From: Deltaproteobacteria bacterium
Lineage (GTDB): Bacteria; Myxococcota_A; UBA9042; DTJE01
Assembly: GCA_029555025.1 (NCBI GenBank)
Contig: JAKPTZ010000082.1
Location: forward strand, 1 to 59,285
Reading direction: 5' to 3'
Length of the DNA stretch: 59,285 nt
Made by a program: the position numbers and the translations under genes. This document shows, in pieces, positions 1-59,285 of this stretch. The notes under the pieces are model-generated. The model did no database searches, was not told where the DNA came from, and worked only from the letters and a program-made list of their open reading frames with translations. Positions within the stretch are counted from its first letter, which is position 1. Each line of letters begins with the position of its first letter.

Positions 1-237
1 CATGGTCTTGCCCAGTCCCTGCGTGCCCAAGACGACTATGTTCTTGACCTCGCGCAGGAAAGACAGGTCAAAGATGCTTTCGACCAGGGGCCGGTCGATT
101 GACTTGGGCCATTCCCAGTCAAAATCCGCCATCTGTTTGAAACGTCCGAGTTGGGCACGCGCCACCCGGCTGTCCATGCTTCGGGACGACAGTTCCATGG
201 CTTCCAGGCGGACCAGTTCCTGGCCAAGCTTTGCGGA
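1..237 (-). pseudogene. istB: IS21-type IstB helper ATPase remnant (partial)
   Basis: The minus-strand frame from 237 down to the window edge reads as the part of an IstB/DnaC-like ATPase leading into its Walker A loop (VLGTQGLGKT, at about 1-33). Just before it is the RPLVES segment that in IstB proteins sits about 25 residues ahead of the P-loop. IstB is the ATPase that delivers target DNA to the IS21 transposase IstA. A TAG at 238-240 closes the frame upstream, and the sequence beyond it does not resemble the missing ~35-40 N-terminal residues. No istA is found where it should lie, at higher coordinates on this strand. The element is therefore most likely truncated here, although the window edge hides the rest. 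Translation could still start at an internal ATG. The IstB-type assignment is firm; its status as a remnant is inferred. Confidence 0.7.
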
Positions 238-256
238 CTAACTCGATCGAAAGCGT

Positions 257-285
257 TTGACAGTCGCTTCGAGTCCAGTTAATTG
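257..285 (+). promoter_or_regulatory. possible sigma70 promoter upstream of the ATPase cassette
   Basis: A perfect TTGACA at 257-262 is followed after 17 bases by TAATTG at 280-285, a poor -10. The stretch 241-476 holds no credible gene. If real, this promoter would give a leader of about 190 bases before the ATPase start. Confidence 0.25.
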
Positions 286-476
286 TGAATGACATTTCAT
301 GTCGAGGACGCTGTGCTTGGCATCCCCGTCACCGACTCTGGCGTGTCCATGAAACCCTTCGTCCCTGGGGGTGTGGAAATATGGCAGAGATATTGACTGC
401 TGCGTATCGGCAGACGAAACAGGCGAGTACTGCGGAAACGCGGACGGCACGGCAATGAAGACAGGAGAAAGGAATT

Positions 477-1880
477 ATGCTCAAGCAATTACGAATACAG
501 AACTTCAAGGGATGGAAGGATACCGGCGCCATTCGCATGGCCCCCATCTCGCTGTTCTTTGGTGCCAATAGTTCGGGGAAGTCCAGCATCGGTCAGTTTT
601 TAATGATGCTGAAGCAAACCGTTGAGTCGCCGGACAGAAAGGCCGTGTTCTACCCGGGCGGCAAGAACTCGGCGGTTCAACTTGGCTCTTATCAGGAGAT
701 GGTTTTTCACCGCGATCCTGAAAACAAGATCACCTTTGACTACCGATGGTCGTTATCGGAAGTGCTCAAGTTCAAAGACCCGGTAACCGAGCAGCCCTAT
801 TCCGGCGACAACCTCTGTTTTCACGCCGAAGCCGGCGTAGATGATAAGAACCAGCGCACCATGGTGCTTGACCAGCTGAAATATGAGTTGTTTAGGGAAG
901 ATGCGTTCCAGTTGTCCATTGGCATGGAGCGAAAATCGGACGCCAAATCCGAGTACAAAGTCGATGCCACCAATTACACGCTTAAGCGCAAGCCCGGGCG
1001 GGTCTGGTATCCCGGCGCCCCGGTTCGGTTTTATGGTTTCCCTGATGAGGTGGTCGCCTATCATCAGAACGCAGATTTCGTTCAGGCGTTAAACCTGCGC
1101 CATGAAAAGCTGTACCGTTCTCTCTGTTATCTTGGCCCTCTGCGCACCAAGGCAGAACGACTTTATTCATGGACCGGCATGGAGCCAGAGAGTGTCGGCT
1201 ACGCTGGAGAAACCACGGTCGCGGCGATTCTGGCCGCCCGAAACCGAAGAATCAGTCTGGGTTGCAAACGGCCGGGAAAACCTTTCGAGGAGATCATTGC
1301 GCTCAAGCTCAAGCAAATGGGACTCATCGAGGAGTTCAAGGTCAACCCGATATCGGAGCAACGGCAGGAATACGAGGTCAAGGTTCGCACCAGGGGATCA
1401 CAAGACTGGGTCGATCTTCCGGACGTAGGTTTTGGCATTTCGCAGGTGCTTCCGGTTCTGGTGCAATGCTTTTATGCTCCGACCGGGTCGATTATCCTTA
1501 TGGAACAGCCGGAGATTCACCTGCATCCGAATGCGCAATCGGCGCTGGCCGATGTGATGATCGATGTCATCAACTCGAGGGAAGAAGGGGCAGCCAGGGA
1601 TATTCAACTAATAATCGAGACCCACTCGGAGCATTTCCTGCGACGTCTGCAGCGCCGTATTGCAGAAGACAAAATACCGCAGGAAAAAGTATCGGCATAT
1701 TTCGCCAATATCACTAATACGCCTGCGACACTGGATCCGTTGCAAATCGATATCTTAGGCAACATTAAAAATTGGCCAGAGAACTTCTTCGGCGATGAAA
1801 TGGGTGACATTACCGAGCAGGCCAAGGCCGCAATGAAAAAGCGGATGAAGAACCGTGATAGGCCGGAGGTCTCCGTATGA
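477..1880 (+). CDS. DUF3696 ABC/OLD-type AAA ATPase
   Basis: This 467-aa protein is an SMC/ABC-type ATPase of the AAA_15/AAA_21-DUF3696 kind. Walker A is GANSSGKSS at residues 29-37, the signature-like segment is FGISQVLP near residue 320, and Walker B with the switch is LMEQPEIHLHP near 340-350. A THSEH histidine switch follows, then a C-terminal DUF3696 region (about 405-455). Relatives such as AriA of PARIS and OLD ATPases act as sensors that unleash a partner nuclease. No Toprim or other nuclease domain is fused here. The start has a good AGGAGAAAGGA Shine-Dalgarno. The next gene overlaps by 4 bases (ATGA), which indicates translational coupling. The family call is firm; a sensing role in defence or RNA stress is inferred from the neighbours. 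Confidence 0.9.
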   Translation: MLKQLRIQNFKGWKDTGAIRMAPISLFFGANSSGKSSIGQFLMMLKQTVESPDRKAVFYPGGKNSAVQLGSYQEMVFHRDPENKITFDYRWSLSEVLKFKDPVTEQPYSGDNLCFHAEAGVDDKNQRTMVLDQLKYELFREDAFQLSIGMERKSDAKSEYKVDATNYTLKRKPGRVWYPGAPVRFYGFPDEVVAYHQNADFVQALNLRHEKLYRSLCYLGPLRTKAERLYSWTGMEPESVGYAGETTVAAILAARNRRISLGCKRPGKPFEEIIALKLKQMGLIEEFKVNPISEQRQEYEVKVRTRGSQDWVDLPDVGFGISQVLPVLVQCFYAPTGSIILMEQPEIHLHPNAQSALADVMIDVINSREEGAARDIQLIIETHSEHFLRRLQRRIAEDKIPQEKVSAYFANITNTPATLDPLQIDILGNIKNWPENFFGDEMGDITEQAKAAMKKRMKNRDRPEVSV

Positions 1881-2407
1881 GCCTGCCGAGGAAATGCGTG
1901 GTGGATACCAATGTGCCGAAGACGGCTAACCTCGCCACTCAGCCGAATCCAAGATCTGACGTATCCGATGCCTGTGTGCTGGCCTGCGTCGAGGCGGTCG
2001 AGCATGTGATCAGAAGCCGAGGCCTGATCATCGACGCCGGAGACGAAATTTTCGATGAATACCGGCGGCAGCTCTCCATGAAGGGACAACCCGGCGTTGG
2101 TGACCGTTTTATGAAATGGGTTCACGATAATCGCTGGGGCCTGCCGGACAGCCACCGAGTGGCCATCACAGAAAATGGCAACTCATACGAAGAATTCCCC
2201 ACACATGGCGGGCTGAATAATTTCGACAAATCGGATCGCAAGTTTGTTGCCGTAGCCAACGCCCACGTGGACAAGCCTCCGATATTGCAGGCCACCGATA
2301 GCAAATGGTGGGGATGGAAGACTGCCCTGGCTGAGGTTGGGGTAAACGTTCGGTTTCTTTGCCCGAAGTATGTCGAAACAAAATATGCCGAGAAGATGAG
2401 GCCGTGA
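1877..2407 (+). CDS. PIN-domain ribonuclease-like protein
   Basis: This 176-aa protein has the acidic pattern of a PIN-fold nuclease. There is an N-terminal strand ending in VVDTN (Asp10), acidic residues in DAGDEIFDEY (Glu57/Glu61), FDKSDRKFVA (Asp117/Asp120), and a strand leading to ATDSKWW (Asp141). PIN domains use such clusters to bind Mg2+ or Mn2+ and cut single-stranded RNA, usually leaving 3'-OH and 5'-phosphate ends. No antitoxin of the VapB type precedes it. It is instead coupled through ATGA to the DUF3696 ATPase upstream and through GTGA to an RNA ligase downstream. This suggests that the ATPase controls it, or that it works together with the ligase. The fold is inferred from motifs only, because overall similarity to classic VapC is low. 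Confidence 0.7.
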   Translation: MSLPRKCVVDTNVPKTANLATQPNPRSDVSDACVLACVEAVEHVIRSRGLIIDAGDEIFDEYRRQLSMKGQPGVGDRFMKWVHDNRWGLPDSHRVAITENGNSYEEFPTHGGLNNFDKSDRKFVAVANAHVDKPPILQATDSKWWGWKTALAEVGVNVRFLCPKYVETKYAEKMRP

Positions 2408-3102
2408 AAGAAGACTTTTTCAAATTTCCTTCAACCCCTCATCTGATGACCATGCCCGGAGTGGACATCAGGGGCGATAAGGTTCTGACAGAATCGGAAC
2501 GTGATGAATTCCTGACACATGAGATGACTCTAGAAGAAAAAGTGGACGGGGCGAACCTGGGATTCTCGTTTGATGCCGACGCGAATATCCGTGCCCAGAA
2601 CCGTGGCGCTTATTTGCATCTGCCCGCCTCGGGACAGTGGAAAGGACTTGGTGAATGGTTGGCGATCCACACCGATACGCTTTTTGAGCATCTTACTGAC
2701 CGGTACATCCTCTTTGGTGAGTGGTGTTACGCCCGGCACACAATTTATTACGGACGGCTGCCCGACTGGTTTCTTGGCTTTGATATTTATGACCGGAAGG
2801 CAGGTCGCTTTCTGGCTACCGCGCGCCGGGATCGAATGATTGCACAGATGAATATATCGAAGGTGCCTGCCATTGCAACCGGGCGCTTTACCTATCCCGA
2901 AATTATCGAGTTCTTATCGCAATCAGCACTTACCGATCAGCCTGCTGAGGGGATCTACCTGCGAATTGATCTCGGTGACTGGCTTGAACAACGAGCTAAA
3001 CTTGTTCGCCCCACATTTATCCAGGCGGTAGAACAGCACTGGTCGCGTTCCGCAATCGTGCCAAACCGACTGGTTACCAGGCATGAGGACGAAGGAAGGT
3101 AA
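2404..3102 (+). CDS. ATP-dependent RNA ligase family protein
   Basis: The protein of about 232 aa carries all hallmarks of the RNA_ligase nucleotidyltransferase domain. Motif I is EEKVDGAN with the AMP-accepting Lys46, motif Ia lies around AQNRGAY (64-70), motif III is LFGEWCYA (103-110) followed by FDIYD, motif IV is EGIYLRI (182-188), and motif V is AKLVRP (198-203). Such enzymes seal 3'-OH/5'-phosphate RNA ends through ligase-AMP and RNA-AMP intermediates. There is almost nothing beyond motif V, so it is a minimal ligase without the C-terminal domain of Rnl2 or DraRnl. The GTG at 2404 is preferred over the upstream ATG at 2359 because it overlaps the PIN stop as GTGA and gives the compact domain. 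No polynucleotide kinase or phosphatase gene is adjacent. Confidence 0.87.
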   Translation: MKEDFFKFPSTPHLMTMPGVDIRGDKVLTESERDEFLTHEMTLEEKVDGANLGFSFDADANIRAQNRGAYLHLPASGQWKGLGEWLAIHTDTLFEHLTDRYILFGEWCYARHTIYYGRLPDWFLGFDIYDRKAGRFLATARRDRMIAQMNISKVPAIATGRFTYPEIIEFLSQSALTDQPAEGIYLRIDLGDWLEQRAKLVRPTFIQAVEQHWSRSAIVPNRLVTRHEDEGR

Positions 3103-3226
3103 TCGTTTTTCAAGCTTAGCTATGATCAACTATTTGTTTATTACGAATAATCTATCCCGGACGCCACCGTTGTGGCAACCATCCCCAAAGTCCAGATAGT
3201 TGCGGACGACAGCCCGGATTCACTTT

Positions 3227-5542
3227 CTACTTGCACGGAAGATCCCAACAACTCTTGCCGTCGTGCCATGAGCCTGAACCGTTCTTGCAGACATCCTCGG
3301 TCTTGGAGTCGTCGCACGTGCTACCCTTGCAGCAGGCCCCCTGGCACGGGCTGTTGTCGCATACCTGACCATTGTGCCAGATGCCGCCGCCCGCCGAACA
3401 CGTGGACTCAGACACGTTGTCTGAACACTCGTTATCCTTGCAGCATGCCCATAAATGACAAGGATTATGTGTGCAGTACAAGCCCTCGCGCCAGACGGCT
3501 GGGCCGTTTGCACACCCAACAGACCCCGAGTGGCTGCAATCATCGTCGCAACAGGCCCACAAAGGGTCTGGATCCATCTTGAAGCAATCGACCCGGCGAA
3601 GCCAGGTGCCATTATCCTTGTTGCATTGCGCCTCGGTGGATGTCTTGCAACTTGAATCAGGCAGGATACAAGCGCCTGTTTCCTTGAAGGTCACCTCGTC
3701 ACAAGTCTTGCCTTTTTCCCATGTTAATGAGCTGTAGCAGCTCGACTCAACGTAGTCGTCATAACAGTTGCCCGTTACTTCGTTATAGCAGGCGCCAAGA
3801 CCGCAGGGATTGTCGTTACATTCGGCATCCTCAAAGAATTCTTCATAGTTACCGTCGCAGTCCGTGGCAAAGACACCATCGCTGCACTGGCCCACGCTGT
3901 CGCGGTTGTTGCAGCAGGCTCCGGTCTTGAATCCGCAGGGTTGGGAAGAGCATTTCACGTTGGCGTAGAAGTCGGGTTCCTGGGCGTCACCGTTGCAGTC
4001 CGGGGCCAGAACATCATCGCGACAAGTCGAATCATTGGGATAGCAACAGGCGCCGGTCTCATAGATATCTTCCCAATGACACGGATTATCCTTGCATTTT
4101 GCGTCCTTGTGAAACGTGACTCCTGTTCCGACGCAATTTTTCTCTTTGTAGTCATCCGAACATCGGGGAAACGAGAATGATGTATAGCAGCACGCCCCAT
4201 AATTGATGCCGCATGGGTTGTCATCGCATTCCGCCCCCTTGTGCCAGACCATTCCATCATCTTCGCATTGGCTGGCCGTTTGGTAATCGATACAGGTCAT
4301 ATCGGTCGTATTGCAGCATGCTCCGTACTCAAATCCGCACGGATTGGTGCTGCACGACGTGCTTTTGATATACGTGCCTTTTTTCAAGTTGACACACGAA
4401 TGCTCGCTGTAGTCCGAAAAGCATCCAACATCCCACTGGTTGTTTATGCAGCAAGCGTTTTCCGTTTCGGGCGGACTGCAAAGCGAACTTGTACATGTCT
4501 TCTGGTAACGCCAGGTGGATACGCCGTCGCTTTCACAGCGCTCTTCTGACCAGAAGTCTCTGCAACCTATCTGGGTACAACACGCCCACATCTGTCGCGG
4601 ACATGGCTGGTCGGAACAGGATTTGCCAAGCGAGAAGGTACCGGTTCCCTTACATTTATCGGCGGTCTCCCCGTCCTGGCAGTAACCACCATGTTGATCG
4701 TCCACGCAGCAAGCCCCGGCGCAGACATCGACATCGTCGATCTCGTCCCAACAGCGATAGCCCCCCTTCCAGACACCACCGAAGTTGCTGCATTGGCGGC
4801 TTGTGATCATATCAACACAGCCCTTGACGATCCCGTTTACGGTTGGTCCGCAACATGAGCCAAAAGCGCATGGATTCTGATCACATGTCTTGTTGTCGTG
4901 CCACACGCCGGCATCACCTTCACACGTCTCCTGGGAGAGATCATCGATACACCTGCCATGGGCGCAGCATGCCGAAGTCTTCAACAGTCCGTCTGAACAC
5001 TTTTTGCCCTCACGCCATGTCCCGACCAGCACCTTCTCGCAGTTGTCTTTGGATACCCGGTCGTGGCAGAGCCCGTTGGACAGGCACGCAAAGAGACCGC
5101 AGGGATTGTCTGAACAGGTCTTGCCTTTGTATTTGGTTCCGCCTTTTTCGGTACATTGATCCCCTGTCCAGTCGTAACAAGCCCCGTTTGAACAGCAAGC
5201 CTGGATCATCGGGTCTGGCGGGACATCTTTTGAAACCGCGGTGTCTTTCGGCTGATCGCCGTCGCTTTGTTGATTGAAATCCGTATGAACTGACGTATCC
5301 GTGGCTGTGCCGTTGTTGTCCCTGGGTGTGTTGGAATCGCTTACGACACTGGAATCGTTGTGCCAGCCATCTTCATAATTGACTGCGTCGCCGTCAACCG
5401 TGTCGTGCGGAACCGTATTCTTGCTTGCACACGAAAGGAAAGTTGACATCCCCAGAACGATCACGAAAAGGGTCAGGAAAGGTGGCTTTTTGTGTCTGAA
5501 ATTATGGGCAACTTCACCAAAAGACTGACCATTACAGGACAT
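3227..5542 (-). CDS. cysteine-rich repeat lipoprotein (ACC-type repeats)
   Basis: This is a secreted lipoprotein of about 771 aa. After a basic N-terminus and a hydrophobic stretch, the lipobox ends at STFLSC, followed by an Asp/Ser/Thr-rich linker of about 100 residues. The rest is 16 consecutive units of 35-50 residues with the pattern G-A-C-C-x(4-10)-C-x-D-x(5-8)-C-x(4-6)-G-x-W-x(2)-G-x(2)-C-x(3)-P-C. Each unit probably folds around internal disulfides. Similar repeats occur in uncharacterised surface proteins of planctomycetes and deltaproteobacteria; no enzymatic function is known. I chose the ATG at 5542 because an AGGGGG lies just upstream. ATG 5557 and a longer form to 5701 are also open. 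Base composition is more AT-rich than in most of the window, like the adjacent cassette. Its role in surface structure or adhesion is a guess. Confidence 0.8.
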   Translation of the reverse strand: MSCNGQSFGEVAHNFRHKKPPFLTLFVIVLGMSTFLSCASKNTVPHDTVDGDAVNYEDGWHNDSSVVSDSNTPRDNNGTATDTSVHTDFNQQSDGDQPKDTAVSKDVPPDPMIQACCSNGACYDWTGDQCTEKGGTKYKGKTCSDNPCGLFACLSNGLCHDRVSKDNCEKVLVGTWREGKKCSDGLLKTSACCAHGRCIDDLSQETCEGDAGVWHDNKTCDQNPCAFGSCCGPTVNGIVKGCVDMITSRQCSNFGGVWKGGYRCWDEIDDVDVCAGACCVDDQHGGYCQDGETADKCKGTGTFSLGKSCSDQPCPRQMWACCTQIGCRDFWSEERCESDGVSTWRYQKTCTSSLCSPPETENACCINNQWDVGCFSDYSEHSCVNLKKGTYIKSTSCSTNPCGFEYGACCNTTDMTCIDYQTASQCEDDGMVWHKGAECDDNPCGINYGACCYTSFSFPRCSDDYKEKNCVGTGVTFHKDAKCKDNPCHWEDIYETGACCYPNDSTCRDDVLAPDCNGDAQEPDFYANVKCSSQPCGFKTGACCNNRDSVGQCSDGVFATDCDGNYEEFFEDAECNDNPCGLGACYNEVTGNCYDDYVESSCYSSLTWEKGKTCDEVTFKETGACILPDSSCKTSTEAQCNKDNGTWLRRVDCFKMDPDPLWACCDDDCSHSGSVGCANGPAVWREGLYCTHNPCHLWACCKDNECSDNVSESTCSAGGGIWHNGQVCDNSPCQGACCKGSTCDDSKTEDVCKNGSGSWHDGKSCWDLPCK

Positions 5543-6074
5543 GTGGCCCCCTGTCATGAGTTTTCTTGAGGCTGGAATTAGACCACGTGGGGCCACGTCC
5601 GTCAAGGTGGTGTACGACTGAGCCATCCCCTCATAGGAAAGGGAGTACGCCCGTTGATGGTTGGCGGTCGGCGGTAAACCCTTCCGCGGCTCCCCCTTCA
5701 CCCCTTCCCGTGCGAGTGCGGGGCGTTCACGTCGTTCGTTCGGGCGTCGGCTCGGTCGGCTGATGCACGATGTCGCTTGTTTTTGGATTGTACCGCGCCG
5801 ATTCGCCGGCCGCTGTCATTAATCCGGAATTCTGTTCACGCCCTCGCATCGCATCGGGTGGGGTATGCCGCTCCGGGCTTCCCCGCCGCCTGCCACGGCC
5901 ATCGGCGTACGCCCGGCGATTATCGGTGTGCGACTTCATTTTCAAACTCGAAGGCCGGACATGCATGCTGACCTCTACACAGTCCATTGTGTCAATCCTG
6001 ATTTACTCCAGTGCTGGCGCGGGCGCCAAAATCCCTCGTCTCTCTATCAGGGGATCGCTCAGCCCCCTTCCCTC
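5543..6074. other. ~530 bp without a supportable gene
   Basis: Between the cysteine-rich lipoprotein and the tRNA promoter I see only short overlapping reading frames with no recognisable motifs, signal peptides or Shine-Dalgarno support. It contains the upstream region of the divergently oriented lipoprotein gene. No repeat or terminator stands out. Confidence 0.5.
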
Positions 6075-6103
6075 TTGACACCCCTGAACCCTTCCCCGAT
6101 AAT
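6075..6103 (+). promoter_or_regulatory. sigma70-type promoter of tRNA-Ala
   Basis: TTGACA at 6075-6080 and GATAAT at 6098-6103 are separated by exactly 17 bases and lie 33 bases before the tRNA 5' end. This is one of the best matches to the consensus in the window. Confidence 0.75.
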
Positions 6104-6136
6104 TCGTGCGCTGGATTTTCCGGCTTTTGACATTTC

Positions 6137-6209
6137 GGGGCTGTAGCTCAGTTGGGAGAGCGCTGCGTTCGCATCGCAGAGGTCAGGGGTTCGAATCCCC
6201 TTAGCTCCA
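6137..6209 (+). tRNA. tRNA-Ala (anticodon CGC)
   Basis: The 73-base sequence folds as a cloverleaf. It has an acceptor stem GGGGCTG/TAGCTCC with two G-U pairs, a D arm with GCTC...GAGC, an anticodon stem CTGCG/CGCAG enclosing loop TTCGCAT (anticodon CGC, reading GCG alanine codons), and a T arm AGGGGTTCGAATCCCCT. The discriminator base is A. The next bases are CAA rather than CCA, so the 3' CCA must be added after transcription. Confidence 0.95.
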
Positions 6210-6255
6210 CAAATCCAAATCGATAACCATTTGAAATGATGACGGCGTCATTGTG

Positions 6256-6282
6256 CCGCATCCGGCCCGCTGGGCGATGCGG
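6256..6282 (-). terminator. hairpin just after carbamate kinase (possible terminator)
   Basis: CCGCATC (6256-6262) and GATGCGG (6276-6282) form a 7-bp GC-rich stem directly after the stop codon of the carbamate kinase gene. No T-tract follows on the minus strand, so it may only stabilise the 3' end or mark a weak terminator. Confidence 0.3.
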
Positions 6283-6283
6283 A

Positions 6284-7249
6284 TCAGCATCCGCCGATGA
6301 TGTGGGTTCCGCCGAGACCGCGAAGCGCCAGGGAAAGTGAATCGGGATTCGTGATGATGGCCCGCTGGCCGCCACGCTCCAGGAAGCCGCAAACCGCCTC
6401 GACCTTCGGTCCCATCGACCCGGGCGGAAAATGCCCCTCGTCAAGCAGCGCCTTCAGGCCTTCGGACGTGATGGCGTCTATCGCCCGCTGCGCAGGCGTG
6501 TTGAAACCGGTATAGACCTTCGGAACCTCGGTCAGGATCACGAAGATATCGGCCCCGATCTGCGTCGCCAGCATCGACGACGACAGATCCTTGTCGATGA
6601 CGGCTTCCACGCCCTCGTACAGCCTGTCCGGGCGCTTAACGATCGGGATGCCCCCGCCGCCGCACGCGATGACGATGTGACCGGCCTCGGCCGACTCGCG
6701 AATCATGTGCCTCTGGACGACCTTGACGGGACGGGGAGACGGAACGACGCGGCGCCAGCCCCGGCCTGAATCGGACACAATCTGCCAGCCGAGCGCGTCC
6801 CGGCGACGTTCGGCCTCTTCCTGCGAAAGGAACGGCCCGACCGGTTTGGTCGGGTTCCGGAACGCCTCATCCTCGGGATCCACAAGCACCTGGGTCACGA
6901 CGGTCACAACGTACCGGCGGATTCCGCGACGGCGCAGTTCGTTGAGCATCGCCTGCTGAAGAAAATATCCCAGGGAGCCTTCCGTCTCGGCAACCAGGAC
7001 ATCCATCGGCATCCTCGGGATCGAGTCGTCGCCGCACGTTTCGTTTAACAGCAGCAGGTTGCCGACCTGGGGACCGTTGCCATGGGTAATGACTATGTTG
7101 TAGTCCCGCTCGACCAGCGTCTGCAGGAAACCGCAGATGTTGGCGGCGTTCTTTTCGTGATCGTGAACCGTTCCCTTTTCGCCCTTTTCGATGAAGGCGT
7201 GCCCACCGAGAGCAATCAGAATCGTTGACTTTCCATTTCCAGAGGACAT
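6284..7249 (-). CDS. arcC: carbamate kinase
   Basis: This 321-aa cytoplasmic enzyme interconverts carbamoyl phosphate plus ADP with carbamate plus ATP, usually generating ATP at the end of arginine or agmatine catabolism. Family features visible include the N-terminal LIALGGHA segment, ITHGNGPQVGN (about residues 54-64), the ACGGGGIPI loop, AVIDKDLSSS around the substrate site, and a C-terminal GSMGPKVEA. Length is typical (about 310). The start has a strong AGGAGGTGA Shine-Dalgarno. No arginine deiminase or ornithine carbamoyltransferase gene is nearby, so the carbamoyl phosphate source is not shown here. It lies 151 bases after the DUF1667 gene on the same strand, with its own possible promoter, so it may be partly independent of that operon. 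Confidence 0.95.
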   Translation of the reverse strand: MSSGNGKSTILIALGGHAFIEKGEKGTVHDHEKNAANICGFLQTLVERDYNIVITHGNGPQVGNLLLLNETCGDDSIPRMPMDVLVAETEGSLGYFLQQAMLNELRRRGIRRYVVTVVTQVLVDPEDEAFRNPTKPVGPFLSQEEAERRRDALGWQIVSDSGRGWRRVVPSPRPVKVVQRHMIRESAEAGHIVIACGGGGIPIVKRPDRLYEGVEAVIDKDLSSSMLATQIGADIFVILTEVPKVYTGFNTPAQRAIDAITSEGLKALLDEGHFPPGSMGPKVEAVCGFLERGGQRAIITNPDSLSLALRGLGGTHIIGGC

Positions 7250-7276
7250 GCGTCACCTCCTTGACCGGAATCGTGA

Positions 7277-7305
7277 AGGTTAGTTGGGAGATCCATCGGC
7301 GTCAA
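7277..7305 (-). promoter_or_regulatory. possible promoter for carbamate kinase
   Basis: On the minus strand TTGACG (7305-7300) and TAACCT (7282-7277) are 17 bases apart, about 28 bases before the arcC ATG. The -35 is good and the -10 is weak. Confidence 0.3.
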
Positions 7306-7400
7306 GAACCTGCAGGACATGATGGGGGGAAGGCCACCGGGAAGGGACGGATGCGGGCAACCGGCGTAACGCCTGTGCGGACAACCGCAAAAAACGGGGA

Positions 7401-7772
7401 TCAGACGCGCTGCATCGTCCTGGTCGCGACGACATCGACACCCTTCTCGCCCAGGAGATCGCGTATCAGAACCTGGCCAAGCGCGACAGGCGCGCTGACA
7501 GAAAGCCGGTGTATCTCGACCGCCGCCTCGACAACCCTGTCCTTCGGAACCGGGGCGGTTACCTTGACCGGCAACCGCTTCCATCTTGCTCCGTCAATCG
7601 CCACGGTGGTCGAAAGAAAGCGGCGCGGATCGCGAAATTCCTGCTGGGCGTACTTCGCGCCGCGGTTGCACTGATGGCCCTCGATTTCCAGGATGTCCCG
7701 CCCTTCATGGGTAAGCTGCAGCGGACATCCGATCGGGCACCCGATGCAAGTGAAATTCTTTGAATCGCTCAT
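7401..7772 (-). CDS. DUF1667 domain protein, partner of glycerol-3-phosphate dehydrogenase-like flavoproteins
   Basis: This small protein of about 123 aa opens with a cysteine cluster (FTCIGCPIGCPLQL, then GHQCNRG) that could hold an iron-sulfur cluster. It continues with the DUF1667 segment containing RRFLSTTV and RLPVKV. Proteins of this family are encoded next to a GlpA-like and a second flavoprotein in many anaerobes, and that is the order here. It is thought to be a small subunit or electron-transfer partner of that complex, but this is not proven. The ATG at 7772 gives the usual family N-terminus. An in-frame GTG at 7802 that overlaps the previous stop as GTGA is an alternative and would add ten residues. 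Confidence 0.88.
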   Translation of the reverse strand: MSDSKNFTCIGCPIGCPLQLTHEGRDILEIEGHQCNRGAKYAQQEFRDPRRFLSTTVAIDGARWKRLPVKVTAPVPKDRVVEAAVEIHRLSVSAPVALGQVLIRDLLGEKGVDVVATRTMQRV

Positions 7773-7798
7773 GACTGCACAACCCCCGCAGATCCCGA

Positions 7799-9067
7799 TC
7801 ACTTCTCGATCGGGCGGATATCAATCCTCAACGTGTCGCCCTGGAAATGCTCAAGAGCGTCCGGCTTGATCCTGAACATAATCATTTCGGCCGGCACGAC
7901 GAACGACAGCCTCTTTCTCATGATGTCGCCGACAATGATCTCGCACGGCTTCATCGGTTCCTTGCATCTCATGAAAATCTGGTGTTCGTGCCCGGTGCTC
8001 AGGCTGTGCGGCAGGCAATACCGGACATTGTCGCCCGGAACCAGCTTGATGTTGTCCTGGGCGCGCCTGATGCCGCGCGAATACTCGCCCGCGTGCCTGC
8101 CGGCCCGCAGCGCCTCGCCGGTCACGAAATCGACCAGGTCATGAACGTGCAGGACATTGCCGCAGGCAAAGACCCCCGGCAGGCTGGTTTCAAGGGTCGA
8201 GTTGACTATCGGTCCCTTCGTGGTCACATCCAGGCTAATGCCAAGGCTCTGGGAAAGCTCGTTTTCAGGAATCAGCCCGATCGACAGCAGCAACGTGTCG
8301 CAGTCAATCGTGCGCTCGCTTGACATGTCGGGCTTGAAACCGGGGCCGACCGGCGCGACCTTGATACCCGAAAGCCTGTCCTGGCCCATGATCTCGGTCA
8401 CCGTGGTCGAAAGGTTCAGGGGAATCCCGAAGTCGTCCAGGCACTGCACGACGTTCCTGGTAAGCCCGTTCGAATAAGGCATCAATTCAAAGACGCCGAC
8501 GACCTCGCACCCTTCCAGAACCAGGCGCCTGGCCATGATCAGCCCGATGTCGCCGGAACCGAGGATCGCCACGCGACGGCCCGGAAGATAACCCATCATG
8601 TTGGTAAACTTCTGCGCCAGACCGGCAGTAAGGACGCCGGACGGCCTTGTGCCCGGGATGCGGATTGCGCCGCGGGTGCGCTCGCGACAGCCCATGCAGA
8701 GAACGACGGCCCTGCATGACACGGTTCGAAGGCCATAATGATCCGAAAGAACCCTGACCCTCTTTTCCCCATCGCTGTCCAGGCCGATTCCACAGACGTA
8801 CGAATCGGGCACCACATCGACGTCATGTTCAAGCGCATCCAGCAGGAAGCGCTCGGCATACTCCGGGCCGGTCAGTTCCTGCTTGAAGTAGTGCAGTCCG
8901 AACCCGGAGTGAATGCACTGCAGCAGGATTCCGCCTGCCTCCGGTTCACGATCGATGACCAGGCACCTGCCAGCCCCGCCCTCACGGGCACCTATGGCCG
9001 CGGCAAGGCCGGCCGGCCCGCCACCGACAATGACAACATCGTACCTGCCTTCCATCCGGCCGAGCAT
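7799..9067 (-). CDS. NAD(P)/FAD-dependent oxidoreductase (GlpB-like partner)
   Basis: This 422-aa two-dinucleotide-binding-domain flavoprotein has VIVGGGPAGLAAA near the N-terminus for FAD, a CMGC motif followed by RERTRGA, a second nucleotide-binding loop AILGSGDIGLIMARR in the middle, and a C-terminal FAD contact (GVFACGNVLHVHDLVD). Members beside GlpA-like proteins are annotated as pyridine nucleotide-disulfide or sarcosine-oxidase-alpha-like oxidoreductases. They probably pass electrons from glycerol 3-phosphate oxidation to NAD(P) or another carrier. The start at 9067 is chosen because GGAGG lies 7 bases upstream, two bases after the stop of the preceding gene. The long upstream extension to 9247 is merely open frame. 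It forms an operon with its neighbours on both sides. Confidence 0.88.
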   Translation of the reverse strand: MLGRMEGRYDVVIVGGGPAGLAAAIGAREGGAGRCLVIDREPEAGGILLQCIHSGFGLHYFKQELTGPEYAERFLLDALEHDVDVVPDSYVCGIGLDSDGEKRVRVLSDHYGLRTVSCRAVVLCMGCRERTRGAIRIPGTRPSGVLTAGLAQKFTNMMGYLPGRRVAILGSGDIGLIMARRLVLEGCEVVGVFELMPYSNGLTRNVVQCLDDFGIPLNLSTTVTEIMGQDRLSGIKVAPVGPGFKPDMSSERTIDCDTLLLSIGLIPENELSQSLGISLDVTTKGPIVNSTLETSLPGVFACGNVLHVHDLVDFVTGEALRAGRHAGEYSRGIRRAQDNIKLVPGDNVRYCLPHSLSTGHEHQIFMRCKEPMKPCEIIVGDIMRKRLSFVVPAEMIMFRIKPDALEHFQGDTLRIDIRPIEK

Positions 9068-9069
9068 GG

Positions 9070-10548
9070 CTATACCTCCACTTCCGCGACCGCCGCCACA
9101 ACCGGGTCGTTCATCGGTGTCATGATCCAGGAACCGCCGCCACGCTTGGTGACCTGTTCCGGCGGTATGCCAAGACGCTCCGAAAGAATGGTGATGATCC
9201 TTGACGTGCAGAAACCGCCCTGGCATCGACCCATGCCGGCCCGGCACCTGAACTTTACGCCGTCAACCGTCCTGGCCCCATGATCGATGGCGTCGTGGAT
9301 TTCGGCCTCGGTGACAATCTCGCAGCGACAGACGATCTTCCCGAACGCGGGATCGGATGCAACCATCCTTTCCTGAACATCGACAGGCTGCTTCGCAAAA
9401 CGCGGGGGCCCGTCAATCTCGGCCCTGAAATCATCCTTAAGGGACATCGCGAGCCCCTCGGATTCCAGGATTCCGACCACGTACTCGCCGATGGAGGGCG
9501 CGGAAGTCAGTCCGGGCGACTGTATGCCGGCCGCGTTGATGAAGCCCTTTACCGATGTCGGCCCGATTATGAAATCCCCTGTGCTGGAAACGGCGCGCAG
9601 GCCAGCGAATGCCGTGATGGCATCGGACGGATGAATCGACGGACACAGCTTGTTGACGTATGAAAAGATCTCGGCGGCGCCGTCGGTGGTCGTGGTGACG
9701 TCTTCGCGATCGCCGGTGTCGTGCGCGGTCGGCCCCACCATGATCGTGCCGTCATATGTCGGAATGATAAGGGTTCCCTTCGTGACGCCGGTCGGCAACG
9801 GGAACACCAGGCGGCGCACGATTCCCTGCAGGCGCTTGTCCAGCATGAACTCCTCGCCCTTGCGCGGGTTGATGCTGAAGTCGTCAAGTCCGACCATGGC
9901 CGCAACGCGATCGGCATAAACGCCGGCGGCATTGACCACATATCGGGTTACGACGGTCTCCTTAGGCGTATGGACATGCAGAAGACCGCCGTCCCCGACA
10001 TCTTCCCGATCAATCGACAGGACCGGACTGTCGATCTTAAGGGTTACCCCGTTATTCTGGGCACATTCGATAAGGGCAAAGGCGAACTCGTACGGGTTTA
10101 TGACGCCGCCGCTGGGCGCGTACAGGGCCGCAATCAGTTCCCGGGAAAGATTCGGCTCCTCGCGTTCGAGACGATCGGAATCCCAGATCTCCAGGCCGGG
10201 AACGCCCTTTTCCTGGCCAAGGCGCAGCAGCGCTTCAAGGCGCGGGCGGTCTTCCTGTTCGCGAATCCAGTATATGGCCCCGATCCGTTCGAACCCGAAC
10301 TTCAATTCCTTCTGAAGCTGGTCGAACATCTGGTTGCCACGGACAACCAGGCGCCCCTTCAAGGTTGACAGCGGCGTGTCGTGACCCGGGTGAATGATGC
10401 CGGAGTTGGTCTTGGTCGTGCCAAACCCGCATTCGGCATGCCTTTCAAGCAGGGTAACCTTCAGGTGATACCTTGAAAGCTCCCGGGCGATGGCACATCC
10501 GATGACACCACCGCCGATGATCGTGACGTCCTGAATCGAATTCTGCAT
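9070..10548 (-). CDS. FAD-dependent glycerol-3-phosphate dehydrogenase-like protein with BFD-type Fe-S domain
   Basis: This 492-aa flavoprotein has an N-terminal DAO fold (IIGGGVIGCAIA at residues 10-21, then ERHAECGFGTTKTNSGIIH). Its C-terminal bacterioferritin-associated-ferredoxin-like [2Fe-2S] domain has the cysteines of IVCRCE and CRAGMGRCQGGFC. This architecture matches GlpA, which oxidises glycerol 3-phosphate to dihydroxyacetone phosphate, and the related 2-hydroxyglutarate or opine dehydrogenases. The adjacent second flavoprotein and DUF1667 protein are the usual partners. No glpK or glpF is present, so the substrate assignment is by family. Length fits NAD(P)/FAD oxidoreductases with a Fe-S tail. 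Confidence 0.85.
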   Translation of the reverse strand: MQNSIQDVTIIGGGVIGCAIARELSRYHLKVTLLERHAECGFGTTKTNSGIIHPGHDTPLSTLKGRLVVRGNQMFDQLQKELKFGFERIGAIYWIREQEDRPRLEALLRLGQEKGVPGLEIWDSDRLEREEPNLSRELIAALYAPSGGVINPYEFAFALIECAQNNGVTLKIDSPVLSIDREDVGDGGLLHVHTPKETVVTRYVVNAAGVYADRVAAMVGLDDFSINPRKGEEFMLDKRLQGIVRRLVFPLPTGVTKGTLIIPTYDGTIMVGPTAHDTGDREDVTTTTDGAAEIFSYVNKLCPSIHPSDAITAFAGLRAVSSTGDFIIGPTSVKGFINAAGIQSPGLTSAPSIGEYVVGILESEGLAMSLKDDFRAEIDGPPRFAKQPVDVQERMVASDPAFGKIVCRCEIVTEAEIHDAIDHGARTVDGVKFRCRAGMGRCQGGFCTSRIITILSERLGIPPEQVTKRGGGSWIMTPMNDPVVAAVAEVEV

Positions 10549-10624
10549 TGCGTTTTTCCTGTAAAGCGCAGCAAAAAGATCTTCGAATGATACTAGCCGT
10601 GACGCAGCGCGGCAAGAGAGCGGA

Positions 10625-11221
10625 CTACAGCTTAAGCGCCGATTCGAGGGCCGGGGAAAGCGCGTCGGCGATTGACTCGTGATAACCGGGCGCCTGGGCG
10701 CGCACGATGCCTTCCCTGTCGATCAGGAACAGGCAGGGCATTTCAGCCTTCCCATTGACTTCCGGAAGCCACTTCTTGCTGTAATAAGCCGAAGGATCCT
10801 CCAGGACGGGGAACGGCATGGGTTCCCTTTCAAAAAAGGCCCTCAGTTTTTTTCCCCCGACATCGCCATTTTCCGGAACCGCGACAAGAAGAACCTGAAC
10901 CTTGTCCTTGTACTGTTCCGAAAAGACCTTCAGGGCTGGAAGCATCTTCTTGCAACTGACACAGTTCGTCGAAAAGAAGTCCAGAACAACGATCTTTTTC
11001 GGCTTCGGACCAACGGAACGTCCGGGGTATGACATTTCGGAAACGCGCCAGAACCAACCCTTGCCAAGATCCCTCAACTTGATGTCAAGCTTTCCGGCAG
11101 AGACCAGATCACCGACCTTAACCTTCTGCGCGCCGGGATTCGCGAACGACCTGCCGTCCGCCAGAAAGATGGCCAGGATCGATGCAGTGAAGATAATCAG
11201 CCTGAACCGGGGAAGACTCAT
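10625..11221 (-). CDS. TlpA/ResA-like periplasmic thioredoxin-family protein
   Basis: The exported protein of 198 aa has a signal peptide or anchor (FRLIIFTASILAIFLADG) followed by a thioredoxin-like domain of the TlpA/AhpC-TSA type. The catalytic motif is CVSC in FFSTNCVSCKKMLP, and a cis-Pro region EMPCLFLID comes later. Such proteins reduce or isomerise thiols in the envelope, for instance in cytochrome c maturation, with electrons from a DsbD/CcdA partner. A dsbD gene lies 1.4 kb away. I chose the ATG at 11221 because GGAGG stands 6 bases upstream. The upstream lipoprotein gene ends 14 bases before, so the two are likely co-transcribed. Confidence 0.85.
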   Translation of the reverse strand: MSLPRFRLIIFTASILAIFLADGRSFANPGAQKVKVGDLVSAGKLDIKLRDLGKGWFWRVSEMSYPGRSVGPKPKKIVVLDFFSTNCVSCKKMLPALKVFSEQYKDKVQVLLVAVPENGDVGGKKLRAFFEREPMPFPVLEDPSAYYSKKWLPEVNGKAEMPCLFLIDREGIVRAQAPGYHESIADALSPALESALKL

Positions 11222-11235
11222 CGGGAACCTCCAGA

Positions 11236-12408
11236 CTACCTGACAAGGGACTCGATTGCCCCCGAAATGCCGCCGGCGACCGAAGCTGTCCAAGCCTTGT
11301 CAACAGCTTCCTTCAATGCTGCCTCGCGGGTAACTCCGCCACCCTTGACCCCATCGACCGGACCTGATGCCAGAACCCTGCCGGTTCTTGACTCCATCAA
11401 GGCCCAGCGGCCTGAACAGCGCGCAAAATATATTTTGTCGATCTCGGAAGAAAACTTGGAATTCAGTTCAAGCACGACGAGGTGGCCGGCACCGATCGAT
11501 CCCGACCTGACCCTGTCCGCGTCCCCATCAAGACAGGCGGTCGCATCCTCGGATGTCAATCCGGCAGCCCTGGCCTTGAAACTGAAGCGGGAAAGAAGGC
11601 CGCTGATGGTCGAAAAATACTTCTTTTCGACCTGGCCGTCCCTGGTGCCGTCAAGTTCGACGACAACCCCGACGCCAACCCACAATCTGGAGTCGGTCAA
11701 ATTGCGTGAAACACGTGAAACGGCGTCAATGGCGGCGCGCCGCAGAATGTCGCTGTTCGTGAACATGGGGTCGTTCACATCGATCACGATCTTGAACTGA
11801 TCGATGATCCCGATCGCCTGTTCGAGTGCCGCCATGGCCTTGTCGAACTGGCCGGCGTGCTCGTCGCCCTGGGCCAGTTTGAAAAGGCTCAGCGCGCGTG
11901 CGGCACTTTCGGCCTGGCGCCGACGGTACTCGGCCTGGGCCGCATCGACTTCCCGCTTGGCCCTTTCGTATTCCTGGACGGGATATGCGACCAGCACGAA
12001 GCACTCGTGCCTGCCGGAAGCGACGGTACACCACGTGCCCTGCTGCTCGACCCGCCGCACGACGACCGGCATGCCGACGATGGAAGCTTCGAAGGAAAAC
12101 TCTGAAAAATCACCCGAAGCACTCGAGCCCTGCCTTGAAACGCTGGTGGAATTGACCAGCGCGCCAATGTAGGTCGCGATCTGCGAAGCCGCCTGAACCA
12201 TGGCGTTCCTGGCCGCGTCCCCGGGCGATGCCATGGATGTTCCCGAAGTGACGAAGAACAGGGTTGACCCGGTATCCTGGGGCTTGACGCTGACCCAGTC
12301 CGGCGCCCTGGAAGATGAAACCGCCGCGGCCGGATTTGAACCGGAACAGCCGGAAACAAGCAACATCGCAACGACTATCAAGTGGATCGGAATCCCTTTC
12401 ACGTCCAT
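11236..12408 (-). CDS. LPP20-type lipoprotein
   Basis: This 390-aa lipoprotein has a lipobox VSGC at residues 18-21. Its N-terminal half resembles the LPP20/FlgP-like domain: APDWV, then VTSGTSMASPGDAARNAMVQAASQIATYIG, the typical amphipathic helix of this family. A helical stretch rich in Ala and Arg follows, including a TPR-like segment (AGQFDKAMAALEQAIG). The C-terminal half has a domain ending in a basic TREAALKEAVDKAW helix. LPP20 proteins are outer-membrane-associated; their exact function is mostly unknown. It heads a two-gene unit with the TlpA-like gene and is divergent from dsbD. Confidence 0.72.
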   Translation of the reverse strand: MDVKGIPIHLIVVAMLLVSGCSGSNPAAAVSSSRAPDWVSVKPQDTGSTLFFVTSGTSMASPGDAARNAMVQAASQIATYIGALVNSTSVSRQGSSASGDFSEFSFEASIVGMPVVVRRVEQQGTWCTVASGRHECFVLVAYPVQEYERAKREVDAAQAEYRRRQAESAARALSLFKLAQGDEHAGQFDKAMAALEQAIGIIDQFKIVIDVNDPMFTNSDILRRAAIDAVSRVSRNLTDSRLWVGVGVVVELDGTRDGQVEKKYFSTISGLLSRFSFKARAAGLTSEDATACLDGDADRVRSGSIGAGHLVVLELNSKFSSEIDKIYFARCSGRWALMESRTGRVLASGPVDGVKGGGVTREAALKEAVDKAWTASVAGGISGAIESLVR

Positions 12409-12554
12409 TACCCAGACTTGACCCGGCGGTATTTTAACGGCACCGGCTCAATCGGACAAGGGATCTTCCTCATCTGCCATGGCGGCGGCGTGACAGGAAG
12501 GCAATCTCCGCCGTCCCTGCGAACCGCGCGGGGAGAATCGGCTCAATTAAGATA

Positions 12555-12583
12555 TTGTCAAAAAATTCGACGGGATGTATTCA
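12555..12583 (+). promoter_or_regulatory. promoter of dsbD
   Basis: TTGTCA (12555-12560) and TATTCA (12578-12583) with a 17-base spacer lie about 33 bases before the dsbD start. They sit in the divergent interval shared with the LPP20-type lipoprotein gene. Confidence 0.45.
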
Positions 12584-12615
12584 AGCGACCGGCTTATTCA
12601 ACAGGTGCTTTGCGG

Positions 12616-15030
12616 ATGACTCGGAACAACTCCAGAACTGCCGCAGCGGAAATACTCCCGGCCATCGCGATGGTTGCGCTCATTCTTGCCGGAACGGCCG
12701 GCATGGCCGCCGAGCAGGGTGACTCGCAGCCTGGCGAAACACGTATCCCGGACGACAAAAGACCGGTCATGATCGAAATCGTGCCCGACGTGGCAGTTGC
12801 CGGGGTTGGTCAGCCGTTCAGGCTTGACGTCATCTTCAGGATTGCTCCGGGATGGCACATCTACGCTCCGTGGCCCGGAAACACCGGGGAGCCGACCACA
12901 CTGAAGTTCGGATCCGACAACGATGGAGTGCAGTTTGGACATACCAGCTTCGCGTTGCCCCATATTTATGATCGGCAGACCTTGGATCTGACCGCCTTCG
13001 GGTACTCCGACGGTGCCGTTGCAAGTTCGGAAGTGGTCGTTCTTGAGCAGCCCGACGCCGGGGAAATCGAGCTGTCCGTCCAGTCGGGCTGGCTGGCCTG
13101 CAAGCAATCCTGCGTGGGCGGAAAGGCGACGGCCGCGACCAGATTGAAGGTGGCCGAATCGGCATCCCCAAGCGCCGGTGGAACGGCTCGCGACAATTTG
13201 ACGCCGGCCGCGACGCGCCTGGCGACGGCTTCGGCATGGCTGTCGTCCGTGAGCTATGACGACGGTATATGGGACATAAAGTACACGCTGACCGGATTCC
13301 AGTCAGTTTCGGAATGGGTGCCCCAGTGGCTTCCCGGTGGGGAATGTCTGGTCGATAACTGGGGATTTGAACGTGGCGGCGACGGCAACGAATCGTGGAT
13401 CGCCAGTGTCAGGCTTCGAGGCACCGACTGCCTTCCGTTCGCCGGCGGATTCCTGCAGGCCACTGAGCCGGGATCCGACAAGCCGGAAAATTACTTCTTC
13501 GGGGCGGGAACCAACCCGGCAAACTCTCCATGGACGCGTGCAACCCCGGATCAGGCGACACCGGATCAGCAGGATGCGGCTTCGCTGTCGGCCGACACCT
13601 CGCCACCCGTCGTGGAGGCGCCCGCCTTTTCATGGTACTTCCTGCTTCTGGCCTTTGCCGGCGGGCTGCTCCTGAACATCATGCCCTGCGTCATTCCCGT
13701 GATCGTGCCGAAGCTGAACCATCTTGTCATGACGGCGGTAACCTACAAGGAACGGCGTGAGCGATACAGGATGCTGCTTGCGAACGGACTGGCCTACGCC
13801 GCCGGCATATTCGTCCTGATGATGGGACTCGCGACGACGGTTGTAATCCTGAAGGCGGCCGGCCACTCGGTCGGCTGGGGATTCCAGTTCCAGGAGCCGG
13901 GATTCCTTGCGTTCATCATCTCCATCCTGATGGTTATGTCGCTTGGAATGCTTGGCGTTTTCCCGCTTCAGGTCGCTTCCCACACCGATGACCTGCAGGA
14001 TCTCCGCAAGAAGTACAAGACCAGGATGATACTCGGTTCGTTCATGACGGGCCTGCTTGTGACGATACTTGGCACGCCGTGCACGGCTCCGATGCTCGGT
14101 CCGGCGGTCGGATTCGCGTTCATGGGCGGACCAGCCCAGATTTTTGCGTTCTTCGCCGCCCTCGCCCTGGGATTTTCCCTTCCCTTCGTGCTGCTGGCGG
14201 TATTTCCGCGATGGACGGATCGCCTGAAAAACTTCCGGGTCAGCGAGGAAAGCAACCGGTGGTCGCACGGACTGGCGTTCTTCCTGCTGGCCACGATGGT
14301 CTGGCTGATTGGCGTTCTTGGAAGCGGATTCGGGATCGACGCCGTCGTTCGAATCCTGTGGTTCCTGCTGCTGCTTGGCGCCGCGGCCTGGTTCATGGGC
14401 GTCAGCGCCGTCAACTTCGAGGAACCGGCCGGCCGGAAACTTAAAAAGGCGGAAAGCGACCTGGCGGCCGACAGTTCGGTGGATGCCCGCGAGCGCATCG
14501 AACTGAAGCGGAATCTTCGGAAGGCGCACTATCGATCCGTGCTTCGAAGGCGAGTGATAACCGCCGGGATGCTCTTTGCCGTGATCATGGTTTCGGCCCC
14601 CATGATACTCAGCTTCCAGGATGGTGCCGCCGAAGGGTCGGCCGGGCTCGAAAAGCATGACGGGCCCGTCAAGTGGCAGAAGTGGTCGCGGGAAGCGGTC
14701 GAGCAGGCCCGGAAGGCAGGCAAGCCGGTGTTCGTGGATGTGACCGCATCCTGGTGCATGAACTGCAAGACAAATGAGAAGTTGATCCTTAATCGCCAAC
14801 AGACCGCCGATCTTTTCACCGAACACGGGATCGTTCCGATGATCGCCGACTTCAGCCGGCGCGACCCGTCAATCGCCGCTCTGATCAAACAATACCAGCG
14901 TGCCGGAGTCCCTGTCTATCTCGTTTACCCGCCATGCGAAGGCGAACCGGCCGTGCTTCCGGAACTCCTGACCGAGGGAATCCTGACGGACGCAATCAAG
15001 GCCGCCGGACCCGCCAGGGATTGCAGATAG
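12616..15030 (+). CDS. dsbD: DsbD-like thiol:disulfide interchange protein
   Basis: This inner-membrane protein of 804 aa has all three DsbD modules. After a signal peptide there is an N-terminal beta-sandwich (FRIAPGWHIYAPWPGN) of the DsbD-alpha/DUF255-associated kind. A central eight-helix CcdA-like region follows, with the redox cysteines in NIMPCVIP (about residue 356) and LGTPCTAP (about 486). The C-terminal thioredoxin domain has WCMNC (about 713-717). It carries electrons from cytoplasmic thioredoxin across the membrane to periplasmic acceptors such as TlpA/CcmG or DsbC. The ATG at 12616 precedes a good signal peptide and has an AGGTG upstream; longer in-frame extension to 12382 is unlikely. 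The segment between helices near residue 600 is unusually charged. A TlpA-like acceptor is encoded just upstream on the other strand. Confidence 0.92.
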   Translation: MTRNNSRTAAAEILPAIAMVALILAGTAGMAAEQGDSQPGETRIPDDKRPVMIEIVPDVAVAGVGQPFRLDVIFRIAPGWHIYAPWPGNTGEPTTLKFGSDNDGVQFGHTSFALPHIYDRQTLDLTAFGYSDGAVASSEVVVLEQPDAGEIELSVQSGWLACKQSCVGGKATAATRLKVAESASPSAGGTARDNLTPAATRLATASAWLSSVSYDDGIWDIKYTLTGFQSVSEWVPQWLPGGECLVDNWGFERGGDGNESWIASVRLRGTDCLPFAGGFLQATEPGSDKPENYFFGAGTNPANSPWTRATPDQATPDQQDAASLSADTSPPVVEAPAFSWYFLLLAFAGGLLLNIMPCVIPVIVPKLNHLVMTAVTYKERRERYRMLLANGLAYAAGIFVLMMGLATTVVILKAAGHSVGWGFQFQEPGFLAFIISILMVMSLGMLGVFPLQVASHTDDLQDLRKKYKTRMILGSFMTGLLVTILGTPCTAPMLGPAVGFAFMGGPAQIFAFFAALALGFSLPFVLLAVFPRWTDRLKNFRVSEESNRWSHGLAFFLLATMVWLIGVLGSGFGIDAVVRILWFLLLLGAAAWFMGVSAVNFEEPAGRKLKKAESDLAADSSVDARERIELKRNLRKAHYRSVLRRRVITAGMLFAVIMVSAPMILSFQDGAAEGSAGLEKHDGPVKWQKWSREAVEQARKAGKPVFVDVTASWCMNCKTNEKLILNRQQTADLFTEHGIVPMIADFSRRDPSIAALIKQYQRAGVPVYLVYPPCEGEPAVLPELLTEGILTDAIKAAGPARDCR

Positions 15031-15127
15031 GCGACCGGCCCATTGCTTGAAGATGCCGCCTTCAGCGTTGAGTCACGCTTGCGCCACGAAGATTCGGACA
15101 AGTGCTTCGAGTGGAGGGATCGGTGTC

Positions 15128-16057
15128 TCAGCGGGCCATTGTTGCAATGTACCTGTATTCGCCGCTTTCCTGGCGCTGCCTTGCGAACGCATAGTTTTCA
15201 AGCTGCGACGCAAACATCGGGTTTGGCGAACGGCAGACCAGCACGTGCTCGGTCGCGCCGCCAAAACCAAAAAGGCTTGCAACGTCGAAGTCGAAACGGG
15301 CGGTCAGGACGTACTCGCCGGAAGAATCCCCGGGAACCTGCTGAATCAAGGAAATCGCACCGACTTCACCCTCTAGAATCCCAAAAAACTGTGCCCGCTT
15401 TTCCTCGGAACCCTTAATGACGCCTTTCTTGATCAAGGAAGCGATGGCGGCGTCTGCCGGACTGACATAGGCGCTGCTTCCAGCAAGCATGGAAAACTCC
15501 GACGTGCAGACCACTGCCGGACTGACCCTGAACGAAAGCGAGTCCGTCGTAACCCTGACGGTTCGCTCGAGATCGTCCAGTTGCAGCTTCCTGGTGTCGT
15601 CCCTGATGGTGTGCAGGAAGACGCCATAGCCACGCTTCTCGACAACGTCCGGCTTCTCCGGCCTGTGATTCCTGAAAAGATCGGCTATCGCCATCCAGAC
15701 CGCATAGTCTGACGGAACCGCGCTCGTCATCGTGATGATGCCGGCGTCCTTGCCGGCACCCGCCCCGTTGCCAAAAACTTCGGCAGCAATCAACTTGTCG
15801 CTGTCGGAAGTTCTTATCCACTGAACGTCACGACTGATCCGCCCTTGCACGACCTTTGCCGCGAACTGGTGTATGAAACCAACTGCGGACGCATCATCGA
15901 CTGATTCCCAGCAAAGCGGGACTTCATATGCCTGCCGTATTTCCGCCAGGGCCTTTTCCTGCAGGGAACTCTTCTTCGTGGTCGATCCCGACGAACCGCA
16001 CGAGAGCATTAAGGGACAAACTGCCGCAAACAGGATAATTGCGATGATCTTTTTCAT
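15128..16057 (-). CDS. lipoprotein of unknown function
   Basis: The protein of 309 aa starts with a typical lipoprotein signal (MKKIIAIILFAAVCPLMLSC). I do not recognise its domains. The mature part begins with KALAEIRQAYEVPLCW, has a Gly-rich stretch (GNGAGAGKDAG), a central region rich in Val/Ser/Thr, and ends with a beta-rich part (EYVLTARFDFDVASLFGFGG). It lies 40 bases downstream of the LPP20-like lipoprotein gene on the same strand, and the two resemble pairs of LPP20-related lipoproteins. The ATG at 16057 is preferred over 16087 because it puts the signal peptide at the N-terminus; its Shine-Dalgarno is poor, which fits coupling to the upstream gene. Confidence 0.65.
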   Translation of the reverse strand: MKKIIAIILFAAVCPLMLSCGSSGSTTKKSSLQEKALAEIRQAYEVPLCWESVDDASAVGFIHQFAAKVVQGRISRDVQWIRTSDSDKLIAAEVFGNGAGAGKDAGIITMTSAVPSDYAVWMAIADLFRNHRPEKPDVVEKRGYGVFLHTIRDDTRKLQLDDLERTVRVTTDSLSFRVSPAVVCTSEFSMLAGSSAYVSPADAAIASLIKKGVIKGSEEKRAQFFGILEGEVGAISLIQQVPGDSSGEYVLTARFDFDVASLFGFGGATEHVLVCRSPNPMFASQLENYAFARQRQESGEYRYIATMAR

Positions 16058-16097
16058 GGGTGGAAGTTCCGGCAAGAGACAGGTCAAGAGACAAGAA

Positions 16098-16634
16098 TTA
16101 CTTCTGTTCGTTCAGCTTCTTGATCTGCTCGTCCATGTCGTCGAATTCCGCCTTGGCCCTCTTGTTCAGGGCTTCGCGCGCCTTCTGGCTGAGCTTGTCC
16201 ATGCGGGAGAAAGCATCGGCGAAGGTTTCGGGATCCAGGCAGACCATCGCATAGAACTCGTTGTTCATGACCTGGGTAACGGCCACGCGGGTTCCGACCA
16301 GGGTCTGGGAGGTCACGTCACGGACGACGCTCTTGGTCAGTTCTTCGGAGAAATCCTGGCCTTCGGCTTCGCCTTCCGCCATGTAGCGCTTCAGCATCGC
16401 GTCAACCTGGGTGCTGAGGCCCCTGGACAGATCCGCGCGCGCCGAAGAAACGGCCGACTGACGCGCAAGGTCACGAACGCTGCGAAGCTTGGCGCTGCCG
16501 ACACCACAACCCTTCATGGGGGCATCATACCAATCCGGAGCCTTCGAGAAGTCCTGCTTCTTCTCCGCGCCGCCGCACGCAACCATCGAGAACGAAAATA
16601 CCATCATAAGAGCAACCAGAAGACCACGCCTCAT
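16098..16634 (-). CDS. LPP20 family lipoprotein
   Basis: This 178-aa lipoprotein has a lipobox SMVACG at about residue 20. The mature part starts with DFSKAPDWYDAPMKGCGVGSAKLRS-type sequence, the classic LPP20 opening. A helix of the form DLARQSAVSSARADLSRGL follows, then a central domain with AVTQVMNNEFYAMVCLD, and a charged coiled-coil tail (KRAKAEFDDMDEQIKKL). These proteins are outer-membrane lipoproteins of unclear role. The start has AGGAGG 6 bases upstream, and just before it lies a short GCGCA/TGCGC palindrome in the leader. It probably heads an operon with the following lipoprotein gene. Confidence 0.82.
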   Translation of the reverse strand: MRRGLLVALMMVFSFSMVACGGAEKKQDFSKAPDWYDAPMKGCGVGSAKLRSVRDLARQSAVSSARADLSRGLSTQVDAMLKRYMAEGEAEGQDFSEELTKSVVRDVTSQTLVGTRVAVTQVMNNEFYAMVCLDPETFADAFSRMDKLSQKAREALNKRAKAEFDDMDEQIKKLNEQK

Positions 16635-16838
16635 CTGAAACCTCCTGCGCAATGCGCAAAAAAGAAACGAACAAAGAAAAAGAACGCAAACATCTGAATC
16701 TGCCCGCAAGATTAATATTTCCCGCGGACAAATTCAACACCCCACGAATTTCAAACGCCGGAACGACCGGCAATCACGCCGTTACCCGGCTCTCGCCATG
16801 CGGACATGCCGATGCGGGCGAACGGAAGGAAGGCAACC

Positions 16839-18761
16839 CTAGAAATCCTCGAATTCCTCGAATTCCTTGTCGAAGTCCTTATCGAGCTTCTTGCGCTTGG
16901 AACTATCCTCGCCCTTCTTCTTCTTGATGTCCCTGTCGGCCTCGGCCTCGAGTCCGTCCATCTTTTCACGGGAAAGCGGTTCGGCCCTTGCCGGTGCGGG
17001 CGCGGGCGAACGCTCGGGGGCGGTTGCGGTCGGCGAAGGACTGGAAGGCGCCGTCGGGCGCTGGATCCCGCTGGATGCCGACCCGGGGGCGGGCTGGGCC
17101 TGGGCAGCCGGCTGGGCTGTGACCGTGCCTGGACGGGCCACGGGAATCGCGGACTTTGTCGGGCCGGTCCTGGCGCCACCCTGGCTGCCCGCTCCACCGC
17201 CCGCGACCGATGGCGCGACAATGTTCCCGCCCGAGGCCGTGGATGTCGCCGTTGGAACGGGAACGGCCGGAAGCTGGGCCCTGGGCGCCGGCCCGGCAGG
17301 GGTCGCCGCGGGGGCTGGGGCCGGCTGCGCCGGTGCGGCCGCGGGAACTTCGGCGGCAACTGCCGGCTGTGCGGCCGGGGCCGGAGCAACCGGAATCTGC
17401 GCCGCGGCAGGCTGCGGAGCCGGCGTCGGCGAAACGGCGACACCGGAAGAAGCGCCGGGCGCGACGGGTTCAACAACCGGAGCGGCCTGGACTGGCTCGA
17501 CGGGAGCCGCCGGCTGCGCGGCAACTGCCGTATCGGCAACGGTGGCGTCCGCAGCGGTCGCAATCGCCGGCGTTTCCTTGCCGGAAAGAAGGAAAAATGC
17601 GGCGGCGCCGGCGGCAACAAGAAGCACGGCCGCAACGGCGACAGCGATCTTCCAGCCGGCGATCCCCTGACCGCGCATCGGCTGGCGGTCTTCCTCGGGC
17701 AGAATCGCGCGCAGGCGGGCCGCAACATCCTCGACACGGGCCGGACGTTCCTCGGGAGTCTTCGCCATCAACTGCATGATCAGCGCATCGAACTCCTGGG
17801 GAACCTCAAGTTCCGGACACCTTTCGCGGATCGGCCGGGGCTTTTCAATGACATGGGCAATCAGCATGCCCTGATCGGTCTTGGCATCAAACGGCTTGCA
17901 ACCGCAAACCAGCCGATAAACCATGGCGCCAAGGCTGTAAAGGTCGGCCCTGGAATCGACCGGCTGACCCTTCGCCTGCTCGGGACTCATGAAAGATGGC
18001 GTTCCGATGACCCTTGGAACGGCGTCCATGGTAGTCAGATCCATGTTTTCGGACTGAGCCAGGCTGGCGATGCCGAAATCGACGACCTTCGCCATCAACT
18101 TCCCGCCACGCCCCTTCACCATCATGACGTTTCCGGGCTTCAGGTCGCGATGGACGATTCCCTTTTCATGGGCGCATTCCAGCGCGTCGCACACTTCCAG
18201 GACGATGCGGCCGACCGCGGCCCACGGCATGCGCCCGGTTGACGAATACTCCAGCCTGACGTGGTCTTCCAGATCGCGACCGCGCAGAAGTTCCATGACG
18301 ATGAATATTCGTCCCGCCGTGTCGCGATCGACGTCGTGAACGGTCACGACATGCATCGACTGTATCGACATCAGTGCGCGTGTTTCCTTCAGGAACTGCC
18401 GCACGGCCTTTTCATTGTCACGAAGATCGTCCTTGATGACCTTGATGGCGAGTTCGGTCTTTGCCAGCTTGTGGGTCGCCCGATAGACGTTTCCGAACCC
18501 ACCGCGACCGATGAGCTGGACAAGCACGTACTTGTTGTTCAGAACCGTTCCCGAAAGGTCGTCGCCCTGTCCGACCGGAACAAGGGCAACCCCGTCCTCG
18601 GTGCAGACGGAAAGGCCACCGGGAAACCGGCCGCCACAGATTGGGCAGAACAGATCCGAAAAAACCGTGGTCGCCGCTTCCTCACCACTTCCGTCCTGAA
18701 CAGGCCCGGAAACGCCAGCCCCCAGCCCCGCACGCCCGATTCCGTCATCGTTCTGACTCAT
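16839..18761 (-). CDS. membrane Ser/Thr protein kinase with zinc-ribbon and Pro/Ala-rich tail
   Basis: This 640-aa Hanks-type kinase begins with a zinc-ribbon-like segment (Cys39, Cys42, Cys53; FCPICGG...SVCTEDG). The kinase domain (about 78-355) has a Gly loop GRGGFGNV, Lys107, HRDLKPGN (204-211) and DFG (228-230). One transmembrane helix lies near 370-393. The region after it is very rich in Pro/Ala and ends in a strongly charged tail (KKKKGEDSSKRKKLDKDF, then EEFEDF). The layout is typical of deltaproteobacterial regulatory kinases with a cytoplasmic kinase and an exported tail. The ATG at 18761 is used; the TTG at 18779 upstream is less likely. Likely partners are FHA-domain proteins, one of which is encoded at 32 kb. 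Substrates cannot be read from the sequence. Confidence 0.9.
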   Translation of the reverse strand: MSQNDDGIGRAGLGAGVSGPVQDGSGEEAATTVFSDLFCPICGGRFPGGLSVCTEDGVALVPVGQGDDLSGTVLNNKYVLVQLIGRGGFGNVYRATHKLAKTELAIKVIKDDLRDNEKAVRQFLKETRALMSIQSMHVVTVHDVDRDTAGRIFIVMELLRGRDLEDHVRLEYSSTGRMPWAAVGRIVLEVCDALECAHEKGIVHRDLKPGNVMMVKGRGGKLMAKVVDFGIASLAQSENMDLTTMDAVPRVIGTPSFMSPEQAKGQPVDSRADLYSLGAMVYRLVCGCKPFDAKTDQGMLIAHVIEKPRPIRERCPELEVPQEFDALIMQLMAKTPEERPARVEDVAARLRAILPEEDRQPMRGQGIAGWKIAVAVAAVLLVAAGAAAFFLLSGKETPAIATAADATVADTAVAAQPAAPVEPVQAAPVVEPVAPGASSGVAVSPTPAPQPAAAQIPVAPAPAAQPAVAAEVPAAAPAQPAPAPAATPAGPAPRAQLPAVPVPTATSTASGGNIVAPSVAGGGAGSQGGARTGPTKSAIPVARPGTVTAQPAAQAQPAPGSASSGIQRPTAPSSPSPTATAPERSPAPAPARAEPLSREKMDGLEAEADRDIKKKKGEDSSKRKKLDKDFDKEFEEFEDF

Positions 18762-18980
18762 GAAACACCCTGACTTCAATTAAAAAACAACATCAGTCCC
18801 CGATTTGATGGACCGAACGGGACTGAACCATCGCTTACCCGCGGGATGATACCACCTTGTCAAACCGGAATAAAGACATCGTTGGCTGATCCAGGGGACG
18901 ACTTGTCGATCATCCTCCTGCCTTTATGGACAGTTTCGTGGAAATGCGCGGGCCATCTGGCCTGCATGCCGCCGATAGAC

Positions 18981-18986
18981 TATAAT
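18981..18986 (+). promoter_or_regulatory. consensus -10 box upstream of the 19-kb lipoprotein gene
   Basis: A perfect TATAAT ends 61 bases before the ATG at 19048. The -35 region 17 bases upstream is poor, so an activator or another factor may be needed. Confidence 0.4.
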
Positions 18987-19047
18987 ATCCGCGTCATTTT
19001 TCCTGCCTGGCGACTCACGCCGCCGATTGACAGGTTAAGGTAAGAAT

Positions 19048-20982
19048 ATGAAAAAGACCTTGATTCCGGTTCTGGCGGTTGCCGCTGCCTTACTGATGTC
19101 CGGGTGCTCACAGGAATACCTTCCGATGCTGGACGAGGGCGGGCAGTCGGACATCGTGGCCGACTACCAGGTTCCGGATGACGTCGTGAACTTCGATGAG
19201 GGAAGGGATCTGGCGACCGACGACGGTCAGCAGCACAGGTACCAGATCCTGCTCCAGGTCGATCCCGAGACCCCGGTTCAGGCCACTGTCGGAAACCAGA
19301 TCCAGGTTTCGGCGATCGTGGTCGATTACATTCAGGGACAGCCCGCCCCGGACGTGCTGGTTGACTTCCAGATTGTGACCGTTGTTGACGATGACGGCGT
19401 CGTGGTCCAGGGCGACGCGAACTTTGAAACGTACAGCAGGTACACCGACGCCAAAGGCCGCGTGTCGAACGACTTTTTTGTCGGGATGGTTCCGGAAGTC
19501 ACTTACACGCTGGGACTTTCGCTTCCCGACTATCCCGAATCGGAACCGGTCACCATGAAGGTGAAGGTTCTTGCGTACGCCTGCGGATGCCTTCGCGTCG
19601 ATTTTTCGTACGATGGCGTGATCGAGACGCCCCTGCGCGATATCGAGGTATTCGTCGTTCCTTCGACCTACCAGTGCGGAAAGCACATTTTTCCGCACAC
19701 GGTGCTCTCCGACGACCTGATCATCGCCCAGCGAAGCGCCCAGACGGTCAACTCGGTCGTCACCTTCGACTGCCTGCCTGCCGGCGCGACCTACACGGTC
19801 TTCGCAAGGGCCGGCAGCGGCGACCTGGTCTGCACCGCCGCCGGTGGATGCTCCAGGACGCTGGTCATGCAGCCGGAAACGTGCGACGAAATGACCCTGG
19901 AATTTTCGGAAGTAACATTCCAGGCCAGCGGCCGTTACAACGCGGTTGACCACTTCAACTTCGAACCGATGATCGAGATGTGCGCCGGCGGGGACACCAC
20001 GATTATCGGATGCATCACGGCCGGCACCGAGGACGTGGGCAAGACGGTATGCTGCGCGATCCAGGAACTGGTAAAGCTGTTCAACACCCCTGGCTCGACA
20101 ATCGTGCAGCTCGTTTTCGACGCGCTGAAACTCTGGATCGGAAGCGCCATTATCGATGCTGTCCAGACCGTGGTCGGCAAAGCTCTTGAATCCGTTCTCA
20201 ACGACCTGATTCTACAGTGGTCAAGAGACACACCGTGGCTGGCGGCGTTCCTGACCGCGGGAAAGGACATCACCCAGATCATCAGTAATCTGGAACTGGA
20301 GTCGGAGCTTGTCCTGCAGAAACTCGGCAGCGACTACACCGTTCAGGGAACCCATTTCTGGCACGCGATCAACCTGTACTGGAGGATGGGGTGCGCAGCG
20401 GAAGGCGACCCGGCCTTTGATCCCGAATGCGGCAAATACACGCTGGACATGAAGGATCTGACGGTGCTTCCCGACGACTTCCCGATGGAACTGCTTGAGG
20501 GCAGCTTCATCGCGGACGTCCTGAACTTCAACTGGATGTCGCTGCGGCAGCACGAAATCGCCTTGAGCTACGGAAAGCTGGTGCTGTGGGCGATAAACGG
20601 CATTTTCATCCCGCAGATTTCCGGCGACCAGGCACATTCAATCGACGACCTCGCCAGGCTCTGGCTGGATTGCAAGGGAATGGCAAACGGCCCGATCGGC
20701 GACGCCGCCGAGACGATACCTGGTGTTGACCGCGACGATGTCGAGGCCGTCTGCAACACGGTAATCACCTCACTCATCGACCCGGTTGACGACATGATTG
20801 GAAGGCTCTCTCTTTCCACGACTCTGACACTGACCGGCACCGGACGGATGCTGGACGGAAACTGTGACACGATCATCGACAGCATTGTCGATGGGACGTA
20901 TATCGGATTTGTCGAAAGCAATTCTCAGCAGGCCAGCGTGACCGGGGACTGGTCGGCGGTCAGGATTGTCGAGGACGAATAA
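19048..20982 (+). CDS. large lipoprotein with Ig-like N-terminal domain, function unknown
   Basis: This 644-aa lipoprotein has the signal LAVAAALLMSGC and an acidic linker. Residues of about 70-175 look like an invasin/Big-1-type Ig domain: TPVQATVGNQIQVSAIVVD, then ADFQ/TDAKGRVSNDF-like strands. A second beta-rich part carries paired cysteines (AYACGC, YQCGKH, CTAAGGC). The C-terminal half is mostly helical with further Cys residues and hydrophobic helices (IVQLVFDALKLWIGSAII). I do not recognise the whole. It is followed after 57 bases by pckA with no obvious terminator between them, so read-through is possible. Surface location is likely; function is unknown. Confidence 0.75.
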   Translation: MKKTLIPVLAVAAALLMSGCSQEYLPMLDEGGQSDIVADYQVPDDVVNFDEGRDLATDDGQQHRYQILLQVDPETPVQATVGNQIQVSAIVVDYIQGQPAPDVLVDFQIVTVVDDDGVVVQGDANFETYSRYTDAKGRVSNDFFVGMVPEVTYTLGLSLPDYPESEPVTMKVKVLAYACGCLRVDFSYDGVIETPLRDIEVFVVPSTYQCGKHIFPHTVLSDDLIIAQRSAQTVNSVVTFDCLPAGATYTVFARAGSGDLVCTAAGGCSRTLVMQPETCDEMTLEFSEVTFQASGRYNAVDHFNFEPMIEMCAGGDTTIIGCITAGTEDVGKTVCCAIQELVKLFNTPGSTIVQLVFDALKLWIGSAIIDAVQTVVGKALESVLNDLILQWSRDTPWLAAFLTAGKDITQIISNLELESELVLQKLGSDYTVQGTHFWHAINLYWRMGCAAEGDPAFDPECGKYTLDMKDLTVLPDDFPMELLEGSFIADVLNFNWMSLRQHEIALSYGKLVLWAINGIFIPQISGDQAHSIDDLARLWLDCKGMANGPIGDAAETIPGVDRDDVEAVCNTVITSLIDPVDDMIGRLSLSTTLTLTGTGRMLDGNCDTIIDSIVDGTYIGFVESNSQQASVTGDWSAVRIVEDE

Positions 20983-21039
20983 TCATCAATCTGCGAAGTC
21001 CTGGAACGGTTAGTCCCGGGATCTGATGGAGAAAGCAAA

Positions 21040-22698
21040 ATGCACGAAACTATTCGAAAGACTATTCTTCAGGATCTGGACGCGGCGGCGGATCGCGTGG
21101 CGGTCGATCTTCCACGCCCGGAGTTGATCCGGATGGCGGTCGAAAGAAAGGACTGCGTCGTTTCGGCCTGCGGGGCCCTTGCCACGTGGACACCGGAACT
21201 TTCGACCGGAAGGCGGCCGAAGGACACTGTCATGGTTCGTCGCCCGTGCAGCGAGGCGAGAATTGACTGGGACTCGCCGAACAACCTGCCCATCGACGAA
21301 ACCACGTTTGACATGATCTTCGAGGACGCCCGGAAATTCCTGGCCGATAAGGAACAGATCTTCGTGACCAACAGGGTGGTCGGGGCTTCCAGCGAATGGG
21401 CGATGCCCGTGATGACCATTTCCGACAGCGGGCTTGCCGCGGTATTCACCGACAACATGTTCCGCCCGGTTCCAGAGGACATTGGAACAAGCGTGTTCGC
21501 GGAACTTCCTTTCACGGTCATTGCCCTGCCGTACGACCAGCTTGATTCGGAAAGATACCTGGGACGGCTGAGGATCGATCCCGACACGAAGAAGACCGCC
21601 AACGTCGTAATCGCCATCGATTACGACAGGCGCATGGGAATCGTGATTGGTTCCGCGTACCTGGGTTCCATCAAGAAGATGGTTTTCACGGTCATGAATT
21701 ACTACCTGCCAGACTACGGCATCCTTCCGCTTCACTGCAGCGCCAACGAGGGGGCCGACGGCAGCAGCGCCCTGATGCTGGGACTTTCCGGAACCGGCAA
21801 GACCACGCTTTCGGCCGATCCGCTGCGCGCCCTGCTTGGAGACGATGAGCACGGATGGGGAAAGAACGGCGTGGCCAACATGGAAAACGGATGCTACGCC
21901 AAGCTGATTGACCTGAATCCGGCCAAGGAACCCGAAATCTTTTCCGCGGTCTTCCACGAGGACGATTACCAGAATCACGGTTCCATCATCGAAAACGCGA
22001 TGATGTACCCGTGCGGGGAGTTCGACCTGACCGACAGACGCCTTACCGAGAACTCCAGGGCCAGCTATCCGCTGACCTACCTTTCGAACATCAAGCCGTC
22101 GTCCTGCGCCGACCATCCGAAGACCATCCTGTTCCTGACGGCCGACGCCAACGGCGTGCTTCCGGCAATCGCAAGACTGAACCGGAACCAGGCGATGCTG
22201 TGGTTCCTGATGGGCTACACCAGCAAACTGGCCGGGACCGAAACCGGCGTCGTCAGCCCGAGTTCCACGTTCTCCAGGTTCTTCGGGGCACCCTTCATGC
22301 CGCGGACTCCTTCGACGTATGCGGACATGCTCGGAAAGATGATGCAGGAGCACGACACCGACGTCTTCCTGATCAATACCGGCTGGATTGGCGGCAGATA
22401 CGGGACGGTCAAGCGTGTCGATATCGACGTGACGCGTGCCATGGTTCGCGACGCCGTCGAGGGAAGGCTGCGCGACGTGAATTACCGGACCGATCCGCTG
22501 TTCAAATTCCAGGTGCCCCTGGCTTGCCCATCGACCAGCGCAACCGACGTTCTCAACCCGGAAAACATGTGGACCGACAAGGCGGAATTCAGGGCGGCGG
22601 CAGAAAAGCTCGCGGCCGAATTCAAGATCAATTTTGGCAAGGCCTTCGGCAACAAGGGCATAGCACCCGAAATCGTTGCAGAATGCCCCGGCATGTAG
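21040..22698 (+). CDS. pckA: phosphoenolpyruvate carboxykinase (ATP)
   Basis: This 552-aa cytoplasmic enzyme interconverts oxaloacetate plus ATP with phosphoenolpyruvate plus CO2 plus ADP, at the branch between the TCA cycle and gluconeogenesis. It belongs to the ATP-dependent class. It has the P-loop GLSGTGKTTLS (about residues 247-257), the kinase-2-like LLGDDEHGWG, ENGCYAKLIDL, and the adenine-binding FFGAPF...PSTYADML region; the fold ends in a conserved C-terminus. Length agrees with the family (about 530-540). A GGAGA Shine-Dalgarno lies 8 bases before the ATG. Confidence 0.95.
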   Translation: MHETIRKTILQDLDAAADRVAVDLPRPELIRMAVERKDCVVSACGALATWTPELSTGRRPKDTVMVRRPCSEARIDWDSPNNLPIDETTFDMIFEDARKFLADKEQIFVTNRVVGASSEWAMPVMTISDSGLAAVFTDNMFRPVPEDIGTSVFAELPFTVIALPYDQLDSERYLGRLRIDPDTKKTANVVIAIDYDRRMGIVIGSAYLGSIKKMVFTVMNYYLPDYGILPLHCSANEGADGSSALMLGLSGTGKTTLSADPLRALLGDDEHGWGKNGVANMENGCYAKLIDLNPAKEPEIFSAVFHEDDYQNHGSIIENAMMYPCGEFDLTDRRLTENSRASYPLTYLSNIKPSSCADHPKTILFLTADANGVLPAIARLNRNQAMLWFLMGYTSKLAGTETGVVSPSSTFSRFFGAPFMPRTPSTYADMLGKMMQEHDTDVFLINTGWIGGRYGTVKRVDIDVTRAMVRDAVEGRLRDVNYRTDPLFKFQVPLACPSTSATDVLNPENMWTDKAEFRAAAEKLAAEFKINFGKAFGNKGIAPEIVAECPGM

Positions 22699-22701
22699 TG
22701 G

Positions 22702-22722
22702 GCGGCTCCCTTCGGGTCCCGC
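22702..22722 (+). terminator. hairpin after pckA
   Basis: GCGG-CT-CCC-TTC-GGG-TC-CCGC forms an interrupted GC-rich hairpin starting 4 bases after the pckA stop. There is no U-tract, so termination would have to be weak or Rho-assisted. Confidence 0.3.
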
Positions 22723-22758
22723 ATGCGCGCGCGTTTCACTGAAAGCACCAAATCACTG

Positions 22759-22764
22759 TATAAT
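22759..22764 (+). promoter_or_regulatory. consensus -10 box upstream of the giant lipoprotein gene
   Basis: A perfect TATAAT lies 45 bases before the ATG at 22809. TTTCAC at 22734-22739 with a 19-base spacer is the best -35 candidate. Confidence 0.4.
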
Positions 22765-22808
22765 AACGTCCAGCGCCGATTCCAGGACTTTCCACTCCGG
22801 GGGCTCCC

Positions 22809-25800
22809 ATGTCTTACAAACACGTACTGGCCACTTCGCTTACGCTGGCACTCTTTTCGTGCGGCAACCCGAACCTTCCACCGTGGTTGCTTGATTCCGG
22901 CGGGGGCGAGGACACGGGACACGATGTCGTTCACCCTGGCGACTCCGGCGGCGATTCGGCCTCCGACGTGATTCGGGATGTCCCGGCCGACGAGTGGGAG
23001 GATGCATTCGACATCCTGGCCGCGGACGACGGCATCGAGAACGACCCTTCCCCGGAAACCGCGGCCGAGACGTGGCCGGACTCCGAATGGGACATCGAGT
23101 CGGCCGTCGATACGGAAGATGACGACGGCGCAATCCAGGAGGATTCAAGGGACACGACAACCACCGACGAAATCGAAGACATTCCCGAGGATATCCAGCC
23201 TGAAGTCCAGCACGAATGTGAACGCGATTTGGACTGCACGATCCCGGTCAACCTGGGCGTCTGCGAACGGATGAAATGCATCGATTTCACGTGCGTCCGT
23301 CAGAATCACGAAGACCTGAGCGACTGTAACGACGGCAACCTGTGCACGACCGCGGACAAGTGCCTCGGGGGCATCTGCACGGGCGCCACGATCACCTGCG
23401 ACGACGGAAACGTCTGCACGAACGATTACTGCGTGCCTTCAACCGGATGCGCGACTTCCGCAAGAAACAACGTCCCGTGCGACGACGGCGACCTCTGCAC
23501 CGATAACGACAGGTGTTCGGCAAAGGTCTGCCAGGGAACTTTGAAGTCCTGCACTACCCCCCCGGCAAAGGCTTGCAACACCGAAAATACGGCGGTGGTC
23601 ACATCATCGCTTCCCGGTCAGTGCGTGTCGGGCTCGTGCCAGTACGCCGTTACCACAACACCATGTCCAGGTGGCTGCCTGAACGGAAGCTGCGTGAACA
23701 CGGATCCGTGTGCCGGGAAGGTCTGCGACACACCGCCCAATCCCTGTTACCTGGCCGACGGACGCTGCGAAGGCGGCGACTGCGTCTATGACTTCGACAA
23801 CGGAAAGGCCTGCGACCTCGACTCCAGCGTCTGCACCCCGGACACCTGCCAGGACGGCAATTGCACCGCCGTACCCGCCATCGACTGCGACGACGGCGTC
23901 GATTGCACCGTCGATGCCTGCAATGCGGTCACCGGATGCTTTTACACCGCAAACGACTCGCTCTGTCCCGACGACGGCATCGTCTGCACCGTCGCCGCAT
24001 GCAACGCGACCACGGGATGTTTCCAGACAACCCACCCGGACCTGTGCCCGGACGACAACAACGTCTGCACCGCCCCCACCTGCAGCGCGACCACCGGTTG
24101 CGGCGTCGATAACCTGACCGGCGGAAACTGCGACGACAACGACGCATGCACTGAAAACGACAAGTGCGACACAGGAGTCTGCACCGGCACGCCCATTACC
24201 TGCGTCGTCCCCGACAGGGAATGCCGCGGCGACTCCACCGTCGTTTATTCGGACGGCGTCTGCAACGGCGGCGATTGCACCTTTACGGAAACGGTCACGC
24301 CGTGCGACTACGGATGCGTCCTTGGTTACTGCCTGGGCGACCCCTGTGCCGGGAAGGTCTGCGACACACCGCCCAATCCCTGTTACCTGGCCGACGGACA
24401 CTGCGAAGGCGGCGACTGCGTCTATGACTTCGACAACGGAAAGGCCTGCGACCTCGACTCCAGCGTCTGCACCCCGGACACATGCCTGAACGGCATGTGC
24501 AACGCCGTACCCGCCATCGACTGCGACGACGGCGTCGATTGCACCGTCGATGGCTGCGACCCGGATACGGGATGCTTCAACAACCCCGACCCCCGAACCT
24601 GCCCGGACGACGGAAACGCATGCACCGCCCCCATATGCGACGAAACCACGGGATGCGGAGTTCTTCCGCTGACCGGCGGAGCGTGCGACGACGAAAACGC
24701 ATGCACCGAAAACGACACCTGCACCAACGGCGTCTGCGGCGGCTCGGTTGTGGTCTGTCCACAGGACACGGAATGCTCGCACTTCTGGTGCGACACGACA
24801 CTCGGCTGCCAGGAGGACTGGCTCACCGCGTCATGCGACGACGGGGATCCCTGCACGGTCGGCGATGCCTGCATCATGGGGGTCTGCGGCGCCGGCGGGT
24901 TCATGAACTGCAACGACGGAAACCCGTGTACGACCGACTCCTGCGAAGACGGCATCTGCAAACACCCGAAGGTGGCAAACCTGACCCAGTGCGATGACGG
25001 CAATCCCTGCACCCAGGACGACTTCTGCTTCAACGGGTACTGCGTTGGCGCCACCGGCCTGAACTGCGACGACGAGGATCCCTGCACGACGGATTCGTGC
25101 GACCTTGAAACGTGGACCTGCATCTACGACGCGAACAACAACGCCTGCGATGACTCCAACAAATGCACCACAAACGACCAGTGTTCCAACAAGCAATGTT
25201 CCGGGACACCGATTTCCTGCGATGACAACAACCCGTGCACGACCGACTCGTGCAATCCGTCAACCGGCTGCGTGCACGTCAACAACGCCGCCGAATGCGA
25301 GGATGGAAACCTTTGCACGGACGGCGACGTCTGTTCTGGCGGGTCGTGCCAGCCCGGCGGATCAGTTGACTGCGACGACGACAACGTCTGCACGACCGAT
25401 TCGTGCCTGCCATCCACGGGCTGCAAGCACGACCATGCCCCGGGACCATGCGACGACGGAGACCTGTGTACCTATTCCGACCTCTGCATCAATAAAACAT
25501 GCGTCGGCACTCCCAGGACATGCGAAGACCCGCTGCCCTGCACCGACGCCGCATGCAACGGAACCGAAGAATGTTCGCTGACCATCCTGCCGGACTGGTG
25601 CGTGATTAACGGCCAGTGCGTGACCGCCTACACCACCCAGGCCGGAAATCCCTGCCGCGTCTGCGATCCGCTGGCAAGCCAGAATTCGTGGACCAACGCT
25701 GACGGCGCGACGTGTGACGACGGACAGGACTGCACAAAACTGGACACGTGTGCCGACGGAACCTGCGCCGGGCAGCCGTACGACTGCAACGACAACCTGC

Positions 25801-28800
25801 CCTGCACGCCTGATGCCTGCGACGGGGACGGAACCTGCACGAACGAGCCGCTTGCCGGCTGGTGCGTGATTTCCGACACATGCTTCGCCGACGGCGCCGT
25901 CAACCCCGATAACCAGTGCCAGGCCTGCCATTCGGGCATCAATCCCAGATCGTGGGGCAACGTAACCGGCCCATGCAGCGACGGCAACGAGTGCACGGTC
26001 GATGACTCCTGCGTTGACGGAGCCTGCCAGCAGGGACTGCCGCGGGACTGCGACGACGATAACGTCTGCACTCTTGACTCGTGCGAATCTGATCTTCCAG
26101 GGGGATGCGTTCACCAGGCAACCCCTGCGATCTGCGCCACCGCCAGGTGCGAAGGATTGGTGCTTTATCCCGCGATGATGTGCCAGGGCGAGTCCTGTCC
26201 GGAACAACAGCCCGTCAACTGTGACGACGACAACGAATGCACCGACGATCAATGCACCCTGCTGGGATGCGTCAACACGCCAAACACGGATCCGTGCGAC
26301 GACGGCAACCCATGCTCCAGGAACGACGCATGCAACAATTCTTCCTGCGGCGGGACGCCCTACTCCTGCCCGGTTTCGAACGAATGCATCCTGTCGAGCG
26401 TCTGCGACGGACTTGGTGAATGCACCGAAACCGCCCGGGATGCCGGGACCCCGTGCACGGACGACAACAACCCGTGTACCGCCGACGAATGCGACGGCCT
26501 GGGCGCCTGCGGTCACGACCCCGTTGAAGACGACACGCCCTGTGACGACTTCAACCTCTGCACGACCGGGGATAAATGCCTGGGCGGCGTATGTTCCGAT
26601 GGCAACGACGTGCAGTGCGAGCCTCTGGATCAGTGCCACGTCGCTGGCGAATGCGATCCGATGACAGGCGAGTGCAGCAACCCGCCGGCCGAAAACGGTA
26701 CGACGTGCGACGACGGGAATCCGTGCACGTTTGACGACCAGTGCCTTGAAGGTGCCTGCACCGGTGGAACACAGAACCCGTGCACGCCGCCCGACGACTG
26801 CCATGGCGCGGGAACTTGCGACCCGTTGACGGGAACCTGCACGTACCCGACCCTGGAAGACGGAACCACATGTAACGACGGAAATCTGTGCACCCAGCGC
26901 GACATATGCTCGAAGGGCGTGTGCAAGGGCCTGGATCCGATCACATGCACAGTCATCAGCCCATGCCATTACAGGGGAACCTGTGAACCCTCGACCGGCG
27001 TCTGCTCGACCCCGTTGCGTCCGGACGGCACGACCTGCGACGACAGCAACGCTTGCACGACCGGAACGTCATGCACTCAGGGGGTCTGCGGAGGCGGCAC
27101 CACAAAGACGTGCCCGGCCCAGAACAACTGCCACGAGGACGGCGTCTGCAACACCGAGACCGGCGTGTGTTCAGTGGTTCGCAAGGACGACGGCGCGCCC
27201 TGCACCGACTTCAACCAGTGCACAAGCGCCGACCAGTGCCTGAACGGATCTTGCGTGGGCCTGTCTTACACTTGCTATGACGGAAAATCGTGCACCACGG
27301 ATACCTGTAAGGGTGACGGGACGTGCAGCTTCCCGGTCAACGCCGGCTGGTGCCTGATCGATTCGTACTGCAGGCCGGAATTCCAGCAGAATCCGTCGAA
27401 CGTCTGCGAAATCTGTGACCCGGCGACGAATCAGTCGGCCTGGTCAGGAAACAGCGGGGCCCCGTGCAACGACTTCCGCCTGGACACGAAGAACGACGCC
27501 TGCGTCGACAACGTCTGTGTCGGAACGCCTTACGACTGCTCCGACGGACTGGAATGCACCGAAGACGTATGCGACGGAAACGGTGGGGCATCTCATTCAC
27601 TTCTGTCGGGGTACTGCCTGATCGATAACGCCTGCTATGCAAACAACCAGGTCAATCCGGCCGATCCCTGCCAACGCTGCTCGGTCGCCGGCAGCACGTC
27701 AGCCTGGTCGCCGGTAAGCAACGGGCTTCAGTGCGACGACTCGGAACAGTGCACCTACAACGACAAGTGCCAGGACGGCGTATGCTCCGGAACGGCCTAC
27801 TCCTGCGAGGACGGTCTTGAGTGCACGGACAATGTGTGCAACGGCAACGGCAACTGTGGTGGTTCCGTCCAGCCGGGCTGGTGCGTTATCTGGAACACCT
27901 GCGTGCCTTCCGAGACCGGAAATCCGATGAACTCCTGCCAGAAATGCGACCCGGCGGCGGCCGTCCTCGGCTGGTCTCCGGCAAACCAGGGACAGCCTTG
28001 CAACGACAACAACCCGGCGACGACCGATGACGTCTGCATCGATGGCAACTGCATCGGGCAGGGCGTTTCATGCGTTGACGGACTTGAATGCACCCAGGAC
28101 ATCCCCGGCGAAAACGGCTGCGAGAACCTTCTTTACCCGGGATGGTGCCTGATTGACAACACGTGCATCTTTGACGGAAACACCAACAACGAAAACAGGT
28201 GCCAGATCTGCAACGCCGCGATTGCCCAGTTCAACTGGTCGGCAAACGATGGTCAGGCTTGCAGCGACAACGACGCATGCACCAGCGACGACCATTGTTC
28301 GAACCAGGAATGTGTCGGCACAATGATGACCTGCAACGACGGAATTTCGTGTACGACCGACTCGTGCTCCGGTGGCGTCTGCGAGTTCCGGATTGACACG
28401 GGCTGGTGCCTTATCGACGGACAGTGCGTGGCCGAAGGCACCGTGAATCCTGTGGCGGAATGCGAGAAATGCGACCCGGATATCCTGAAGGTCAACTGGA
28501 GCAGCAACGAGGGCGTCCAGTGCGACGATTCAAACCCGTGTTCGCACAACGATGCCTGCCGGGCAAAGGTCTGCCGCGGCGTCGAATATGGATGCGACGA
28601 CGGCATCGCCTGCACCACCGACATCTGTGACGGAAGCGGCGGGTGCCAGCGGCCGGTCCTGGAAGGATGGTGCCTGATTGACGGCAACTGCATGACCGAA
28701 GGCACCACCAGCATGTTCAACAGTTGCCTCAAGTGTTCCCCGTCCGAATCAAGCCGCGACTGGTCGTTCAACGACGGGGCGGCGTGCGACGACAACGATT

Positions 28801-30995
28801 CGTGCACATGGCCGGACTCCTGTCAGCAGGGTGCGTGCGATGGCGTCCCGAAGCCTTGCGACGACGGCCTGGCATGCACGACCGACCGCTGTGACGGCAA
28901 CGGCGGGTGCCTTGCCCCCGAACTGAAGTCGGGTTGGTGCCTGATTGACGGCGCCTGCTACATGAATCTTCAGCCTAACCCGTCCGACCCCTGCCTGATC
29001 TGCAAGGCGAACATGCTTGCTCACGACTGGTCTTTCCGCGACGGCGTGGCCTGCGACGACACCAACGACTGCACGATATTCGATACGTGCCTTTCGGGAA
29101 GCTGCCAGGGAACCCCCTACAGTTGCGACGATGGCCGTTCATGCACGCTTGATGCGTGCGACGGCGGCGGCGGCTGCAACTCGGACTTCATTATTGACGG
29201 GACGTGCCTGATTGAAGGCATGTGCCGCGTGACAGCAGAGCCGAACCCGGCGGTTCAATGCCAGGGCTGCCTGCCGATCGCCAGCAGGACTGAATGGTCA
29301 GTAATGCCGGGAGGCCCGTGCAGCGACCTGAACGACTGCACCTTCAACGACACCTGCGACATGCTCGGCGCCTGCGGCGGCACCGCAAACCCCTGTGATG
29401 ACTCGATCGCGTGCACTGACGATGTCTGCGACGGAAATGGCGGATGCTCGTACCCGATTTCCAGGGATTGGTGCCTGATCGGCGGAAACTGCGTCCCGGA
29501 CGGATCCCCGCATCCGACCGAATCCTGCAGCGTGTGCGCTGTCGGGGTAAGCCAGACCGACTGGACTTTCCAGGACAGCCAGAATCCGGAAATATGCAAC
29601 GGTGCCGATGACAACTGCGATGGAATCACCGACCCGGAAAACGCGCCCGGATGCATGATGCACTATCTGGATCATGACGGCGATGGCGCGGGCATTCCTG
29701 GAACTTCAAGGTGCCTGTGCGCGCCGGATGGGGAATTCCGTTCACTGAACGCGGATGACTGCGACGATAACAACGCGGCGGTTTACGGCGGCAAGACCGA
29801 AGTGTGCGACGGTTTTGACAACAACTGTGACGGCGACACGGACGAACAGGATGCGTCGGACTGCACGGTCTATCTCCGGGACGGTGACAGGGATGGCTTC
29901 GGGCAGTCGGGCTCGGAACGATGCCTGTGCGCCCCGGAAGGCACGCACGACGCGACTGTTTCCGGCGACTGCAACGACGACAATGCCGATGTGAACCCGA
30001 ATGAGAATGAAATCTGCAACACCGTCGATGACGATTGCGACGGACTGACGGATCCCGACGGTTCAACCGGTTGCCAGTTGCGGTACCGCGACGAGGACGG
30101 CGACGGCTACGGCGTCGGCCCGGCCATCTGCATGTGCAGCCCGCGCGGCGTATATACCCTGACTTCCGAGGGGGACTGCGACGACCTTGACTACTATGCC
30201 AATCCGCTCGGCGTGGAATCCTGCAACGGAAAGGACGAGAACTGTGACGGCATCACCGACAACGCGGATGTCGGGATTGCCTGCCCCCTGGATGAAGGTT
30301 TCGATGTCAATGGAACGATCACATGCGGCGCAGATGGCTGCGGACTGGCCTGTCAGACAAGAACCATCACCCCGCCGGCCACGCCATGGCATGACACGAA
30401 CGGCTATTTCGGCGATGGTTGCGAATGCGAAGGCGACGGATATGACGGCATCGGTGGCGCGACATGCCAGAACGCGGTTGTCCTGCCGGATCTTCAGGAT
30501 TCGGGCCAGAACGTTGTGATCGAAGGTAACCTGCCAGCGCAGGGCGCCGTTGACTGGTACAAGGTCACGTTCATCGACGACACATGGAATTCGGAAACCT
30601 CCGGAGGCGATCATTTCCACGCCGACATCCAGCTCAAGCCCGAGGATCTGGAGGAATTTGAATTCGCGGTATTCGACGGCGCGTGCGACGGCACCAGCAT
30701 GTGCAGTGCGGGCAGCCATTTCGAATGGGCCGTCGATTTCTGGACTTCAACTCTTGGCGAGAAGCCGTGCGGACTCGTGGGCGCCAACTGCGTCGATGGA
30801 AATCCGAAGGACTACCAGCAGTGTCTCGCCGTCACGGGAGATCCGGAAAGATGCGGCTCCTGCCCCGCCCTGCCGGGACCGCAGATGCATATGTGCACGA
30901 ACAACAGCCGAACGGTGTATGTACGGGTCAAGCGGCATGACGGTCTTGGCGCCAGTTGCAAGTCGTACAGCCTTACCTTAAGAAACGGGATCTGA
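22809..30995 (+). CDS. giant cysteine-rich surface lipoprotein with CDDG and MopE-like repeats
   Basis: The 2,728-aa product starts with a lipoprotein signal (lipobox LFSC, residue 18). An Asp/Glu-rich linker of about 120 residues follows. The main body, about 2,100 residues, is made of cysteine-rich units of the form C-D-D-G/N-x-x-C-T-x-x-D-x-C-x-x-G-x-C-x-G. Many carry an interspersed GWCLIDG...C...NP...C..C or GTCDP..G.C element. Residues about 2260-2490 hold four MopE-type putative metal-binding motifs (C-N-x-x-D-D-N-C-D-G-x-T-D) with DGDGD-like Asp-rich loops that probably bind Ca2+ or another metal. A C-terminal domain of about 230 residues ends the protein. Such proteins are surface-exposed in Myxococcota and relatives; the function is not established. 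The C-terminus overlaps nagZ by 23 bases, tail to tail. Confidence 0.88.
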   Translation: MSYKHVLATSLTLALFSCGNPNLPPWLLDSGGGEDTGHDVVHPGDSGGDSASDVIRDVPADEWEDAFDILAADDGIENDPSPETAAETWPDSEWDIESAVDTEDDDGAIQEDSRDTTTTDEIEDIPEDIQPEVQHECERDLDCTIPVNLGVCERMKCIDFTCVRQNHEDLSDCNDGNLCTTADKCLGGICTGATITCDDGNVCTNDYCVPSTGCATSARNNVPCDDGDLCTDNDRCSAKVCQGTLKSCTTPPAKACNTENTAVVTSSLPGQCVSGSCQYAVTTTPCPGGCLNGSCVNTDPCAGKVCDTPPNPCYLADGRCEGGDCVYDFDNGKACDLDSSVCTPDTCQDGNCTAVPAIDCDDGVDCTVDACNAVTGCFYTANDSLCPDDGIVCTVAACNATTGCFQTTHPDLCPDDNNVCTAPTCSATTGCGVDNLTGGNCDDNDACTENDKCDTGVCTGTPITCVVPDRECRGDSTVVYSDGVCNGGDCTFTETVTPCDYGCVLGYCLGDPCAGKVCDTPPNPCYLADGHCEGGDCVYDFDNGKACDLDSSVCTPDTCLNGMCNAVPAIDCDDGVDCTVDGCDPDTGCFNNPDPRTCPDDGNACTAPICDETTGCGVLPLTGGACDDENACTENDTCTNGVCGGSVVVCPQDTECSHFWCDTTLGCQEDWLTASCDDGDPCTVGDACIMGVCGAGGFMNCNDGNPCTTDSCEDGICKHPKVANLTQCDDGNPCTQDDFCFNGYCVGATGLNCDDEDPCTTDSCDLETWTCIYDANNNACDDSNKCTTNDQCSNKQCSGTPISCDDNNPCTTDSCNPSTGCVHVNNAAECEDGNLCTDGDVCSGGSCQPGGSVDCDDDNVCTTDSCLPSTGCKHDHAPGPCDDGDLCTYSDLCINKTCVGTPRTCEDPLPCTDAACNGTEECSLTILPDWCVINGQCVTAYTTQAGNPCRVCDPLASQNSWTNADGATCDDGQDCTKLDTCADGTCAGQPYDCNDNLPCTPDACDGDGTCTNEPLAGWCVISDTCFADGAVNPDNQCQACHSGINPRSWGNVTGPCSDGNECTVDDSCVDGACQQGLPRDCDDDNVCTLDSCESDLPGGCVHQATPAICATARCEGLVLYPAMMCQGESCPEQQPVNCDDDNECTDDQCTLLGCVNTPNTDPCDDGNPCSRNDACNNSSCGGTPYSCPVSNECILSSVCDGLGECTETARDAGTPCTDDNNPCTADECDGLGACGHDPVEDDTPCDDFNLCTTGDKCLGGVCSDGNDVQCEPLDQCHVAGECDPMTGECSNPPAENGTTCDDGNPCTFDDQCLEGACTGGTQNPCTPPDDCHGAGTCDPLTGTCTYPTLEDGTTCNDGNLCTQRDICSKGVCKGLDPITCTVISPCHYRGTCEPSTGVCSTPLRPDGTTCDDSNACTTGTSCTQGVCGGGTTKTCPAQNNCHEDGVCNTETGVCSVVRKDDGAPCTDFNQCTSADQCLNGSCVGLSYTCYDGKSCTTDTCKGDGTCSFPVNAGWCLIDSYCRPEFQQNPSNVCEICDPATNQSAWSGNSGAPCNDFRLDTKNDACVDNVCVGTPYDCSDGLECTEDVCDGNGGASHSLLSGYCLIDNACYANNQVNPADPCQRCSVAGSTSAWSPVSNGLQCDDSEQCTYNDKCQDGVCSGTAYSCEDGLECTDNVCNGNGNCGGSVQPGWCVIWNTCVPSETGNPMNSCQKCDPAAAVLGWSPANQGQPCNDNNPATTDDVCIDGNCIGQGVSCVDGLECTQDIPGENGCENLLYPGWCLIDNTCIFDGNTNNENRCQICNAAIAQFNWSANDGQACSDNDACTSDDHCSNQECVGTMMTCNDGISCTTDSCSGGVCEFRIDTGWCLIDGQCVAEGTVNPVAECEKCDPDILKVNWSSNEGVQCDDSNPCSHNDACRAKVCRGVEYGCDDGIACTTDICDGSGGCQRPVLEGWCLIDGNCMTEGTTSMFNSCLKCSPSESSRDWSFNDGAACDDNDSCTWPDSCQQGACDGVPKPCDDGLACTTDRCDGNGGCLAPELKSGWCLIDGACYMNLQPNPSDPCLICKANMLAHDWSFRDGVACDDTNDCTIFDTCLSGSCQGTPYSCDDGRSCTLDACDGGGGCNSDFIIDGTCLIEGMCRVTAEPNPAVQCQGCLPIASRTEWSVMPGGPCSDLNDCTFNDTCDMLGACGGTANPCDDSIACTDDVCDGNGGCSYPISRDWCLIGGNCVPDGSPHPTESCSVCAVGVSQTDWTFQDSQNPEICNGADDNCDGITDPENAPGCMMHYLDHDGDGAGIPGTSRCLCAPDGEFRSLNADDCDDNNAAVYGGKTEVCDGFDNNCDGDTDEQDASDCTVYLRDGDRDGFGQSGSERCLCAPEGTHDATVSGDCNDDNADVNPNENEICNTVDDDCDGLTDPDGSTGCQLRYRDEDGDGYGVGPAICMCSPRGVYTLTSEGDCDDLDYYANPLGVESCNGKDENCDGITDNADVGIACPLDEGFDVNGTITCGADGCGLACQTRTITPPATPWHDTNGYFGDGCECEGDGYDGIGGATCQNAVVLPDLQDSGQNVVIEGNLPAQGAVDWYKVTFIDDTWNSETSGGDHFHADIQLKPEDLEEFEFAVFDGACDGTSMCSAGSHFEWAVDFWTSTLGEKPCGLVGANCVDGNPKDYQQCLAVTGDPERCGSCPALPGPQMHMCTNNSRTVYVRVKRHDGLGASCKSYSLTLRNGI
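23709..23916 (+). repeat. direct repeat copy 1 inside the giant lipoprotein gene
   Basis: About 208 bases nearly identical to 24345-24552. The offset of 636 bases is a multiple of three, so the reading frame is kept. The long runs of exact identity in the first ~140 bases point to a recent duplication or gene conversion. Confidence 0.9.
24345..24552 (+). repeat. direct repeat copy 2 inside the giant lipoprotein gene
   Basis: Second copy of the 23709-23916 unit. Differences cluster near the start of the last third (encoding QDGNCT versus LNGMCN), and the final ~50 bases are again identical. Confidence 0.9.
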
Positions 30996-31962
30996 GCGTT
31001 CGGATTCTTGCCGCCGCAGCGACCACATCGCACGCCGGAATGACGCCTGAATCGAGCTGATCGCGAAGCGCTTCGATCAGTTGCAGGGCCTCGCCATCAA
31101 TCCCGCAATGCAGGAAGATGTCCAGGCCGGCATCGACTCCCAGCCTCACGATGTCGCCGGGGCTGAAGCGGTCGGAAATCGCCTTCATTCCCAGATCGTC
31201 GGATATCACGACTCCGTCGAATCCCATGGAACCACGAAGAATCGGCTTGATGAAGCACGGCGAAAGGGTCGCAGGAAAATTGGCATCTACAAGCGGATAA
31301 AGGCAATGGGCGGTCATCAACATCTTGAAACCTGCCTCGACGGCCGCCGCGAACGGAATCAATTCACGGGCCTGAAGGGTATCGAGGCCCGCCCGGATCA
31401 CCGGCAGTTCCAGATGCGAATCGGCCGAGGCATCGCCGTGACCGGGAAAGTGCTTGCCACACCCCATGACGCCGGCGCTTACCAGGCCATCATGAAAAGC
31501 CACCGCGCTTGATGCAACGACTTCAGGATCCGCTGAAAATGCCCGATCGCCAATGATGGGATTGGCCGGATTCGAATCGACATCGAGCACTGGCGCAAAA
31601 TCGACGTTGAAGCCCATGAGGGCGAGTTCGGAGCCAATGCGCCTTCCGGCATCGGCCGGGTCGTCCTGGTCGCGGGCCGCATCATACAATCGACCGACGT
31701 GTCTCAGACGCTGAACCCTTCCACCTTCCTGATCGACAGCGATGATTGGCACAAGTCCCGACGGGCGGGCCGCTTCCCGGATGGAAAGACACAGTTCGGT
31801 CAACTGAATCCTGTCCGCTATGTTGCGCCGGAAAAGAGTCACGCCGGCAAGCCCGCCGCCAAGCAGTTCGGCGGTTTGGCGGGGCAGTTCATAACCGTCA
31901 AAGCCGATTACGAACAACGAAGCAACAAGCTGGTCGTCAAGGCTGTCCACGTCTGGTTTCAT
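30973..31962 (-). CDS. nagZ: NagZ-type beta-N-acetylhexosaminidase (GH3)
   Basis: This 329-aa protein has the GH3 fold with the NagZ signature KHFPGHGDASADSH (residues 170-183), whose Asp-His pair acts as general acid/base. The nucleophile Asp lies in VVISDDLGMKA (252-261). It removes N-acetylglucosamine from muropeptide fragments in cell-wall recycling. No signal peptide is seen from the chosen ATG at 31962, consistent with cytoplasmic NagZ. The frame stays open to 32115 but the upstream part overlaps the FHA gene and looks non-coding. It follows the FHA gene by 32 bases on the same strand and overlaps the giant lipoprotein gene by 23 bases at the 3' end. Confidence 0.9.
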   Translation of the reverse strand: MKPDVDSLDDQLVASLFVIGFDGYELPRQTAELLGGGLAGVTLFRRNIADRIQLTELCLSIREAARPSGLVPIIAVDQEGGRVQRLRHVGRLYDAARDQDDPADAGRRIGSELALMGFNVDFAPVLDVDSNPANPIIGDRAFSADPEVVASSAVAFHDGLVSAGVMGCGKHFPGHGDASADSHLELPVIRAGLDTLQARELIPFAAAVEAGFKMLMTAHCLYPLVDANFPATLSPCFIKPILRGSMGFDGVVISDDLGMKAISDRFSPGDIVRLGVDAGLDIFLHCGIDGEALQLIEALRDQLDSGVIPACDVVAAAARIRTLRSRFLR

Positions 31963-31994
31963 CGAACATTCCGGAGTCACGGAAGGAAGGTAAT

Positions 31995-32753
31995 TCAGGC
32001 GGTTCTGCCGCCCGGCCCGAAGGCATCGCCAATAACCTGGCAGATTTGCGGCGCCTGACGATCCAGGATTCCAAGATACACCTCGGAACTGGCCCAGTAT
32101 GAATAAAGGAACCATGCGATAAGCAGCGTCGCCGCCAGCATCAGAGCAATCAGAAGGGATCTGCGAACCGCGGTTCGGCGCTCCTCGGCGACCGATGGAT
32201 CCAGCGAAAAACCGTCGGCTTCATGGCCGTCGGTCTTGTGACCGGCCCCGGAAAGGCTGCGCTTGCGCATCTCGAGCAAAACCCTCAGGCTTTCGTCCTC
32301 GGAAACGGCAACCGTATAAGGAACCCCGACGGCGTCCTCGATTAGAACCGCGGCCCCGCTCGGGGCAACATCGCCCTTTTCGGCCGCAACCGGTTCCTGC
32401 ACGTCCTTTTCGTTAAGCGAAGTCATCCTGATCGTGGCGCTGGCACCGGGAAGAACTTCGGACTCGGACGGAATCAGTTCGATCTTGTAGTCGCCAAGAA
32501 CAAACGTGTCGCCGCCGTGAAGCAGAACCTCCGGGGGATTCTGGGTGCTGTTCATCCTGATCCCGTATTTTGAACCGGGGTCCACAAGCACCAGGCCTTC
32601 GGCTCGAACTTCAAGGACAGCGTGGCGACGGGAAACATTGATGTCGGACAGCACAAGGTCGTTCTGTTTCAGCCTTCCGATTGAATAGACATCCTTGTCA
32701 ACATCAATCCGGCGAATCTCGCCCTTATCGTTTTCGATCCTGAGTGAGTACAT
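31995..32753 (-). CDS. FHA-domain membrane protein
   Basis: This 252-aa protein starts with a forkhead-associated domain. It has YSIGRLKQNDLVLSD with the phosphothreonine-binding Gly-Arg, then NVSRRHAVLEV and a conserved Asn (GIRMNST). A linker with acidic and Ala-rich segments follows. A single transmembrane helix (about residues 205-225) separates it from a short C-terminal exported segment. FHA domains read phosphothreonine marks, so this protein is a plausible acceptor or reader of a Hanks-type kinase such as the one at 17-19 kb; that link is inference. A TATAAT box lies 33 bases upstream, and nagZ follows. Confidence 0.87.
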   Translation of the reverse strand: MYSLRIENDKGEIRRIDVDKDVYSIGRLKQNDLVLSDINVSRRHAVLEVRAEGLVLVDPGSKYGIRMNSTQNPPEVLLHGGDTFVLGDYKIELIPSESEVLPGASATIRMTSLNEKDVQEPVAAEKGDVAPSGAAVLIEDAVGVPYTVAVSEDESLRVLLEMRKRSLSGAGHKTDGHEADGFSLDPSVAEERRTAVRRSLLIALMLAATLLIAWFLYSYWASSEVYLGILDRQAPQICQVIGDAFGPGGRTA

Positions 32754-32785
32754 CCCGTGTCCCCCTGACGCTCCGAATGTAGCAC

Positions 32786-32791
32786 ATTATA
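32786..32791 (-). promoter_or_regulatory. consensus -10 box upstream of the FHA gene
   Basis: On the minus strand TATAAT is at 32791-32786, about 33 bases before the FHA start. No good -35 at 17 bases is visible. Confidence 0.4.
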
Positions 32792-32812
32792 TCCCATAGG
32801 AAGATATCAAGG

Positions 32813-34189
32813 TTAATTGTGTGCTCCCCCTGTCTGCCGGGCTCCGGCTTCGGCGGGGGCCGCCGTTACCTCCGGGAGCTGGAATCCCCCCGCCAGCAGT
32901 TCCTGGCCCACGTCAAGCGTCACCTTGAAGACTCCGTTGTCGAACTCAAGCCTTCTGCCGCATGACAGAAGCCTGGCAACAATTTTCTTCACCTTCGGCG
33001 ACTTCTGGTTCATCTTCAGCGAAGGCGTCAAACTTCGCAGGAGCACCATCGCGACATCATCCGGCGTCGCCGGATTCATGACGGCTGCCGCGACACTGGA
33101 TTCGACCCCGCCGACGCCAAGCCAGTCAATGGCCCCGGCCGCCGCTCGAACCACTTCAACGGCCGGATCCGAAAGCAGCCTGGCCGCGATGCCGACGGCG
33201 CGCCTGTCCCCGAAGTGTCCCAGGGCCGCTACCGCGTCCCTTCTTGTCCCAGGGTCGCGCGACCGCGACAGCCTTGCCAGTTCCCGATACCTGGCATCCA
33301 GTTCGGGACCTGGTGGTGAATACCACGGTCGGTCGGAACCGATGTCTATGCAACCCTCGAGCAAATCGTCACGAGGACAGTAGATGCGCAAATGAATATG
33401 GTCATCGTGACTCCGGCCGCGCGGCTGGGCGATTGCATCCGACGCGAGCGCGACCAGTTCGGCAGGTTCCCGCCTGGCCCTGGCATGCTCCAGAAGCCGC
33501 TTCTTCAGGTGATCGGCCATGAAAATCCACTGCACCGATATCTTCCGGTTGGTGATTAATGACTTCACCAGCAACCAGTTCCTCGCCGGATCGAAGCGCG
33601 CGTCCACTCCGGCGACGGACGCCTTTCCGTCGCGGTCTATGTGAACCATCGATTCCTGGAAGACCTGTCGACCGCCCGAATCCACAAGGTAGAACCCGAA
33701 GTCGGCGTCACGGCCGGATCTGTGCGAGATCGACCATCGAATCTGACCACCACCGCCCCTGGAAAGATTCCCGACCGGAAGGATTGACCCGGAATGGCGA
33801 CGAGCCACGTCGCCAGCCGCCTTCTGGATGGCCTTCACAAGATCATCGATTGCGTGGTTCGTTCCGCGTCCGGCCTGTTCCTTCATGACCTTGTGATGAT
33901 TCCCGCGCAGCGGAAGTTCCATGCCATCGACAACAAACCCGCGCACCGGCGTGCCGATCGACAGGGAACCCTTTCCCCGCAGGCGCCCGATGCGCGGGTG
34001 TTCCCGCCGGATCGGGGTCAACGGCTCCGTGTCCAGGCTTGTCTCAATCGGGCGCCTTGTGCAGACCGGTTCCTGCCGGACATCCATCCTGGCGATTTCG
34101 CGGGGCGCCGGTCGCCTGGACTGGGTTCCCGGACAGGAAGCGCAGCCAGTCAAAACAAGCAGCGCCGCAACCAGTTCGATTCTTCGCAT
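32813..34189 (-). CDS. MepA-like murein endopeptidase lipoprotein with C-terminal HEAT repeats
   Basis: This 458-aa lipoprotein (lipobox LVLTGC) contains a penicillin-insensitive murein endopeptidase (MepA, M74) domain. Its zinc and catalytic residues are in SISHRSGRDADFGFY and in DDHIHLRIYCP. MepA cleaves the D-Ala-mDAP cross-links between stem peptides. Residues of about 285-390 read as HEAT-like helical repeats (RDPGTRRDAVAALGHFGDRRAVG), which are not part of classical MepA. A Pro/Ala/Gly-rich tail ends the protein. ATG 34189 is preferred, with GAGGTG 6 bases upstream, over the GTG at 34198. Fusion of a wall hydrolase to a protein-binding repeat suggests docking to an envelope partner. Confidence 0.85.
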   Translation of the reverse strand: MRRIELVAALLVLTGCASCPGTQSRRPAPREIARMDVRQEPVCTRRPIETSLDTEPLTPIRREHPRIGRLRGKGSLSIGTPVRGFVVDGMELPLRGNHHKVMKEQAGRGTNHAIDDLVKAIQKAAGDVARRHSGSILPVGNLSRGGGGQIRWSISHRSGRDADFGFYLVDSGGRQVFQESMVHIDRDGKASVAGVDARFDPARNWLLVKSLITNRKISVQWIFMADHLKKRLLEHARARREPAELVALASDAIAQPRGRSHDDHIHLRIYCPRDDLLEGCIDIGSDRPWYSPPGPELDARYRELARLSRSRDPGTRRDAVAALGHFGDRRAVGIAARLLSDPAVEVVRAAAGAIDWLGVGGVESSVAAAVMNPATPDDVAMVLLRSLTPSLKMNQKSPKVKKIVARLLSCGRRLEFDNGVFKVTLDVGQELLAGGFQLPEVTAAPAEAGARQTGGAHN

Positions 34190-34339
34190 CGGAAACACCT
34201 CGGGCAGGCCACCGCATGCCGGCCATCCGGCACTTTATAACCATACGGATGAAATCGCCAAACTGCAGATACCTGTCGGAATGGCCATCCAGTCCGACGG
34301 TGACGGCTTGACCCACGGCAACAGCCCTGCTAGATAACT

Positions 34340-36892
34340 TTGAATCAGTTTCTGGTCGAACTCCAGGTGTCTGAACAGATACTCTTCACTCAGGAAGTCA
34401 AACGCATCTATGAAAACGCCGCCGAAATATCGGCGGCGGCCGGCAAGCCGCTGGACACATCGACGCTTCTGCTGGCCATGTTCGCGGTGCCCTGCACGGC
34501 CCAGGCAATCCTGGCTGAAAACCGGATTGACGACATCAGGCTCATGAACCTGCTGTCAAAGATTCCCGCCGATGGGGATTCGGTTCTTGGCCCGGTCTGC
34601 TCAAACGCATTAAGAATCGCGGCAAACATCGGATCCCCGGCGGCCACCAGCGTCCACCTTCTGCTGGCCATCCTTTCGGCCCCCTCCTGCCGGGGCGCGC
34701 GCGTCATCCTGGCAACCGGAATCCCGCTGCTTACGCTTCGATCGCAGTCGCTGGCGCACCTGATGGATCCGGCGATGAAGCAGGCTGCGACCAGCAAGGT
34801 GCTTACATCGATCAAGTCACGGGAAGATTCGTTCGGGCCGTCTTCATGGGCTGCCATGCCCCAATCTGCCGGGGTGACCCAGCCGGTTGCGCCGAGTCAG
34901 ACCGTGCAGGCAATCGGGAAAGGCCGGACGGCCTCGGAACCCATTGCCCCGGATTGCCCGGATGACGACGAACCGATCGTCTTCGATTGCGACCGTGATT
35001 TCAGCGTCCTTGAAATGCTTCAGGACGACGGCGGCGACGAAGTCGTGGAAGATATCGGCCCGGCCGCTGACGCTGACGCTGACGATGACAATCCCGCGAC
35101 CGAATCGGCCGGTCATGGTTCCTTCAGACTGGATCCGGCAAGGTTCCCGGTTCTGGCCGCATGGGGGAGAAACCTTACAGCCGAGGCGGCTTCCGGCAGG
35201 CTTGATCAACTTATTGGCCGCGATCGCGAGTTAACCCAGGTAATCGACATTCTTTCCAAATGCCAGTCGAACAACCCGCTGCTGATTGGCGAACCGGGAG
35301 TTGGCAAGACGGCCCTGGTGGAAGGACTTGCCTGGATGATCGCCAACAGGCCGCAGGGCGTCCCGGGCATTGCGGACAAAATCATCATCTCAATCACGAC
35401 GGCTGATCTTGTTTCGGGCACTTCAATGCGCGGGGAATTCGCCCAGCGACTGAGATCCCTGAAAAAGGAAGTCGCTGCGTCAAACGGACGCGTTATCCTT
35501 TTCATCGACGAGATACATACGATTATCGGGGCCGGCGCCGGGGACGGCGGTTCGGACGCCGCGAACGACCTGAAGGGCGAACTGGCCCGCGGGATGCTTC
35601 CGTGCATCGGCGCCACGACCATCGACGAATATAACCGCCACATCAAGAAGGACAGCGCGCTTGACCGCCGCTTTGACAAGGTGATCCTTGCCGAACCGAA
35701 TCTGGCCGAAGCGGAAAGGATCCTCATGGGGATCGCGCCGAAGTACGAACGTTACCACAAGGTCCGTTTCACCGAGGAAGCCATCCGGGCGGCGGTCAGA
35801 CTGACCGATCGCGTGATGCCGAATCAGACACTGCCGTCGAAGGCGATCAACCTGATGGACATCACCGGCGCGCGCGTGCGCAGGGATGGGCGCACCCTTG
35901 TCGAGCGCGATGATATCGTCCATGTGCTGGCCGCGGTTTCGAACCTGCCCGGGGACTTCCTGGACATGTCCCTTGCCACAAGGGAACAGAACTTGAAGGA
36001 TCGCCTGAAGTCACGGGTCTTCGGGTGCGACTCCGCGATCGACGCGATTTCGTCGTCGGTTGCCCGCAACTGGGCAAGATTCGGCACTCGCAAGCCTGTC
36101 GGATCGTTCATATTCGCCGGTGCTCCGGGTACCGGAAAGTCAACCCTGGCAAGGGAACTTGCCGATGCAATCTTTGGAAATCCCGACGCCTTCCTGCTTG
36201 TCCCGATGGCGGATTACTCCGAATCGCACACCCTTTCGAACCTGATCGGCGCCCCGGCCGGATTTGTCGGGTACGAAGAGGGCGGGCTGCTGTCGGACAC
36301 GCTGCTGCGCACGCCATTCCTGGTCATCGTCTGGCAGAATGCGCACCTGGCGGATCCCTCGGTCCTGGCCCAGGTGGTCAACATAGTCCGAAACGGCTCG
36401 ATAACGAATCGCCTCGGCCGACGGCTCGATTTCAGAAACTCCGTGCAGATCATTACGTGCGAATCCCCGGACGCATGCGGCGGTTCCTCGAGGGGGGTCG
36501 GCTTCGGAAGGGACAGGTACGCGGACGACGGCACCAGGATTGAAGCCGGCATCAAGAAACTTCTTCCACCGGATCTGGTAAGGGAAGTTGACGGTACCCT
36601 GGCGTTCCAGGAACCGGATGAACCGACAAGGCGAAAGGTGACGGCGAAAGTGCTTGAGCGCGCTCTGTCCGAATTCCTTGACGCCAACAAGGTCGCAATC
36701 ATGGCGACCCCGGAAGCCATCGACACCATATCGGAACTGTGGAACGCGTCCAGGGAAACCGGCATCGACGGCGTGATCGCGTCAGCGGTGCTGAAGCCGG
36801 CGGCGGACATGGTCAAGCTCGGCCGGGTTCCGTCCGGGGCATCGATGACCGTTGAACCTGCCGGTGACGGGCAAGTCCGTCTGCGTCTCTGA
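34340..36892 (+). CDS. ClpA/ClpB-like double AAA+ ATPase with degenerate second Walker B
   Basis: The protein of about 850 aa has an N-terminal Clp-N-like helical domain (two repeats within about 1-140). An acidic linker (about 180-260) follows. AAA1 has GEPGVGKTA (near 316) and ILFIDEIHTI (near 386), with an arginine-finger region DSALDRRFDK. AAA2 has GAPGTGKST (near 594) and GAPAGFVGYEEGG pore-loop sequence. In AAA2 the Walker B position reads LVIVWQNAH instead of the hydrophobic-DE motif, and sensor 1 reads IITCESP. AAA2 probably binds but does not hydrolyse ATP normally. No long middle domain is seen, so it resembles ClpA more than ClpB. The initiation codon is uncertain: TTG 34340 or GTG 34367. 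Neither has a clear Shine-Dalgarno. Confidence 0.82.
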   Translation: MNQFLVELQVSEQILFTQEVKRIYENAAEISAAAGKPLDTSTLLLAMFAVPCTAQAILAENRIDDIRLMNLLSKIPADGDSVLGPVCSNALRIAANIGSPAATSVHLLLAILSAPSCRGARVILATGIPLLTLRSQSLAHLMDPAMKQAATSKVLTSIKSREDSFGPSSWAAMPQSAGVTQPVAPSQTVQAIGKGRTASEPIAPDCPDDDEPIVFDCDRDFSVLEMLQDDGGDEVVEDIGPAADADADDDNPATESAGHGSFRLDPARFPVLAAWGRNLTAEAASGRLDQLIGRDRELTQVIDILSKCQSNNPLLIGEPGVGKTALVEGLAWMIANRPQGVPGIADKIIISITTADLVSGTSMRGEFAQRLRSLKKEVAASNGRVILFIDEIHTIIGAGAGDGGSDAANDLKGELARGMLPCIGATTIDEYNRHIKKDSALDRRFDKVILAEPNLAEAERILMGIAPKYERYHKVRFTEEAIRAAVRLTDRVMPNQTLPSKAINLMDITGARVRRDGRTLVERDDIVHVLAAVSNLPGDFLDMSLATREQNLKDRLKSRVFGCDSAIDAISSSVARNWARFGTRKPVGSFIFAGAPGTGKSTLARELADAIFGNPDAFLLVPMADYSESHTLSNLIGAPAGFVGYEEGGLLSDTLLRTPFLVIVWQNAHLADPSVLAQVVNIVRNGSITNRLGRRLDFRNSVQIITCESPDACGGSSRGVGFGRDRYADDGTRIEAGIKKLLPPDLVREVDGTLAFQEPDEPTRRKVTAKVLERALSEFLDANKVAIMATPEAIDTISELWNASRETGIDGVIASAVLKPAADMVKLGRVPSGASMTVEPAGDGQVRLRL

Positions 36893-36963
36893 TTCCCTGA
36901 TCCTGACCCATTGGGGCGACCTGCGCCAATTCCCGAAGACTGCGTTCCGGCAACAATTTCACC

Positions 36964-36992
36964 TTGACTGGGCAGCACGTGACCGATATATT
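36964..36992 (+). promoter_or_regulatory. sigma70-type promoter
   Basis: TTGACT (36964-36969) and TATATT (36987-36992) with a 17-base spacer lie 63 bases before the ATG at 37056. This is among the strongest promoter matches in the window. Confidence 0.65.
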
Positions 36993-37055
36993 GCCACGCG
37001 AGGGTGTAATCCCCTGCATTCATAACAAGTCTTTGCACCGGACGGGTGAGGTAAC

Positions 37056-38099
37056 ATGGACCAGAACGAAAGCAAGATGAAGCACCGGGACGTCGAGGAT
37101 CTCCTTCTGCCGGACGAAAGCGGAAAGAACACGATCGACATCGAAAGCGAACTCCGCAAGGACTCCGGCGACAAGCCGAAGAAGATCCTTACAGGTTCCA
37201 CCATCACTGTCATCATCGTGGCCGTGCTGGCTGCCCTCAGCCTTATTGTCATTTACAGCAATGACAATCTTTCCGAGCAGTTCGACGCGATTCTGAAGGG
37301 CGAACTGGGCAAGTACAAAGAAGAACTTCGCAAGGTTCAGGAAGACCGCATCCGCGAAATCGAGGATCTGACCGGGAACAAGTACGGCAGCGTCACGCTG
37401 TTCTACTCCCCCCAGGATGCCCAGGTCATGATGAAGCAGATGAAATACACGAAGGACTGCTCTTCCTTCGCGGCCAACGAGGAAGACGTGCTCCTGTGCC
37501 TGAAGAAGCCGTTCGACTACACGCAGAAGCCCGAGGTCAAGGAGATCGACAACAAGTCGCTGCATCTTGACAAGGAAAAGAAGGAAATCGTTGACTCCCT
37601 GCCCTTCAACGACATGCCGATCCAGGAAGCCAACGAGGAACGCACGATCGTTGATGCTTTTGAAGTCGAGATCGAAATCATCCGCGAAGGTTACGACCCG
37701 CGCAAGTTCCACTTCACGGGCGACAAGAACCGTATCGGCGTTCTTGGCGAAGGCTGGGAATCGAAGTACTGGGATCAGAAGGGCCCCGGCATTTTCATGG
37801 TCGATTTCCAGGGCGCCGACCTGAACCCGAAGCCCGAAACCGCCAAGAACAACTACATGGCGGCCGTCAAGGAAATGGAATGCATCAAGCGTGAAGTCGC
37901 CGCCAAGCGCGAGGCCGGCAAGACCGTTAACCAGGACACCGTCAACGGCGTTTACAGCGAAATCCTGAACAAGCACGAGTTCAAAACCGTCGAGGAATAC
38001 AACACCGTCGATAACGCCCTGCGCACGACACAGCCCGAATGGTACGAAGGCTTCTGGAAGGAAGTCGAAAAGATGCCCTGCGCCGCCGCCGGTCTCTGA
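37056..38099 (+). CDS. single-pass membrane protein of unknown function
   Basis: This 347-aa protein has a charged cytoplasmic N-terminus of about 44 residues, one transmembrane helix (ITVIIVAVLAALSLIVIY, about 50-67) and a large, very charged soluble domain. That domain starts with a likely coiled coil (KYKEELRKVQEDRIREIEDL) and ends CAAAGL. I do not recognise a family. It has a good Shine-Dalgarno (GAGGTAAC) and its own strong promoter. Lys, Glu and Asp are abundant. Codon use seems more selective than in neighbours (many AAG, GAA, AAC), which may point to high expression. It is convergent with dtd. Confidence 0.75.
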   Translation: MDQNESKMKHRDVEDLLLPDESGKNTIDIESELRKDSGDKPKKILTGSTITVIIVAVLAALSLIVIYSNDNLSEQFDAILKGELGKYKEELRKVQEDRIREIEDLTGNKYGSVTLFYSPQDAQVMMKQMKYTKDCSSFAANEEDVLLCLKKPFDYTQKPEVKEIDNKSLHLDKEKKEIVDSLPFNDMPIQEANEERTIVDAFEVEIEIIREGYDPRKFHFTGDKNRIGVLGEGWESKYWDQKGPGIFMVDFQGADLNPKPETAKNNYMAAVKEMECIKREVAAKREAGKTVNQDTVNGVYSEILNKHEFKTVEEYNTVDNALRTTQPEWYEGFWKEVEKMPCAAAGL

Positions 38100-38207
38100 C
38101 CCCTGAATCCATATAACCGATTGAATCCGAAATTTTGATTGATTTGGAAGTTGTTCGACTTCGGAACCGCTTCGGAAACCTGATCTTCCGTGGCGGGCTG
38201 GATCAAC

Positions 38208-38663
38208 CTAGCGACAACGACCTTCTGCCGAATCAAGGATGATTGTCACCGGACCGTCGTTTACCAGGCGGCAATTCATGTCGCCCTGAAATATCCCGAA
38301 TTCACAGGGTATTCCTGTTTCTGTGAATCCTGCGACAACCCGGGGCCAGAACAGCCTGGCATCTTCGACAGGCATGGCCGCCGAGAAGGACGGTCTGTTT
38401 CCCTTCCTGGTATCGGCAATCAGGGTGAACTGACTGACGGCAAGAATTGAACCGCCGGCCTGTGCGACGCAAAGGTTCATCCGGCCGGCATCATCGGGAA
38501 AGATCCTCAGGGCAGCAGTCTTTGAAGCGATATATTCGATGTCAGAAGCATCATCGCCGGCGGCAAGGCCAACCAGCACGAACAGCCCGGATCCGATGCG
38601 GCCGACGACACGGCCATCGACATCGACCGATGCCGAGGATACCCTCTGGATTACAGCCTTCAT
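38208..38663 (-). CDS. dtd: D-aminoacyl-tRNA deacylase
   Basis: This 151-aa cytoplasmic enzyme hydrolyses D-aminoacyl-tRNA and glycyl-tRNA(Ala), a proofreading step. Conserved motifs are seen: MKAVIQRV at the start, the catalytic-site SQFTLIADTRKGNRPSF (about residues 78-94), and the cross-subunit NDGPVT (about 137-142) that carries the Gly-cisPro-type gate of DTD. The start at 38663 gives the family N-terminus. It follows the cysteine-rich lipoprotein gene by 26 bases on the same strand and may simply be the last cistron of that unit. Confidence 0.95.
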   Translation of the reverse strand: MKAVIQRVSSASVDVDGRVVGRIGSGLFVLVGLAAGDDASDIEYIASKTAALRIFPDDAGRMNLCVAQAGGSILAVSQFTLIADTRKGNRPSFSAAMPVEDARLFWPRVVAGFTETGIPCEFGIFQGDMNCRLVNDGPVTIILDSAEGRCR

Positions 38664-38689
38664 ATCTCCCCCGGGAAGCCGCGGCCAGG

Positions 38690-41017
38690 TCAACCGCACA
38701 CTGGAGTCATGCACGCGTCAAAGGTGTCGCCGGAAGCCGACATTATCCAGTCAATCTGGCCGCAGGACGTTCCGGCCGAGGCGGCACAGTCCGAGTCGGC
38801 GGCACACGTCCTGACACACCGCAAATCCTGATACCACCAGCTCGAGGCCACATTCACGCACCGATGAAGGCTGTCGCAGTCGGAATCGTCCCGACAGACG
38901 ACGCAGTCGCCAGTAATCCTGCAGATATCGGCGGTCAAGGTCTCGCCGCCGCGCGAACGGCCAATCGGAACGGCGTCGCAATCGACGCCGTCGCCGAACA
39001 CCGCGCAATCCGCGATGTCCCGGCACGTCCGGGAGCAGAAGCCGACGCCGGCGGCGGCCGCAGGCATGCACAATCGTGATGCGCAGTCGCTTCCGTCGCC
39101 CGACGGATCGCAGAGGGAGCCCGGGGCTGCCCCGGCCGTCCCGGCAACGCACAGATAATCAACCAGATCGCGGGGCGCCGGAGGGCCGGCCCTGAGCAGT
39201 GGCAGACAAGTCTGGCCCGGGGAAGAACACTCGCGTTCATCGGCGCAATCCTGAAGGCTTGATTCTGCGTCGATGGGAACACACCACGACGCGAAAAGAT
39301 CGTCCGAGATGGAAGGGCTTGAACCGCCAAGGATCGGAAGACCGCCACAAATCCACTTGAAGGATCCCGTACCCATGTACGACAAATCGGGACAGTCCCG
39401 ATCGTCGCGGCATACGCGGGAACACCAGCCAACCCGGCCCAAATCGACGTCCTGGCCAAAGCAGTATCCGGACGAACACGCATTTCCGCCGGCGAGTTCC
39501 CCGCAGGCGGTTCCGATCGGCCACGATTCGCCCGCTGGCTTCATGCAGGTCGTCACGACTTCCGGCGCGGCCTGTTCGCCGCCGGCCCACGGGGTGCAGC
39601 TCGATCCGTCGCAATCCGCGTCAACGCGGCAGCCGTCGGTGGCGTATCCGGCCGGGATGCACAATCCGGATCGGAGCCAGACTGGAATTCCAAGATAGCC
39701 TGAAGCGTACACTCGATCGCGGTACGAACAACGAAGGGAACCTTGGACAAAGCAGTCCAGATCGTCGTCGCAGGTTGAGGCGCAGGTGCCATCGACGCAC
39801 ATGCCGGTATTTCGACACACGCGCTGGCCGCCCGAAAGATCCGGGCCGCAAGGACTGCCGACAGGCTCGCCGCCTTCCGTAACCGGGCGGCACCGGCCCT
39901 GGTGCGCCGAAGGCCCGGCCGAAACCGAGGCGACCTCGGGGCTGCAGAAAAGGTCATCGCCGGGACAGTCGCGATCCCCGGTGCAGCTTCTGGCAACGCA
40001 CCCGCGCACGGCAATCCGGTCAACCTGAACGGTGCCGCACGAAAGCGGGCTGCAGTCTGAATCGATCGAGCAGGAACGGCCGGTACCAGCGCAAAGCCCG
40101 GCCTGGCAAAGATTTCCGGGCAGGATACAGTCGGCATCCGTGTCGCACGGGCTTGTACACCAGTCGGAAAAGCAATTTCCAGATTCACAAAGCGTATTGG
40201 TGTCCGCCGGCCTGTCGTATCCGCAGGCGGAACCTGTGGCAGCGCCGCCCGCAATCCTGGCAAGGCATCGCCGCTCGACCGCGGAACCGATCCTGATGTA
40301 CCCGCAGTACTCGCCGGACCCACATTCACTGCCTGGGTTGCAGGGCGCCATAGACGACCATGGAACACAGACGCCGGCGGGCTCTCCCAGGTTTGCCATG
40401 CCACGCGAAACGCAGATTGAAGGCCCTTTGAATCCACTTCCGGTAAACTCCGGACAATCGGAAGTGCCGACGTCATCCTCGATACCGTCGCTGGCGGACA
40501 CGTCGGTTCCGTTGACCAACTGATCGACGGAAATTTCGCACGCTGCCGAACAGAGTCCCTGATCGCACACCAATCCCTGACATTGGTAACCGGTACAGGC
40601 CGGCCAGTCGGGGTTGTCGTAGTATGTTCCCGGATATACCGGATTCTCGAGCTTTGGCTCACATGCGGCATTCTGCCCGCAGACTGAACCGGCCGGACGA
40701 AGGACATCGGTCACAAGGCATATGGAGTAATCCAGGGAACATACCGTTCCGGCCGGACAGGTTCCACATGTGCCCCCGCACCCGTCGGGCCCGCAGACAC
40801 GTTCATAGCAGTTGCGGGGACAAGCCGGGCCGTCACCGGTGGCATCGCCCGGAAGTTCCGGGGGAAGGTCGAAGGGGAAGGAATCCGGAAAACTGACGTC
40901 ATAGCCCGCCAGATCGGGCCTGTCCGGAATCAGGTCGCCGATGCAGCCGGATACCGAAAGGTGCAGCGCGCACATCGCGGCAAGCACCAGACGACGATTT
41001 GAACCGGCTTCATTCAT
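38690..41017 (-). CDS. cysteine-rich lipoprotein (CxxDxDC-type repeats)
   Basis: The 775-aa lipoprotein has a lipobox VSGC about 25 residues from the ATG at 41017. A Pro/Asp linker follows, then CGPDGCGGTCGTCPAGTVC, a motif common in myxobacterial Cys-rich proteins. After that come repeated short units such as CTSPCDTDADC, CSIDSDC, CTGDRDCPGDDLFC and CRDDRDCPD with many disulfide-capable cysteines. They resemble the short Cys/Asp-rich modules of deltaproteobacterial surface proteins of unknown function. This is the third such lipoprotein in the window and shows no sequence similarity in repeat type to the first. It belongs to a run of minus-strand genes with dtd downstream. Confidence 0.82.
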   Translation of the reverse strand: MNEAGSNRRLVLAAMCALHLSVSGCIGDLIPDRPDLAGYDVSFPDSFPFDLPPELPGDATGDGPACPRNCYERVCGPDGCGGTCGTCPAGTVCSLDYSICLVTDVLRPAGSVCGQNAACEPKLENPVYPGTYYDNPDWPACTGYQCQGLVCDQGLCSAACEISVDQLVNGTDVSASDGIEDDVGTSDCPEFTGSGFKGPSICVSRGMANLGEPAGVCVPWSSMAPCNPGSECGSGEYCGYIRIGSAVERRCLARIAGGAATGSACGYDRPADTNTLCESGNCFSDWCTSPCDTDADCILPGNLCQAGLCAGTGRSCSIDSDCSPLSCGTVQVDRIAVRGCVARSCTGDRDCPGDDLFCSPEVASVSAGPSAHQGRCRPVTEGGEPVGSPCGPDLSGGQRVCRNTGMCVDGTCASTCDDDLDCFVQGSLRCSYRDRVYASGYLGIPVWLRSGLCIPAGYATDGCRVDADCDGSSCTPWAGGEQAAPEVVTTCMKPAGESWPIGTACGELAGGNACSSGYCFGQDVDLGRVGWCSRVCRDDRDCPDLSYMGTGSFKWICGGLPILGGSSPSISDDLFASWCVPIDAESSLQDCADERECSSPGQTCLPLLRAGPPAPRDLVDYLCVAGTAGAAPGSLCDPSGDGSDCASRLCMPAAAAGVGFCSRTCRDIADCAVFGDGVDCDAVPIGRSRGGETLTADICRITGDCVVCRDDSDCDSLHRCVNVASSWWYQDLRCVRTCAADSDCAASAGTSCGQIDWIMSASGDTFDACMTPVCG

Positions 41018-41086
41018 CGTGTCCGTCCAGGAAACACTCGGCCCTACCAACGACGCAGACAAAGGTATCAGTTTGGGCAGGCCCGT

Positions 41087-42268
41087 TCAAGAACATGCGC
41101 CACGGATCCATTGCGCCCAGGCGGCGGCCGCGACGCCGGCGTCGAATTCGGCCGCGCGCGTTATCGCCTGGGCCCGAAGCCCGGCAAGCCTGTGCGGATC
41201 CGATGCAAGCCCGGCAAGTATCCTTCGAAGCCCTTCGACGTCCCCGGGGTCGAAGAGGATGCCGCCGCCCTGCCCGTCCATGACCTCGGTCATGCCGCCC
41301 GAGCGCGATGCGACCACCGGCACGCCTGCCGCCCACGCCTCGACCAGGACACGAGGCAGACCTTCCTGACGCCCGAGAAGGCCCTTCCTTGAAGGGATGA
41401 CGACAACATCGGCCATGGCAATGCGCTTCCTGGCGTCCTGGCGCGACAGTTCCCCGACAAAATCGGCATTGACACCCAGCCTTGCCGAAAGCAGACGAAG
41501 GTATTGAAGCCCCGGGCCGTCCCCGACTATAACCAGTCGGCAGCCGGGAATCCCGGCCGCAGCCCGAACGAGGATGTCCGCCCCCTTTATTGGAACGATG
41601 CGCCCGGAAAATGCGATTTCAAACGGGCGCGACGAAGGCCTGTGAAGCACAACCGGCACCAGGTCGATCCCAAGACGGATGACCTTCAGCTTCCGGGCAA
41701 GCTCCGGCCCTGCAATCGCGGCAGTCGATTCAAGAACTGATTCCGACACGCACGCCACGGAATCTGCGGACTCAATTACCTTTCTGACAACGGTCGAGAC
41801 GGGCGGAATTGCTGCCGGCCCGGCCGGGGCCGAATGCGCAATCACCAGGTGGGGCCTGCCGGTCACGCCGGCCACCGTGGCGCCGACCGCGCCCATTGGA
41901 AGCAGCCAGTTTGAAACGATGACGTCGGCCCGCACGGCAAGAAGGGAGCACTCGGCCGCAAATGCCCCAAGCACCGGCCCCATCGACAGGGCCGACCAGG
42001 GTCGCTTCCTCAGGTTGGCCTCGAGCCCGGACTGATGGAATGCCCTGGAGCGGAACTGGATAAGCCGCGGAAGCCAGTGAACCGTGACGCCCGCAATCGG
42101 CAGAGCGGAATCAAATCCTTCAGGGATGCAGGACGCCGCTGGGGCTGGCACGGCAACATCGACATCGATGCTGGAAGCGGCCAGGTCGCGGCACAGATCC
42201 ATGACGAATCCGCCCCGCCAGTCCCCGTCGCAGAGCGGCCAGGATGTGGTAAGCATCAGAACGCGCAT
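41087..42268 (-). CDS. glycosyltransferase family 4
   Basis: This 393-aa GT-B fold protein has an N-terminal MRVLMLTTSWP...GGFV pattern typical of GT4 enzymes. Its C-terminal donor-binding domain has FSGRIVPIKGADILVRA, VIVGDGPGLQYL, and EGLPRVLVEAWAAGVPVVAS with the conserved E-x7-E nucleotide-sugar motif. It transfers a sugar from an NDP-sugar (donor unknown) to a glycan or lipid in the cytoplasm. The start overlaps the end of the GT2 gene by 13 bases, so both work in the same pathway, probably surface polysaccharide or glycolipid assembly. Confidence 0.92.
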   Translation of the reverse strand: MRVLMLTTSWPLCDGDWRGGFVMDLCRDLAASSIDVDVAVPAPAASCIPEGFDSALPIAGVTVHWLPRLIQFRSRAFHQSGLEANLRKRPWSALSMGPVLGAFAAECSLLAVRADVIVSNWLLPMGAVGATVAGVTGRPHLVIAHSAPAGPAAIPPVSTVVRKVIESADSVACVSESVLESTAAIAGPELARKLKVIRLGIDLVPVVLHRPSSRPFEIAFSGRIVPIKGADILVRAAAGIPGCRLVIVGDGPGLQYLRLLSARLGVNADFVGELSRQDARKRIAMADVVVIPSRKGLLGRQEGLPRVLVEAWAAGVPVVASRSGGMTEVMDGQGGGILFDPGDVEGLRRILAGLASDPHRLAGLRAQAITRAAEFDAGVAAAAWAQWIRGACS

Positions 42269-43035
42269 TTTCCGGCCTCCGAACCGCTATCCAGCGTGAA
42301 TGCGCGATGCCCCCGCGACATTGCCGCCAAGCACCTGGTAAGGATGGATCTGGCAAGCACGAAAGGATAGACAATGGCCGCAACCGGGGCAACGATTCCG
42401 GAACGGCCACCCGGATACACCGGACGTACGACCACGTCGCAAACCGGCAGGCCCGCCCCGGAAAGCGCCGCAAGCATATCATTCGGGAAGCCGTACCTTG
42501 GATAGATGTGGCTCAACGGCAGCCTTCCCGACGCATCCAGCCTGAAAGCGGTGTAACCGCACTGCGAATCCATGACCGGAAGACCTGTGACGAGCCTGGT
42601 GAGAAAGGTCAGGCATGAATTTCCCAGAAGTCGTGGCAGGGGCATCACCGCGCGGCATGCGGGATGGGAAAGCCTGTCGCCCTTCGCATACGCAACCCTG
42701 CCGGCAAGGATCGGCGCCACAAGGCGCTCCATGTCCGCGGGATCCATCTGGTCATCGGCCCCCATGACGACGGCCACGTCGATTCCCATCTCGATGCAAC
42801 GCCTGTATCCCGTGACGATGGCCGCGCCCACGCCCCTGTTCCATTCGTGCCGGACGACAACGACCGGCCGCGGCGAGACCAAGCGATCCGTCGAAATGGG
42901 GGGATTCGATCCGTCATCGACGACGACCACGCAGGAAACGAAAGGCGGAAGGCCCGTCAACACATCGCCGAGCCGATGGCATGGATTGAAGGCCGGAATG
43001 ACGACGCCGATGGAAAGTCCTGACGACGACAGCAT
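42256..43035 (-). CDS. glycosyltransferase family 2
   Basis: The protein of 259 aa is a GT-A fold enzyme of the dolichyl/polyprenyl-phosphate glycosyltransferase type. It has VVIPAFNPCHRL, the nucleotide-binding VVVVDDGSN, the acidic GADDQMDPAD motif and NRGVGAAIVTGYRR. The C-terminal part has a hydrophobic stretch (IVAPVAAIVYPFVLARSILT) that may touch the membrane. Such enzymes charge undecaprenyl phosphate with a sugar. ATG 43035 is used, with GGGGTGG upstream; GTG 43089 is an alternative that would overlap the previous gene. It is coupled to the GT4 gene. Confidence 0.9.
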   Translation of the reverse strand: MLSSSGLSIGVVIPAFNPCHRLGDVLTGLPPFVSCVVVVDDGSNPPISTDRLVSPRPVVVVRHEWNRGVGAAIVTGYRRCIEMGIDVAVVMGADDQMDPADMERLVAPILAGRVAYAKGDRLSHPACRAVMPLPRLLGNSCLTFLTRLVTGLPVMDSQCGYTAFRLDASGRLPLSHIYPRYGFPNDMLAALSGAGLPVCDVVVRPVYPGGRSGIVAPVAAIVYPFVLARSILTRCLAAMSRGHRAFTLDSGSEAGKCAF

Positions 43036-43066
43036 CAACCACCCCGACGGAAGTGTCGAAAAGACA

Positions 43067-43819
43067 TCAGAATTCGAAGGCGATGCCACCGACGAACATG
43101 CCAGCAGAAAGGTTCATGGAGTTCCCGACACCGAAATCATTGATCCATGCCCAGGTGTATTCAAAGAAGAGGTACGAATTGTTGACGCCGACATCGACGT
43201 CGAACGTCTGGGCCATCGACGGCGCGATGAAATCCAGGAGGAAGGCAATTCCCAGCGAAACGTGGCCACCCCATGTCCCGCCGTATCCCTTCCGAACCGA
43301 ACCTTCCGAACTTCCGGGCACGGAAGCAACGTCGCCCGTCCCGTTCTCGATCCACCAGATCCAGTAATCGAAACCGGCCTTCACGTGGGGAACAAGCGGA
43401 ACCTTGTATCGTTGCGCCAGGTAGTCGAACTTGTACAACATGTGAATCGCAAGCGGCATGACGTTCATGGCGGTCTTGTCGGTCGCCTCCTCGAGCGTCA
43501 CCGGATTGATTCCGGTTCCGACAAGCCTTGAGTATCCAAGCACGGCGCCGATGCCGATGATGCCGACCTTGTTCCAGATCTCGTACTCGAATTCGACCTG
43601 GGTCATCAGGAACTGCCCACCGCCGAAGACGTCCTTGAACGGGGTGGCATTGCCGAATTCACTGTCGATTGCCGGCCGGTACGGCGAAAACTTCGCCTCG
43701 AGGAAAAAGCGCCTTGGCGACTCATGCTTTTTGGGCTCTTCCTCCGCCGAGGCGGGCGACGCGACGAATCCGCCGACAATGACCAGTACAACCGCCGCGC
43801 TGAAAATCCTGATGTTCAT
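43067..43819 (-). CDS. outer-membrane beta-barrel protein (MXAN_2562-like)
   Basis: This 250-aa protein has a Sec signal peptide ending SPASAEEEP. The mature part has alternating hydrophobic strands (FFLEAKFSPYRPAID, GQFLMTQVEFEYEIW, NVMPLAIHMLYKFDYLAQ) and ends with a terminal aromatic residue after GGIAFEF. That final Phe is the classical barrel-assembly signal. The pattern resembles deltaproteobacterial barrels of the MXAN_2562 kind; this assignment is by memory of the family. Its start has AGGAGG and overlaps the upstream gene by 4 bases (ATGA), so it is coupled to the fibronectin-III/CFI-box protein. A function beyond outer-membrane location is unknown. Confidence 0.75.
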   Translation of the reverse strand: MNIRIFSAAVVLVIVGGFVASPASAEEEPKKHESPRRFFLEAKFSPYRPAIDSEFGNATPFKDVFGGGQFLMTQVEFEYEIWNKVGIIGIGAVLGYSRLVGTGINPVTLEEATDKTAMNVMPLAIHMLYKFDYLAQRYKVPLVPHVKAGFDYWIWWIENGTGDVASVPGSSEGSVRKGYGGTWGGHVSLGIAFLLDFIAPSMAQTFDVDVGVNNSYLFFEYTWAWINDFGVGNSMNLSAGMFVGGIAFEF

Positions 43820-45024
43820 GGGCGCCTCCTTGTGCGAATGGCGACGCCGAAGAAAAGAACCGTCAGGGCGACAAGGGCCACGCCGGAAAAAACGGCGAAC
43901 CAGAGCGACGTGGCAAGCGCGATCCGGGCCAGAATCACCGCCGGCATCAGCGCCAGGCGGGAAACGGAACGGAGAAGCGGGCTGTCCGAAATCAGCCCGG
44001 CAAGTGGCGGGCTGACCTTGTAGTAGAACGACACGAATGCACGACCGGGAGCGGACGTCAGAAGGACGCTGTCGCGGAAGGCCCTGAGTGTCATCACCTG
44101 GGGCGCCATGTAGCTGCCCCATGCCGCCGTCGCCAGGAAGCAGAACCCGCCATCGTCCTGGCCGCCGCTTGAACGGTACATCTCCCAGAAGTCGCTGACA
44201 TCGATCGGCATTCCACTGGTTACGGCCGAGATGACGCTTTCATTGTCGTTTTCATCGATTGACGAAACGGCGAAGAAATACTCCTTGTCGTTTTCAAGAT
44301 CCTTGATCTGGTAGCTTGTTCCGGACATCGGACCAACGACGGTTGCCGACGACTTGCTTGAATTCGAGAACGTGGCCTCGGACCAATAGACGTTGTACTG
44401 CGTTGTCGAATCGTCGCTTTCGTCAATGGCGGTCCACTTCACCGTGATGTTCGAGTCGCCCTCCACCGGCTCCTGGATTTCCGGAGCGGGCGGGCGCGAA
44501 AGATCAACGTCGAACATCAGAACCTCGGCCGTCGGATCCAGGCCGGGTTCCTTGACGATGATATATATCTTGGTCGATTTGCTTGTTCCAGCCTGGCAGT
44601 CGCCCCCGGTAAGGACGTCGAACGGAACGCTGAAGGTCATGTAGTTCGGGGATGACAGCGTCTTCTCATCGACAAGGATTTCTTCCATGCAGGTACCGCC
44701 GAGCGTGGTGAAATCGTTATCGACGCACGCCCCGCCAGGAAGGCTGACCTTAATCGCATATGTCGTTCCGGTGGCCGGAGTCCTGTCCAGTCCCCACCTG
44801 ACCTCGATGTCGCATGCCGTGTAATCGACGCAGTCCTGGATGTTTATCACATGCTCGGTGAAACCGGAAGCGATGCCGAGCCGGCTGTTCATCGCGCACG
44901 AGGAACCGATGCCTTCGATTCCCAGGAACTTGAACGCCGAAATCGCCGCGACAGCCGGTGCGGGCACGACCAGGGCCAGCAACGAAAACGCCAGAAGGAA
45001 CCATGTTGTTGTTTTTTGGTTCAT
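43816..45024 (-). CDS. exported fibronectin-III protein with CFI-box C-terminal domain
   Basis: This 402-aa protein has a signal peptide (TTTWFLLAFSLLALVVPAPAVA), an N-terminal beta-rich region with several Cys, and one fibronectin type III domain (about residues 215-300; PAPEIQEPVEGDSNITVKW to DKEYFFAVSSIDE). The C-terminus carries a CFI-box-type region: CFLATAAWGSYMAPQV, then RAFRDSVLLTSAPGRAFV and YYKVSPPLA. A hydrophobic segment and a basic end (RTRRRP) follow. CFI-box domains are C-terminal sorting or anchoring elements common in deltaproteobacteria. No good Shine-Dalgarno precedes ATG 45024/45027. It is the first gene of the minus-strand run down to dtd. Confidence 0.8.
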   Translation of the reverse strand: MNQKTTTWFLLAFSLLALVVPAPAVAAISAFKFLGIEGIGSSCAMNSRLGIASGFTEHVINIQDCVDYTACDIEVRWGLDRTPATGTTYAIKVSLPGGACVDNDFTTLGGTCMEEILVDEKTLSSPNYMTFSVPFDVLTGGDCQAGTSKSTKIYIIVKEPGLDPTAEVLMFDVDLSRPPAPEIQEPVEGDSNITVKWTAIDESDDSTTQYNVYWSEATFSNSSKSSATVVGPMSGTSYQIKDLENDKEYFFAVSSIDENDNESVISAVTSGMPIDVSDFWEMYRSSGGQDDGGFCFLATAAWGSYMAPQVMTLRAFRDSVLLTSAPGRAFVSFYYKVSPPLAGLISDSPLLRSVSRLALMPAVILARIALATSLWFAVFSGVALVALTVLFFGVAIRTRRRP

Positions 45025-45195
45025 CATAAGGGATACATTAAAGCAACTATCGTGCCACCGGCAAATCTGTTTCAGTCCGCCCAAAACTACCGGAAAACTA
45101 CCCGTTTTTTCAATCGGGAACGCCCGGACGCGACAGCCCCGCTCGCCGAAGAGTGTCATTTTGTCAAACAGGGCGGGCGAATCCGGTCGTCGTTG

Positions 45196-46224
45196 TCACG
45201 AACGCACCGGGTCGATTCCGAAAACGCGCTCTGCAATCTGGATCGCATTCAGCGCGGCCCCCTTGCGAATGTTGTCGCACGCAAGCCACAGGTTAAGACC
45301 GTTATCGACGGAAAAGTCGCGTCGGATTCGTCCGACCAGGACTTCGTCAAGACCCGATGCCTCAACCGCCATCGGATATTCACCCTGGGCGGGGCTATCG
45401 ACAATACGGATCCCGGGCATCGGATCGAGCAGCTTGCGCGCCTCGGCAGGATCAACCGGACTCTCGAATTCGATGTTGACCGATTCGGAGTGGCCATTGA
45501 CAACCGGCACACGGACACAGGTCGCCGTTATCCGCAGATCGGGAATTCCCATGATCTTGCGGGTCTCGTCGCAGACCTTCTGCTCTTCGGTCGAATAGCC
45601 CTCAAGGCCCGGATCAAACGTCTCGACCTGCGGCAGGCAATTGAAGGCAATCTGGTGGGGAAAGACTTCAATCGGCATGGGACGCCTGTTGAGGATGGCG
45701 ACCGTCTGTCCGATCAGTTCGTCCCCGGCCTTCTGGCCGGCACCGCTGACAGCCTGGTAGGTGCTGACCACGACCCGGCGGATTCCGAACCGGCGATGAA
45801 GCGGGTCAAGAACCATAACCAGTGGAATGGTGCTGCAGTTCGGGCTGGCGATTATTCTGGTTTCCCGGGATGCCGCGTCGCCATTCACCTCGGGAACGAC
45901 CAGCGGCACGTCGGGCGCCATCCGGAAGGCGCTGGACTTGTCGATCACCAGGGCGCCGGCAGCGACCGCCCGCGGAACGTATTCGAGGCTGACCGAGGCC
46001 CCCGGAGCCGAAAAGATGAGGTCAATCCCGGCAAAATCGGCACCGGCCAGGGCTTCGATGGTGACATCCTTTCCGCGGAAGCCGATGGTCTCGCCGGCTG
46101 AGCGGCCGGAAGCCATCAGGCGAAGACTGCCAACGGGAAATCCCCTCTCCTCAAGAAGCGCGACTGCCTCGGTGCCAACCACTCCGGTGGCACCCACCAC
46201 CGCGACCGACATGCCATCTGACAT
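45196..46224 (-). CDS. asd: aspartate-semialdehyde dehydrogenase
   Basis: This 342-aa enzyme reduces aspartyl phosphate to aspartate semialdehyde with NADPH, feeding lysine/diaminopimelate, threonine and methionine synthesis. It has VAVVGATGVVGTE for NADP, ASPNCSTIPL with the acyl-enzyme Cys130, the STYQAVSGAGQ region, and the catalytic His in NGHSESV. ATG 46224 is used; TTG 46227 directly precedes it. The gene follows bioY by 27 bases and GH57 further upstream, so it is probably the last cistron of that operon. Gram-negative mDAP peptidoglycan needs this pathway, which fits the wall genes elsewhere in the window. Confidence 0.95.
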   Translation of the reverse strand: MSDGMSVAVVGATGVVGTEAVALLEERGFPVGSLRLMASGRSAGETIGFRGKDVTIEALAGADFAGIDLIFSAPGASVSLEYVPRAVAAGALVIDKSSAFRMAPDVPLVVPEVNGDAASRETRIIASPNCSTIPLVMVLDPLHRRFGIRRVVVSTYQAVSGAGQKAGDELIGQTVAILNRRPMPIEVFPHQIAFNCLPQVETFDPGLEGYSTEEQKVCDETRKIMGIPDLRITATCVRVPVVNGHSESVNIEFESPVDPAEARKLLDPMPGIRIVDSPAQGEYPMAVEASGLDEVLVGRIRRDFSVDNGLNLWLACDNIRKGAALNAIQIAERVFGIDPVRS

Positions 46225-46251
46225 CAATACCCCCGAAAACTATTGAAAAAT

Positions 46252-46779
46252 TCAGTTTTTTCGTGCCATGCGCGACGCCTTGACGGCAAGCAGTACCTTG
46301 AGGATGTCGCCGGGCAGGAATACCAGGGAACCGGCCGCGATGACAGGAAGACCGGCAGGAACACCGGATGCCGCAAGACCCGCGCAACCAAGGACGTGAA
46401 TGACCAGGACGCCTGCAAGGCCGCCGACCGCCGCGAAGCCCCGGCGTGCCGCGAACGAGACGAGCGGGGCCGCGGCCACGAAGCCGACAAGATAGCCGAT
46501 TGTGCCGAGCCCTGCGTGCGCAAGCAGCGGAAGGCCGGAAAGGCCGCCTATTACGTAGATGGCCTGGGAAGCAAACGCCTGCCTGGGCGTCAGGCAGAGG
46601 CCGGCCAGAATCACGACGAACACCTGCATCGTGACCGGAACGGGGGTGAATGGAAGCGGAAATCGCGCGTGTGCGCCCATTGCGGTCAACACCACGAAAC
46701 CGGTGACGGCCAGGATGGCGGACATGGCGGCCATCGACCGCGAGCCTGCCCTTGAATCCACGATAGATGCGGTACTCAC
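46252..46779 (-). CDS. bioY: BioY biotin transporter S component
   Basis: This 175-aa polytopic membrane protein of the BioY family imports biotin, often with an energy-coupling factor module of EcfT/EcfA. Typical features are the FTPVPVTMQVFVVILAG segment, IGGLSGLPLL and the C-terminal PGDILKVLLAV. No ecfA or ecfT gene is close, so it would work with distant modules or alone. The GTG start at 46779 has GGAG 7 bases upstream. Its place between a GH57 enzyme and asd is not functionally obvious. Confidence 0.93.
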   Translation of the reverse strand: MSTASIVDSRAGSRSMAAMSAILAVTGFVVLTAMGAHARFPLPFTPVPVTMQVFVVILAGLCLTPRQAFASQAIYVIGGLSGLPLLAHAGLGTIGYLVGFVAAAPLVSFAARRGFAAVGGLAGVLVIHVLGCAGLAASGVPAGLPVIAAGSLVFLPGDILKVLLAVKASRMARKN

Positions 46780-46815
46780 TTCGATACTCCATCAAGACCG
46801 GAATTCGGGAAGTCG

Positions 46816-48423
46816 TCAGGGACGCTTCCACGAGCCGGTACGATACACCGTGTAGTCGATGACTGGGAAGATTGAATCACGCCATTCAAGACTCCCAAGC
46901 CACGATTCGTCAATGCTGCCCGAACGTATCTGCGCGGCAAGCCTGAAAAAGCGAAGGACGTGCTCCCGCACGCGTCGATGGGCATACTCCGTCATGGTTC
47001 CCATGGTGATGATGAACGGCCAGTCGGAAGACTGGGCCAGCAACAGTTCGCGCGCGCATTGATTCAACGCCCTGGCCTCGAGTCCTGTTGGACAGGAGTA
47101 CTGATCCGCCAGGGCAATCATTTCCTGGGCGCACTCGAAAAGGTGACGCGGAATGTAATCGTTTTCACGATTTATCCAGACCTCGAAATATCCACGATCA
47201 CCCCACGAGCCGGTCGCGGGCGTGCCAATCTGCTGAACCTGGTTAAAGGACAGATACTCGGCCAGCGAGACGAACCGGAAGGTGTCCTGTTCGGCCGCCG
47301 TCTTGCGGAACAGGACCTCCAGGAAGTCCGGCCCCTCGAACCACCAGTGCCCGAAGAGTTCGGCGTCGTAGGGCGCGACGACAATCGGCGGACGCCCGAG
47401 CGCACCGGCAAGGTGTTCAACCTGGCGACCGCGGTTGAACATGAAATTGCCGGCATGGGCATCGACGCGACGCATCGCGGCCTGCCGGTTGTATGCCAGC
47501 TTCTGCGAAAGATCGACATCGCCGGTAACCCGGTGAAATTTCAGCCCGGTCTGCTTGCGCAGCCCGTTCGGCTGGACGAATTCGCGAACCTCGTCAAACG
47601 GCCTGTCATAACCGACGTCACGATAGAATTCGCGGTAAGCATCATCTCCGGGATAGCCTTCCCGCGCGCTCCAGACCTGCCGCGACGACTCGATGTCCCG
47701 ACCGAAGGCGGCCACGCCGGATTTCGTCATCAACGGCGCATAAACCCCGAAGGCGGGGCTGGGATTTGCATAGGTCAGACAATGGGTATCGACGATGAAA
47801 AAGCGAATGCCGCAGTCGGCAAGGTATTCCTCGACACCTTCATAGTAACCGCATTCAGGGAGCCAGATGCCGCGCGGACGGACACCGAAATGACGCTGGA
47901 ACTCGGACGCGCCGATCTCGACCTGGGCCCTGACGCACTGGGGCTGAACCCGAAGCAGCGGAAGGAGTCCATGGGTCGCCGCACAGGTCATCAGTTCAAG
48001 GCTGCCGGACGACATCGCATCGCGAAGACCGTTGATAAGGTTTCCGCGGTAAACGTCGGTCAACTTGTGATGCAGATAGCCAAGGCGATCCTGGTAAAAC
48101 CTGGCCACCGGGCCGAACTCGGGGTCGTCCTTAAGGCGCCTGGCCTCGTTGCCGGCAAGAACCATCGTCTTTTCGATGGAAGCCTTCAGGCGTTCCTGAT
48201 GATGACGATCGTCCATCATCGCCGCAAGCGTCGGGGAAACGACCATATTAAGACGGAACGGAACGCCCTCGCGATTGAGCCGCTCGATCATGTCCAGAAG
48301 CGGCAGATAAGTTTCGACGGCGGCCTCGAAAAACCAGTCTTCCTCAAGAAATTCGGCATATTCCGGGTGCTTCACGAAAGGAAGGTGGGCGTGGAGCACG
48401 AGAGAAACGTAACCTTTCGGCAT
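46816..48423 (-). CDS. GH57 1,4-alpha-glucan branching enzyme
   Basis: This 535-aa protein of glycoside hydrolase family 57 has LVLHAHLPFVKHPE at the N-terminus and GIWLPECGYYEG with the nucleophile Glu190. The general acid Asp is in APYDAELFGHWWFEG (near 355). A long C-terminal helical domain follows (DUF1957 type). GH57 branching enzymes make alpha-1,6 branches in glycogen or alpha-glucan. The start has GGAGGAAG upstream and directly follows the DUF4912 gene. The pair GH57 plus DUF4912 is recurrent in bacteria. Family assignment is firm; branching rather than hydrolytic activity is inferred from length and motifs. Confidence 0.93.
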   Translation of the reverse strand: MPKGYVSLVLHAHLPFVKHPEYAEFLEEDWFFEAAVETYLPLLDMIERLNREGVPFRLNMVVSPTLAAMMDDRHHQERLKASIEKTMVLAGNEARRLKDDPEFGPVARFYQDRLGYLHHKLTDVYRGNLINGLRDAMSSGSLELMTCAATHGLLPLLRVQPQCVRAQVEIGASEFQRHFGVRPRGIWLPECGYYEGVEEYLADCGIRFFIVDTHCLTYANPSPAFGVYAPLMTKSGVAAFGRDIESSRQVWSAREGYPGDDAYREFYRDVGYDRPFDEVREFVQPNGLRKQTGLKFHRVTGDVDLSQKLAYNRQAAMRRVDAHAGNFMFNRGRQVEHLAGALGRPPIVVAPYDAELFGHWWFEGPDFLEVLFRKTAAEQDTFRFVSLAEYLSFNQVQQIGTPATGSWGDRGYFEVWINRENDYIPRHLFECAQEMIALADQYSCPTGLEARALNQCARELLLAQSSDWPFIITMGTMTEYAHRRVREHVLRFFRLAAQIRSGSIDESWLGSLEWRDSIFPVIDYTVYRTGSWKRP

Positions 48424-48424
48424 G

Positions 48425-49090
48425 TCACTTCCTCCCGCTTACCGGCATGTAGCCGATCCAGTTGCGCTGAACCAGTCCCGCCTCGACATTGGCCGCCTTG
48501 AAGGCCGGCCCGGGAAGATCCGGCGCGGGAACCGCGGTCATGCCCGCGGCCAGCCATCCCGGCCCCGGCGGCGCATCCGGATCGAACCGTACAAACTCGG
48601 GCGTTCCGGGACGGACAAAGGCAACTGCGGTGGGAACCGGGCCGAACGACAGGAAGCCCTCGAAACGCCCTCGATCAAGAAACCCGAGTTCAACCGTGAA
48701 CCAAAGTCGTCCGGGCGGAACAGCGCAGTAATAAACGCTTGAACCGGGCGGAATCACATCTATGAAGTCCGACGAATTCACGCCGTCTTCAAACACGAAT
48801 CGAATAGCGATATCGGCCGAACCGGCCCTGGCCATGGTCGCGCGCGAAATCCCGAACGTGGCGAATACCCTTTCCGGATCACGTGGAACCGCGTAAAGCC
48901 TGTCCATGTCATACGACGATGGAAGCAGGCCAAGGTTCTCGTCGGGTATCAGGGGAAGGACGACCGGGCCATCCGGCGCGACCGGTTCCGGAACCGGCAC
49001 GACGACCTTCCTGGCCGAAGCCAGGGTTCCGGACGACGGGGGCGACTCGAGCCCGGCCGGCTTCATGGTATCTTCTGTCTGCCTGGACAT
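48425..49090 (-). CDS. DUF4912 domain protein
   Basis: This 221-aa protein has a Pro/Val-rich N-terminal part followed by a DUF4912 domain: LLPSSYDMDRLYAVPRDPERVFATFGIS, then SSVYYCAVPPGRLWFTVELGFLD. DUF4912 is usually encoded beside GH57 alpha-glucan enzymes and is thought to be a carbohydrate- or enzyme-binding accessory domain. The ATG at 49090 has AGGTGG close upstream; ATG 49066 is an alternative. It lies one base before the GH57 start, so the two are coupled. An intrinsic terminator structure sits in its leader. Confidence 0.88.
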   Translation of the reverse strand: MSRQTEDTMKPAGLESPPSSGTLASARKVVVPVPEPVAPDGPVVLPLIPDENLGLLPSSYDMDRLYAVPRDPERVFATFGISRATMARAGSADIAIRFVFEDGVNSSDFIDVIPPGSSVYYCAVPPGRLWFTVELGFLDRGRFEGFLSFGPVPTAVAFVRPGTPEFVRFDPDAPPGPGWLAAGMTAVPAPDLPGPAFKAANVEAGLVQRNWIGYMPVSGRK

Positions 49091-49113
49091 TGCCCACCTT
49101 GATTGGCGCCATC

Positions 49114-49137
49114 AAAAAAACGCCGTTACAACGGCGT
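49114..49137 (-). terminator. intrinsic terminator in the leader of the DUF4912-GH57-bioY-asd operon
   Basis: On the minus strand ACGCCG (49137-49132) and CGGCGT (49125-49120) form a 6-bp stem with loop TTGTAA, followed directly by a run of seven T. It has the shape of a Rho-independent terminator. It lies about 24 bases before the DUF4912 start, and no gene ends upstream of it on this strand. It could therefore be an attenuator or the end of a small RNA. Confidence 0.7.
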
Positions 49138-49247
49138 ATCATCGTTCCAAAACCGGTCGCAGTCAATTCGCGCGGCCTGCTCGGCGCCCGCCCGATCCGA
49201 AGCCCACGCCGATGTCCCGGCGCCTTCGATGGTTTGTCCCATGCGGG

Positions 49248-49276
49248 TTGACAGCCTGCCATCGCGGAATTAAATT
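49248..49276 (+). promoter_or_regulatory. sigma70-type promoter of the small protein-DUF1844-trx unit
   Basis: TTGACA (49248-49253) and TAAATT (49271-49276) with a 17-base spacer lie about 49 bases before the ATG at 49325. The -35 is perfect. Confidence 0.6.
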
Positions 49277-49324
49277 CCAGTCTGCGGCAATGGTGCCTTA
49301 TAAAAACCGGAAACAAAAACCAAA

Positions 49325-49495
49325 ATGGACAAGGAAATTCTTTTCGACACGCGCCTTGTAAACCGCTGGATTTCCAGGAAGGTTATTTCCACTGGCGATT
49401 ACGAGAAATGGCTTAAGGAACTTCCCGATGTTTCGGCCAACGCGGAAAACATCGAACTGTCTTCCAGGGATCATCTGGAAAGCTCGGGTTCATAG
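49325..49495 (+). CDS. small protein of unknown function (56 aa)
   Basis: The frame from ATG 49325 to the TAG at 49493-49495 encodes 56 residues: MDKEILFDTRLVNRWISRKV, then ISTGDYEKWLKELPDVSANA and a polar tail. Helical, acidic and basic residues alternate, with a WLKELPD segment. It is preceded by a strong promoter and lies 42 bases before the DUF1844 gene, which supports it as a real small gene. The Shine-Dalgarno is weak (GGAAAC). I do not recognise a family. It may be a small regulatory protein that belongs with DUF1844 and thioredoxin. Confidence 0.6.
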   Translation: MDKEILFDTRLVNRWISRKVISTGDYEKWLKELPDVSANAENIELSSRDHLESSGS

Positions 49496-49537
49496 GAACC
49501 ACAAAAAGCGCGCTGCCTGGCGAACAAGGGGGTACCG

Positions 49538-49885
49538 ATGGACGATTGCAGCAGTTCATGCGAGGAAAAGCTGAACGCGAGCCTTGGCTCGATCGACTTT
49601 TCGACGTTCGTGATTTCGCTTGGGACTTCGGCACTTTACCATCTCGGCGCCAACGTGCCGGAAGCGCCGGGCGCGACCACCGTCAACCTGCCGATGGCCC
49701 GGAATATCATCGACATTATCGTGATGTTGAAGGAAAAGACCGCCGGCAACCTGACCGACGACGAGGTCAGGCTTCTGGAGGCGCTTCTTTTCGACCTTCG
49801 CCTGAAATACGTTGAAACCTGCGGCAAGTCGTCCGCATCAAGTCCGGAAACATCTACCAGTCAGGAGCCAAATAAGGAGCAATAA
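49538..49885 (+). CDS. DUF1844 domain protein
   Basis: The 115-aa protein has the family features FSTFVISLGTSALYHLG, VNLPMARNIIDIIVMLKEKT, NLTDDEVRLLEALLFDLRLKYVE and a polar tail. DUF1844 proteins are small, soluble and widespread in deltaproteobacteria and related groups; their function is unknown. Its stop overlaps the thioredoxin start by one base (TAATG), so they are translationally coupled. Confidence 0.92.
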   Translation: MDDCSSSCEEKLNASLGSIDFSTFVISLGTSALYHLGANVPEAPGATTVNLPMARNIIDIIVMLKEKTAGNLTDDEVRLLEALLFDLRLKYVETCGKSSASSPETSTSQEPNKEQ

Positions 49886-50217
49886 TGGCGAATTCAAAAA
49901 ACGTCCTCGAGTTCACGGATTCCAGTTTCAAAGCCGAGGTGATGCAGTCCGATAAGCCTGTCCTGGTCGATTTCTGGGCACCCTGGTGCGGACCGTGCCG
50001 CGCGATTGCCCCGATCATCGAGGAGATTGCCGACGCCTACGCCGGCAGGGTCAAGGTGGGAAAGGTCAACGTTGATGAAAACGTCGGTGTTGCCAACGGA
50101 TTCGCGATTTCAGCCATTCCGACGCTGCTTTTCATCAAGGATGGAAAGGTCGCCGACCAGCTCGTCGGGGCCGCCGACCGATCGAAGATCGCCGCCCGCC
50201 TGGACAAGATTCTCTAG
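49885..50217 (+). CDS. trxA: thioredoxin
   Basis: This 110-aa cytoplasmic protein has the classical FWAPWCGPCR active site (Cys35, Cys38), the cis-proline region AISAIPTLLFIKDG and the usual length. It reduces protein disulfides and is the electron donor for membrane DsbD. Its context with dsbD, the TlpA-like protein and Cys-rich lipoproteins fits a strong thiol-redox demand, though they are in different operons. It overlaps the DUF1844 stop by one base and the thiL end by four bases in convergent orientation. Confidence 0.96.
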   Translation: MANSKNVLEFTDSSFKAEVMQSDKPVLVDFWAPWCGPCRAIAPIIEEIADAYAGRVKVGKVNVDENVGVANGFAISAIPTLLFIKDGKVADQLVGAADRSKIAARLDKIL

Positions 50218-51200
50218 GAGTCCCGATCCTGCCTGTGCAGCCAGCCCCTGTTTCCCACAAAACGGTTCCTGACACCCGATTCGACAATCTCGACACCGGC
50301 TCCAGGTTCAAAGGTGCCGATTCTTGCAAGTCCGGCATCAATCATGAATGGTTCCGATGAAGGCGGTGCGGCGATAAGAAGCTGGTAGTCGTCCCCGCCG
50401 GTCAGGACAAGGCGGTCAAGATCCGGGATCCCGGCCATCCGGGCGGCCTGGATGGCGTCCTGGCTGACGGGGATGGCGCCCTTGTCAACCGCGGCCAGAA
50501 TCCCCGATGCCTTGCAGATGTGGCCAAGATCGGCAAGCAGTCCGTCGGAAATATCAATGGCGGCATCGACCAGCCCGCGATGAAAAAGCGGTATCAAATC
50601 CAGTCTGGGTTGCGGACGCCTCCAGGCAGAAACAAGACGCGGAAACCTTTCGGCAATCAGCGGATGGGACTGAAGCAGCCGAAGGCCGATTGCGCCGTCG
50701 CCGGGATGACCGCTGACCCAGAGGCCGTCACCGATCCGTGCCCCCGATCTGGGGCCGCAAGGTCCGCGCTGATCGCCGCAGGCGGTAATGGAAATCACCG
50801 TCGGACCAGATGTCCTGGTGATGTTGCCCCCAATCACGGGAACGTCGAACCGCGCCGACGCGCAGGCAATTCCACGGCCGATCTCGAGCACGTCGCAATC
50901 GGCAAGCGACGGGGGAAGGATGAGCGAAACCAGAAGGCCTGTCGGCGTGGCGCCCATTGCCGCCAGATCAGACAGGTTGACCGCAATCGACCGGAACCCG
51001 GCGTCCTGCAGGGAGCAGAGATCAAGCGCAAAATGAACGCCATCGACAAGTGCGTCTGTAGTCAGAGTCGAAAGGCCGGACGAAGGCCTGACCACCGCGG
51101 CGTCATCGCCGTTGGGCACCACGAGAACGCCGTCCGGCAAGGACGCGCCTGATTCGTCAAAGAGCCGGACAAGACGGTCAATGAGCTCGAATTCGTCCAT
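50214..51200 (-). CDS. thiL: thiamine-monophosphate kinase
   Basis: This 328-aa enzyme phosphorylates thiamine monophosphate to thiamine diphosphate. It has the PurM/ThiL pattern: VVPNGDDAAVV near the N-terminus with the Mg-ATP-binding aspartates, TDALVDGVHF, AVNLSDLAAMGATP, the Gly-rich VSGHPGDGAIG region, and a C-terminal AAIDISDGLLADLGHI. The ATG at 51200 has GAAGTGAG upstream and gives the family N-terminus; upstream extension to 51332 is unlikely. It lies 7 bases after the periplasmic-binding-fold gene in the same unit. Confidence 0.94.
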   Translation of the reverse strand: MDEFELIDRLVRLFDESGASLPDGVLVVPNGDDAAVVRPSSGLSTLTTDALVDGVHFALDLCSLQDAGFRSIAVNLSDLAAMGATPTGLLVSLILPPSLADCDVLEIGRGIACASARFDVPVIGGNITRTSGPTVISITACGDQRGPCGPRSGARIGDGLWVSGHPGDGAIGLRLLQSHPLIAERFPRLVSAWRRPQPRLDLIPLFHRGLVDAAIDISDGLLADLGHICKASGILAAVDKGAIPVSQDAIQAARMAGIPDLDRLVLTGGDDYQLLIAAPPSSEPFMIDAGLARIGTFEPGAGVEIVESGVRNRFVGNRGWLHRQDRDS

Positions 51201-51207
51201 GTGCGTC

Positions 51208-52491
51208 TCACTTCCGAAGCGTGCTTTCCGTGGGAACCGGGGCGTCCGGGCCTCGGGCTTCGGGGGCTGGGGCGGCTTCCCGCGTGTCGGATGGCCCCTC
51301 GATCGCCAGACAGTCGATGCCACGGGCCCCAATCGTGCAGAACTTCAGCCGGTGGCCCTCCACGCGGCCGTTCCTGACCACCAGGTTTCCGGTTCTTCCC
51401 GAAACGACGGCCCCTTCCATGAGGGCGGGCGGCGGGACGGCCCCGCCTTCCGCAAGGATCGTGGCGGCCCTGGCGGCAAAATCTGAAAGATCCGACGCTT
51501 CGGCCCTGAAGCGATCGTCACGACCGCCAAACGAAGACTCCACGTCAATATCGACAAAAACAAGGCCCAAAAAGGCCTGGCCGCTTTGCGCGACGAGTCC
51601 CGGCGCATTGAAAAGCGATGTGCCCGACAGTACCACGCCGCACCCGGGCTGCTCGAAAAATCCCGCAAACCGCAGGTAATCGACAAGCCTGCGGGCGATG
51701 GGGACATCGATGGCAAGGTGCAGAAGGACTGTCGAACAGGCGTGGCTGGCGCGATGGGAAGAAAGCATTGACGTCACTTCGGTCGAAAACGCGCCCTCGT
51801 CAAAGGAATCCCCGCCGGCGGTTCTGGAACCTATGAACGAGATGGGGGTCCCGGCCAGGGCTCCCCTGAAGGCGGCAAGCTCGGCCTCCCCGAAGGCATC
51901 GGCGCGACGGATCACAATCGCGCATTCCGGAACCTTTCCCGAAGCCGCCAGAGAAGCAAGAAGGCTGCGATTGACGGCTTCACGACTGGCGACTGTCTGA
52001 AAGACCGTCGTCGCCGCGGCGGCAAGTCTCGACCGGCCCATTGTAAGAAACAGGACGCCTTCGCGGGTTGCAATCTGCGATATCTCGGCGGTTTCGCGAT
52101 CACCAATCCCGCCAACCATCATGGCCGCCTGCCTTTCAACGGCCTCGGCGGCAGCCCTGCGGGCGCCCTGGGCAGTTCCCGCCGTATCGAACACGGCCAC
52201 CCGGACACCCTTTATGGGCGAAAGCTTTTCAAGAAGTTCATCGTGTACTGCCATTCCAAGAAATGAATGGCTGCCGCTGGTCGGAAGCAGGATGGCGACC
52301 AGCGGCGGCTCCCGGACGCAATCGGCGCAATCGGCGGCGGACTGCCCGGGGGCATTATCCGGCGCCGTACGCGGATCGCTTTCGGTCGCGACGACGTCGT
52401 TGACCGAAAGGACGATTCCCAGGGACAGAACGACCGCCAGGAACGAAATGCGACTGGAGAATCTGAGGCAAGCCCGGAAAGGGGCGTACAT
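51208..52491 (-). CDS. type-1 periplasmic-binding-fold protein (receptor-family ligand binding)
   Basis: The exported protein of 427 aa has a signal peptide (FLAVVLSLGIVLSVNDVVA) and a Leu/Ile/Val-binding-protein-like bilobed fold: VAILLPTSGSHSFLGMAV, VGGIGDRETAEISQIA, GVLFLTMGR, ECAIVIRRADAFGEAELAAF. No ABC transporter permease or ATPase is nearby. In Gram-negatives the same fold is used by LpoA, the activator of penicillin-binding protein 1A, but LpoA is a lipoprotein with a TPR part and this one shows no lipobox. The neighbourhood of dnaK, thiL and the mre/rod genes makes an envelope role plausible. Function cannot be assigned. Confidence 0.7.
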   Translation of the reverse strand: MYAPFRACLRFSSRISFLAVVLSLGIVLSVNDVVATESDPRTAPDNAPGQSAADCADCVREPPLVAILLPTSGSHSFLGMAVHDELLEKLSPIKGVRVAVFDTAGTAQGARRAAAEAVERQAAMMVGGIGDRETAEISQIATREGVLFLTMGRSRLAAAATTVFQTVASREAVNRSLLASLAASGKVPECAIVIRRADAFGEAELAAFRGALAGTPISFIGSRTAGGDSFDEGAFSTEVTSMLSSHRASHACSTVLLHLAIDVPIARRLVDYLRFAGFFEQPGCGVVLSGTSLFNAPGLVAQSGQAFLGLVFVDIDVESSFGGRDDRFRAEASDLSDFAARAATILAEGGAVPPPALMEGAVVSGRTGNLVVRNGRVEGHRLKFCTIGARGIDCLAIEGPSDTREAAPAPEARGPDAPVPTESTLRK

Positions 52492-52508
52492 GGCACCCCC
52501 CGAATTGG

Positions 52509-54320
52509 TCAGACGGTTGAATCGCGGTACATCAGCTCGGCAATCCTGTAGGACGACTTTTCCAGGTTCTTGATGGCCTGGATGATGGTCGCCATGTCAT
52601 TGCTTCCCCGGGCGCGCCTGCACGCCTCGAGATCCGCATTGATGGCCGCGACTTCGTCGTCGGTCAGGTAGTTCAGGAATTCCTCGAGGGAGCGTTCGGT
52701 CGTGTACATCAGGCCATCCGCCCTGTTCTTCAGGTTGGCGACTTCCTGGCGCTTGTCGTCCTCGCGCGAGCTGTCCTCGGCCTCGTTGATGATCCTTTCG
52801 ATATCGCGCTCCGACAGGCCCGATGTCGGACGGACGCGCACCGTCTGGACGTTTCCGGTCCCCAGGTCGCGCGCGGAAACGCTGAGAATGCCGTTGACAT
52901 CGACCTCGAACGACACCTCGACCTTCGGGATGCCCCTTCGGGCAGGCGGAATGCCGATCAGTTCGAAGCGCGCAAGCGACTTGTTGTCGCGGGCCATCGG
53001 ACGCTCGCCCTGCAGAACGTGGATGTTGACCATCGGCTGGTAATCCTCGGCCGTGGTAAAGACCTCGGTCGTTGAACAGGGGATCGCCGTGTTGCGTTCA
53101 ATCAGCTTGGTGAACATGCCGCCCTGGGTCTCGATGCCGAGCGACAGAGGAACGACGTCAAGCAGCACGACGTCGCCGACGTCGCCCTGGATGATACCGG
53201 CCTGGATGGCCGCACCGACGCCGACAGCTTCGTCCGGATTGACATTTCGACTTGCCTGGATCCCGAAGAAGCTGGTGACCCGCTGCTGCACCAGCGGCAT
53301 TTTCGTCATGCCTCCCACCAGAAGCACTTCATCCAGATCGGAAGCCTTCATGCCGGCGTCTGCCAGAGCCTGTCGGCAATGGTCGAGCGTCCTTTCGATA
53401 AGCTCTTCGCAAAGGGCCTCGAGCTGGGCCCTGGTCAACTTGATCTGAAGGTGCTTCGGGCCGCTGTCGTCGGCGTATATGAACGGAAGGTTGATATCGA
53501 CCTCGCGGGCCGCGGAAAGGTCAATCTTGGCCTTTTCAGACGCATCGCGAAGACGCTGCAGCGCCACGACGTCCGATCGAAGATCCACGCCGTACATGCG
53601 CTCGAACTCGTCAGCGAGCATGTCAACGATCCTGGAATCGACATCCTCGCCACCCAGGAAGGTGTCGCCGTGGGTCGTCCTGACCTGGAAGACGCCATCG
53701 CCAAGTTCCATGATCGAGATATCGAACGTTCCACCACCAAGGTCATAGACGGCGACCCGGCCGCTGGAACGCTTGGACAGGCCGTACGCAAGGGCCGCGG
53801 CCGTCGGTTCGTTGATGATTCGCTTCACGTCCAGGCCGGCAATCCTTCCCGCGTCGCGGGTGGCCTGCCTCTGGGCATCATCGAAATAAGCCGGGACCGT
53901 GATGACGGCCTCGGTGACGGTCTCACCAAGGTACTCCTCGGCGAACTCCTTCATTTTCTTCAGGATGATTGCAGAAATCTCGGGGGGGGAATACGCACGT
54001 CCACCGATGCTGACCGCGGCGTCGCCGTTCTGCGCCTTGACTATCTCGTACGGATACGAAGCACCGATTCGTTCAACTTCAGCGGAATCGAACTTGCGCC
54101 CCATCATGCGCTTGATGGCAAAAACGGTATTGGATGCATTGGTAATGGCCTGACGCTTGGCCACGGCACCGACCAGACGCTCACCTTCGTCACTGATGGC
54201 AACGACGGACGGCGTGATGCGGCTGCCTTCCAGGTTTGGAATGACAACCGGGTTCCCGGCCTCCATCACGGCCACGCAACTGTTCGTGGTTCCAAGGTCA
54301 ATCCCGATTACCCTGCCCAT
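52509..54320 (-). CDS. DnaK-like Hsp70 chaperone (short C-terminus)
   Basis: This Hsp70 of 603 aa has [17 protein letters not shown], the phosphate-binding [32 protein letters not shown] and the substrate-binding part ending in a helical lid. Hsp70 folds client proteins with ATP and needs DnaJ and GrpE. The protein stops at [10 protein letters not shown], so the disordered Gly-rich and EEVD-like tail of canonical DnaK is missing. No dnaJ or grpE is adjacent. It is probably a DnaK paralogue. The ATG at 54320 has GGAGGG upstream and its own promoter; extension to 54407 overlaps that promoter. Confidence 0.9.
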
Positions 54321-54378
54321 AAGCAAATACCCTCCGAACGACACCGCGAAAGGAACGCTGTCCACACAATTGCCGGAA

Positions 54379-54407
54379 ATACTACCACCACGAACGGGAT
54401 TTCTCAA
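54379..54407 (-). promoter_or_regulatory. sigma70-type promoter of the DnaK-like gene
   Basis: On the minus strand TTGAGA (54407-54402) and TAGTAT (54384-54379) are 17 bases apart, about 59 bases before the ATG at 54320. I see no CIRCE-like inverted repeat or sigma32-type boxes. Confidence 0.5.
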
Positions 54408-54485
54408 ATCTTAACTATGTTTTTACACTGTTATTCAGGATCTTCCGTGAATCGAAAACACGAAGACGGAATCTGGCGCCGCGCC

Positions 54486-55595
54486 CTAAACCTGCCCGCG
54501 GTGGATGCCGGCATTAAGGGCGAGCCCGACGGAAAACATGGAGGAAATCATCGACGAACCGCCGTACGACATCAGGGGAAGGGTCAAGCCGACGACGGGG
54601 AACATGCCAAGAACCATCCCGATATTGAAGACCACCTGCCAGAAGATGATGGCGACGGCCCCCACGCTGACGAGCACCCCGAAGCGTTCGCGGGCCCTGA
54701 TGGCGACTACAAGCAGCGACATGACCAGAACGCCGTAAAGGATGATCAGGGCGACGCATCCCAGAAATCCCCGCTCTTCCGCGAAAGACGCGAAGATGTA
54801 GTCGTTGTGCATTTCCGGAAGGTATCGCAGCCTGGACTGCACGCCCTGGCCGCCGCCCTTGCCGGCGAACCTGCCCGAACCGACCGCCCACAGAGCCTGT
54901 TCGGGCTGCATGCCCTTGTCCAGGTTCCTGGTGGTCGATGGCTCCTCGGTTGCCATTTCAAGCCAGATCCTGACGCGATCCTTCTGGTACGGCTTGATGA
55001 GGTTCAACTGCCAGGCAAGCGGGACCACCAGGACCACGATGGCCAGCAGCCCCAGGAAGGAACGCAGCCTGATGCCCTCGAAAAACATCACCGAGAAACC
55101 GATCGCCATCACGCAGAGGGCCGTTCCAAGGTCGGGCTGCATCAGGATAAGGATCATCGGAACAAGGATCAGTCCAAGCGGGCGCAGGAGCGTCCGGAGC
55201 GTGTATCTCTCGGGATTCCGTTCCCCGTGGAAGAACCTGGCAAGCATCATCACCATCGCCACCTTGACGAACTCGGATGGCTGAATTCCCAGAATCCACC
55301 GCCTGGAATGGTTGATTTCGCGTCCGAATATCAGGGTCGCGACCAGAAGCACGACTGCTCCCCAGAAAAACAGCGGCGCCAGTTGCTGGAAGAACCGCAG
55401 ATCGATGACGGCAACCGCGAAGGCAATCACGCAGCCGGCGACAACCCACAGAATCTGGGTCTGGTGGAAATCCTCGCCAGTATATGAAGCGGCATTCTTG
55501 AGGTTGACCAGACCGACCACCAGTATGGTGAACAAGGCTGCGGCGGCGACCCAGACGGCCCTTGAAAACGGCCTTCTGTCACTCTTGCGAATCAT
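54486..55595 (-). CDS. rodA: RodA peptidoglycan glycosyltransferase (SEDS)
   Basis: The 369-aa multi-pass protein of the SEDS family polymerises lipid II strands during lateral wall growth together with PBP2. It has SEFVKVAMVMMLARFF, a LMQPDLGTALCV segment, the KPYQKDRVRIWL loop with the catalytic Asp region, GGQGVQSRLRYLPEMHNDYIFA-type periplasmic sequence and a C-terminal GLTLPLMSYGGSSM. About ten hydrophobic segments are visible, the usual number. Its start overlaps the mrdA end by 17 bases, as expected for this operon. Confidence 0.95.
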   Translation of the reverse strand: MIRKSDRRPFSRAVWVAAAALFTILVVGLVNLKNAASYTGEDFHQTQILWVVAGCVIAFAVAVIDLRFFQQLAPLFFWGAVVLLVATLIFGREINHSRRWILGIQPSEFVKVAMVMMLARFFHGERNPERYTLRTLLRPLGLILVPMILILMQPDLGTALCVMAIGFSVMFFEGIRLRSFLGLLAIVVLVVPLAWQLNLIKPYQKDRVRIWLEMATEEPSTTRNLDKGMQPEQALWAVGSGRFAGKGGGQGVQSRLRYLPEMHNDYIFASFAEERGFLGCVALIILYGVLVMSLLVVAIRARERFGVLVSVGAVAIIFWQVVFNIGMVLGMFPVVGLTLPLMSYGGSSMISSMFSVGLALNAGIHRGQV

Positions 55596-57690
55596 CTGCC
55601 CCCGCCTTTTCCGGCTGCTGCGAGCCGTCCTGATCCGATGCCGTCACCGACTCCCCGGAGTCAACCGAGGAATCGGTTCCGGACTCCTGATCCGGGGCCG
55701 GGCCCTCGTGAACAATCTCCAGTTCCGGACGACTGTCGAACCCTTCCCACAAATCGATGAATTCGTCGGCGTGTTCCCTGTAGTACGCCTCGATCACCTT
55801 CCTGGCCGCCGGCGCAGCGACCGCGCCGCCGAATCCGGCATGTTCCAGGAATACCGCGACCGCAATCCTTGGACGGCGGGCGGGCGCCAGGGCCACGAAC
55901 CACGCGTGATCGCCCTTCAGCCATTGCTGCAGTTCCGGGCCCGCGTCCTTACGATATTCGCGAGCCTCGGCCGTACCGGTCTTGCCGGAATACGGCAATT
56001 CGCGAATCCTGGATGCATATGCCGTTCCAGCCTCGGTGTTGACGGCCCCATAAAGTCCGCGTTCGATCAGATCGCGGTGCCGATCATGGAGTTGAACCGT
56101 CGCGCCGACTACCGTAGCCACCGGTTCCTCGAGCCCGGTATCCGGGTCGATCCAGGCCGCCGTCAGCCTTGGCTGCACAATCCTGCCACCGTTTGCCAGC
56201 ACCGCGTACGCCCGCGCCATGGAAAGTGGACTGGTTCTTATGTCACCCTGCCCGACAGACGCGTTGATGGCAAAGCCAGGCTGGTAACCCTTGGAACTGT
56301 TCAGGTACCATGCCTCGGTCGGAATGACTCCGGGATTCTCGGAAATCTCGATCCCGGTCTTCTGCCCAAGGCCGAACATCTCGGTCGCGTATCTTGCGAT
56401 CGTGTCGATTCCAAGCAGGTCGCCCAGGCGGTAGTAATAAGTGTCGCATGACTGCGCCAGCGAATCGACCAGGTCAACCTCGCCATGACCGCTGCGCACG
56501 AAGCACCTGAACTTCCGGTTACGGTATTCGTAATAACCGGGGCAATCGGTCCGCGTGCCGGAATCGATCACGCCCTCCATCAATCCGGCCAGGGCCGTGA
56601 CGACCTTGAAAGTCGAACCGGGCGGAAACGAGGAAACGGCCTTGTTCATCATCGGGGCATAATCAACCTGGAGCGGCGGCGGCTCCCTGTCGGCTACCGT
56701 CAGCCTGGGGCCAAGCTCGAACGTCGGCTGGCTGGCCATGGCAAGGATCTCACCGGTATCCACGTCCATGACGACTATGGCTCCGGATCTGTGCGGCTTC
56801 AAGGCGGCAACCGCGGCCTTCTGCAAGCCAAGTTCCAGCGTCGTCTTAACGCTGCGGCCCGGTACCGGCGGAAACGACTTAAGATCCTTAAAAGGTTCCG
56901 GAAGGTCGGCCGGCCTGATCCTGCTTCCCGCCGCGCTGCGGACATAGACGTCCTCGCCGACCTTTCCGCGCAATTCTTCGTCCAGGGCCTTTTCCAGTCC
57001 CGAACGGCCGATCACGTCACCGGGTTTCAGGACTCCGTTCGAATCATCGACTTCGGCCGCGGTGACTTCATTGACATATCCGACCGCGTGTATGGTGGCC
57101 GCGCCCGCCGGATAATGGCGAACCATCCTCGAATGAAGCGAAAAACCCTTCATTTCATGAAGATGCGCCTGAACGACCGCCTTCTGATCGACAAACGAAC
57201 CGCCGCACCTTGAACAGACCATCTGGCCGGTCATGGCGTCGAACCGCAGTGGCTCCAGGTCGTTCGGGCAGCGCGTGCCGACGAGGTTGCGCTTCACGAC
57301 AATCGAATGAAAACGCCTGGCCCCCTGCCTTCCGTCGATAATCTTCTCAAGCGCGTCGGCCGCCTCTGCCGCATCGAGGACGCCAAGGCTCATCCACTTT
57401 TCAACCGCGGCCTGTGGGTCGGTCACGTTATGCGGAATGGCGACAAGATCCGAGACCTCGACATCGGTGGCAAGCAATTTGCCATTACGATCAAAGATGC
57501 TTCCACGTGGCGGAATAGTGCGCTCACGAACCACATGACTGACGGTGGCCAGGGTTTCGTACATCCGGCCCTTGACGATTTGAAGGTGGAACAACCTTCC
57601 GACCAGAACCAGCAGAAGGGCGCAGATGAGGATTACGGCCCACCTGAAATGGGTCCTGTACTCAACAAGGCCGTCCTGAAGACCGATCAA
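55579..57690 (-). CDS. mrdA: penicillin-binding protein 2 (elongasome transpeptidase) with zinc-ribbon-like insertion
   Basis: This class B PBP of 703 aa has one N-terminal transmembrane helix (HFRWAVILICALLLVLVG), a pedestal/dimerisation region with PPRGSIFDRNG, and a transpeptidase domain. The transpeptidase has the SxxK motif STFK (in FPPGSTFKVV), SCD and SGKTGTAE. It cross-links strands made by RodA. Residues 141-162 contain CPND...VCSRCGG inside the pedestal, a zinc-ribbon-like insertion that typical PBP2 lacks. A long Ser/Asp/Glu-rich tail follows the domain. The initiation codon is TTG at 57690 with GGAG 7 bases upstream. It overlaps rodA by 17 bases. Confidence 0.94.
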   Translation of the reverse strand: MIGLQDGLVEYRTHFRWAVILICALLLVLVGRLFHLQIVKGRMYETLATVSHVVRERTIPPRGSIFDRNGKLLATDVEVSDLVAIPHNVTDPQAAVEKWMSLGVLDAAEAADALEKIIDGRQGARRFHSIVVKRNLVGTRCPNDLEPLRFDAMTGQMVCSRCGGSFVDQKAVVQAHLHEMKGFSLHSRMVRHYPAGAATIHAVGYVNEVTAAEVDDSNGVLKPGDVIGRSGLEKALDEELRGKVGEDVYVRSAAGSRIRPADLPEPFKDLKSFPPVPGRSVKTTLELGLQKAAVAALKPHRSGAIVVMDVDTGEILAMASQPTFELGPRLTVADREPPPLQVDYAPMMNKAVSSFPPGSTFKVVTALAGLMEGVIDSGTRTDCPGYYEYRNRKFRCFVRSGHGEVDLVDSLAQSCDTYYYRLGDLLGIDTIARYATEMFGLGQKTGIEISENPGVIPTEAWYLNSSKGYQPGFAINASVGQGDIRTSPLSMARAYAVLANGGRIVQPRLTAAWIDPDTGLEEPVATVVGATVQLHDRHRDLIERGLYGAVNTEAGTAYASRIRELPYSGKTGTAEAREYRKDAGPELQQWLKGDHAWFVALAPARRPRIAVAVFLEHAGFGGAVAAPAARKVIEAYYREHADEFIDLWEGFDSRPELEIVHEGPAPDQESGTDSSVDSGESVTASDQDGSQQPEKAGADDSQE

Positions 57691-57738
57691 GGTAACGCTC
57701 CGTAAAAGGGAAAAGCCACCCTCCGGGCAGGCGAATGA

Positions 57739-58254
57739 TCACACGAAAAGACTGCGGGTGTCACGCCTGTGATGGAATCGTCCGTCGGCGACCCCGAAAA
57801 GTTTGAACAGCAGCGGCGAAAGAAGCGCGGTCAGCAGGGCTTGGGCCAGACCGCCCGTCACCACCGTGGATGAGTGCTGATAACCGCGGTCGAAGATGAC
57901 CGAAAGCAGCATGAAAAGGCCCAGCGACACCAGGCTGGACAGGAATACAACGATTATCAGCGGAAGGGTTCGGTTCAACTGCAGACGGGACACGACCATG
58001 CGGGCCAGCAGGAACAGCACCACAAGGATTTCCATCTGCATCCCGGGAAGACCGCCGGGCATGAACAGATCCGTAAGCAGGCCCATCAGCGAGACGATCA
58101 CCATGCCGACGACGCCCGGCCCGGTCGATGCGATGTAAAGCATGGCCACAAGGGGCGCATCGACGGAAAAAGTCGTCAGGCCGAGCAGGGTCAGGATCGG
58201 AACCTGGATCATCATGCAGACGAAAACCGCAATCAGCACAAACACGTTACGCAT
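57739..58254 (-). CDS. mreD: rod shape-determining protein MreD
   Basis: The protein of 171 aa is a small integral membrane protein with about five hydrophobic helices (FVLIAVFVCMMIQVPILTLLGL, APLVAMLYIA, GVVGMVIVSLMGLLTD, ILVVLFLLARMVV, LPLIIVVFLSSLVSLGLFMLL). It contains GLLTDLFMPGG, the family's conserved loop. It links MreC and the cytoplasmic MreB with RodA/PBP2. Start and preceding stop overlap as TGATG at 58254; a GTG at 58257 is another option. Confidence 0.88.
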   Translation of the reverse strand: MRNVFVLIAVFVCMMIQVPILTLLGLTTFSVDAPLVAMLYIASTGPGVVGMVIVSLMGLLTDLFMPGGLPGMQMEILVVLFLLARMVVSRLQLNRTLPLIIVVFLSSLVSLGLFMLLSVIFDRGYQHSSTVVTGGLAQALLTALLSPLLFKLFGVADGRFHHRRDTRSLFV

Positions 58255-59144
58255 CACTTACCCCCGAAGGCGTCGATGGACTCGGCCACCGGCAGTTCCG
58301 TGACGACCATCACGGTATCGACGGTCGAAGGATCCTCGGCAAGGACGATGTCGTATTCCATGAACGGACCGACCTGGCGGCGGGCTTCAGGGTCGGCGAT
58401 GTAACCGACCTCGATCCCGCGTGGGAACACCCGATCATGCCCGGAAGTGACGATTACCGCGTCCTTCTGCAGGGCCTGCTCGGAAACGGGAACCTGAACC
58501 CTGGCCTGGAAACCGGCCTTGCGTCCCGAACCGACAACCATTCCGATGATCCCCGTGCCATGAACCTGGACGGCGACCCGGCTTCGGTGATCCGAGACCA
58601 GCATGACATCCGCGAAGGATCGGCGGATCTCGGTGACTCGCCCGACCAGCCCGGCGGACGTGATCACCGCGTTCCCGGCGGACGCGGCCGGAATGTCTTC
58701 CCGCTTTTCGGCCATCAGGAGCCTGACGCGTTCAACCCTGAAGAACGGATTGACGTCCCGCAGGACGACCTCGGCCGGCAACAGTTTCAATTCCGGACGG
58801 CTTTCGCGAAGCCCCAGAAGAAGGCGCAACTCACGGTTTTCCGCCTCGATTCGACGAGCCTTCAGCGAAGTACCAAGAAGACGCTGATTTTCCTGGCTGA
58901 GCCTGAAATTTTCGCTGGCAACGGAAAAGACGGCGCCGATGCGGGACGAAAACGAACCGACCGAATTGACGACGCTGCCGGCGCCGGTCTGGGCCCATCC
59001 GGTCATCGCGGCCGTCCCGTTCTCGATCGGGCCCGAAGAACCGATGGTGCTGCCGGTCACGTACATCAGCAGCAGTGGAAGGATCACAAGGACTGCCGCG
59101 AATGCCGTAAATCTGTGCTGAAACAGCCAGTCACGCATAATCAT
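58254..59144 (-). CDS. mreC: rod shape-determining protein MreC
   Basis: The 296-aa protein has an N-terminal transmembrane helix (FTAFAAVLVILPLLLMYVTG) and a coiled coil (SENFRLSQENQRLLGTS, then EAENRELRLLLGL). A C-terminal beta-sandwich domain follows with ITSAGLVGRVTEIRRSFADVMLVSDHRS and a GHDRVFPRGIEVGYI region. It is the periplasmic scaffold of the elongasome that activates PBP2. Either ATG 59144 or ATG 59138 may be used. The gene follows mreB by 21 bases. Confidence 0.94.
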   Translation of the reverse strand: MIMRDWLFQHRFTAFAAVLVILPLLLMYVTGSTIGSSGPIENGTAAMTGWAQTGAGSVVNSVGSFSSRIGAVFSVASENFRLSQENQRLLGTSLKARRIEAENRELRLLLGLRESRPELKLLPAEVVLRDVNPFFRVERVRLLMAEKREDIPAASAGNAVITSAGLVGRVTEIRRSFADVMLVSDHRSRVAVQVHGTGIIGMVVGSGRKAGFQARVQVPVSEQALQKDAVIVTSGHDRVFPRGIEVGYIADPEARRQVGPFMEYDIVLAEDPSTVDTVMVVTELPVAESIDAFGGK

Positions 59145-59165
59145 GCCACCACGGGCCCGCAGATG

Positions 59166-59285
59166 TCAGATTGCACTGCGACGCAGCAGGTCCATGTCGT
59201 CAAGGATGCGTCCGGCGCCAAGCACGACGGACGCGACCGGGTCTTCCGCGATCATCACGGGCAGCCCGGTTTCCTCGCGGATCAG
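59166..59285 (-). CDS. mreB: MreB actin homologue, C-terminal end (partial)
   Basis: The last 39 codons before the TGA at 59166-59168 read LIREETGLPVMIAEDPVASV, then a GAGRILDDMDLLRRSAI end. This matches the C-terminus of MreB (family consensus ETGLPVHVAEDPL-CVV-GTG). MreB is the cytoplasmic actin-like filament that guides lateral wall synthesis. The rest lies outside the window. The order mreB-mreC-mreD-mrdA-rodA is the canonical elongasome cluster. Confidence 0.9.
   Translation of the reverse strand: MIREETGLPVMIAEDPVASVVLGAGRILDDMDLLRRSAI

Follow-up and report, generated by a model that had tools for sequence, protein, structure and literature searches.

A compact RNA ligase accompanies the ATPase-PIN pair of the candidate antiviral system HEC-03 in a conserved three-gene cassette

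The window analysed here is a stretch of 59,285 nucleotides at the start of contig C32 (JAKPTZ010000082.1) of a Deltaproteobacteria bacterium genome (GCA_029555025.1; 3.49 Mb, 97.6% complete). Near its left end lie three genes on the same strand, encoding an ABC-type ATPase, a divergent PIN-domain protein and a compact RNA ligase. The features of this region are:

1..237, minus strand: fragment of an IS21-type IstB gene at the contig edge (PF01695, E=2.4e-10), a mobile-element border outside the cassette
477..1880, plus strand: gene for a DUF3696 ABC/OLD-type ATPase, HEC-03B (Pfam and PADLOC HEC-03B)
561..587, plus strand: Walker A motif GANSSGKSS, ATPase residues 29-37
1497..1529, plus strand: Walker B region LMEQPEIHLHP of the ATPase, with Gln at the catalytic Glu position (EQPE)
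1877..1880, plus strand: ATGA stop/start overlap from the ATPase gene to the PIN gene (read from the sequence)
1877..2407, plus strand: gene for a divergent PIN-domain protein of 176 aa, HEC-03A (HEC-03A match, AlphaFold, hhalign, conservation)
2404..2407, plus strand: GTGA stop/start overlap from the PIN gene to the ligase gene (read from the sequence)
2404..3102, plus strand: gene for a compact Rnl2-type RNA ligase of 232 aa with a GTG start (PF09414, motifs, model)
2539..2541, plus strand: ligase motif I lysine K46, predicted to be adenylated (invariant in 64/64)

A preliminary description of this DNA had reported the three reading frames with their two overlaps and a mobile-element remnant at the border, and all of these are present, the cassette starting about 240 bases past the IstB fragment. 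The same description called the segment AT-rich, which overstates the case: its GC content of 52.7% is lower than the 60.4% of positions 6001-59285, but the segment is not AT-rich in absolute terms. No defence gene adjoins the trio in the window. Just downstream, positions 3227-5701 of the minus strand encode an 824-aa protein with many Cys-rich repeats (GACC...C.....G.W..G..C...PC) and no Pfam match.

The first gene, directly upstream of the PIN gene, encodes a 467-aa protein that resembles RecF, Rad50 and OLD proteins and is matched in Pfam by AAA_15 (4e-26), AAA_21 (6e-20) and, at its C-terminus, DUF3696 (4e-8). It had been described as an OLD/AriA-like DUF3696 ATPase; the ABC ATPase with DUF3696 stands, but among PADLOC models HEC-03B (E=1e-129) is far nearer than AriA of PARIS (E=6e-28). 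HEC-03, Hma-embedded candidate 03, is a two-gene candidate attributed to Payne et al. (bioRxiv 2024.01.29.577857, as cited in PMC12988326). The Walker A, signature and H-loop motifs are conserved across 84 relatives of the ATPase. In 82 of the 84 HEC-03B relatives, Gln (EQPE) stands where ABC ATPases usually have their catalytic Glu behind Walker B (DEPE), a substitution with which ATP hydrolysis may be slow.

The small second protein is HEC-03A by PADLOC (E=2e-32), a model that also matches 75/75 of its relatives. A Pfam search with the window's own 176-aa protein gave no match; among the relatives the commonest Pfam match is PIN_3, which is weak and found in 24 of 75. Profile-profile comparison (hhalign) of the PIN alignment with PIN_3 gave a probability of 81% (E=1.2e-5), whereas two unrelated controls reached 0.1-0.5%, and none of 87 PIN sequences departs from D10, E61, D117, D120 or D141. 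Both results agree with the original assignment of a PIN fold with a conserved Asp set. Structure prediction had been proposed earlier as a check that might show a non-PIN protein; plasmid copies were left out of the folding inputs. The AlphaFold model is confident (pLDDT 96), but Foldseek returned no significant match in the PDB, the best hits, to VapC and PH0500, having TM-scores of about 0.43-0.55 at E>0.7. Foldseek against viral models also gave no significant match, and a PIN profile sequence search of the PDB returned chance matches only (a designed TIM barrel and a uricase); none of this points to a fold other than PIN. Because a confident model goes together with such weak similarity to VapC and PH0500, the protein is classified as a divergent PIN. 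As RNases of the VapC/FEN type, PIN nucleases depend on metal, and their active site is related to that of flap endonucleases (PMC5408214).

The third protein matches RNA_ligase PF09414 (E=4e-30). Motifs I, III, IIIa, IV and V and the nucleotidyltransferase fold are all present; the motif sequences are KVDGAN, NRG, FGEW, EGIYLR and RAKLVR, and the motif residues are invariant in 64 relatives, in agreement with the minimal RNA ligase with motifs I-V first proposed for this gene. The structural model is nearest to NgrRnl, REL1 and T4 Rnl2 (E about 1e-7), RNA ligases ranking ahead of DNA ligases, and the 232 residues leave no space for an OB domain past motif V. By its closest matches, the protein is predicted to be a nick-sealing Rnl2-type RNA ligase. 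None of 56 ligases was matched by a PADLOC model.

To survey recurrence, GTDB genomes were scanned with the PIN alignment, which gave 192 relatives, and the best 80 were kept as genome loci. Among these best 80 of 192, the order ATPase-PIN-ligase was found in 52, the ATPase-PIN pair only in 24 and the PIN-ligase pair only in 4; the resulting share of 70% with a ligase is biased toward the window's clade, since these are the top matches to a PIN query. The ligase is present in most of the window's closest relatives. The possibility raised at the outset, that the ATPase and PIN genes would rarely occur with the ligase elsewhere, is therefore contradicted by a gene order conserved across genomes. 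Full cassettes occur in at least six phyla (Myxococcota, Planctomycetota, Pseudomonadota, Verrucomicrobiota, Acidobacteriota and, on a plasmid, Actinomycetota), and the trio is also found on plasmids and viral contigs. HEC-03A was found in none of the sequenced phages searched.

The three genes are tightly packed and diverge together. Median gaps are -4 bp from the ATPase stop to the PIN domain and -1 bp from the PIN stop to the ligase domain, and protein distances co-vary for all pairs (Mantel r 0.81 for PIN-ligase, 0.77 for PIN-ATPase and 0.74 for the third pair; 0/1000 permutations as high). Samples drawn with the ligase first, and so free of the PIN anchor, agree with the PIN-anchored counts. 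On plasmids, HEC-03A adjoins 9/9 ligases of at least 38% identity and 0/18 below; across 284 Myxococcota genomes, 6 of the 7 ligase places scoring at least 257 bits lie in a trio, whereas 0 of the 23 lower-scoring loci fetched do. ATPase, PIN and ligase thus form a conserved unit, with the active sites of nuclease and ligase intact, which passes from genome to genome as one block.

Within this unit the ligase is an accessory of the ATPase-PIN core. On an Aeromonas plasmid (L015) an IS element splits the ligase gene and leaves the ATPase and PIN genes intact; together with the 24 of 80 loci that have no ligase, this argues that the ligase is no obligatory antitoxin. An apparent PIN-ligase fusion in L009 was rejected as a frameshifted PIN gene reading into the ligase frame.

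Genomic neighbourhood analysis placed several relatives in defence operons, here given as raw locus counts. In three loci (L045, L059, L062) the trio lies inside a type I restriction operon, in the arrangement HsdM...trio...HsdR, and in a fourth (L097) HsdM adjoins the cassette. Five others (L031, L036, L038, L057, L087) have the trio between an HmaB-like methylase and a PLD-helicase, some of them also carrying a GmrSD gene, and a DrmMI or type IIG-like methylase lies nearby in seven (L027, L046, L066, L070, L077, L084, L088). An Aeromonas plasmid copy is preceded by AbiEii and Hok genes and followed by a GASH system, a viral copy from IMG/VR (L099) stands directly after a tyrosine integrase, and an Acinetobacter soli PIN copy lacking the ligase has helicase, methylase and HNH genes as neighbours. 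Defence-operon contexts, anticipated in the preliminary description, are therefore real among relatives in type I restriction and Hma-like operons, but the window's copy is not embedded in one. ATPase-PIN pairs of Poribacteria occupy a conserved chromosomal setting with no evident defence island.

Other settings were also encountered. In L026, L040 and L054 a gene for RlaP (PF10127, an RNA repair nucleotidyltransferase) lies convergently just downstream of the ligase, on the opposite strand. In Azotobacter beijerinckii (L073, 5015-12897) the trio is flanked on one side by a gene of the NifH family and on the other by two genes for nitrogenase component 1, in what looks like an alternative nitrogenase cluster.

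The PIN tree bears on the order of assembly. Deep branches (Pseudanabaena, Poribacteria, Chloroflexota) lack the ligase, whereas one large group has it apart from scattered losses, with seven changes in total. From this distribution, the ligase was probably added later to an ATPase-PIN core. The ligases of the trio form a single clade of 71 (SH-aLRT 88), of which 68 stand beside a PIN gene; the exceptions are L100, whose contig is cut just upstream, L101, on a phage contig, and L109/L135, before a large DEAD helicase. The trio-type ligase of L135 (G026:C56), which has neither PIN nor ATPase, directly precedes a 1981-aa DEAD helicase, and the same type of helicase follows the ATPase-PIN pair in L008. 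In L006, a distant ATPase-PIN lineage carries a ligase nested within the trio ligase clade, and this placement suggests a second, separate pairing of ligase with ATPase-PIN.

Ligases outside the clade have a different partner: a protein of the HD-AAA_33 type adjoins at least 18 of 28 of them, and 0 of the 71 trio loci. We take the HD-AAA_33 proteins to be HD-Pnk-type enzymes that heal RNA ends as 5'-kinase and 3'-phosphatase. What marks the trio ligases is thus their partner, a nuclease in the place where related ligases have an end-healing-type enzyme. A PF09414 ligase with an HD-AAA_33 protein is also a common separate pair on plasmids and in Myxococcota (L016-L018, L111-L132).

Two-gene forms occur as well. 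PIN-ligase pairs in Aquabacterium and Burkholderiales (L086, L095, L096, L098) largely share one chromosomal setting, and a search of these four loci for an ATPase remnant found none; they are possibly a simpler two-gene unit. Of the ligase-less ATPase-PIN pairs of Poribacteria (L033-L056, L078, L080), several share a setting in which a mutS-like gene follows downstream, which suggests vertical inheritance.

For the substrate, gating and antiviral activity of this cassette we infer the following course of events. The ABC ATPase would serve as infection sensor and as gate for the PIN protein, the trigger possibly being a phage that disables a neighbouring restriction-type system. Once triggered, it would allow the PIN protein to cleave RNA of the host, perhaps tRNA, and translation would stop. 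Metal-dependent nucleases of the PIN kind leave a 5'-phosphate and a 3'-hydroxyl, and ATP-dependent RNA ligases join such ends. Since a metal-dependent PIN should produce these ends, which would be direct substrates for an Rnl2-type ligase, the cassette's ligase could reseal PIN-made breaks without end-healing enzymes. Leaky or aborted activation would then be reversed, with growth stopping only under strong, sustained activation. The IS-split ligase of L015 and the 24 ligase-less loci point to a ligase that would tune or reverse the nuclease rather than neutralise it.

Taken as a whole, the reading of an ATPase-gated RNase in a HEC-03 variant, whose 5'-phosphate/3'-hydroxyl breaks are resealed by the cassette's own ligase, has in our judgement an even chance of being right. 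We hold more tentatively, as a conjecture on the lesser side of even, that this is an immune system with built-in reversibility, in which a gated RNase and a dedicated RNA ligase share one operon and the balance of cutting and sealing sets recovery against abortive infection. In the RNA-cutting immune systems known so far, either inhibition holds the nuclease back or the phage repairs the damage; a cut-and-mend cassette would, if true, follow a different logic and would explain how cells could survive accidental activation.

An RNA-repair cassette is an unlikely alternative. Here tRNA or rRNA would be cut by nucleases of phage, toxin or other origin, the ATPase would sense the damage, and the ligase would mend it, with the PIN protein trimming frayed ends. 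Such a role would suit the pairing of related ligases with end-healing-type enzymes, the convergent RlaP neighbour in 3 loci and the persistence of PIN-ligase pairs without ATPase in 4. In the window's genome RtcB was not found, which also favours repair, and HD-AAA_33 was not matched in a search run without a positive control. The 24 of 80 loci with ATPase-PIN and no ligase, however, indicate that the nuclease is the core, and no healing enzyme stands beside any of the 71 trio loci, although damage of the PrrC type needs healing before sealing (PMC2610378).

It is improbable that the PIN protein and ligase jointly process specific host RNAs, by trimming and by circularisation or splicing, under a regulatory ATPase. 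A comparable role has been proposed for HARP-Rnl3, whose linkage in extremophiles (PMC12153264) makes PIN-ligase processing conceivable, and the PIN-ligase pairs of Aquabacterium and Burkholderiales look vertically inherited. The patchy, mobile spread of the trio (plasmids, viral contigs, a position after an integrase) and its embedding in restriction operons are nevertheless unlike housekeeping, and a search for tRNA or Rfam RNA near the trio loci as candidate substrate gave nothing consistent.

Even more doubtful is a DNA restriction or repair system in which the ATPase would be RecF/Rad50-like, the PIN protein a flap-type nuclease and the ligase a sealer of nicks. The similarity of the ATPase to RecF, Rad50 and OLD proteins, the kinship of the PIN active site with flap endonucleases (PMC5408214) and the copies within restriction-modification operons would fit, but the ligase speaks for RNA through its Pfam family, the ranking of its structural matches and the missing room for an OB domain. 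A passenger role for the ligase, as a mobile repair gene beside ATPase-PIN with no functional link, is least probable of all: its absence from 24 of 80 loci and its solitary occurrence in L101, a phage contig, and ahead of a helicase in L109 are outweighed by the 68 of 71 clade ligases that adjoin PIN, overlapping or nearly so, by PIN-ligase distances that co-vary as tightly as PIN-ATPase distances (0.81 vs 0.77) and by the pairing of PIN and ligase where the ATPase is absent.

Comparison with known systems sets the gated, resealable RNase reading in context. A VapBC module was rejected, as the upstream gene encodes a 467-aa ATPase rather than a small DNA-binding antitoxin, PF01850 gave no match and hhalign to PF01850 relatives reached 3%. 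PARIS likewise places an ABC ATPase of related type beside a metal-dependent RNase and, to our knowledge, has no ligase. Its effector AriB is a Toprim protein, whereas the effector here is PIN-like with no Toprim match, and the ATPase is far nearer HEC-03B. AriB leaves a 3'-hydroxyl on cut tRNA (PMC12409363).

PrrC is an RNase that carries ABC ATPase motifs. The type I restriction enzyme to which it is linked keeps it silent, and phages counter it with enzymes of tRNA repair (PMC2610378). The trio resembles PrrC/RloC in combining ABC ATPase motifs with an RNase, in its type I restriction linkage (L045, L059, L062) and in that sealing repair is part of PrrC biology. PrrC/RloC is, however, one polypeptide, whereas ATPase and PIN-like nuclease are separate proteins here, and the healing and ligase enzymes that act on PrrC damage are those of phage T4, whereas the cassette here is bacterial, carries the ligase itself and has no enzyme for healing.

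HARP, a PIN-type RNase P, is linked to the RNA ligase Rnl3 in extremophiles (PMC12153264) and shares with the trio the genomic linkage of a PIN nuclease to an ATP-dependent RNA ligase. The trio ligase belongs to another family (13.9 bits against TIGR01209, cut-off 136.9), the HARP family matches 0/75 of the PIN proteins, and the trio is a co-linear operon with an ATPase, spread across mesophiles. Healing-and-sealing RNA repair of the HD-Pnk/Pnkp type was rejected, the kinase/phosphatase partner being present in 0/71 trio loci. The HD-AAA_33-paired ligases are sister ligases of the same PF09414 family, with a partner of phosphatase-kinase type in place of the trio's nuclease.

HEC-03 itself is the closest system: HEC-03A and HEC-03B are adjacent in the window, their order is conserved and related loci lie beside Hma-like genes. 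The difference is the ligase, which is in no PADLOC model. In a literature search that covered sources other than bioRxiv and subscription papers, HEC-03 appeared in prevalence mentions, with no paper found on its function or on a ligase, and none joining DUF3696, PIN and RNA ligase. The statement in the preliminary description that no described system has this trio therefore needs dividing: the ATPase-PIN pair was already catalogued as HEC-03, and the ligase association is new. The trio is thus a ligase-bearing variant of this candidate antiviral system, new only in that association. It supplies a third component for the uncharacterised HEC-03 and a reason to expect that this system produces RNA breaks with 5'-phosphate/3'-hydroxyl ends. 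It also brings to light a family of compact RNA ligases whose defining trait is the change of partner from end-healing enzyme to nuclease.
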